DNA from: Gloeocapsa sp. DLM2.Bin57
Lineage (GTDB): Bacteria > Cyanobacteriota > Cyanobacteriia > Cyanobacteriales > Gloeocapsaceae
Reading direction: 5' to 3'
NCBI GenBank assembly: GCA_007693955.1
Contig: RECR01000125.1
Location: forward strand, 1 to 37,770
Length of the DNA stretch: 37,770 bases
Shown here: positions 1 through 37,770 of the stretch, in pieces
How the letters are laid out: every line of letters starts with the position of its first letter
Numbering within the stretch: the first letter of the stretch is position 1
Notes under the pieces: model-generated
What the model was told of the DNA's origin: nothing
The model's input: only the letters and a program-made list of their open reading frames with translations
The model's database searches: none
Program-made: the position numbers and the translations under genes

Positions 1-85
1 TCTTCTAGAAGCTCTTTTCAGCTCTTTCTTGATTTTTTTTCAGGGGGAAGTTCCGATATAAAGCGCTCTGTATATACTCGCAGTA

Positions 86-1333
86 TTAATTACCTAGTTT
101 TTCCAATTGTCGGAAAACTTTTTGTAGTAGTTGAGAGTTTTGCAATTCTTCTATTTTAATTTTCTCATTAAATGTCAGGGGAATTGCATCTATCTCAGTC
201 TCGGGAATCTCGATCGCTTCTGGGGTAGTCTCGGGAATCTCGGTAACTTCTTCCTCTACAGTAGTCTCGGGAATCTCGATCGCTTCTGGGGTAGTCTCGG
301 GAATCTCTATTACTTCCTTATCTATATTATTAGTCTCGGGAATATCGGTAACTTCTTCCTCTACAGTAGTCTCGGGAGTAGTGATAACAGGAGCTAGATA
401 ATTAGGATCTACGATAGATTGTACTGTATCTAAAGACAATTCACCTCTAATTAGTTTAGAGAGGTTATCTTCTCTGTTGGGTTGATAGTTAACTAACTGT
501 ACAGAAGTATTAAAGAGATTCTTAATTTTTTCTCCTTGATCATCGATAAATTCTAATTTAACCCAATTGATACCTGGTTGAAACCCCTCTAAATATAAAG
601 ATTTCCAACTATCTAGTAGGAAACTTTCATCATTGATGGTTACTTTAATACGCCAATCACTAATATTATCATCGGGATTTTCTCTAGCCACGAAGTGAAG
701 AGGAGCATTAGTTAGGTAAAAGTCTAACATGATTGGTTCTGCTCCATAAATACCTTGAGGACTGTTATAGGTTAATAAAGGTAGAGAAGGATCAGGGGTA
801 TTGTCGGTTTTAGTGTAAACGTGAAATGCTGTTTGAGCGTAAGCTCCCTCATTTTTAAAGCTTTCTAACCAGGGTTTCACTGCAAATACCCTCAGAGTAT
901 GAGTTCCTGGTGTTAAATCCTCTAAAACGATTGGCTCATTGAGATCATATATAGATAGATATCTCTCGTTATCTACAATAAGTTGTAAATGAGGACCGAG
1001 GTTAAACTGGGAATCTTGAAAAATTGCTAAATCTTTAACGTCTAGTTTGACGGTTACGGTATTTTCGGTAAAGAGTTGATCTGGTTGTGGAGTGACTATA
1101 CTTACTTGTGGTTGATATTTGCTTAAGATTGCGTCTAATTGATTAATTACCAGAGGAGGAGCAATCTCTGAGAGACGATTAGGTTGGGTTTTGTTTTCTC
1201 TGACAGGACGATCGCCAAGATTCTTACTCTCTAGATTATCACTACAACTAATTAAACTCCAACTCACTAAGAGCAATAATAGATAGACAAAAATTGTTTT
1301 TATTGATTTAGCTCTATGTTTTAAAGTCAACAT
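86..1333 (-). CDS. Predicted lipoprotein with EIPET-type repeat tail, function unknown
   Basis: A 415-aa protein that I cannot assign to a named family. Residues 1-30 are a lipoprotein signal: a Lys/Arg-rich start, a hydrophobic run (about 14-28) and a lipobox ending in Cys30 (L-I-S-C). After lipidation it should sit on a membrane facing the periplasm or lumen. Residues 60-290 look like beta-rich extracytoplasmic sequence, with no catalytic motif that I recognise. Residues about 319-378 are a low-complexity acidic tail built from repeated units such as EIPETTPEAIEIPETT and TVEEEVTEIPET. ATG start. It is divergent from psaA across a 360-bp spacer and is probably transcribed alone. The lipoprotein call is strong; the role is unknown. 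Confidence 0.75.
   Translation of the reverse strand: MLTLKHRAKSIKTIFVYLLLLLVSWSLISCSDNLESKNLGDRPVRENKTQPNRLSEIAPPLVINQLDAILSKYQPQVSIVTPQPDQLFTENTVTVKLDVKDLAIFQDSQFNLGPHLQLIVDNERYLSIYDLNEPIVLEDLTPGTHTLRVFAVKPWLESFKNEGAYAQTAFHVYTKTDNTPDPSLPLLTYNSPQGIYGAEPIMLDFYLTNAPLHFVARENPDDNISDWRIKVTINDESFLLDSWKSLYLEGFQPGINWVKLEFIDDQGEKIKNLFNTSVQLVNYQPNREDNLSKLIRGELSLDTVQSIVDPNYLAPVITTPETTVEEEVTDIPETNNIDKEVIEIPETTPEAIEIPETTVEEEVTEIPETTPEAIEIPETEIDAIPLTFNEKIKIEELQNSQLLQKVFRQLEKLGN
201..377 (-). repeat. Tandem degenerate repeats coding the acidic EIPET tail
   Basis: The phrase GTCTCGGGAATCTCG, or a close variant, recurs six times between 201 and 377 on the plus strand, with longer units (including CGATCGCTTCTGGGGTA) repeated around it. 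On the coding minus strand these give Glu-Ile-Pro-Glu-Thr blocks. The near identity at DNA level points to recent tandem expansion, so copy number may vary between strains. Confidence 0.8.
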
Positions 1334-1693
1334 AATTACTGTTACTCATTAATATTCTCTCTATTTGGCAATATAACGTATCTTCAGGCACAATTAAGTT
1401 TTGTTAAGAAAAGTTAAAAAGTCTTGACTTTTAGAGAAAAAAAGGTTCAGAAAAAGCAGCGTAGGAGCGAAAAATGAGCTAATTTTAAATATTGTTAATC
1501 ATTAGTAAAATAAAGTCATAAAGGCATTAATATCATCATTAGTGCTTTGCATCAAAAAAAAGAAACAAAGTACGAAAAGTTGCGCTATTTTAGAAACAAG
1601 GTCGCAAGTAAAAACTGCAGACCGAAGCTAAAATAACAAAACGATTCACAAACTGCAAACCCTAATTTTGTTGTCGAGAGAGGAGACACCCTC
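1334..1693. promoter_or_regulatory. Divergent intergenic region and long psaA leader
   Basis: A 360-bp AT-rich spacer between the lipoprotein gene and psaA. It holds no convincing ORF. At 1403-1420 there are two direct GTTAA-type octamers with a 2-bp gap (GTTAAGAA, AA, GTTAAAAA). This resembles the HLR1 element (two GTTACAWW-like octamers) that the response regulator RpaB binds upstream of photosystem I genes in other cyanobacteria, but the C of each octamer is missing. A possible -35 (TTGACT) is at 1424-1429, with no good -10 17 bp downstream. The psaA ribosome binding site AGGAG is at 1681-1685. The promoter itself cannot be pinned down by eye. Confidence 0.35.
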
Positions 1694-3949
1694 ATGACAA
1701 TTAGTCCCCCAGAGAAAGAGGCGAAAGCCAAAATAATAGTAGATAAAGATCCAGTGCCTACCTCATTCGAGAAATGGGGGAAGCCGGGTCACTTTGATCG
1801 CACTCTGGCGAGAGGGCCAAAAACCACAACCTGGATTTGGAATCTCCACGCTGATGCGCACGATTTTGACAGTCAAACAAGTGACCTAGAAGATATTTCA
1901 CGGAAGATCTTCAGTGCTCACTTTGGACACTTAGCCGTAGTATTCGTTTGGTTAAGTGGGATGTACTTCCATGGCGCACGTTTTTCTAACTACGAAGCCT
2001 GGTTAAGCGATCCCACTAATATTAAGCCAAGCGCTCAAGTAGTTTGGCCAATAGTAGGTCAAGATATCCTCAACGCCGATGTAGGCGGTGGGTTCCACGG
2101 AATTCAGATTACCTCAGGATTTTTCCAACTTTGGCGTGCTTCTGGTATTACTAACGAGTATCAGTTATATTGCACAGCTATAGGCGGTTTAGTAATGGCA
2201 GCGTTAATGCTGTTTGCGGGTTGGTTTCACTATCACAAACGTGCACCAAAACTGGAATGGTTCCAAAATGTGGAATCAATGCTAAACCACCACTTAGCAG
2301 GCTTACTAGGATTAGGCTCTCTAGGTTGGGCGGGTCACCAGATCCACGTATCCCTACCAATTAACAAAATGTTAGACGCAGGAGTAGCCCCCCAAGACAT
2401 ACCCTTGCCTCACGAGTTTATTCTCGATAGCAGCAAGATGGTAGAGCTATATCCTAGTTTCGCCCAAGGATTAACACCCTTCTTTACCCTGAATTGGGGA
2501 GTATATTCAGACTTCCTAACCTTCAAAGGAGGACTAAATCCAGTAACAGGTGGCTTATGGTTGTCAGATACAGCTCATCACCACTTGGCGATCGCCGTGC
2601 TCTTCATCATTGCAGGTCATATGTATCGTACCAACTGGGGTATTGGTCATAGCATCAAAGAAATCCTAGAAGGACAAAGAGATCCCATCACGGGCACAAC
2701 CCACCAAGGACTCTACGAAGTATTGACCACATCTTGGCACGCTCAACTAGCGCTAAACCTAGCCCTATTAGGTTCTCTAACCATCATCGTGGCTCATCAT
2801 ATGTACGCGATGCCTCCCTATCCCTATCTAGCGACAGATTACGGAACACAACTATCAATCTTTACTCACCATATGTGGATTGGTGGCTTCCTAATCGTGG
2901 GAGCAGGCGCTCACGCAGCGATCTTCATGGTACGCGACTATGATCCAGCTAAAAACATCGATAACCTGCTAGACAGAGTCATTCGTCAAAGAGATGCTCT
3001 CATTTCTCACCTCAACTGGGTATGTATCTTCCTAGGCTTCCATAGCTTCGGTTTGTATATCCACAACGACACCATGCGCGCTCTAGGTCGCCCTCAGGAT
3101 ATGTTTTCTGATACAGCGATTCAGCTACAGCCAGTGTTCGCACAGTGGATTCAAAACCTACACACCTTAGCACCTGGAGGCACAGCGCCTAACGCACTAG
3201 AACCAGTAAGCTACGCTTTTGGTGGTGGTATAGTAGCTGTAGCAGGAAAAGTAGCGATGATGCCCATTACCCTGGGAACAGCAGACTTTATGGTGCATCA
3301 TATTCATGCTTTCACCATTCACGTAACTGTCTTGATTCTCCTCAAAGGGGTACTCTACTCTCGTAGCTCTCGCTTAATCCCTGACAAAGCTAACCTAGGC
3401 TTCCGCTTCCCTTGCGATGGTCCAGGACGTGGCGGTACTTGTCAAGTTTCTGGTTGGGACCACGTATTCTTAGGTCTCTTCTGGATGTACAACTCCTTAT
3501 CGATTGTGATCTTCCACTTTAGCTGGAAAATGCAGTCAGATGTATGGGGAACAGTACTACCCGATGGCAGTGTATCTCACATCACCTCTGGCAACTTCGC
3601 TCAAAGCGCAATCACCATTAATGGTTGGCTAAGAGACTTCCTCTGGGCTCAATCAGCACAAGTGATTAATTCCTATGGATCAGCTTTGTCAGCTTACGGC
3701 ATAATGTTCTTAGCAGGACACTTCATCTTCGCCTTTAGCTTAATGTTCCTCTTCAGCGGACGTGGTTACTGGCAAGAGTTGATTGAGTCTATCGTTTGGG
3801 CTCATAACAAGCTAAGAGTAGCCCCCGCGATTCAGCCTCGCGCTCTGAGTATTATTCAGGGACGTGCTGTAGGGGTAGCCCACTACTTGCTAGGCGGAAT
3901 TGTTACCACCTGGGCGTTCTTCCTAGCAAGGATAATTGCAGTAGGTTAA
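1694..3949 (+). CDS. psaA: Photosystem I core protein PsaA (P700 apoprotein A1)
   Basis: PsaA, 751 aa, the usual length, is one half of the photosystem I reaction-centre heterodimer in the thylakoid membrane. With PsaB it binds P700, the primary acceptors, most antenna chlorophyll and the shared FX iron-sulfur cluster. The FX loop is present ([12 protein letters not shown]), with the two cluster cysteines at about 574 and 583. Many His residues in hydrophobic helices fit chlorophyll ligation. The N-terminus ([20 protein letters not shown]) is typical of the family. ATG follows AGGAG at 8-nt spacing. The gene is first in a psaA-psaB pair, with psaB starting 133 bp downstream. Regulation is probably by light through the long upstream region. 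Confidence 0.98.
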
Positions 3950-3978
3950 ACTAACTGTAAGTATTTACTTACCTATCG

Positions 3979-3998
3979 CCTGGAACAACCGTTCCAGG
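3979..3998 (+). other. Hairpin between psaA and psaB
   Basis: A perfect 8-bp stem, CCTGGAAC / GTTCCAGG, with the 4-nt loop AACC, lies 30 nt after the psaA stop codon. No T-run follows it, so it is not a standard intrinsic terminator. It is better read as an mRNA stability or processing element, or an attenuator, that could set the psaA:psaB transcript ratio. The structure is seen; the role is inferred. Confidence 0.6.
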
Positions 3999-4082
3999 GA
4001 TAAACTCAAAAATAAGCATCACCTGCAGTAAATACCGCATAAGCTCAATCGTTCACGAACAGGAGAACTTCTGTTTATAGCT

Positions 4083-6299
4083 ATGGCAACTAAATTTCCC
4101 AAATTTAGCCAGGATCTCGCTCAAGACCCAACAACACGTCGGATTTGGTACGGGATTGCTACAGCCCACGACTTTGAAACTCACGATGGTATGACCGAGG
4201 AAAATCTTTACCAAAAGATCTTTGCCTCTCATTTCGGACACATCGCGATTATCTTTCTGTGGACTTCCGGCACTCTCTTCCACGTAGCCTGGCAAGGTAA
4301 CTTTGAACAATGGATCAAAGATCCTCTAAATGTCCGTCCCATCGCTCACGCTATCTGGGACCCTCACTTCGGTCAAGGTGCAATAGACGCCTTCACTCAA
4401 GCTGGAGCATCTAATCCAGTAAACATCGCTTACTCTGGGGTTTATCACTGGTTCTATACCATCGGGATAACCACCAATCAAGACCTTTACCAAGGTGCAG
4501 TATTCCTGTTAATTCTGGCTTCTGTTTTCTTGTTCGCAGGCTGGTTACACTTACAACCTAAGTTCCGTCCTAGCCTATCTTGGTTCAAGAACGCTGAGTC
4601 ACGTCTTAACCACCACCTAGCAGGTCTATTTGGGGTAAGCTCTTTGGCTTGGACAGGTCACTTAGTACACGTGGCTATTCCAGAATCTCGTGGTCAACAC
4701 GTCGGTTGGGATAACTTCCTGTCCACTCCTCCTCACCCTGCAGGTCTAGCACCTTTCTTTACAGGGAACTGGGGAGTGTACGCTCAAAATCCTGATACCG
4801 CTAGCCACGTATTTGGTACTTCCCAAGGAGCAGGAACAGCGATTCTAACCTTCTTAGGTGGCTTCCATCCTCAAACAGAATCTCTGTGGTTGACTGATAT
4901 GGCTCATCACCACTTGGCGATCGCGGTAATCTTTATCATCGCTGGTCATATGTACCGTACCAACTTCGGTATCGGACATAGCATCAAAGAGATTCTCAAA
5001 GCACACAAGCCCCCTCAAGGTACTCCCTTCGGTGGTATGCTCGGAGAAGGACACGTTGGTCTCTACGACACAATTAACAACTCTTTACACTTCCAATTAG
5101 CCCTCGCTTTGGCTTCTCTAGGTGTAATTACTTCTCTAGTAGCGCAGCATATGTACGCCATCCCGCCCTATGTATTTATGGCGCGTGACTATACGACTGA
5201 AGCTGCTCTCTACACTCACCACCAGTACATCGCTGGCTTCATCATGGTAGGTGCTTTCGCTCACGGTGCAATCTTCTTAGTCAGAGACTATGACCCCGAA
5301 GCGAATAAAAACAACGTATTAGCCCGAGTTCTCGAACACAAAGAAGCGATTATCTCCCACTTAAGCTGGGTCTCTCTCTTCCTAGGTTTCCACACTCTCG
5401 GTCTCTACGTCCACAATGATGTAGTAGTTGCTTTCGGAACTCCTGAAAAACAAATCCTAATTGAGCCTGTATTCGCACAATGGATTCAAGCTACTCACGG
5501 TAAAGCTCTCTATGGTTTTGATATCTTACTATCTAACCCAGATAGTATCGCTTCTACCACTAGCGCTGTTTGGTTACCTGGTTGGTTAGATGCGATTAAC
5601 AGTGGCACAAACTCCCTGTTCTTGACCATCGGACCTGGTGACTTCTTAGTACACCATGCGATAGCTCTTGGATTACACACAACTACCTTGATCCTCGTTA
5701 AAGGCGCTCTAGATGCCCGTGGTTCTAAACTTATGCCCGATAAGAAAGACTTCGGCTTCTCCTTCCCTTGCGATGGTCCTGGTCGTGGTGGTACTTGTGA
5801 TATCTCCGCTTGGGACGCTTTCTACCTCGCTATGTTCTGGATGCTCAATACTCTAGGCTGGGTAACCTTCTACTGGCACTGGAAGCATCTTGGTATCTGG
5901 CAAGGCAACGTCGCTCAATTTAACGAAAACTCTACCTACCTCATGGGTTGGTTCCGCGATTACCTCTGGGCTAATTCTGCTCAGTTAATCAACGGTTACA
6001 ATCCCTACGGTGTGAACAACCTTTCTGTCTGGGCTTGGATGTTCCTCTTTGGTCACCTAGTTTGGGCTACTGGTTTCATGTTCCTCATCTCTTGGAGAGG
6101 ATACTGGCAAGAGTTAATCGAAACTATTGTTTGGGCACACGAACGTACTCCTCTAGCTAACCTAGTTCGCTGGAAAGACAAACCCGTTGCTCTCTCAATC
6201 GTACAAGCTCGTTTGGTTGGTTTAGCTCACTTCACTGTGGGATATATCTTTACCTACGCTGCTTTCTTAATTGCTTCTACCGCTGGTAAGTTCGGTTGA
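4083..6299 (+). CDS. psaB: Photosystem I core protein PsaB (P700 apoprotein A2)
   Basis: PsaB, 738 aa, partner of PsaA in the photosystem I core. It supplies the other half of P700 and of the FX cluster site ([12 protein letters not shown], cysteines at about 563 and 572). The N-terminus ([20 protein letters not shown]) is the canonical PsaB start, so the ATG at 4083 is secure. The only Shine-Dalgarno-like AGGAG (4061-4065) is 17 nt from that ATG, too far for normal pairing, so translation may depend on a fold in the leader or on coupling. It is co-oriented with psaA and closed by a strong terminator at 6332-6366. Confidence 0.98.
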
Positions 6300-6331
6300 T
6301 AAGTAGATTTACTCGGTTTAGGTAATTAAAT

Positions 6332-6366
6332 AAAACCCTCTAACTTAAAAAAGTTGGGGGGTTTTT
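6332..6366 (+). terminator. Intrinsic terminator of the psaAB operon
   Basis: A 15-bp stem (6332-6346 with 6351-6365, two G-U wobbles, AAAA loop) has a GC-rich lower part and a run of T on its descending arm. It begins 32 nt after the psaB stop codon. Confidence 0.85.
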
Positions 6367-6508
6367 AAAATCACTATATAGGTGTTAGGGTATTAGATAT
6401 TATTGCTGCTAAACACTATACCACTTATGGGTTTTGACTTTTGCCTCTTGCCTTTTGCCTTCCGTTATATTTTTAGCCTTCTCTCAATCGATTAAGGAGA
6501 CAGAAATT

Positions 6509-6592
6509 ATGAAAATAGCACAACTTTATACAGAAGATTATCTACTCTTTCAAATTATGAAACCCATTACTGTCTTGGTGCGCGTTCCCTAG
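6509..6592 (+). pseudogene. Small ORF apparently truncated by a palindromic repeat
   Basis: A 27-codon ORF begins MKIAQLYTEDYLLFQIMKP, with a good ribosome binding site (AGGAG at 6495-6499, 9-nt spacing). Its last few codons and its stop lie inside the GC-rich fold-back element that starts at 6577. A proper translation start leading into repeat DNA suggests a gene cut short by insertion. I do not recognise the parent family. It may also simply be a chance ORF. Confidence 0.3.
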
Positions 6593-6662
6593 CTTGGTCG
6601 ACGTTCCTTGGCGCCGGAAACCGGCGCGGGATTCGCTGCGCGAGATCCTTCGGATACGCACC
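6577..6662. repeat. GC-rich fold-back (REP/MITE-like) element
   Basis: An 86-bp stretch, clearly richer in GC than its surroundings, is bounded by the inverted hexamers GGTGCG (6577-6582) and CGCACC (6657-6662). Inside are three short perfect palindromes: GCGCCGG-AAA-CCGGCGC (6611-6627), TCGC-TGC-GCGA (6633-6643) and ATCC-TTC-GGAT (6645-6655). This layout is typical of dispersed palindromic repeats in bacterial genomes. No transposase is encoded. Confidence 0.6.
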
Positions 6663-6729
6663 GCAGTCTAGCTTTTGCCTGCACGTAGCGCTATACAATC
6701 GGCTTTAGCACTACAACTTAACCACCGTA

Positions 6730-7428
6730 CTAGTAATAAACTACTCTAAACTCCAAATAATTGTTATGGGAATTATATAAAGTATAAGTAGCTTGATGAG
6801 GGGTTTTACCCACATTTCCTACTCCTATAATTCGTTTTTGAGAAGTTGTGATAGTTTCAGGAGAAGACTGATTTTCAAGGGTAGTTACACTGGAAATAAT
6901 CGAGCCTTGTTGTAGTTGGTATTCAAAAATTTGACCAGAGCGACCACAAAAAAGCTGATTAACCCCAAAACGCCCAAGACGATCTAAAACTCGCCAGGGT
7001 GGTGTATTCGGAGTTAACTCCTCACTAACACTAACACCACTGCCATGGATAAGTAAACAATCTAATTCCACAAAACCAAAATCTAACTTTCGTATCCATT
7101 CCACTGTTTCACGAGAAACAAAATTCCAGAGATTTTTTACCGTATCATCTCCATATCTATCTAATAATTCTGTGGCTTGAGTTGTCCCACTTAAACCGTG
7201 TAGAATTAAGCATTGTTCTTCCCACCAACCTCGACAAATTTGAGGAAATAATTCACCATCAAAAGGATTAAGAAGACTTTGAACCAATGTTTCAGTTTCT
7301 GCTCTAGGACCTACTATATCACCGAGAATATATAATTCTTCAACTGCTTTAGTTTGGCTTTTAATATCCTTGAGAACAGCTTGATAAGCTGGATAATTAC
7401 CTTCGATTCCCGCTAAAATTGCCCACAT
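6730..7428 (-). CDS. Degenerate calcineurin-like metallophosphoesterase (probable pseudoenzyme)
   Basis: A 232-aa protein that aligns by eye with the metallophosphoesterase fold and with its upstream neighbour. The metal-binding motifs are eroded. The usual D-x-H-G-N block reads G-I-E-G-N (7-11), the GN-x-D/H block reads GWWEE (67-71), and GHTH reads GRSG (162-165). Only GD (36-37) and an HGS motif (128-130) survive. It is therefore unlikely to be an ordinary two-metal phosphoesterase; it may be regulatory or bind a nucleotide. It starts 2 nt after the stop codon of the intact paralogue and is last in the minus-strand block. The family call is good; the function is unknown. Confidence 0.7.
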   Translation of the reverse strand: MWAILAGIEGNYPAYQAVLKDIKSQTKAVEELYILGDIVGPRAETETLVQSLLNPFDGELFPQICRGWWEEQCLILHGLSGTTQATELLDRYGDDTVKNLWNFVSRETVEWIRKLDFGFVELDCLLIHGSGVSVSEELTPNTPPWRVLDRLGRFGVNQLFCGRSGQIFEYQLQQGSIISSVTTLENQSSPETITTSQKRIIGVGNVGKTPHQATYTLYNSHNNYLEFRVVYY

Positions 7429-7430
7429 AA

Positions 7431-8246
7431 TTAACGTTCACACACATGAGTAGGATCTTCAGCTTTTTCGGCGTATTCCCAGCCTTTGATAAGTCGCCAA
7501 GCAAAAATCGGGGGTAAACCTTTTTCTAACAAGGCTTTACAAGTCTTTTGATAATCATAAGCTATTTCTTGTAACTGTACTGCTGCCGTGTTGGTATCAT
7601 AAATGACGTAAGTCGCATTAGGACGACCATGACGAGGTTCACCTACTGAACCTACATTAATAATACGTTTTAGAGGAGTAGAAAAGCTCTCAGATATCTG
7701 ATTATTATCCTTAGAAAGGTTAACTTTAATGGTTAGTTGTCCTGATTCAAGATTTCGTACATAAGGAACATGAGTATGACCACAAAACAAGACATCAGCA
7801 TCTACGGATAAAACCCGCTCTAAAGCAGTAAACGCATTTATTTCTGGCAACAGATATTCATGGTTACTTTGAGGACTACCATGTACAAAACAAAGATTAT
7901 TAACCTTAAGAGTTTCGGGTAGTTCAGCAAGATATTGGCGGTTTTCGGCGTTAATCTGTTGATTAGTCCATTCATGAGCTAATTTACCTCTTTTTTCGGC
8001 TAATAAAGAAGGATAGCTACATTCACAGGCGTTTAAACCTTCGACAATATCCTCATCCCAACAACCTTGAACTGTGGGAATATTCAGTTCCCGAATAGTT
8101 TCGACAACTTCATTGGGAAATGGTCCATATCCCACTAAATCCCCCAGACAATAAATTTCTGCACAGTCGTTTTTCCTTATATCTTCTAATACTGCTTCTA
8201 AAGCAGCCATATTGCCATGAATACAGGACATAACAGCTATTTTCAT
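7431..8246 (-). CDS. Metallophosphoesterase, calcineurin-like
   Basis: A 271-aa predicted metal-dependent phosphoesterase or phosphodiesterase, cytosolic, substrate unknown. Motifs in order: SCIHGN (7-12), GDLVGYGP (35-42), GCWDE (61-65), FVHGSP (120-125), CGHTHVP (155-161) and NVGSVGEPR. Two expected metal-ligand positions carry Cys: Cys8 where the family usually has Asp, and Cys62 where it usually has Asn. A Cys-rich CECSYPS stretch lies at about 74-80. The start chosen is the ATG at 8246. It overlaps the upstream stop codon as ATGA, and the fold begins there; an earlier in-frame start would add 27 residues of non-homologous sequence. It is co-transcribed with the COG0523-like gene before it and the degenerate paralogue after it. 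Confidence 0.85.
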   Translation of the reverse strand: MKIAVMSCIHGNMAALEAVLEDIRKNDCAEIYCLGDLVGYGPFPNEVVETIRELNIPTVQGCWDEDIVEGLNACECSYPSLLAEKRGKLAHEWTNQQINAENRQYLAELPETLKVNNLCFVHGSPQSNHEYLLPEINAFTALERVLSVDADVLFCGHTHVPYVRNLESGQLTIKVNLSKDNNQISESFSTPLKRIINVGSVGEPRHGRPNATYVIYDTNTAAVQLQEIAYDYQKTCKALLEKGLPPIFAWRLIKGWEYAEKAEDPTHVCER

Positions 8247-9028
8247 TGTATTTCCTCTTCTTCTAAGCTTAAAGACTGTTTGATTTGTTCTTGATAATAA
8301 AATATGGCTTCGTCTGAAAGACAACAATCTCCTAGGGTATCAGCGATCGCTTCTTTATCTAGATTATCTCCAATGATTTCTATACCACTAAACCGTTCTG
8401 GTCTCCCCTGCAAACTTAAAGGTAATTGCAAAGATTCAAAGTCTTGCGGAGGTAATCCACAACTGAATTCTCCATAAATAGACTCTCCTTGTGCTATATC
8501 AAAAATTCCTTTAACACGAAATACCTCACCATAAGCTCCCTCTGTTAATTCTCTCCAAAAAGTCTCTAAACTGGAAAAATCTAAGACTTCTCCCCTTAAA
8601 AGAGCTTGTTGTATTTTTAATTGCTGTTTTTCTAATCTAGAGAGCCATTTATCTATCCCGGTACGATAATTTAAAACTAGCTCATCTGCCCAACTTTGCC
8701 ACTGAAAGCAATCTTCAGGACTCGAAATGATAGCAACTCGGTGACAATTTAGCTTTTGTAACAAAGATTCAGCAGCTAATAAATCTAAATGCCATGGCAA
8801 TTCTAGATAAACTTCCCCTCCTGTTTGAGCAAACTTAGATAACTCTTCTATTCCTCCGGTGAAAAAAACCTGTACTTTTGATTCAGTACTCTGTAAACGA
8901 AGGTCATCAATGGGAAAATTGGCTGTTTGAGGACTAAAATACACAGCCTTTCTTTGATTTCGAGCTATTTGTTCTCTAATCCACTCAGTTTTACCAGAAC
9001 CCGGTAGTCCTGAAATTGCCGTAATCAT
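8243..9028 (-). CDS. Divergent COG0523/CobW-like P-loop protein
   Basis: A 261-aa protein with an N-terminal Walker A motif (GLPGSGKT, 7-14) and a C-terminal part (about 170-225, around EVFRVKGIFDI and PERFSGIEIIGD). That part resembles the CobW C-terminal domain seen in the true COG0523 protein at 12991-14001. It lacks the Cys-x-Cys-Cys metal motif, the clear NKxD guanine motif and any His-rich loop. It is probably a G3E-related NTPase that has lost metal transfer or uses another site. It stands 38 bp after a Fur/Zur-type palindrome, which suggests metal-responsive expression, and is translationally coupled (ATGA) to the phosphoesterase that follows. Confidence 0.65.
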   Translation of the reverse strand: MITAISGLPGSGKTEWIREQIARNQRKAVYFSPQTANFPIDDLRLQSTESKVQVFFTGGIEELSKFAQTGGEVYLELPWHLDLLAAESLLQKLNCHRVAIISSPEDCFQWQSWADELVLNYRTGIDKWLSRLEKQQLKIQQALLRGEVLDFSSLETFWRELTEGAYGEVFRVKGIFDIAQGESIYGEFSCGLPPQDFESLQLPLSLQGRPERFSGIEIIGDNLDKEAIADTLGDCCLSDEAIFYYQEQIKQSLSLEEEEIQ

Positions 9029-9066
9029 TAAGTTCTACACAATTAACATTGTTATTAACTTATTAT

Positions 9067-9081
9067 AAATGATTATCATTT
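9067..9081. promoter_or_regulatory. Fur/Zur-type palindrome before the COG0523-like gene
   Basis: AAATGAT-T-ATCATTT is a perfect 15-bp palindrome with a 1-nt centre. It overlaps the thrS stop codon and lies 39 bp upstream of the COG0523-like start. The core AATGATnATCATT matches the half-sites of Fur-family boxes. Zur is preferred over Fur because of the gene content. It fits the 7-1-7 TGATAATnATTATCA form less well than the other two sites. Confidence 0.6.
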
Positions 9082-10922
9082 TAAATACTAGTCTTTGCTG
9101 TGACCGCTTTTTTTAACTCTTCTTGTAAAAACTCAACAGTCATAGTTCCCAAATCTCCTCCTCTGCGAGTGCGGATACTCAGAGTTTGACTTTCCACTTC
9201 TCGCTTACCAATAATAGCCACCACAGGGATTTTCTCTAATTCACTAGTACGAATTTGTTTAGCCAAGCGTTCACCGCTTTTATCTACTTCTACCCGATAT
9301 CCCGCTTTTTTAAGTTTACTTGCTACTAATTCTCCATATTCGCGTTGTTCATCCCCTACAGGTAATAAGCGTACTTGAATTGGAGCTAACCACAGAGGAA
9401 AATCTCCCGCGTAATTTTCAATTAAAATGCCAAAAAATCGTTCTAAAGAGCCAAAAATAGCCCGATGAATCATAATTGGGCGTTGACGAGTCCCATCGGC
9501 TGCCACGTATTCCATGTTAAAACGTTCGGGTAAATTAAAATCAACTTGAATGGTAGAACATTGCCACATTCTACCAATAGCATCTTGAATTTTCAGATCG
9601 ATTTTAGGACCATAGAAAGCCCCTCCACCTTGATCTTCTACATAATCCCATTGTTTAATATTTAAAGCTTCAATTAAAGCCTCAGTAGCTAAATCCCAAG
9701 CTTGGTCAGTTCCTACATACTTTTTAGGACGAGTAGATAAATTAATCTCATAATCAGTAAACCCAAAGTCTGAAAGTATTTTTTCAGTCAAATTTAAAAC
9801 ACCGAAAATTTCCGAGGTAATTTGTTCTGGTAAACAAAAAATATGGGCATCATCCTGAGTAAACCCACGTACCCGCATTAACCCGTGTAAAGCCCCTGAG
9901 CGCTCATAACGATAGACTGTACCTAATTCTGCCCATTTCAGGGGAAATTCTCTATAGGAGTGGAGTTCATCCTGATAAGTCAAAACATGAAAAGGACAGT
10001 TCATCGGTTTGAGTTGATAACTTTGAGCTTCGATGGCGATCGCCTCAAACATATTTTCTCGATAAAAGTTCCAATGTCCCGAAGTTTTCCAGAGTTCTAA
10101 ATTAGCTAGGTGAGGAGTATATAAAAGTTGATAACCCGCTTCTAGGTGAGCTTGACGCCAATAGTCCTCGATTAGATAACGTATGGTAGCACCCCTAGGA
10201 TGCCAAAAAACTAAACCTCCTCCTGCATCTTCTTGAATACTAAATAGTTTGAGTTGTCGCCCCAATTTACGATGATCTCGACGTCTGGCTTCTTCTTGTT
10301 GTTGTAGGTAAGCTTGTAGTTGTTCTGGATTTAACCAAGCTGTTCCATAAATTCTCTGTAACTGAGGTTGGCTTTCATCTCCTCGCCAATATGCTCCTGC
10401 TACACTTTCTAAAGCGAAAGCATCTGGATTAATTTCTCCTGTAAAGTTAAGATGAGGACCGGCGCATAAATCCCACCAAAACTCTTCAGGGGGAGAAATC
10501 ACCGGATCTATTAAAGAAGGTTCAACTTTTCTATTACCCCTACCACTATCAGGACTACCAAGAAAATAACGAGTAATAGTTTCTTCTGCAGGTATATTAT
10601 CGAGGATTTCGAGCTTATATGATTCATTTAGTTGTGCAATTTCGGCTCTAATTTCGGCGCGCTCTACCACTTCTTTAATGATAGGTAGATTAGCTTTAAT
10701 GATTCGGCGCATTTCTTGTTCAATCTTTTGCAAGTCTTCTGGAGTAAAAGGAGTTTGACGGTCAAAGTCATAATAAAACCCCATTTCTGTAACTGGACCA
10801 ATAGTGACTTTAGTCTCTGGGAATAACTTCTGTACCGCCATTGCTAAAATATGGGCGCAGGTGTGACGAATTTTAATTAATTGTTCTAAATCCTTTGGAG
10901 ATTTTTCTAGTTGATTAATCAT
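9081..10922 (-). CDS. thrS: Threonyl-tRNA synthetase, probably the zinc-stress paralogue
   Basis: Class II ThrRS, 613 aa, charges tRNA-Thr. It begins directly with the editing domain and has no N-terminal TGS domain. Editing-site residues are present: His20 and His24 (HTCAH), and Cys153 and His157 (CAGPH). An extra segment of about 25 residues (121-147) precedes the Cys-x-x-x-His motif. The catalytic zinc ligands are intact: Cys309 (MNCPFH), His360 (HIFC) and His486 (MIHRA). The anticodon-binding domain is at about 512-605. ATGA overlap with the upstream HAF gene makes them one translational unit. Anabaena is known to induce a second ThrRS under low zinc; the setting here suggests the same role, but whether this genome has another thrS cannot be seen. 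Confidence 0.93.
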   Translation of the reverse strand: MINQLEKSPKDLEQLIKIRHTCAHILAMAVQKLFPETKVTIGPVTEMGFYYDFDRQTPFTPEDLQKIEQEMRRIIKANLPIIKEVVERAEIRAEIAQLNESYKLEILDNIPAEETITRYFLGSPDSGRGNRKVEPSLIDPVISPPEEFWWDLCAGPHLNFTGEINPDAFALESVAGAYWRGDESQPQLQRIYGTAWLNPEQLQAYLQQQEEARRRDHRKLGRQLKLFSIQEDAGGGLVFWHPRGATIRYLIEDYWRQAHLEAGYQLLYTPHLANLELWKTSGHWNFYRENMFEAIAIEAQSYQLKPMNCPFHVLTYQDELHSYREFPLKWAELGTVYRYERSGALHGLMRVRGFTQDDAHIFCLPEQITSEIFGVLNLTEKILSDFGFTDYEINLSTRPKKYVGTDQAWDLATEALIEALNIKQWDYVEDQGGGAFYGPKIDLKIQDAIGRMWQCSTIQVDFNLPERFNMEYVAADGTRQRPIMIHRAIFGSLERFFGILIENYAGDFPLWLAPIQVRLLPVGDEQREYGELVASKLKKAGYRVEVDKSGERLAKQIRTSELEKIPVVAIIGKREVESQTLSIRTRRGGDLGTMTVEFLQEELKKAVTAKTSI

Positions 10923-11917
10923 AATTTTAATTTGCCCTTTAAACCTAAAAATGTTATTATTACAAAAGTGCTCAATATTGTTGAAGGTTCGGGAATAGGT
11001 GTAGCTTGAAAGCCTTTAACATTTCCTTCACTGTCAAAATATTGACCGACAATTACCCCAGCATCATTTATATTGTCTGCTAAAGTAGCCACAGCACCTG
11101 GAAAAGCAATTTCGAGAAAACTATTATTATCCCAGATAAAAGAACGCCAAGTATCTCCTGTCTCTGGTAAATTGAATACTCCCACTATTTGATTGTTATT
11201 GTTAAGACCACGTGCTCTGGTTAAGTTAGCACCAGGAAAGTTAATTGTGGTAATTTGTTCTCCTTCTAACAAAAACCCCTGAGTACCGTTTTCATCTCTA
11301 AATTGTCCCGTAATATTTCCCTGATCATTTATTCCCCAAGGAAAGATTTTGTCAGCATTAGGTATATTAATTGGTTCTAAATCAATAGTCTCTATTTGAC
11401 TAAAATTAGGCTGATTAATAAAAAATCCATTAGCATCACTAAAATCTTGATTAAAATAAAAGCCAACAATTTGCCCGTTATTATTAATTCCCGAAAATTC
11501 TAAATCTGGGATATCATCTCTTTCAGGAAACAATTCAGGTAAAATAAAATTACCATTACTGTAAATATATGGTTCAGCCTCAATAAAATCAGGAGTAGTA
11601 AAAAAATAGCCAACTATATCCTGATTATCGTTAAGATCCCATACTAAAGTGGCTGGCGCTGAGGGTAAGGGTGCAGACAAAAAATTAAGCTCTTGATTTT
11701 GATTAACAAAGTAAGTAATAGCATCAACTCCCCCCGCATTAGTATCTCCCACAAACTGTCCATAATTATCTATCGCTTTGATTGATGTAAAGGAAGCATC
11801 ATCTATAACAAAACTCGAATATTCATATAGTGTAGTAGCTTGAGATACCGAAGAACAGGTTAAAATTACACTACATAAAGCTGCTTTTTGAAAACTCTTG
11901 TTGATTTTAACTATCAT
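10919..11917 (-). CDS. Exported HAF-repeat protein with PEP-CTERM anchor
   Basis: A 332-aa protein with a signal peptide (1-27, ending VSQA) and six HAF-type repeats of the form (I/L)(N/D)(D/N)xGxIVGxY, near 49, 95, 144, 196, 238 and 283. The C-terminus has a PEP-CTERM signal (IPEPST at 308-313), a hydrophobic stretch and a basic end (KGKLKL). It should be exported and sorted to the cell surface. The chain after the signal peptide contains no Cys and no His. It starts 13 bp from a Zur-type box and its stop codon overlaps the thrS start, which ties a surface protein to the zinc-stress block. The biochemical role is unknown. Confidence 0.8.
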   Translation of the reverse strand: MIVKINKSFQKAALCSVILTCSSVSQATTLYEYSSFVIDDASFTSIKAIDNYGQFVGDTNAGGVDAITYFVNQNQELNFLSAPLPSAPATLVWDLNDNQDIVGYFFTTPDFIEAEPYIYSNGNFILPELFPERDDIPDLEFSGINNNGQIVGFYFNQDFSDANGFFINQPNFSQIETIDLEPINIPNADKIFPWGINDQGNITGQFRDENGTQGFLLEGEQITTINFPGANLTRARGLNNNNQIVGVFNLPETGDTWRSFIWDNNSFLEIAFPGAVATLADNINDAGVIVGQYFDSEGNVKGFQATPIPEPSTILSTFVIITFLGLKGKLKL

Positions 11918-11930
11918 CTCTTTTTATTTA

Positions 11931-11947
11931 ATGATTATCATTATCAT
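11931..11947. promoter_or_regulatory. Zur-type box before the HAF-thrS unit
   Basis: The core 11932-11946 reads TGATTAT-C-ATTATCA, one mismatch from TGATAATnATTATCA; flanking A and T extend the symmetry to 17 bp. It sits 13 bp upstream of the HAF start codon, where a bound repressor would block transcription. It is also close to a classical Fur box, so Zur rather than Fur is inferred from the genes it controls. Confidence 0.75.
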
Positions 11948-11966
11948 ATAACAAGGTTGTCAAAAA

Positions 11967-12977
<1,011 letters not shown>

Positions 12978-12990
12978 TCACTAATTAGGG

Positions 12991-14001
12991 TTAAAAGTTT
13001 TTAACTAAACATTGCTCTAAACCTTGACGAATTTCTGAAACATTTAAATCACGACCAATCAAAACTAATTGGTTACGTCTAATTCCTTGCCATTGTTCAG
13101 CCTCAATATCGTAGCGCTTTCCACTTAGTTGAAAAATATGTCGCAACTCACTCTCAATAAACCAAAGAATTCCTTTAGCACGAAAAACATTATTTAATTT
13201 TTGATCGCTTAAAAAGTTTTGGAACTTATCTAGATGAAAAGGGCGATCTCTTTCAAAAGATACGGCTACAAAGCCATCTATTTCTAAATGATGAGAATGA
13301 TGATGGTCATGATCATGGTGATGCTCACCTTCTATTTTTTGAGAAAAAAGAGACTGATTACACATTCCTATGTCTAAAATAAGGGGGAGAGGAACTTTAC
13401 CATATTGAGAATATAAAATTCTTGCTCCTACTTTTATTGTCTGTATATCTTTTTCCAAGAGCTTAATTTGATTTGCTGCAACTAAATCAGTTTTATTAAC
13501 TAAAATAATATCCCCATAAATTATTTGTTTTAAAGCTGATTCGCTTTCAAAATGTTCAGATGTAAAGGTTTCCGCATCAACTAAGGTTAAGATAGAATCT
13601 AGTCTAACTAAATCCCGTAATTCTGTACTTAAAAAAGTCAAAGCTATAGGTAAAGGATCTGCTAATCCTGTAGTTTCAACTATTAAGTAGTCAACTTTTT
13701 CATCTAGTTCTAATACTTGATAGACAGCTTCAATCAAATCATCATTAATGGTGCAACAGATACAACCATTACTCAGAGTCACCATATTTTCGTCAACTGA
13801 TACCAATAATTGACTATCAATATCAATATCACCAAACTCATTAACTAAAACTGCTATTTTTAAATCGTGATTATTACTTAAAATATAATTAAGAAGGGTT
13901 GTTTTACCACTACCAAGAAACCCTGTAATAATGGTCACAGGTAACCCTTGCTTAGGGATATTTAGGGAAAGAATTTGCTCTGGGGATTGTTGTTGAATCA
14001 T
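12991..14001 (-). CDS. COG0523 family GTPase, putative zinc metallochaperone
   Basis: A 336-aa G3E GTPase. Motifs: Walker A GFLGSGKT (27-34), metal-binding GCICC (79-83), ETTGLADP (109-116), NKTD (169-172), and a His/Asp-rich loop (227-238, HHHDHDHHHSHH), followed by the CobW C-terminal domain (about 240-336). Members of this family with GCxCC and a His loop hand zinc to client enzymes when zinc is scarce. The likely client here is FolE, encoded 75 bp upstream, which keeps zinc ligands. The ATG at 14001 is preferred to a TTG one codon earlier; there is no good Shine-Dalgarno sequence for either. A short inverted repeat (14032-14054) lies in the gap to folE. Confidence 0.9.
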   Translation of the reverse strand: MIQQQSPEQILSLNIPKQGLPVTIITGFLGSGKTTLLNYILSNNHDLKIAVLVNEFGDIDIDSQLLVSVDENMVTLSNGCICCTINDDLIEAVYQVLELDEKVDYLIVETTGLADPLPIALTFLSTELRDLVRLDSILTLVDAETFTSEHFESESALKQIIYGDIILVNKTDLVAANQIKLLEKDIQTIKVGARILYSQYGKVPLPLILDIGMCNQSLFSQKIEGEHHHDHDHHHSHHLEIDGFVAVSFERDRPFHLDKFQNFLSDQKLNNVFRAKGILWFIESELRHIFQLSGKRYDIEAEQWQGIRRNQLVLIGRDLNVSEIRQGLEQCLVKNF

Positions 14002-14075
14002 CAATTTATTAGGAGTAAGAGATTAGGACAAGATGTGAGAAGATATCCCACATCATGGCACGCAACACAAACTTT

Positions 14076-14702
14076 TTAGGTGTTAAAACTAGGTTGATGG
14101 GAAATTAAACTCATGAATTCTTGTCTAGTTTTAGCATCATTGGCGAATACACCTCTAACTGCACTAGTAGAAGTCCATGAGCCTGGTTTTTGTACCCCAC
14201 GCATTACCATACACATGTGGGTTGCTTCTACTAATACTGCTACACCTTGAGGCTGAAGCAAACCCTGTAAAGCATCAGCGATTTGTGCTGTCAAGCGTTC
14301 TTGTACTTGTAAACGTCTTGCATACATTTCACAGATGCGGGCAATTTTGGACAGTCCAATCACTTTACCATTAGGAATATAGGCAACGTGTGCTCTTCCT
14401 AAAATTGGTAGAATATGATGTTCACAAGAACTAAACAAATCTATATCCCTTACTAAGACCATTTCATTGGTATTTTCGTGAAATACTGCCCCATTTAATA
14501 ACTCATCAAGAGTTTGATGATAGCCAGAAGTCAGAAATTTTAAAGCTTTTACCACACGTTTAGGGGTATCTTTGAGCCCCTCTCTGTCTGGATTTTCCCC
14601 TAATCCTAAGAGTAGGGTTTTTACTGCTTCAATCATTTCTGCTTCCGTTACAACAGGTTGGGCTTCTGTAATTAATCGAGGGTTAGATGGGGTTAAAGTC
14701 AT
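14076..14702 (-). CDS. folE: GTP cyclohydrolase I
   Basis: Converts GTP to dihydroneopterin triphosphate, the first step to folate and other pterins. Counting from the ATG at 14702 it is 208 aa. Zinc ligands are all present: Cys93 and His96 in CEHH, and Cys164 in HMCMVMRG. It is thus the zinc-dependent FolE1 type, not the metal-flexible FolE2 seen in many zinc-stress operons. An in-frame TTG at 14714 is an alternative start. AGGAG (14718-14722) is 3 nt from the TTG and 15 nt from the ATG, so neither spacing decides. It is first in the putative Zur operon, with a box 17 bp upstream of the TTG, and is probably co-transcribed with the COG0523 gene. Confidence 0.95.
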
Positions 14703-14730
14703 GAGATTAGACAAGGACTCCTATATTAGA

Positions 14731-14747
14731 ATGAGAATCATTATCAT
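14731..14747. promoter_or_regulatory. Zur-type box before folE
   Basis: The core 14732-14746 reads TGAGAAT-C-ATTATCA, one mismatch from TGATAATnATTATCA, with outer A and T extending the symmetry to 17 bp. It lies just upstream of the folE start and would govern folE, the COG0523 gene and probably hemB. Confidence 0.75.
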
Positions 14748-14819
14748 ATGTTAGCACAGTTTAGCCAAATTAGATTATATTTGGTAAGACCCGAAACAAT
14801 TAAATCACTGAAAATTTTT

Positions 14820-15809
14820 TTACCGTAAAGACTGAAAAATAGTACAAAGTTCAATAATTTTAATTTTGAGAGTAGATAAAGGTTCATAACCGCGTTTAAG
14901 TTGATATTCTAATTGTAGTAAAATTGTAAGAGTAGCTAATAACTGTCGAGAGGAACAACGGTTAATTTCTTGACGTAAAAAATGAATTCTTTTATAGTTA
15001 GCAATTCCAGCTGTCTTAGCGATTAATTGTTCATCAGTCTCACCACTATCTAACATAACTTTAACGATAGTCCAAGTCCGAAATTGTCCTAAGAGAGTAG
15101 CGACAATTTTTAGGGGAGGTTCATTAAGATTAAGTAAATCCGTAATTAGTCGTAAAGCTTGGACTTGGGAAGCTGTACGAATCGCCGCGGCTAATTGTAA
15201 ACTATTTTGAGCAGTAGGATTAACTAAATGGGCGATCGCTTGGACATCTAGAGGAGATGTTTGACTATATTGATAAAGACTTAACTTATCTAATTCGTTG
15301 TACAATTCTCTAGTCTGGTTACCCACAGCAACAGCGAGAAGTTCTTCAGCTTGAGGAGTGAGTTTAACACCTTTTTCCCTAGCTACTTGTTGAACTCGTT
15401 GTAAAATCTGTTCAGTTTTCCAGGGAGGTATCAGAGAAAACTCTTGAACTTGAGCGTATTTTTGTAATAATTTGGTTATTTTAAGCCGTACATCAGGTTT
15501 TTTCCCAGAACTAAATAGTAAATGAGATTGGGGGAGAACTTGCGGTAATCTTGCTTCTAACTGTGATAATAATTCTGGGGGACATTGTTGACCGATAGTA
15601 GTATCTTCGATCCAGATTAATCTTTCTCCTGAACCAAATACAGGACTCATAGCTTGATTAAGTCCAGTAATAATTGCATCAGGTTGCTCCCCTGAGATTT
15701 TATCATAGTTAAATGATAGCCAGTCAGGATCGACTACCTTGTCTTTAAGTTCCTGAATCGCTTGTCTTAAACTAAAATCATCGTCTCCCCAAAAAAAATA
15801 AATTGGCAT
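14820..15809 (-). CDS. holA: DNA polymerase III delta subunit
   Basis: HolA, 329 aa, is the clamp-loader wrench that opens the beta sliding clamp. Typical features are the MPIYFFWGDDDF start (a degenerate P-loop region), the LIWIEDTT strand and the helical region around VGNQTRELYNELDKLSLY. The C-terminal collar domain (about 210-329) includes a conserved segment that ends LEYQLKRGYEP. ATG start. It is divergent from the 2H phosphoesterase gene with only about 19 bp between the starts, so the two promoters overlap. The folE operon lies downstream in the same orientation after 105 bp; the Zur box there suggests separate control. Confidence 0.92.
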   Translation of the reverse strand: MPIYFFWGDDDFSLRQAIQELKDKVVDPDWLSFNYDKISGEQPDAIITGLNQAMSPVFGSGERLIWIEDTTIGQQCPPELLSQLEARLPQVLPQSHLLFSSGKKPDVRLKITKLLQKYAQVQEFSLIPPWKTEQILQRVQQVAREKGVKLTPQAEELLAVAVGNQTRELYNELDKLSLYQYSQTSPLDVQAIAHLVNPTAQNSLQLAAAIRTASQVQALRLITDLLNLNEPPLKIVATLLGQFRTWTIVKVMLDSGETDEQLIAKTAGIANYKRIHFLRQEINRCSSRQLLATLTILLQLEYQLKRGYEPLSTLKIKIIELCTIFQSLR

Positions 15810-15828
15810 ATACTGGAGGAATTTAAAT

Positions 15829-16602
15829 TTGAACGAAACTTACCAAGAATATATTAATAGAGTTGTTCCCTTAACCCTAAAAACAACCGTAGAAGGACAA
15901 CTTAATCATATTCAAAAATCCGCTAAGTTTGAAGGGGGTCAACCAGTGGCTTTTCCTGGTTATACTATTATGACTCCTCCTTATGCTGAAGATCAGGATA
16001 ATCAAGCTTTTTATAATTCTCTACAAGAGTGTCAAGCAGAATTAGTAAAAGCATTAGACTCTGAGTTATTGATTAGTTTACCACCAGAAAGTTTCCATTT
16101 AACTGTAGCTGATTTAGTCTGGGATAGTACTTATCTAGCGGGAGTTAAAGAAAATCCTGATTTTGATAATATCCTTAAGCAAGAGGCTAATAACTGTTTT
16201 GACAAGTATAAAGAATCGGAGAAATTTGATAAGGCGATCGAGTTGCAATTACTAGGATTGACCGTTTTTCCTCGCGCTTTAGCTATTTGTTTAGTGACTA
16301 AAACTGAATCTGATTATCTACATATCATGAATATCAGACAAGCAGTATATCAAAATCGTTTGATGATCGCACTAGGAGTACAACAACAACATAGTTTTGT
16401 AGGTCATGTTACCTTGGGTTATTTCGGGGAGGTTAACCCAGAATCACATAGCGATCGCCTTTTAGAGATTATTACCAAAATTAATGAACAATGGATAGAT
16501 AAAGAAACCCCCACCCTGAAAATTCAGCGCATACAACTGCGTAAATTTGATAATATGGTTAATTATTATCGCGAAGCTAATTGGCCCGAAATCGTTATTT
16601 GA
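15829..16602 (+). CDS. 2H phosphoesterase-like protein (DUF1868-like)
   Basis: A 257-aa protein with the paired H-x-T signature of the 2H phosphoesterase (LigT-like) superfamily: His90-Leu-Thr92 (FHLTVADL) and His193-Val-Thr195 (GHVTLGYFG), about 100 residues apart as in that fold. Such enzymes hydrolyse cyclic phosphodiesters or RNA ends; the substrate here is unknown. It starts at TTG 15829, 9 nt after GGAGG. Its stop codon overlaps the likely cobH start as TTGA, so it is coupled to the cobalamin genes, although no link in chemistry is evident. Confidence 0.75.
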   Translation: MNETYQEYINRVVPLTLKTTVEGQLNHIQKSAKFEGGQPVAFPGYTIMTPPYAEDQDNQAFYNSLQECQAELVKALDSELLISLPPESFHLTVADLVWDSTYLAGVKENPDFDNILKQEANNCFDKYKESEKFDKAIELQLLGLTVFPRALAICLVTKTESDYLHIMNIRQAVYQNRLMIALGVQQQHSFVGHVTLGYFGEVNPESHSDRLLEIITKINEQWIDKETPTLKIQRIQLRKFDNMVNYYREANWPEIVI

Positions 16603-17210
16603 ATAACCTTGATCATCCCATAGTTATAGAGAGTTTTCGGATTATTGACCAAGAAATTGGTCAACATAATCTGAATCCCTCAGAGTATGCGATCGCTCGT
16701 CGCGTCATTCACGCTACTGCTGATTTTGAGTATCTCCAATTACTCGAATTTAGCCCTGATGTGATTAACATCGCTAAACAAAGTCTCTGTGGAAAACTAC
16801 CCATTATTACCGATGTAACTATGGTGCAACAAGGAATTAAAACCTTAGTAACGAAAACCTTTAATAATCCAGTCATCAGTGCAGTAGAATTAGCTAAAAC
16901 TCCTATCCTAGCTAAAACTCGCACTGAAACTGGTATTTTAACAGCAATCAAGCAATATCCCCAGGGTATTTATGTAATAGGAAACGCACCTACTGCTTTA
17001 TTAGCACTTTGTGAGGAAATTAAGCAAAATAACTGTTTACCTGCTTTAATCATAGGTGCACCCGTAGGTTTTGTCAAAGTGCTTGAAGCTAAACAAGCTT
17101 TAGTTAATACTATTATACCTCAGATTGTGGTAAAAGGACGTAAGGGAGGATCTGCGGTAGCTTCAGCTATTGTTAACGCTTTACTCGTTTTAGCTGCACA
17201 AAAAATATGA
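16599..17210 (+). CDS. cobH: Precorrin-8X/cobalt-precorrin-8 methylmutase
   Basis: CobH/CbiC, about 203 aa, moves the C-11 methyl group to C-12 of the corrin ring to give (cobyrinate/hydrogeno)byrinate. Family marks: the opening DHPIVIESFRIIDQEIG, the catalytic His region (RVIHATADFEY), the central TDVTMVQQGI and the C-terminal IGAPVGFV and KGRKGGSAVA motifs. The chosen start is TTG 16599, overlapping the preceding stop codon (TTGA). A TTG at 16581 would add six residues and lengthen the overlap. The stop codon overlaps the cbiET start as ATGA. The two genes are translationally coupled parts of the cobalamin pathway. Confidence 0.93.
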   Translation: MNNLDHPIVIESFRIIDQEIGQHNLNPSEYAIARRVIHATADFEYLQLLEFSPDVINIAKQSLCGKLPIITDVTMVQQGIKTLVTKTFNNPVISAVELAKTPILAKTRTETGILTAIKQYPQGIYVIGNAPTALLALCEEIKQNNCLPALIIGAPVGFVKVLEAKQALVNTIIPQIVVKGRKGGSAVASAIVNALLVLAAQKI

Positions 17211-18454
17211 TAGATGTGATAGGAATTGGTTTAGATGGTGTCTCGGGTTTAAATGAGAAAACCAGAGCAATTATCCTGAAAGCCGATTTATTGGTAGGGA
17301 GTGAACGTCATCTGAGTTATTTAAACCAATATCCCCAAGCCAAACTATTTTTAACCGATTTTAAGGAGATTATCTCTCAACTGCGCCTAGCTTTAACAGC
17401 AAAAGTGGCGATCGCTATTATCGTAAGTGGAGATCCTCTCTTTTTTGGTTTAGGACGTTTACTCCTTAATGAGTTTAACCCAGAAGAATTGACTTTTCAT
17501 CCTCATTTAACTTCTGTACAATTAGCCTTTAGTCGTGTTAAACTACCTTGGCAAGATGCAGAATTAATTAGTATCCATGGCAGAAGTTTAGAACAACTTA
17601 CTCTCGCTTTACAACGAGGAGTTAAAAAAATCGCCCTACTTACAGATCCTCAACATAATCCTCGTGTCATCGCTCAACATCTCAAGGTAGCTTTACCCAA
17701 TCGTTATGACTTGTGGATCTGCGAAAATCTCGAAGGTAGTCAAGAAAAAATTACTAAAATTAGTGCTAATGAAATTGATACCTTTCTCACAGAATCCGTT
17801 AGGGAATTTTCCCCTCTCAATGTAGTCATTTTAATCCGTCAAGATCATCCCCTAACAGTTAATAATCTACCTCTATTGGGTATTCCCGATGAGGTATTTT
17901 CCCGGTTTGACGATCGCCCTGGTTTAATGACTAAAAAAGAAATTCGGGTATTAATAATAGCAGAATTAGACTTACAACCCCAGCAAATTATCTGGGATAT
18001 TGGCGCAGGTACAGGATCAGTTGCTCTAGAAATAGCGCGTTTATCACCATCTTCTCATGTTTATGCTATCGAAAAAACCGCCATGGGAATTAGTTTAATT
18101 GAGCAAAACCTTCAAAGACTCTCAGTTAATAATCTCACTCCTATTTATGGGGAAGCACCCGTTATTTTAGCTGATTTACCCAATCCTGACCGTATTTTTA
18201 TTGGTGGAAGTGGTGGTAATCTGACAACAATTTTAGACCAATGTCACCGTCAAATCAAACCACAGGGAAAAATAGCGATCGCCCTTGCTACTGTTGAACA
18301 TCTTCAGTTGGCGATCGCTTGGTTTAAACAACAGCAATGGGGTTATCATTTATTGCAAATACAGCTATCTCGTTCTGTTGCTGTAGCAGAATTAACCCGT
18401 TTTAGTCCCCTTAATCCCGTCACCCTAGTAGTATCAACCTACTGTCCCAGTTAG
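17207..18454 (+). CDS. cobL: Precorrin-6Y C5,15-methyltransferase (CbiE-CbiT fusion)
   Basis: A 415-aa two-domain enzyme. The N-terminal CbiE part (about 1-200; [15 protein letters not shown] start, [12 protein letters not shown]) methylates C5. The C-terminal CbiT part (about 235-415; SAM-binding [16 protein letters not shown] near 262-277, then FIGGSGGN) methylates C15 and decarboxylates. In fused form this is CobL of cobalamin synthesis. It begins at the ATGA overlap with cobH. Its last 21 bp overlap the convergent thiO-thiG 3' end, leaving no room for an ordinary terminator between them. Confidence 0.94.
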
Positions 18455-20341
18455 GGGAGAACTCGCGCTAGCATAATCTTTGACTGGCATACGTCCTGAT
18501 ACATAAGCTATACGTCCTGCTACCGTAGCCATACCCATAGCTTTAGCCATAGCAGGGGGATCTTTAGCTAGGGCGATCGCGCTATTAATCAACACTGCAT
18601 CTGCACCCATTTCCATGGCTAAAGTTGCTTCACTAGGTGTCCCTATTCCCGCATCTACCACTACGGGTACGTTAGCTTGTTCAATAATAATAGCGATGTT
18701 AGCAGCATTACGAATACCTTGACCTGATCCGATGGGTGAACCGAGTGGCATAACGGTAACACATCCAGCTTCTTCTAGTCGTTTAGCTAGGAGAGGATCT
18801 GCGTTAATATAGGGTAAAACGGCGAAACCTTCTTTAACTAGTTGGGAGGCTGCTTTCAGGGTTTCGATGGGGTCTGGTAATAAATACTTAGGGTCGGGAA
18901 TTACTTCTAACTTGACAAAGTTATTATCCTCTTGACCTACTAATTTAGCCATTTCCCTACCTAAACGAGCTACCCTGATCGCTTCTTCTGCTGTTTTACA
19001 TCCTGCGGTGTTAGGAAGCATCCAGATTTTTTGCCAATCGATAGTTTCTGCTAAGCCCTCGTGTCCTGGTGCTTTCGTTTGAACACGACGTACTGCTACG
19101 GTGACGATTTCACAACCGCTAGACTCAATACTAGCTTGCATAGTCGGGATATTGGGATATTTTCCTGTACCGGTTAATAAACGAGAACGAAAAGTTTTAC
19201 CAGCGATTTGTAACTGGTCCTCTGTTAGGGTAGGAATAGAGGGAGTGGAGGGAATTAAAGCTGTCATAGGTTTACTTACAGGACGATAAAAGCGATCGCA
19301 GTTAAAATGTGTCAACAGGGGATCTGACTGTTGATTAATAATCAGATTAGCAATGATAGAAGCTGTCACTGGTGCTAATAATATCCCATTACGGTAATGA
19401 CCAGTAGCTAAAATTAAATTATCACAATTACTCTTACCTAGTATAGGTAGTTCGTCTGGAGTGCCGGGACGAAAACCCGACCAAAAACTCTCTATAGACC
19501 AATCTTGCAAAGTGGGATAGAGACGAATAGCGTTATTTAATAAAGTTTTTATCCCTTGAGGTGTATTATTAGCTTGATAACCGACTTTCTCTGAAGTTGC
19601 TCCCACGATTAAACGACCACTTTGTCTAGGTACTAAATAGGTTTGTGGTCCATAGAGTACCCTTTGTAGGGGTAATTCTGTTCCCGAGGGCATTTGTAAG
19701 GCTAACATCTGACCTTTGACGGGATATACTGGCAGGGGGTAGAGTTGACTTGACCAAGCACCTGCTGTTAATACGTAGGTTTCGGCGTAGAAATCTCCTT
19801 GTTTAGTGCGCACACTTTCTACTTTACCCTGTCTTTGGGCGATCGCTTCGACGGTTATTCCTTGTATCAGTTCGATTTCTAATATTTCTACGGCTTTTAG
19901 TAATGCTTTGTACAATTCCCTGGGATCTACTTGTCCATCTTCGGGATAGCAATAACCCCCTACTACTTCTGTTCCTAATCCTGGTTGGATCAGGTTAATT
20001 CCTTCTCTATCTAACCAGAAACCCTCTGTTGACTCGGGAGTTGTGTAAACTGGAGCGAGAATTCCACATGACCAATAACCAACGTTTAATTGGGTTAATT
20101 CTTCGATTTTGCGTACCCATTCGGGATATAACCAACGCGATCGCTCTGCTAATTCTGCTAGTGGACCTGGTGGTAATTGTTCTGCTCCTGGGGCGAGCAT
20201 TCCCGCTGCTGCTAAGGTTGCTACTTCTTGAGGGTTACGACTAAGTATTTTAACTGTAGCTCCACGTAGTTTTAAATCGATAGCGATGGCTAATCCATTG
20301 ATTCCTGCACCGATAATTAATATTTCTGTTGTTTTTTGCAT
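18434..20341 (-). CDS. thiO/thiG: ThiO-ThiG fusion (glycine oxidase / thiazole synthase)
   Basis: A 635-aa bifunctional thiamine enzyme. Residues 1-350 are the FAD-dependent glycine oxidase ThiO (dinucleotide motif [13 protein letters not shown] at 8-20, plus [10 protein letters not shown] and the [12 protein letters not shown] and [13 protein letters not shown] motifs), which makes dehydroglycine. Residues about 372-635 are ThiG ([10 protein letters not shown], Schiff-base Lys477 in VKLEV, then [11 protein letters not shown] and [11 protein letters not shown]), which builds the thiazole phosphate. Joining the two lets the unstable imine pass directly between active sites. This fusion is well known in cyanobacteria. 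It lies 9 bp after the DUF4079 stop codon. Confidence 0.95.
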
Positions 20342-20350
20342 AGAATTTAT

Positions 20351-20788
20351 TTAAGGTAAATATTTTTGTACCACATGCCAACCTGTCACAGAGACGGAAA
20401 TAAAGGCTAATAAGAGCATAATATTAGTTTTAACGTGGAGCGATCGCGCTTGGGGATGTTTTGGACCTATTTGGATAGCACTTACTGCTGATATTAGCAC
20501 CAAGATAACCACACTCAATCCTGCCAACAAATGAGGTGAATGTCCCAAGCTGCCATAATGACCTATTGTACCCACTATACCAATAATTAATAACAATAAA
20601 ACTAATAACACCATAGTTATCCCTATCCCATAGTGTAAGGGTTTTAACCATTGAGGACGGGTTTTTTGTTGACTACGTTGTTTATAGAGCCAAAAGCCAC
20701 TGATTCCCTGCAATACATAGGCTAAAATCCCTAAACCCATTGACCATGCTGCTATTTTCCATAACCAGAGAAATGACGGTAAATTCAT
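20351..20788 (-). CDS. DUF4079 family membrane protein
   Basis: A 145-aa integral membrane protein with four predicted helices (about 7-32, 51-74, 84-105 and 121-140). His residues occur near or in them (LHYGIG, IGHYG, GHSPHLLAG, GWHVV). This pattern of scattered membrane His residues recalls b-type haem or pigment binding, but no function is established. The family (DUF4079) is typical of cyanobacteria and plastids. ATG start. It is first in a two-gene unit with thiO-thiG and divergent from the DUF29 remnant. Confidence 0.8.
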   Translation of the reverse strand: MNLPSFLWLWKIAAWSMGLGILAYVLQGISGFWLYKQRSQQKTRPQWLKPLHYGIGITMVLLVLLLLIIGIVGTIGHYGSLGHSPHLLAGLSVVILVLISAVSAIQIGPKHPQARSLHVKTNIMLLLAFISVSVTGWHVVQKYLP

Positions 20789-20839
20789 TAGTAGAATCTA
20801 ATTTAGACCTAACCTTATAATATCCTATGAACAAAAACC

Positions 20840-21126
20840 ATGTCTGAACAATTAGACAATCATGATTTACTGCTATGGCTTGAGCAAACCATTGAACAAT
20901 TAAAAAATCGTGACTTTGAGTCTTGGGATATTGAGCATTTAATTGAGGAGTTAGTTGCTGTGGGTAAATCTGCACAAAATACCTTAACCAGCAATCTGAT
21001 GATTTTGTTAGCTCATTTACTCAAATTAAAAGTCCCGATGCACCATCTAGCCTGAAAGAAAGCTTTTATAATTCGGTTATCTAACATCGTCAACGAGTAT
21101 TAAATAAAGACTTCTACGAAGAGTAA
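20840..21126 (+). pseudogene. DUF29 family gene, frameshifted and interrupted by a stop codon
   Basis: The first 64 codons (20840 to about 21034) give the usual DUF29 N-terminus (DLLLWLEQTIEQLKNRDFES, then LIEELVAVGKSAQNTL and LLAHLLKLKV). The original frame then runs into a stop at 21053. Homology continues in another frame from 21037 (DAPSSLKESFYNSVI), meets TAA at 21082, and resumes in that frame (HRQRVLNKDFYEE) to a stop at 21124. At least one frameshift and one nonsense change are therefore needed. The C-terminal third of the domain is also missing. A 71-aa truncated product could still be made. Confidence 0.8.
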
Positions 21127-21151
21127 AAAAGGCTACCTGTAAAGATAGCCT
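21125..21151 (-). terminator. Intrinsic terminator of the DUF1830 gene
   Basis: The hairpin AGGCTA / TAGCCT (21130-21135 and 21146-21151, 10-nt loop), read on the minus strand, is followed at once by a run of T (21125-21130 on the plus strand is all A). It lies 22 bp beyond the DUF1830 stop codon. In the plus direction only a loose AT tract follows. Confidence 0.7.
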
Positions 21152-21172
21152 CAACTATTATTTTTACCTTGA

Positions 21173-21487
21173 TTAAGCAATCGCTTTTAATTTTTGATTT
21201 ACTTCAGTTTTTTTTTCCTCAACTGGTTCGGAATCTTGAATATGTAAGCGTTCACATGGTATAGTATCTGAGAGGATAGCACTTGCCATCATTCCAGTAT
21301 GTACTTCTAATAAAGCTTCTGGAGTTGCTTCAAATACTAGACGTTGTCCAGGAAAAGCGACACGTTCAAAATACCAATTAGGAATATTAGTAATACGAAC
21401 TACTTGAATTTGACTAGTGGCGTTTACATAGCAGCAGAGGAAGTTTTCACCTGTGGTATTGGTAATAGGGTCAAGGATTTGAGCCAT
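21173..21487 (-). CDS. DUF1830 domain protein
   Basis: A 104-aa small soluble protein of the cyanobacterial DUF1830 family. It shows the characteristic core CCYVNATSQIQVVRITNIPN and WYFERVAFPGQRLVFEA, then MASAILSDTIPCERL. The charged Lys/Glu-rich tail (90-104) is variable. The function is unknown. ATG start. It is monocistronic, with its own terminator, and divergent from the radical SAM gene across a 185-bp AT-rich spacer in which I see no clear motif. Confidence 0.85.
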   Translation of the reverse strand: MAQILDPITNTTGENFLCCYVNATSQIQVVRITNIPNWYFERVAFPGQRLVFEATPEALLEVHTGMMASAILSDTIPCERLHIQDSEPVEEKKTEVNQKLKAIA

Positions 21488-21672
21488 AAGGTTTGCCGTA
21501 AATATTTAGTAAATTTTTTTTCTACAGCTTTAGGCTAACACTTATTGATCCCCGTTAACTGTAAAGAGTAATACTAGACCAGTATTTTTAAGCAAAATTT
21601 TTGTTCTTTTGTTAAAGTTAAGATATATAAACTCATTTTAAGATTTTCAGTAAACTCCCATACCGATCGCTA

Positions 21673-23253
21673 ATGAAAGAAAAAATCCTCTATCTGCGTC
21701 TTCCCTGTAACCCGATTTTTCCGATTGGCGTAGTTTATCTAGCTGATCATATCCATAAACAATTTCCTGGTATCTCTCAAAAAATCTTTGATTTTGGGAC
21801 TGTTGCTCCCCTAGACTATAAACAAGCCTTAGATCGCTGTATCGACGAATTTCAACCCACCTTATTAGTATTTTCTTGGCGAGATATTCAAATTTATGCT
21901 CCTGTAGGTGGTAGGGGTGGTAACCCTCTGCAAAATGCCTTTGAGTTTTATTACGCTAAAAACCCCCTAATTAAGCTAAGAGGAGCTTTAGGGGGTTTAA
22001 AAGTCACTAGCGCTTATTATGGTGAACTTTGGCGCAATATCGGCTTAATTAAGCGGGGATGGCGACGAGCACAAAAATATAACCCCCAAGCACGTTTAGT
22101 CGTAGGAGGAGGTGCAGTTAGTGTATTTTATGAACAGTTACAAGAAAAACTCCCCCAAGGAACAATCGTTTCTGTAGGAGAAGGAGAAACTCTCTTAGAA
22201 AAACTGTTACGTCAAGAAGACCTGCTCAGTGAACGTTGTTATATAGTAGGTGAAAATCAACCTCGTCAACGTCTCATTCACGAACAACCCACCCCCCTAG
22301 AAAAAGCCGCTTGTGATTATGACTACATCAGCAGTATTTGGCGGGAGTTTGATTATTATCTACTAGAAAATGATTTCTATATCGGTGTTCAAACCAAAAG
22401 AGGTTGTCCCCATAACTGTTGCTATTGTATCTATACAGTAGTAGAGGGGAAACAAGTAAGAATTAATCCCAGCGATGAAGTAGTTAAAGAAATCCGTCAA
22501 CTCTACGATCGCGGGATTCGCAATTTTTGGTTTACTGATGCGCAATTTATTCCCGCGCGCAAATTTATCGACGATGCGATCGAATTGTTGGAAAAGATAG
22601 TAGATTCTGGTATGACGGATATACATTGGGCTGCTTATATCCGCGCTGATAACCTCAATCCTAAACTCTGTGAATTGATGGTTAAAACAGGTATGAACTA
22701 CTTTGAAATCGGGATCACCAGTGGTTCACAAGAATTAGTGCGTAAAATGCGTATGGGTTATAATCTACGTACAGTCTTAGCAAATTGTCGGGATTTAAAA
22801 CAAGCAGGATTTAACGATCTAGTCTCGGTTAATTACTCCTTTAATGTTATCGATGAGACTTATGAGACAATCCGTCAGACTATTGCTTATCATAGAGAAT
22901 TAGAGCGGATTTTTGGCGCAGAAAAAGTCGAACCAGCTATCTTCTTTATCGGGTTACAACCCCATACTCATTTAGAAGAATACGCTTTTCAACAAAATAT
23001 CCTTAAACAAGGTTATAATCCTATGAGTTTAATGCCTTGGACGGCTAAAAAACTACTCTGGAATCCTGAGCCTTTAGGATCATTTTTGGGGGAAGTTTGT
23101 TTACAAGCTTGGCAACAAAATCCCCTTGACTTTGGTCGAGAAGTGTTTAACATTCTAGAGGATAAATTGGGTTGTGCTGACTTAGAAGAGGCTTTACGTG
23201 CTCCTATCCCAGAGACAGCAACTCCAAAAATTTTAACTACTGCGGTAGTGTAA
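21673..23253 (+). CDS. B12-binding-domain-type radical SAM protein
   Basis: A 526-aa protein. The N-terminal part (about 1-190) has the Rossmann-like layout of B12-binding radical SAM enzymes (VGGGAVSVFYEQL, VSVGEGETLLEKLL). The radical SAM core follows, with the 4Fe-4S motif Cys245-x3-Cys249-x2-Cys252 (RGCPHNCCYCIY). Downstream are FWFTDAQFIP and YFEIGITSGSQELVRKM, typical of the TIM-barrel core. No cobalamin-ligating D-x-H-x-x-G is obvious, so the N-terminal domain may not bind B12. The substrate is unknown. ATG start without a clear ribosome binding site. A weak hairpin (23262-23286) separates it from the next gene. Confidence 0.85.
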   Translation: MKEKILYLRLPCNPIFPIGVVYLADHIHKQFPGISQKIFDFGTVAPLDYKQALDRCIDEFQPTLLVFSWRDIQIYAPVGGRGGNPLQNAFEFYYAKNPLIKLRGALGGLKVTSAYYGELWRNIGLIKRGWRRAQKYNPQARLVVGGGAVSVFYEQLQEKLPQGTIVSVGEGETLLEKLLRQEDLLSERCYIVGENQPRQRLIHEQPTPLEKAACDYDYISSIWREFDYYLLENDFYIGVQTKRGCPHNCCYCIYTVVEGKQVRINPSDEVVKEIRQLYDRGIRNFWFTDAQFIPARKFIDDAIELLEKIVDSGMTDIHWAAYIRADNLNPKLCELMVKTGMNYFEIGITSGSQELVRKMRMGYNLRTVLANCRDLKQAGFNDLVSVNYSFNVIDETYETIRQTIAYHRELERIFGAEKVEPAIFFIGLQPHTHLEEYAFQQNILKQGYNPMSLMPWTAKKLLWNPEPLGSFLGEVCLQAWQQNPLDFGREVFNILEDKLGCADLEEALRAPIPETATPKILTTAVV

Positions 23254-23261
23254 ACCAAAGG

Positions 23262-23286
23262 TATTAGGGATCATTGCTCCCTGATA
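23262..23286 (+). terminator. Weak terminator-like hairpin after the radical SAM gene
   Basis: A 9-bp stem, TATTAGGGA / TCCCTGATA, with one G-U pair and a 7-nt loop, lies 9 nt after the stop codon. The following sequence is T-rich but has no solid T-run, so termination would be partial. Confidence 0.4.
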
Positions 23287-23316
23287 TCTTAATTTATTTT
23301 AGATCTAAGTATTATT

Positions 23317-24630
23317 ATGCTCAAAGGATCGATTTTAGAAAAACTTACCACTCGTCATCAGCAACTCAAAAACCCCCTGAATCTTGGTGTTTACTATAAA
23401 AATACTTTAGTAGCTTTGTGCCATGCCCTAGAAGACTTTATCCTAGAATCAACAGGAAATCCGCTAGTGTTAGCCGCTTTTCAACGAGGTAAATGGTATC
23501 TCCAAGAAGCAGATCGTTATGGAGAATTAGCTCAAAAAGCCTCTGAGATAGTCATTTTAGCTGCTCCTGAGACAGGTTTTACTACTCACCCTACTAGCAA
23601 TCAGTCTAACGTCTCTCTAGTTAATTTGACCACAGATGATCCAGTAGCTCAAGAATGGCACTTGATGATTTTATCACCTAATTATAGTGCTATGGTGCTA
23701 TGCCAAGAACTCTCTGAGGAAGATTATGGCATAATAGGACAACCTACCCAAGATTTAGAGCGCAAATTCTACGGGTTTTGGACTTTTGAAGCAGATTTAG
23801 TGCAAGAAACTCTCGAACTAGCTCAAGAACATATCGCTAAGTTTAATCTACCACTAGCAGAGAAAATCTCTCAAGAAATAACTCTGATTAATCAAACTAC
23901 CCAAGTTCCAGAATACGACTTAACCCCTGTTGTCTGTAAAGTCGTAGATTATCTCGAAAGTAGCCAACAAAACCTGTTATTGCCCCACAATTATACTCAG
24001 TATGGCTGCACTAAAGACCTAGATTACAACATCTTCTCTAATAAAATGCAAGCCTTCCTACGTATGGCGCAAATAATTGACCAAGCAGACGCAGTTAATC
24101 CTAATGCTGCTGCCTCGGTAACTTGTTATGCTGAAGCAATGGGACAGGTACTGGATCTACCTGCTTGGCAAATTAAACGTTTACGTCTAGCAGGATTATT
24201 ACACCGTCTGCCACCTTTGAAAGGGGTTCAATCTCTAACTACAGATGATGATCCATCCCAATCGGAAGTTTTGAGAATAATGCCCCAATTAGAAGCGATC
24301 GCTAAAATTATCACCCATCAAGATGAATGTTGGGATGGCTCAGGGATTCCCGATGGTCTTGCCTATGATAATATCCCCTTAGAATCCCGTATCTTGTCTT
24401 TAGTAGCTGATTTTCAAGCTCAATTACTTTATTATCAGCAAGAATCTGACCAATATGGTAAAGCTTTAGCTTACTGTCAACAGAGAGCCTCCACAGTTTA
24501 TGATCCTAAATTAGTCCAAACTCTAGAACTCTTAGTTTTAGGGTTACAACAAGGTATGGATTTACCTATTAATCAACCTAAAATTGCTTCGGGAATCTGG
24601 TTACTAGAAGAAGAGGAACAATTAGCATGA
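23317..24630 (+). CDS. DICT sensory domain plus degenerate HD-GYP-like protein
   Basis: A 437-aa protein. Residues about 20-190 resemble the DICT sensory domain found on cyanobacterial cyclic-di-GMP and two-component proteins (LVALCHALEDFIL, VLAAFQRGKWYLQEADRY). Residues about 240-420 resemble an HD-GYP phosphodiesterase: a WDGSGIPDGL block (339-348) preceded by His334 and followed by RILSLVADFQAQL. The HD pair is His296-Arg297 and GYP is GIP, so catalysis is doubtful. It may act as a sensor or scaffold. It overlaps the pentapeptide-repeat gene as ATGA, so the two are made together. Confidence 0.75.
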   Translation: MLKGSILEKLTTRHQQLKNPLNLGVYYKNTLVALCHALEDFILESTGNPLVLAAFQRGKWYLQEADRYGELAQKASEIVILAAPETGFTTHPTSNQSNVSLVNLTTDDPVAQEWHLMILSPNYSAMVLCQELSEEDYGIIGQPTQDLERKFYGFWTFEADLVQETLELAQEHIAKFNLPLAEKISQEITLINQTTQVPEYDLTPVVCKVVDYLESSQQNLLLPHNYTQYGCTKDLDYNIFSNKMQAFLRMAQIIDQADAVNPNAAASVTCYAEAMGQVLDLPAWQIKRLRLAGLLHRLPPLKGVQSLTTDDDPSQSEVLRIMPQLEAIAKIITHQDECWDGSGIPDGLAYDNIPLESRILSLVADFQAQLLYYQQESDQYGKALAYCQQRASTVYDPKLVQTLELLVLGLQQGMDLPINQPKIASGIWLLEEEEQLA

Positions 24631-25268
24631 ACTTAGAATTAATTCGCACAGGGAAAAGCAAACAACTACCAGGAGTCAATCTCGAAGACGAGAATCTCTC
24701 CTATACTCAATTAGAACGAGTTAATTTATCTGGAGCTAATTTAGTAGGAGTCAATCTCTCCCACGCTAACTTAAAAGGAGCTTGTTTAGATGGAGCTAAT
24801 CTACTCTGTGCTGGTTGTGATTTTGCTGATTTGAGAGCCAATTGTCTCGGGGCTAACTTCATGCAAGCTGATTTAAGTCACGCCGATTTACGAGGTAGTA
24901 ACTTACGGGGAGCTAATCTGATGGGGGCTAAATTGATTCAAGCCTCCCTAGCAGGAGCTTTTTTAAGTGGAGTTAACTTAACTGGAGTTAATCTGCGCGG
25001 GAGTGATTGTCGTGGGGTTGACTTTCGGGGTGCTAACCTCAATAGCGCTAATCTATCTGGGGCTAATTTAGCTGGGGCTAATCTGTCTGGGGCTATTTTA
25101 ACCGAAGTTAATCTCGAAGAAGCAGATTTACGGGGAGCTAATCTAGCTGGGGCTATTTTAGGGGGCGCTAATTTACTTTGTGCAGAATTAGAGGGAGCTT
25201 GTTTAGATGGAGCTAATTTAGACAAAGCTTGTTTAGTGGGTACTATTATAAATAAACAGCTAGTATAA
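24627..25268 (+). CDS. Pentapeptide-repeat protein
   Basis: A 213-aa protein made almost wholly of A(D/N)LxG pentapeptides from about residue 20 to 208. These should fold as a right-handed quadrilateral beta-helix. There is no signal peptide or membrane segment. Several units carry Cys (LLCAGCD, RANCLGA, GACLDGANL). Such proteins are abundant in cyanobacteria and mostly of unknown role; a few elsewhere mimic DNA or bind gyrase. Its start overlaps the DICT/HD stop codon, suggesting a functional pair. The repetitive DNA gives long open frames on the opposite strand that are not genes. Confidence 0.9.
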   Translation: MNLELIRTGKSKQLPGVNLEDENLSYTQLERVNLSGANLVGVNLSHANLKGACLDGANLLCAGCDFADLRANCLGANFMQADLSHADLRGSNLRGANLMGAKLIQASLAGAFLSGVNLTGVNLRGSDCRGVDFRGANLNSANLSGANLAGANLSGAILTEVNLEEADLRGANLAGAILGGANLLCAELEGACLDGANLDKACLVGTIINKQLV

Positions 25269-25309
25269 TTACTGTTGGTAAAAATACCAAATAGTTATCC
25301 ATAATCCCT

Positions 25310-26035
25310 GTGACCAAAAAAATGCCAAGATGGAGAGTCTTTCTCTATCTCATCTCTCAATTTAATTTTAGGCAAAAATTGCCCCGAACTAGTCAAACCT
25401 TTTGGTTAATAGTGATAATGGTGGCTTTGCTCTGTTGGCATTGGCAATTATTACTAGCAACCCTGGGGGGAGTTTTGGTTATGCAAGCCATTTATTTTTT
25501 CCCCCGTTATCATTGGCGTAGTCTGATTAGCTATTGGGAATCTTGGCGCAGTAGCTCTCATCGTCAATTCAGTTTAGCTGTCTTTGGTGGTGGAGTGGCT
25601 TCTGTCGTGGTTTATTTCCTTAGCTCCATTTTTGCTAAAACCGATAATCCCTGGTTAGCTACTGGTGTGATTTTTCAGGGTTTATTGAGTATAGTTACCT
25701 GTTTACTCTTGGTTTGGCAACTATTTACTAAAAATAATTATCAATATCAAAGTAATTGGGAACAATGGCTCATAGACTTAACCTCCACCGAAGCACTTAA
25801 ACGTCTGATAGCAGTAAGAGAATTGAGTAATTTAGCTCAGAGAAAACAACTAAATGCTACTGAATTAGTTCAACTGAGAGAATATCTACAGTTGATGCTT
25901 TCGGTAGAAACAGAAGTTGTGGTTAGACAGGCTATTTTAACTAGTTTAGAAACGGTTTTTAAGGTTAATCTTAACATTCCTTTACAAATGCCGTTAAATG
26001 TTAAAATAAATCCCTTTTCGATTTATCAGCGTTAA
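25310..26035 (+). CDS. Cyanobacterial membrane protein with helical (armadillo-like) C-terminus
   Basis: A 241-aa protein, not in a named functional family. The basic N-terminus is followed by hydrophobic segments at about 30-64 (probably a hairpin of two helices) and two more helices (about 87-107 and 117-140). A soluble helical tail (about 150-230, LTSTEALKRLIAVRELSNLA and later LREYLQLMLSVETEVVVRQAIL) looks like HEAT/armadillo units. The first start is GTG 25310; ATG 25322, four codons in, is equally possible, and no ribosome binding site decides. It stands alone between the pentapeptide gene and sigA. Confidence 0.65.
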   Translation: MTKKMPRWRVFLYLISQFNFRQKLPRTSQTFWLIVIMVALLCWHWQLLLATLGGVLVMQAIYFFPRYHWRSLISYWESWRSSSHRQFSLAVFGGGVASVVVYFLSSIFAKTDNPWLATGVIFQGLLSIVTCLLLVWQLFTKNNYQYQSNWEQWLIDLTSTEALKRLIAVRELSNLAQRKQLNATELVQLREYLQLMLSVETEVVVRQAILTSLETVFKVNLNIPLQMPLNVKINPFSIYQR

Positions 26036-26380
26036 CAAAGTGATCCCTAAATAAAAAAAATTTTGGTTAAATAACGACAAAACGATTAGTTTTTGTTATC
26101 GTAGAGGTCAAGGCATAACCTTATTTTCAGAAAAATTATGTACTATATTGCTCCTCACACACAAAAATTGAGAGTTTTTTCTCGTTTCTCCCCTGATGTT
26201 TTGGGGAATTACCAATAGGGAAAATAGTTCATTAATTGAACAAAAAAAATCCACCAAGATATTGTAAAGGAAGTTACAATCAGAGAGGTCTTTTGCCAAT
26301 CACTATTCAAGGGCGACTTGAAACAAAAATCGTGCACAATATCTTCTGAATTGAAAACAAAAGGAGAAAGAGGAAAAATA
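26036..26380. promoter_or_regulatory. sigA upstream region
   Basis: A 345-bp AT-rich region with no convincing gene. A possible promoter is TTGAAC (26236-26241) with TATTGT (26260-26265) at 18-bp spacing. Overlapping the -10 is a perfect 7-bp inverted repeat, ATTGTAA / TTACAAT (26261-26267 and 26274-26280, 6-nt gap), placed like an operator. GTTACAAT within it equals one half of the RpaB HLR1 motif. The sigA ribosome binding site is GGAG at 26362-26365 or, nearer, AGAGG at 26369-26373. Confidence 0.4.
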
Positions 26381-27508
26381 ATGACTCAAGCTAATGATCT
26401 ACTTACAGAAATGAATCCGTCTCAGGAATGGACAGAACTAGTGCTTGATGAAAGCGAAATCATTAACATAGAAGAAGAGTTTGAAGATGCGGTAGCTCAG
26501 GTTAATAAGAAAAATCGCAAAGTATCAAACTTGCGTCGCACGGAAACCCCCAAGAAAAAACCCTACACAGAAGACTCGATTCGCATCTACTTACAAGAAA
26601 TTGGGCGCATTCGTCTGTTACGAGCCGAAGAAGAAATAGAATTAGCTCGTAAAATAGCCGATTTATTAGAGTTAGAACAACAACGAGAGAAACTTTCAGA
26701 AGAGCTTAAACGTATCCCCACAGAAAGAGAATGGGCTAAAGCTGTAGAGATGGAATTACCAGCTTTTCGTCGTCGGATGTATCTAGGAAGACGAGCTAAA
26801 GAAAAGATGGTGCAGTCTAATCTACGTTTAGTAGTTTCTATCGCTAAAAAATATATGAATCGGGGGTTATCTTTTCAAGACTTGATTCAAGAAGGATCAT
26901 TAGGATTAATTCGAGCAGCGGAAAAATTTGACCACGAAAAAGGTTATAAATTTTCTACCTATGCGACTTGGTGGATTAGACAAGCCATAACCAGAGCGAT
27001 CGCTGATCAATCTAGAACAATTCGCTTACCAGTGCATTTGTACGAAACAATCTCGCGCATTAAGAAAACAACTAAAATTCTCTCACAAGAAATGGGGCGT
27101 AAACCCACAGAGGAAGAAATCGCTACCCATATGGAAATGACTATAGAGAAATTGCGTTTTATCGCTAAATCAGCTCAATTACCTATTTCTTTAGAAACTC
27201 CTATCGGTAAAGAAGAAGATTCACGTTTAGGAGATTTTATCGAAGCAGATGGAGAAACACCAGAAGATGATGTCTCCAAAAACTTACTCAGAGAAGATTT
27301 AGAACAAGTTTTAGATAGTTTAAGCCCTCGAGAAAGGGATGTATTAAGGTTACGCTACGGCTTAGATGATGGTAGAATGAAAACCCTAGAAGAAATTGGT
27401 CAGATTTTTGATGTAACCAGGGAACGTATTCGCCAAATTGAAGCAAAAGCCTTAAGAAAGCTTCGTCATCCTAATCGCAATAGTATTTTAAAAGAGTATG
27501 TACGTTAA
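26381..27508 (+). CDS. sigA: Principal RNA polymerase sigma factor SigA
   Basis: Group 1 sigma-70 factor, 375 aa, which directs core RNA polymerase to housekeeping promoters, including those of photosynthesis genes. Regions: 1.2 (from about 65, [17 protein letters not shown]), 2 (about 145-220, [20 protein letters not shown] then [17 protein letters not shown]), 3, and 4.2 ([20 protein letters not shown]). The [18 protein letters not shown] segment and the [11 protein letters not shown] end mark the SigA group rather than the alternative cyanobacterial sigmas. The N-terminus is short and has no full region 1.1. The start is ATG 26381 (MTQAND, as in other cyanobacterial SigA); 21 upstream in-frame codons are ignored. 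Confidence 0.94.
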
Positions 27509-27530
27509 ATACTTAATTTGATTTTAAACA

Positions 27531-27659
27531 ATGAGTAAAGAAAAAATAGTCGCTATTGTTACAGGAACAATATCTATCCTGTTGGCTGTGATTTATCTAG
27601 TCATAGTGCAGATTCTGGATTTACGCACTGAAATGCTACCTGCACCTATGGATTGGTAG
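27531..27659 (+). CDS. Small single-helix membrane protein (42 aa)
   Basis: A 42-aa peptide starting MSKEKIVAIVTGTISILLAV and ending in LPAPMDW. It has one clear membrane helix (about 6-28) between a charged N-terminus and a short acidic/polar tail. It begins 22 nt after the sigA stop codon and is co-oriented, so it could be on the sigA transcript. The clean helix and start suggest a real gene; similar short proteins occur in other cyanobacteria as far as I recall, with unknown function. Confidence 0.65.
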   Translation: MSKEKIVAIVTGTISILLAVIYLVIVQILDLRTEMLPAPMDW

Positions 27660-27743
27660 TCAGGGGTTAGGTTTTAGGTAGTTAGGTTTTAGGTGTTATT
27701 GGTTCTATATGCTATACTCCAAAGCTCCCCTACTCCCTACTCC
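27660..27743. repeat. Short tandemly repeated spacer
   Basis: Between the small membrane gene and recN lie repeats of TTAGGTTTTAGGT (27667-27692, two near copies) and of CTACTCC/CTCCCTA (27727-27752, three to four 7-bp copies). The latter run into the recN 3' end. Heptamer tandem repeats of this kind are common in cyanobacterial spacers. A related GGGAGTAGGGAG motif occurs at 37690-37701. Confidence 0.7.
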
Positions 27744-29450
27744 CTACTCCCTATCTTGACGTTTAGCGTTAGCTTGACTTAAGAGAGATTCAGCAAAAGC
27801 GATCGCTTCTGAATCCGCCTTACCGCCACTAAGTTGGGCTAATTCTTCTCGTCGTTGTTGGTGATTAGCTAAATTGGCCACTCGTATCACAGTGCGAGAG
27901 TCAAGCATTTGTTTTTCTACGCGCCAATGATGATCAGCCATAGCAGCTACTAAGGGTTGATGGGTAACACATAAAACCTGATGGGTTTTCGAGAGGTAAT
28001 GTAGCTTATTAGCAATAGATAAGGCTACTTTGCCAGATACTCCTACGTCTATTTCATCAAAAATTAAGGTTTTCCCAGAGGTTTTCGTATTAGCAAAACA
28101 AGCTTTCAATGCTAGTAAGAAACGACTCATTTCTCCACCACTAGCGGTATGGGATAGAGGTTGTATCTGTTCCCCTAGATTAGGACTAAAATAATAGAGA
28201 ATTTGGTCTTGTCCTTGTGCACTAATGCCACTAGGAAGAATTCGACAACTAAAGATAACTTTTTCCATTCCTAAGGGTTTTAATTGCCGAATCAATTCTG
28301 TTTCTAATTTAAGAGCTGCTTTTTGTCTGAGTTGGGTTAAGTTTTGACAAGCTTGGTGTAATTGTTCTTCAACTTGATGATATTCTTGTTCAAGATGCTC
28401 GATAAATTCGTTATCTTCGCTAAACTTTTGTAATTCTAGCTGAATTTTTTGATGATAAGCGATCGCCTCTTCTAAACTAGGACCATATTTACGACAGATA
28501 TATTTAAGTTGTTTAATTCTTTCTTCTATTTGTTCGAGATATTGAGGATCTACTTCTAAATTTTCACCATAACGATATATTTGTTGTCCGGCTTCTACTA
28601 TCTGAGTCAAAGCATTATTAACCATAGTTAAGATAGACTCCTGACTAGGGTCATATTTAACCATATTTTGTAATAAAGCTTCTCCTTCCCCGAGTAAATC
28701 AGCAGCAGCTTGTCCTTGTTCGTTTTGATACAGAAGTTGATAGATTTGATAACTTAACTGTTGTAATTCTACTACGTGAGCGAGACGTTGACGCTCTTGT
28801 TCAAGTTGTCTAAGTTCATCAGGATTGACTAAATTAACTGTAGCTAATTCTTGGGATTGATACTTAATTAAATCGAGTCTTTGTAAACGTTCTTGTTCTG
28901 ATTGACGAGAAAGAGCAATTTTTTGACCAATTTTGGCGTATCTATCATAAATATTGCCAACTTTAGCTTTTTGAGTTAGTAAATCTTCCCCTGCGTATAA
29001 ATCTAATAACTGTCGTTGTTTATCAGGAATCATTAATTCTACAGTTTGTCCTTGAGCAGTAATTTCTAGCAGGCGATCGCGCAACTGTAAAACCAACTGA
29101 CGGTTAACCAAAACACCATTAATACGAAAACGAGAACGCAGATTATCTTTAGTGAGGATAATGGATCGACTACAGACAACTGTTTCTTCTTCTAGGGGTT
29201 CAAGTTCCTGTTGTTGTAGCCATTGCAGTAAGTTAGGATCTATCCTAAAACTAGCCTCAATTTGAGCGCGTTGTTCACCCTGTCTAATCAAACGTTGATT
29301 AACCTTACCACCTAAAACAACATCAATAGCGTCTAAGACTATAGATTTACCCGCACCAGTTTCCCCAGTCAGTACGTTTAAACCTGCACTAAATTCTAAC
29401 TCCAAATAGTCAATAAGAGTAAAATTTTGAATCGTGAGAGAATCAAGCAT
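27744..29450 (-). CDS. recN: DNA repair protein RecN
   Basis: A 568-aa SMC-like ATPase of double-strand break repair. Motifs: an N-terminal MLDSLTIQNFTLIDYLELEF strand and Walker A GETGAGKS (about 30-37), a long coiled-coil middle (about 150-370, Gln/Glu/Leu rich), then the ABC signature SGGEMSRF, Walker B LIFDEIDVGVSGK and the TGxG-equivalent VTHQP motif. The ATG at 29450 matches the family start; an in-frame GTG at 29471 would add seven residues. It is divergent from the UbiB-like gene with 47 bp between starts. Its 3' end codes through the CTCCCTA heptamer repeats. Confidence 0.94.
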   Translation of the reverse strand: MLDSLTIQNFTLIDYLELEFSAGLNVLTGETGAGKSIVLDAIDVVLGGKVNQRLIRQGEQRAQIEASFRIDPNLLQWLQQQELEPLEEETVVCSRSIILTKDNLRSRFRINGVLVNRQLVLQLRDRLLEITAQGQTVELMIPDKQRQLLDLYAGEDLLTQKAKVGNIYDRYAKIGQKIALSRQSEQERLQRLDLIKYQSQELATVNLVNPDELRQLEQERQRLAHVVELQQLSYQIYQLLYQNEQGQAAADLLGEGEALLQNMVKYDPSQESILTMVNNALTQIVEAGQQIYRYGENLEVDPQYLEQIEERIKQLKYICRKYGPSLEEAIAYHQKIQLELQKFSEDNEFIEHLEQEYHQVEEQLHQACQNLTQLRQKAALKLETELIRQLKPLGMEKVIFSCRILPSGISAQGQDQILYYFSPNLGEQIQPLSHTASGGEMSRFLLALKACFANTKTSGKTLIFDEIDVGVSGKVALSIANKLHYLSKTHQVLCVTHQPLVAAMADHHWRVEKQMLDSRTVIRVANLANHQQRREELAQLSGGKADSEAIAFAESLLSQANAKRQDRE

Positions 29451-29497
29451 AAAGTTGTTACAATAGTTCACATATAGCGAGATTTAAAAATAAACTT

Positions 29498-31414
29498 ATG
29501 ACCCAAATAGAATTGTATCCTATAGAAAAAAAGCCTTCTCAATTAGCAACGGAAGATTGGCGTTATAACCCAGAAAAGATTAATAACTACTATCGTTCTC
29601 GTTTTTTCTCAGTATTTGCTCGCTTAATCAAAATTATCACCACCTTTGGTTGGTTCTTTTTTACTCTCTGGTGGGATAAAACTACAGGTCAATTAAATAA
29701 TAAGCAAAAACAAAGAGCAGCTGATCTCAGAAACGTACTCACCGAATTAGGACCTACCTATATTAAGATAGGACAAGCTCTCTCCACGCGTCCTGATTTA
29801 GTTCCCCCTATCTACCTAGAAGAATTAGCCCTATTACAAGATCAGCTTCCCTCTTTTCCCAATGAAGTAGCTTATAAATTTATCGAAGAGGAATTAGGAG
29901 CACCTCCAGAAGAAATATACGCCGAACTATCACCTGAACCCCTTGCAGCTGCTTCTCTAGGACAAGTATATAAAGGAAAACTAAAAACTGGTGAAACCGT
30001 AGCTGTCAAAGTACAAAGACCTGATTTAATCGGTCGAATTACTTTAGATATTTATATTATGCGCTTACTAGCTAATTGGGCGAAAAATACTTTTAGCCAG
30101 ATACGTTCAGATTTAGTGGGGATTACCGACGAATTAGCAGCGAGAATCTTTGAAGAGATTAATTACGATCAAGAAGGTCGTAACGCGGAAAGATTCGCCG
30201 AACTTTACGGGAATTTACCAGAAATCTATGTACCTTGCATCTATTGGGAATATACCGCACGTCGGGTATTGACCATGGAATGGATTACAGGAACAAAGTT
30301 AACTAATATCCAAGCTATTCAAGCTCAAGGTATCGATGCTACCCACTTAGTAGAAGTTGGTGTAGAATGTTCTCTACGTCAATTGTTAGAACATGGTTTC
30401 TTTCACGCTGATCCTCACCCTGGTAACCTGTTAGCTATGCCAGACGGGAGACTCGCTTATCTAGATTTTGGTATGATGAGTGATATTAAGCCTTATCAAC
30501 GTTATGGTTTAATAGAAGCGATTGTACACTTGGTTAATCGGGATTTTGAAGCTCTAGCTCAAGATTATATCAAATTAGAGTTTCTCACACCAGATACTGA
30601 TTTAACCCCTATTATACCGGCTTTAACAGAGGTATTTAATAATGCTTTAGGAGCTAGTGTAGCAGAGTTAAACTTTAAAAGCATTACAGACCAGATGTCT
30701 GAGATGATGTATGAGTTTCCTTTCCGTGTACCTGCTTATTATGCTCTGATTATTCGCTCGATGGTAACCTTAGAAGGAATCGCTATCGGGATTGATCCTG
30801 AGTTTAAAGTCCTCAGTAAAGCTTATCCCTACGTCGCTAAACGCTTACTAACTGATCCCGCTCCTCAGTTGAGAACCTCTCTCAAAGAACTATTATTTAA
30901 AGATGGTAGTTTCCGTTGGAATCGTTTAGAGAATTTACTACGCAATGCAGGTAATTCTCAAGATTATAACTTTGATAAAGTGGTTGATCAAGGTGTAGAT
31001 TTTCTCTTCTCTGAAAGAGGCTCATTTATACGCGATCGCCTCGCTAATGAAATAGTCAACGCGGTAGATACTTGGGGACAACGTACCTGGTTTAATTGGT
31101 CTAGTTTAGTACGTCAACAAGTTGGTTTAGCAGTTAATGATCTTCCTGTCGAATTAGAGCAAAATACCGCGACCATGGAACATCTGCGCAATATCGTCGG
31201 GATTCTCCAAGATACCCCAGGTTATGAACCAATGAAGCTGATTAACCTGCTCAATAAAATCGTCGCTAAATCAGAAACTCAACAATTAGGTCAAAAAGTG
31301 GTAGAAGGATTAGCCCAAAAAGCCTTAGCTAGAGTGATTCGACGCTTATTCCTGGAAGAATATACCCAATCTCCAGCAAAAATCAGTCTCCCGGAAGTAG
31401 CTTTATCTCGCTAA
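29498..31414 (+). CDS. UbiB/ABC1 family atypical kinase
   Basis: A 638-aa ABC1/UbiB protein. Motifs in order: the KxGQ motif Lys90-Ile-Gly-Gln (YIKIGQALSTRPDL), the Ala-rich nucleotide loop AAASLGQVYKG (150-160), VAVKVQRP with Lys171, NYDQEGRNAERF, HADPHPGNLL (near 302) and YLDFGMM (near 320). In bacteria UbiB supports quinone synthesis; in cyanobacteria and plastids these kinases are linked to plastoquinone/tocopherol metabolism and membrane stress. The C-terminal extension after about residue 480 is long. ATG start. The stop codon is 2 nt from the next start, so it is coupled to the ABC permease. Confidence 0.9.
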   Translation: MTQIELYPIEKKPSQLATEDWRYNPEKINNYYRSRFFSVFARLIKIITTFGWFFFTLWWDKTTGQLNNKQKQRAADLRNVLTELGPTYIKIGQALSTRPDLVPPIYLEELALLQDQLPSFPNEVAYKFIEEELGAPPEEIYAELSPEPLAAASLGQVYKGKLKTGETVAVKVQRPDLIGRITLDIYIMRLLANWAKNTFSQIRSDLVGITDELAARIFEEINYDQEGRNAERFAELYGNLPEIYVPCIYWEYTARRVLTMEWITGTKLTNIQAIQAQGIDATHLVEVGVECSLRQLLEHGFFHADPHPGNLLAMPDGRLAYLDFGMMSDIKPYQRYGLIEAIVHLVNRDFEALAQDYIKLEFLTPDTDLTPIIPALTEVFNNALGASVAELNFKSITDQMSEMMYEFPFRVPAYYALIIRSMVTLEGIAIGIDPEFKVLSKAYPYVAKRLLTDPAPQLRTSLKELLFKDGSFRWNRLENLLRNAGNSQDYNFDKVVDQGVDFLFSERGSFIRDRLANEIVNAVDTWGQRTWFNWSSLVRQQVGLAVNDLPVELEQNTATMEHLRNIVGILQDTPGYEPMKLINLLNKIVAKSETQQLGQKVVEGLAQKALARVIRRLFLEEYTQSPAKISLPEVALSR

Positions 31415-31416
31415 CT

Positions 31417-32253
31417 ATGTTAGATATCTTATTAGAGCCTTTGCAATTAGGTTTTATGCAGCGATCGCTAATCGAAGCGGTAATCGTGGGGACTATTTGC
31501 GCCGTCGTCGGTAGCTATCTTATGGTACAAAGATTAGCACTCCTTGGGGACGCCATTAGTCACTCAGTTTTACCAGGATTAGCGATCGCCTTTTGGTTAG
31601 GAATTAATATCTTTTTCGGTGCTTTTGTAGCGGGAATTATCAGTACTATCTGTATTAACATCATTAGAAATCGTTCTCCGATTAAAGAAGATGCAGCGAT
31701 GGGTATTGTTTTTTCCGCTTTTTTTGCTTTAGGAATCACTTTGATTACCGTAATCCAAAAAGACAATAAAATTGACCTCAATCATTATCTTTTTGGCAAT
31801 ATTCTCGGGGTAACTTGGGGAGATATTCGCGATACAGCGATTATAGCAGTAATTATCTTATTAGTAGTAGTTGCTTTATATAAAGAACTATTATTCTATA
31901 CCTTTGACCAAATCGGTGCACAAGCTGTAGGTTTACCAGTAAAATTATTAGATATGAGTCTGATGATTTTGATTGCTCTAACCATCGTCGCTAGCTTAAA
32001 AACCGTAGGAGTAGTTCTAGTACTTTCTCTATTAATTACTCCTTCTGCTTGTGCTTATCTACTAGTTACTCGTCTCCACCAAGTCATGTTATTAGGGGTA
32101 GGAATAGGGATTTTTTCTAGCGTCTCAGGTATGTATCTGAGTTATTTTCAAAATATACCCTCAGGACCGGGGATTGTTTTAGTAGCATCGGGATTATTTA
32201 TACTCATCCTGCTGTTTAGTCCTCTACACGGATTGCTTACGTCCAAAAAATAG
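31417..32253 (+). CDS. ABC-3 family Zn/Mn transporter permease
   Basis: A 278-aa integral membrane permease of the ZnuB/MntB type, with about eight hydrophobic helices. The family-typical stretches are MVQRLALLGDAISHSVLPGL (36-55) and the later VGVVLVLSLLITPSACAYLL. It would import zinc or manganese together with an ATPase and a metal-binding lipoprotein, neither of which lies in this window. Metal specificity cannot be read from the permease. It is coupled to the UbiB-like gene. Its TAG stop codon is the first three bases of the 54-bp direct repeat that bounds the integrative element, so insertion next to it has left the reading frame exactly intact. Confidence 0.85.
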   Translation: MLDILLEPLQLGFMQRSLIEAVIVGTICAVVGSYLMVQRLALLGDAISHSVLPGLAIAFWLGINIFFGAFVAGIISTICINIIRNRSPIKEDAAMGIVFSAFFALGITLITVIQKDNKIDLNHYLFGNILGVTWGDIRDTAIIAVIILLVVVALYKELLFYTFDQIGAQAVGLPVKLLDMSLMILIALTIVASLKTVGVVLVLSLLITPSACAYLLVTRLHQVMLLGVGIGIFSSVSGMYLSYFQNIPSGPGIVLVASGLFILILLFSPLHGLLTSKK

Positions 32254-32304
32254 ATTAGAAGCGGGTAACGCGATTCGAACGCGCGACATCCACCTTGGCA
32301 AGGT
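32251..32304. repeat. Left direct repeat (att site, tRNA-Gly 3' fragment)
   Basis: 54 bp identical to 33927-33980. On the minus strand it carries the tRNA-Gly sequence from the anticodon stem to the 3' end plus 10 bp of flank. After the repeat, tRNA similarity stops abruptly (AAGCAG instead of GGCGCT), so this is a tRNA fragment, not a working gene. The repeat's inner edge contains ACCTTGG-CAAGGT-type symmetry (anticodon stem-loop, ACCTTG-C-CAAGGT on the minus strand), a typical crossover core for tyrosine recombinases. Confidence 0.88.
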
Positions 32305-32324
32305 AAGCAGCATAGCCTAAAACC

Positions 32325-32394
32325 CTATTACCTAATAGGAAACGGTTTACTATTACCTAGTAGAGAGTAGCTATCTTGGATCAATCTTGGATCA
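32325..32394. repeat. Left-end internal repeats (candidate recombinase arm sites)
   Basis: Two palindromic 14-mers, CTATTACCTAATAG (32325-32338) and CTATTACCTAGTAG (32350-32363), are spaced 25 bp apart. A perfect tandem duplication of ATCTTGGATCA follows (32373-32383, 32384-32394). Matching sets occur at the right end, with the 14-mer inverted. They lie upstream of the recombinase gene, so they could serve both as arm-type sites and as its operator. Confidence 0.7.
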
Positions 32395-32423
32395 CCTAAA
32401 ACGCTAAATAATAGGTGGTTCAT

Positions 32424-33614
32424 ATGCAGAGCATAGAAGTAATAAAACGTGTTGACAGAGTATCGATAGAACGTTGCCGTAATTCAATACGGATTCGATT
32501 TACCCTAGACAAAAAGTCTTATTCCCTAACTATAGGTAAAGACTCCAAAGAGACGGTTAAAAAAGCAGTAGCAGTCGCTAATCAAATCAATGCTGATATC
32601 CTATGGAATTGTTTTGATACAACCCTAGTCAAGTATGGTAAAGCACCTACTAAGATTAACAGCAATCTAATACAACTACCTAACGACAATGATACGGAAA
32701 TAACCATTAAAGAGATATGGGATACGTACTTAATGGTTCGAGGCAATAGCTTACCCAATAGCAGCAAGGGACATCACAAAGGCGTTGGTAAGTGGATTTC
32801 CTTAATACCAAGTCACCAATTGGGAGTGAGCCATGCACAGACTCAGATAGAAGTCTTAAAGCTTACCTACGGAAAGAATACAGTTAGTAGGCTATTCCGG
32901 TCGATAAACGCGGCTTGTAACCTAGCAGTCAAACTAAAACTACTTGATAGTAATCCCTATGCTGTATATCGAGATACTCTGGTAATCTCTACTCAAGGAG
33001 AAAGGAGTTGTAAACCTTTTGAGCCATATGAGATACCAATCATACTAAACGCGTTTAAAACCGATCGCTTTTGCAATCCCAATTCAGCATTCAAACATAG
33101 CTATTACTATCCGTTTGTTCTATGCCTAACCTTGACGGGTGCGAGGCCAGAAGACGTGATAGCTCTCACGATTGACGATATCATCTACGGCAAGAATCGT
33201 AAGGTTTTAAGGTTCAATAAAGCCTATACTCACGGAGAATTAAAAGGAACTAAAACCGAGACTATCAGAATGTTCCCAATTAACGAGCAACTTGAGCAAT
33301 GCTTAAAGATAGCACCAATTTACAACAACAAAGAACACAGTCTATTGTTCCCTAGCCAAAAAGGCAACTATCTAGACTTGCACAATTTCACGAATCGTTA
33401 TTTTACCCCAATTGTCAAAGAGTTAGTCAAGGTAGGGGAAATCGAAAACCAATTACCTACGTATCATTTAAGGCATACTTTCATTACTCAAATGATACGT
33501 AAAGGGATAGACATTGCTACAATAGGAAACTTAGTAGGGAACAGTGCTGAAACTATCCTTAGCAATTATTTGGGTACAGATAAAGGAGTAGAGCTACCAG
33601 ACATAGACGTCTAG
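32424..33614 (+). CDS. int: Tyrosine recombinase (integrase)
   Basis: A 396-aa phage-type integrase. The N-terminal half (about 1-190) is a DNA-binding/SAM-like region. The catalytic half has the box I Arg in LTGARPEDV, the hairpin Lys in ELKGTKTETIR, the HLRHTF motif (His and Arg II) and the nucleophile Tyr in LSNYLGTD. The usual GHS before the Tyr reads GNS, a tolerated His-to-Asn change in this superfamily. The ATG at 32424 is preferred (AGGTGG 5 nt upstream); a GTG three codons earlier is possible. It is followed by its own terminator. It should catalyse integration and excision at tRNA-Gly(GCC). Confidence 0.9.
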   Translation: MQSIEVIKRVDRVSIERCRNSIRIRFTLDKKSYSLTIGKDSKETVKKAVAVANQINADILWNCFDTTLVKYGKAPTKINSNLIQLPNDNDTEITIKEIWDTYLMVRGNSLPNSSKGHHKGVGKWISLIPSHQLGVSHAQTQIEVLKLTYGKNTVSRLFRSINAACNLAVKLKLLDSNPYAVYRDTLVISTQGERSCKPFEPYEIPIILNAFKTDRFCNPNSAFKHSYYYPFVLCLTLTGARPEDVIALTIDDIIYGKNRKVLRFNKAYTHGELKGTKTETIRMFPINEQLEQCLKIAPIYNNKEHSLLFPSQKGNYLDLHNFTNRYFTPIVKELVKVGEIENQLPTYHLRHTFITQMIRKGIDIATIGNLVGNSAETILSNYLGTDKGVELPDIDV

Positions 33615-33655
33615 GTAACTCTACATAATTGAACTTTAATGATATAAAACAATTT

Positions 33656-33682
33656 GGGATGTTAGCAGCATCCCTTTTTTTT
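33656..33682 (+). terminator. Intrinsic terminator of the integrase gene
   Basis: GGGATG / CATCCC stem (33656-33661 and 33669-33674) with a 7-nt loop, followed by eight T. It lies 41 bp after the integrase stop codon. Confidence 0.88.
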
Positions 33683-33751
33683 GGGCTTTTGTAATTCTTA
33701 GTTGGTTACTCTGTTTTTTTATCCTTACTTCATTCATAGCATAGATATCCC

Positions 33752-33859
33752 CTATTAGGTAATAGTATAAATAATAGTGATTGATTCTCTATTAGGTAAT
33801 AGGAAATACTAATCTATTATTTCTTCTATTTTAGCCTATATTGGATCATAATTGGATCA
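33752..33859. repeat. Right-end internal repeats (candidate recombinase arm sites)
   Basis: CTATTAGGTAATAG occurs at 33752-33765 and 33789-33802; it is the exact reverse complement of the left-end 14-mer at 32325. TTGGATCA occurs at 33841-33848 and 33852-33859, an 11-bp period equal to that of the left-end pair and in the same orientation. The rest of 33683-33926 is AT-rich with no gene. Confidence 0.7.
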
Positions 33860-33926
33860 GGTATCCTAGATTGAACCTAACAAGGATAACTAGCTAATCG
33901 CTGAAACGCGTACTAGGTATAGGGTT

Positions 33927-33980
33927 TAGATTAGAAGCGGGTAACGCGATTCGAACGCGCGACATCCACCTTGGCAAGGT
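33927..33980. repeat. Right direct repeat (att site within tRNA-Gly)
   Basis: Identical to 32251-32304 over 54 bp. It covers the 3' part of the intact tRNA-Gly gene, from the anticodon stem to 9-10 bp past its 3' end. Integration has rebuilt a full tRNA, as tRNA-targeting elements usually do. Confidence 0.88.
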
Positions 33981-34007
33981 GGCGCTCTACCACTGAGCTA
34001 TACCCGC
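33936..34007 (-). tRNA. tRNA-Gly(GCC)
   Basis: A complete 72-nt cloverleaf on the minus strand. It has a 7-bp acceptor (GCGGGTA / TACCCGC), a D arm (GCTC-AGTGGTA-GAGC), an anticodon stem CCACC / GGTGG with loop TTGCCAA (anticodon GCC), and a T arm GCGCG-TTCGAAT-CGCGT with one G-T pair. The discriminator is T and there is no encoded CCA. The 3' half from the anticodon stem is shared with the fragment at 32251-32304. Confidence 0.96.
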
Positions 34008-34050
34008 AGTTGAAATAACTATTCAATTATAGCTAGAAAAATTTTACTTG

Positions 34051-34608
34051 TCAAGGGTTTTGTTCCAAACTTTTGATAGTTTCTGCAGTCAAGAGATTAT
34101 TAGTCTCATAAGTCTTATTATCCAAGGTGGTATTAAGTTGACTCATTAAACTAGCCATTTCTAAAGCATTGAGAGCATAATGCCAACCGTGATTACTCTT
34201 AATTCCCGCTCTTTCTAAAGCTTGTTGAAGAGTATCGGTGGTTAAAATACCGAAAATAACAGGGATACCACTTTGGAAACTAGCCGCAGCGATACCTTTT
34301 GCAGCTTCACTCGAGACATAATCAAAATGAGGAGTTTGTCCCTTGATAATTGCTCCTAAACAGATAATAGCGTCATAACGACGGGAAAAAGCCAACTGAC
34401 GAGCTACCATAGACACTTCAAAACTACCAGGGACCCAGATATAATCGACTTGATTACCTTCGGGGTTAACGTCAATACCATGTCGTTTTAAACAATCTTG
34501 ACACCCTGATAAGAGTTTTTCGCTCACTAAATCATTGAAACGAGCAATCACAATAGCGAAACGAAATAAAGATGAATCTTGAGCAAAAGTTCCCTCAAAA
34601 ACAGTCAT
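34051..34608 (-). CDS. ribH: 6,7-dimethyl-8-ribityllumazine synthase
   Basis: RibH, 185 aa, forms the lumazine precursor of riboflavin from ribityl-aminouracil and dihydroxybutanone phosphate, usually as a large icosahedral or pentameric shell. Motifs: [15 protein letters not shown], the substrate loop [36 protein letters not shown] (with the catalytic His), and [20 protein letters not shown]. The ATG at 34608 (MTVFEGTF) matches the family; a longer in-frame start would add 15 residues. A variable tail of about 25 residues follows the conserved domain. It lies 78 bp after psbZ in the same orientation and may share its transcript. Confidence 0.95.
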
Positions 34609-34686
34609 GTTAGTTAGATAGTAGTAAAAGATTTTTAGAGTATCTCTTCCCAAAGTAACTAGGAAGAAATACCAGAGTCAAACAAG

Positions 34687-34875
34687 TTAAATCACAAAAA
34701 AGTTTAAAATAGCCACTAGAATGACTAAAACTAACCAAACACCAGAGCCAACAAAAAGCAAGGGTTTAGCTTGAGACCAATATTGGGGAGTAGCATAGGC
34801 TACCGGTACACCCACAACCATCACAAAAGAAAATAATACTAAAGCAGCAAGGCTAATTTGGAATAAAATTTGCAT
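34687..34875 (-). CDS. psbZ: Photosystem II protein PsbZ (Ycf9)
   Basis: A 62-aa thylakoid membrane subunit of photosystem II near the CP43/PsbC edge; it helps stabilise the PSII core and its interaction with antenna. Two membrane helices (about 4-27 and 38-60) flank a short loop ([13 protein letters not shown]), the typical PsbZ hairpin. ATG start with AGGAGAA 6-8 nt upstream. It is divergent from the tRNA nucleotidyltransferase fusion across a 124-bp promoter region and upstream of ribH. Confidence 0.93.
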
Positions 34876-34999
34876 TTTGAACTTCTCCTGAAACAGTAGC
34901 TTTAAGTTAACACTGCCATCATTGATGACTTAAGATACACAATCACGACTTTAGTTATGATACTATTTTAGGAGTCAACAGGTCGTAATTTATTCTCGG

Positions 35000-37684
35000 A
35001 TGGATTTAATTTTATGCCATCAAACCGCCGATTTTGACGCTCTTGGTGCAGCAGTAGGGCTAAGTTTACTCTATCAAGGTGCAAGAATAGTCTTAACTGG
35101 TGGTTCTCATCCTGGGGTGAGTAACTTTTTAGCCTTGTATCGGGATGAATTTCCCTTAATCGAGCGTCGTAGCGTTAATCCAAAATTAATCCGCTCTTTA
35201 ATTATAGTAGATACCCAACAAAGCGATCGCCTCGGTAAGGCTCAAGAATGGTTAACCCAAGCACAAATTGCGCAAATAATTATCTATGACCATCATTATA
35301 GTGAGGAAAAGACCGATATTCCCGCCACAACTATCTATCTAGATCAAGTAGGAGCAGCTACTACTTTAGTAGTAGAAGAGTTACAAAAAGCGGGAATTAC
35401 TCCTAATCAATTTGTAGCCACAGTAATGGCACTGGGAATACACGTAGATACAGGCTCTTTGACTTTTGCACAAACTACAGCTAGAGATGCTCAAGCTTTA
35501 GCTTGGTTAATGACAATGGGTGCTAATGTTAAAATCGTCTCAGAATACGTAGATCCGAGTTTATCACCGCAATTGCAACAACTCTTAAGTGAGGCGATCG
35601 CCAAAATTAAAACCACAGAGAGACAAGGATATCAGCTAGGTTGGGTGTTATTAAAAACCAGTAATTTTGTCCCAGGATTATCCAGCTTAACCGAAAGATT
35701 ATTAGAAATAGTCGAAATAGATGCTCTGTTTCTTGCTCATTATTACCCAAAAAGTCAAGAACCCTATTTAACCATCATCGGGAGATCCCGTGTACCCCAA
35801 ACCAATCTAGCTCAATTATTCACAGATTATGGTGGAGGTGGACATAGTAACGCAGCGTCAGTAAGTATGCGTTGTCCTGAACCAGAAACTATCTTAAATA
35901 AGATTATAGAGGAATTTAAAGCACAAATCCCCGAACCAGTCACCGCTAGAGAAATCATGTCTTCTCCAGTACGCACTATTCTACCAGAAACCACTATTGA
36001 ACAAGCAGAGAGGATCTTATTTCGTTATGGACATTCGGGGTTATTCGTAGTAGATAGCGAGAGGGAATTAGTCGGGATTATCTCTCGTCGAGATTTAGAT
36101 TTAGCTTTACATCACGGGTTTAGTCACGCACCTGTAAAAGGTTATATGACGCGCAATCTCAAAACTATCACCCCAACAACTTCCCTACAGGAAATAGAAG
36201 AGTTAATGGTTACCTATGACGTCGGGCGTCTTCCTGTTTTAGATCAGGGTAATTTAATCGGGATAGTCACTCGTACAGATGTACTTAGACAGTTACACCA
36301 AAATAACGGTGAGAAAAAAGACGCAGAAAAAACGGCTCTGATTTCTTGTTTGTTACCTTCCTTACAACAACTTTTACCCTCTTCTTTTTGGCAATTATTA
36401 CAGGCGATCGCTACTGCAGCTAGTGAGCGCGGTTGGCATTTATACTTAGTAGGTGGAGGAGTACGAGATTTACTGTTAGCTAAACAAGGAGACAGTCTCT
36501 TACTCCAAGACATAGACTTAGTAGTAGATGGTTTCCATCAAAGCGCTGATACAGGAGCAGGAGTAGAATTAGCTAACCACATTAAGATCATCTATCCTCA
36601 AGCTAGTCTGTCTATACACGGAGAGTTTCAAACCGCGGCTTTAATGTGGCATAATGATCCAGAATTTGGTTCTCTGTGTATGGATATAGCTACCGCTAGA
36701 ACAGAATTTTACCCCTATCCCGCGGCTAATCCTGAAGTAGAAGCTAGTTCGATTCGTCAGGATCTCTATAGAAGAGATTTTACCGTCAATGCTTTAGCTA
36801 TACGTCTGACTAATCCTAAGTTGGGAGAGTTATTAGATTTTTTTGGGGGTTATCTAGATTTACAATCCCGTTTAATTAGAGTACTCCACGCTAATAGTTT
36901 TATTGAAGATCCTACCCGTATTTATCGTGCGGTGCGTTTTGCGGTTAAATTGAATTTTACTATTGAAGAAGAAACCGAAGGTTATATTAGATACGCCATC
37001 GCTAGTGGTGTCTATGCAAGATTACGCCGAGAAAATAAATTAGCTCCCGCTTTGACAACTAGACTGAAAGCTGAACTAAAATATATACTCTCCGCTGGTT
37101 ATTGGCAAGCTGCTGTTAAATTACTCGCTGATTTAGAAGCTTTACGCTGTTTACACCCTGATTTAATCTTAACCAAGGTTTTGTGGTGGCAATTACGTTA
37201 CGGCGATCGCTGGTTACGCCTACTTAATCGAGAAGAAACCAATAATCACTGGTTGATACGTTTAGAGATAATTATCGCTAGTTTACCTACTCCTGCTGGA
37301 GTTTCTTTAGCTGAAAGTTTACAACTTCCCAAGGATAGTATCGATCGCCTCAGAAATTTACCCCAATTAAAGCAACATCTTACTACCCGTCTTGGGGTTA
37401 CTCAACTCAAAAGTGAGATTTATTATCTGTTGCAACCATTAGATTGGGTTAGTTTACTCTTGGTGGGGATTGATAGTGATTACCCCAATCGACGTAAAAT
37501 TTGGCAATATCTGACTCATCTAGCTTACGTTAAAGCACCCCTTAATGGAGATGATTTAAAAACCCTTGGTTACAAACCAGGACCACAATACAAGCAAATT
37601 CTGACACGATTACTCCAAGCTACCCTTGACGGTGAAATTTCTAGTCGAGAGGAAGGGCTAACTTTATTATCCCAAATGGAATAA
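35000..37684 (+). CDS. DHH-CBS-tRNA nucleotidyltransferase/poly(A) polymerase fusion
   Basis: An 894-aa multidomain protein. Residues 1-310 are a DHH phosphoesterase: HQTADFDA (7-14), IIVDTQQ with Asp71, DHH (97-99) and the DHHA1 motif GGGGHSNAA near 279. Two CBS domains follow (about 315-375 and 378-435; [22 protein letters not shown]), probable adenylate sensors. Then comes a class II nucleotidyltransferase head: [12 protein letters not shown] (near 480), catalytic [10 protein letters not shown] (near 502) and [13 protein letters not shown], with a helical C-terminal body. It may add CCA, CC or A to tRNA 3' ends, or poly(A), while the DHH part degrades small nucleotides or RNA. It ends in the helical region without obvious truncation. 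Confidence 0.9.
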
Positions 37685-37770
37685 CAGAAGGGAGTAGGGA
37701 GAGGGGGGAGATGGGGAGCTCACAAGTGTAGGTTTTTTACAGAAAAGTTATCATGAGGTAAGACAAGGGA
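37685..37770. other. Terminal non-coding stretch
   Basis: A purine-rich GGGAGTAGGGAG tract (37690-37715), related in reverse complement to the CTCCCTA heptamers near recN, then AT-rich sequence to the window edge. No gene is seen. Confidence 0.5.

What the first reader, a model, noticed from the sequence alone, without database searches (positions are those of the whole stretch)
32251..33980. One-gene, 1,676-bp integrative element in tRNA-Gly(GCC)
Identical 54-bp direct repeats, an intact tRNA on one side and a fragment on the other, and only a tyrosine recombinase with its own terminator between them. This is far smaller than usual genomic islands. It resembles the tRNA-targeting, integrase-based elements called tycheposons in marine picocyanobacteria, but without cargo. 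It could be an autonomous minimal element, a satellite, or a landing pad that can capture cargo. The perfect identity of the repeats suggests recent or still active integration.
Basis: partly seen in the sequence, partly recalled or inferred. Interest (0 to 1): 0.85.

Follow-up and report, generated by a model that had tools for sequence, protein, structure and literature searches.

The report
One-gene tRNA-targeting mini mobile element
A cyanobacterial chromosome carries a 1.7-kb mobile element in a glycine tRNA gene whose only gene is the enzyme that inserts it; it is most likely a stripped-down relative of 4-10 kb satellite-like elements, still with every DNA site the enzyme should need, and so small that at least one standard island survey would discard it.

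Summary
A perfect 54-bp direct repeat (32251-32304 / 33927-33980, 1,676 bp apart) flanks one tyrosine-recombinase gene with its own terminator, next to an intact tRNA-Gly(GCC). Beyond the finding, both ends carry a paired 11-bp-spaced direct repeat (TTGGATCA) and two near-palindromes, placed as arm-type sites of a lambda/Tn1549-like integrase, and the predicted protein has the matching N-terminal arm-binding-type fold. Among 147 related cyanobacterial integrase loci this 11-bp spacing is a hallmark. The window integrase sits in a clade whose other repeat-bounded members are about 5-10 kb elements in other tRNA genes, nearly all with a VapE, D5-like or other replicase; one genome has two in tandem. 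The window element has the same architecture without the cargo. Three less intact one-gene cases occur elsewhere in the tree. The same genome also holds integrase-less right ends at two other tRNAs. Same-genus genomes have the tRNA unoccupied and no fragment, but the flanks are rearranged, so the exact empty site was not seen. Best reading: a recently inserted, cargo-less derivative of a satellite-like tRNA element whose recombination module looks complete. Whether it moves alone is untested.

The parts
32251..32304 (.). distal attachment-site copy: 3' half of tRNA-Gly(GCC) plus 9 nt; starts at the TAG stop of the upstream ABC-3 permease gene
   Evidence: 54/54 identity to 33927-33980
32325..32338 (.). 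near-palindrome CTATTACCTAATAG (end repeat)
   Evidence: four places in the window, all in the element; 0 of 100 shuffles reach the count
32350..32363 (.). near-palindrome CTATTACCTAGTAG (end repeat)
32376..32394 (+). left arm-type pair TTGGATCA-NNN-TTGGATCA (11-bp spacing)
   Evidence: family-wide 11-bp spacing
32424..33614 (+). tyrosine recombinase (integrase), 396 aa; beta-beta-beta-alpha N-terminal domain, core-binding and catalytic domains; motif R241, K277, Y347xxR350, GNS, Y382
33656..33682 (+). terminator-like hairpin and T-run after int
33752..33765 (.). near-palindrome CTATTAGGTAATAG (inverted copy of the left-end repeats)
33789..33802 (.). near-palindrome CTATTAGGTAATAG
33841..33859 (+). 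right arm-type pair TTGGATCA-NNN-TTGGATCA (11-bp spacing)
33856..33927 (+). right-end block, also found without an integrase beside tRNA-Thr(CGT) (81% identity) and tRNA-Pro(CGG) (72%) in the same genome
33927..33980 (.). attachment-site copy that completes the intact tRNA gene
33936..34007 (-). intact tRNA-Gly(GCC), the target gene

Best explanation
It is a one-gene, tRNA-targeting integrative element that derives from a family of cyanobacterial satellite-like elements (integrase plus small genes plus a VapE/D5/DUF3987-type replicase, about 4-10 kb) by loss of the cargo between the integrase terminator and the right end. Inferred mechanism: as a circle it would carry attP (arm pair - tRNA 3' half - arm pair). 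The integrase would bind the 11-bp-spaced arm repeats with its N-terminal domain and the tRNA core with its core-binding and catalytic domains, and recombine at the anticodon-loop edge of tRNA-Gly(GCC). The element then supplies the 3' half that keeps the tRNA intact and leaves the old 3' half as the left fragment. Shown: repeats, tRNA, complete integrase reading frame, paired arm-type repeats at both ends, kinship with cargo elements of the same layout, absence from same-genus relatives. Inferred: that the arm repeats are bound by Int, that cargo was lost rather than never present, and that the module still recombines. It encodes no recognisable excisionase, replicase or transfer gene, so replication, transfer and perhaps excision would need help from the host or another element.
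For:: perfect DR with whole and half tRNA; arm pair at both ends with exact 11-bp spacing, as in 10/19 left and 13/19 right ends of DR-bounded elements and 72/81 tRNA-int intervals, versus about 1% of 1,714 control windows; predicted fold with a beta-beta-beta-alpha N-terminal domain; best PDB matches Tn1549 Int and lambda Int; relatives with the same layout (fragment, int, cargo, intact tRNA on the opposite strand), 4-9.3 kb, in Thr, Gly(GCC), Arg, Val, Phe and Ala tRNA genes; those scanned carry VapE, DUF3854, DUF5906/D5, DUF3987 or AAA_25 replicases. L200 uses the same tRNA-Gly(GCC) with nearly the same repeat edge; window int falls inside a 39-row clade (SH-aLRT 99) whose other DR-bounded members all have multi-gene interiors; integrase-less right-end pieces in the same genome show that related elements were here and decayed; lowest codon adaptation (0.554 vs 0.56-0.73 for 16 host genes).
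Against: No relative above about 40% identity was found, so cargo loss in this very lineage is inferred from the tree, not seen. The empty site with both present flanks was not found. No read-level or circle evidence. The int lies on a long branch (1.15), so its exact place in the clade is weak (SH-aLRT 94).
Confidence: 0.62

Rival explanations
1. A natural one-gene element: it moved into this site as integrase plus ends only, the tRNA-targeting counterpart of an insertion sequence, carried between cells by transformation, vesicles or generalised transduction.
For: Both ends and int look complete with nothing decayed in between; perfect DRs; three more DR-bounded int-only cases exist in relatives (L113 1,407 bp, L128 1,900 bp, L271 1,388 bp).
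Against: All other DR-bounded members of its own clade have multi-gene interiors. The other int-only cases are scattered in the tree, have imperfect repeats, and two lack right arms. No second copy in the genome.
Confidence: 0.2
2. An inert relic: a decayed integrative element that can no longer recombine.
For: The genome has integrase-less right ends of related elements at tRNA-Thr, tRNA-Pro and after znuC, so decay happens here; no excisionase, no replicase.
Against: Intact 396-codon frame with the family's conserved catalytic residues, perfect 54-bp repeats and complete arm pairs at both ends show no decay.
Confidence: 0.12
3. A landing pad or host-retained integrase that stays at the tRNA and captures cargo.
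For: In a related part of the tree single integrases next to tRNAs look vertically inherited and under purifying selection (dN/dS about 0.1), often with conserved upstream and variable downstream DNA; L128 and L147 share both flanks with no cargo.
Against: The window int is not in that part of the tree, lies on a long branch, is absent from both same-genus genomes and has host-atypical codon usage.
Confidence: 0.05
4. No mobile element: the tRNA fragment arose by segmental duplication or rearrangement next to an unrelated integrase.
For: The permease-tRNA-Gly adjacency is absent in G001 and G002, so the locus has been rearranged.
Against: Exact att edge at the anticodon region shared with L200 in another family; paired arm repeats at both ends at family-typical distances; neither same-genus genome has the fragment at the permease end or at the tRNA.
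Confidence: 0.01

Closest known systems
Cyanobacterial int plus VapE/D5/DUF3987 replicase elements in tRNA genes (seen here: L195, L200, L201, L202, L216, L210, L085, L081; I found no published name for this family)
   Same: integrase family, tRNA target, position and orientation of fragment and tRNA, 11-bp arm pairs; L200 uses the same tRNA-Gly(GCC)
   Different: they carry 3-8 kb of cargo with a replicase and small genes; the window has none
Tycheposons (Prochlorococcus and others; given as 4-200 kb cargo-carrying elements in PMC10872708)
   Same: tyrosine recombinase, tRNA border, cyanobacterial host
   Different: no cargo, below the stated size range, no sequence kinship with tycheposon recombinases tested
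PICMI and other small phage satellites (PMC10803314: int, alpA, primase core)
   Same: the cargo-bearing relatives have a similar minimal set (int, small gene, DUF3987/DUF5906-type replicase)
   Different: different host phylum and site; no AlpA found in the proteins scanned; the window element lacks the replicase
Islander-type tDNA islands (PMC4383910)
   Same: whole tRNA, displaced fragment, integrase between; anticodon-type site
   Different: at 1.68 kb it is below Islander's 2-kb length filter
Small cryptic integrated elements of Thaumarchaeota (smallest 2.6 kb, four genes; PMC6563490)
   Same: integrase-bearing element of very small size
   Different: those have at least three further genes; archaeal

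Membership tests
tRNA-targeted integrative element (tDNA island in the Islander sense) | intact tRNA gene plus displaced 3' fragment in the same orientation | tested here: met
tRNA-targeted integrative element (tDNA island in the Islander sense) | tyrosine integrase gene between the two | tested here: met
tRNA-targeted integrative element (tDNA island in the Islander sense) | size 2-200 kb (Islander filter, PMC4383910) | tested here: not met
   1,676 bp. This is a software threshold, not a biological criterion
tRNA-targeted integrative element (tDNA island in the Islander sense) | empty site in related genomes | tested here: inconclusive
   tRNA-Gly unoccupied in G001 and G002 and no fragment at the permease end, but the flanks are not adjacent there
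lambda-type (heterobivalent) integrase system | N-terminal arm-binding domain plus arm-type sites on both sides of the core | tested here: met
   predicted fold and sequence motifs only; binding not tested
cyanobacterial int plus replicase satellite-like family | integrase in the same clade | tested here: met
   SH-aLRT 94-99
cyanobacterial int plus replicase satellite-like family | replicase (VapE/D5/DUF3987) cargo | tested here: not met
   no other gene
tycheposon | cargo genes, 4-200 kb | tested here: not met
tycheposon | recombinase kin to the tycheposon recombinases | not tested
   the defining paper is not held
phage satellite (PICI/PICMI) | helper-phage induction and packaging | not testable with these tools
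   no packaging or replication gene in the window element

The most novel reading that the evidence does not exclude
One-gene, about 1.4-1.9 kb tRNA-targeting integrases form an IS-like class of autonomous elements in cyanobacteria (integrase, arm pairs and tRNA half only) that recurs and is missed by island finders with a 2-kb cut-off, with larger satellites arising from them by picking up replicases, or the reverse.
Probability: 0.2. Interest if true: 0.75.

Novelty: new variant of a known kind. Interest (0 to 1): 0.47.

Why it matters
It defines a candidate smallest self-contained tRNA recombination module (one protein, one tRNA half, a paired arm site at each end) in a phylum where such integrases are widespread, and gives a testable attP for cyanobacterial genetics. 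It shows that a published island survey with a 2-kb cut-off misses this size class, and it links an intact int-only element, its cargo-bearing relatives and integrase-less remnants.

Tried and rejected
Phage origin: only 25-29% identity to cyanophage integrases (Lsp-JY17, PaV-LD and others); viral contigs gave distant matches and no copy of the element's ends. Plasmids: at most 26% over most of the protein. Second copies in the genome: none. Defence cargo: none for the proteins scanned. RNA families other than tRNA: none. Distal att within 10 kb in the other tRNA-linked integrases: none beyond those listed. Element-driven rearrangement: the right-end pieces lie at places where synteny with G001 or G002 is broken, but synteny in the genus is poor overall, so not claimed. 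Literature search for integrase-only elements gave only cargo-carrying defence islands.

Full report
CHECK OF THE OBSERVATION. The 54-bp direct repeat is exact (32251-32304 and 33927-33980, spacing 1,676). The right copy completes an intact tRNA-Gly(GCC) at 33936-34007 on the minus strand. The left copy is the 3' half (45 nt) plus 9 nt past the tRNA end, and begins on the TAG stop codon of the ABC-3 family permease gene 31417-32253, which stays intact. Between them lies one gene, 32424-33614 (396 aa), Phage_integrase PF00589 E=4.8e-14; no other plausible ORF exists (the longest is 61 aa, antisense inside int). A terminator-like hairpin with 8 T follows at 33656. The contig is 37,770 bases of a 3.45-Mb, 138-contig genome, and int occurs once.

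WHAT ELSE IS IN THE ELEMENT. Each end holds a pair of direct repeats TTGGATCA-NNN-TTGGATCA (32376-32394; 33841-33859), the only such pairs in the window (expected 0.02), and two near-palindromes CTATTACC/GGTAATAG (32325, 32350; 33752, 33789; none of 100 shuffles reaches this count). The predicted fold of the integrase (mean pLDDT 80) starts with three strands and a helix, as expected of an arm-binding domain, followed by four core-binding helices and the catalytic domain; best PDB matches are Tn1549 Int and lambda Int. The conserved catalytic-motif residues (R241, K277, Y347xxR350, GNS, Y382) are those of the family (the family has Tyr where most have the His of HxxR).

RELATIVES. Searches of 391 genomes of the order and of GTDB contigs gave 147 distinct related loci. 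Ninety-six have a tRNA within 1 kb of the integrase. An exact 11-bp spacing of repeated 7-mers, with a different sequence in each element, lies in 72 of 81 intervals between tRNA and int, and in 10/19 left and 13/19 right ends of DR-bounded elements, against about 1% of 1,714 control windows. So the window's repeats are a family hallmark and very probably Int arm sites. DR-bounded relatives with the window's layout (fragment, int, cargo, tRNA on the opposite strand) measure 4,061-9,308 bp in Thr, Gly, Arg, Val, Phe and Ala tRNA genes. G159 has two 5.7-kb elements in tandem at tRNA-Val (L210), which points to mobility. L200 (G085) uses the same tRNA-Gly(GCC) with nearly the same repeat edge. 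Those scanned carry replicases: VapE (L195, L202, L216, L081), DUF5906/D5 (L200, L085), DUF3987 (L201), AAA_25 (L111, L223); L221 and L273 have no replicase recognised by eye. They resemble small satellites such as PICMI in gene content.

PLACE OF THE WINDOW ELEMENT. In a tree of 141 integrases the window protein joins a 39-row clade (SH-aLRT 99; nearest node 94) whose other DR-bounded members all have multi-gene interiors. The window branch is long and no relative above about 40% identity is known. The other one-gene, DR-bounded cases (L113 1,407 bp in tRNA-Met, L128 1,900 bp in tRNA-Arg, L271 1,388 bp in tRNA-Thr) lie elsewhere in the tree, have 2-5 mismatches in their repeats, and only L128 keeps arm pairs at both ends. 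One-gene forms have therefore arisen more than once, and the simplest account of the window is cargo loss from a satellite-like element with both ends and int spared. A natural one-gene element remains possible.

AGE AND ACTIVITY. The displaced tRNA fragment, free of selection as a tRNA, has 0 of 54 differences from the copy at the intact tRNA. Both same-genus genomes (G001, G002) have tRNA-Gly(GCC) next to ribH without the element, and the permease 3' end without a fragment. The stated refuting observation was therefore not seen; but the permease and the tRNA are not adjacent in those genomes, so a strict empty site is missing. Codon adaptation of int is lower than that of 16 host genes of the window (0.554 against 0.56-0.73). 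Activity itself was not tested.

TRACES OF OTHER ELEMENTS IN THE SAME GENOME. The 72 bp between right arms and att (33856-33927) recur beside tRNA-Thr(CGT) (C40, 81%) and tRNA-Pro(CGG) (C55, 72%), each with its own 11-bp-spaced arm-like repeats (TTGGCTCA; TGGTATCA) but no integrase; a further piece lies behind znuC on C123. None is in G001 or G002 apart from a 26-bp match in G002 at E=0.009. They look like solo ends left by related elements.

COMPARISON. It works like a tDNA island of the Islander type, but at 1,676 bp it is below Islander's 2-kb filter (PMC4383910). It is not a tycheposon by the published size and cargo description (4-200 kb with cargo; PMC10872708), and the tycheposon recombinases could not be compared. 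The smallest integrase element found in the papers read is 2.6 kb with four genes (PMC6563490). E. coli 'integrase-only' islands carry defence cargo (PMC10121019).

VERDICT. Real, recent, and unusually small: a new variant of a known kind. The recombination module looks complete; autonomy and activity are open and easy to test.

Noticed in passing
L274:3065-3165 (G000:C40), L275:3670-3770 (G000:C55), L285:3164-3221 (G000:C123): Integrase-less right ends of related elements beside tRNA-Thr(CGT) (at its 5' side), beside the 3' end of tRNA-Pro(CGG), and a piece behind znuC without a tRNA; all specific to this genome among the three of the genus apart from a 26-bp match in G002.
   Followed up: partly
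L128, L121, L147, L126/L139, L140/L142, L127/L131 (Nostocales and other filamentous cyanobacteria): Single integrases next to the same tRNA across genera, with arm repeats kept and dN/dS about 0.06-0.14; the upstream flank is often conserved and the downstream DNA variable, with no distal att within 10 kb. L128 and L147 share both flanks with no cargo. They may be retained landing sites or heads of large islands.
   Followed up: partly
L210 (G159:C21:1-13000): Two 5.7-kb int plus replicase elements in tandem at one tRNA-Val(GAC) with matching direct repeats.
   Followed up: no
L274:3419-3534 and about 35 other contig ends of G000: A 115-bp sequence at 90-100% identity sits at many contig ends, probably the end of a high-copy insertion sequence that breaks the assembly.
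   Followed up: no
window 32251-32253: The element's repeat begins on the stop codon of the ABC-3 permease gene, so insertion preserved both the permease and the tRNA by only a few bases.
   Followed up: yes
L081, L085, L201, L216, L223: A conserved small protein of about 90-100 aa (LKPFKSKWxNT..KxIRIPxxLxxxILAYAxxLD) recurs in the cargo elements without a Pfam match (three members scanned: L081, L085, L216); candidate regulator or excisionase, absent from the window element.
   Followed up: no
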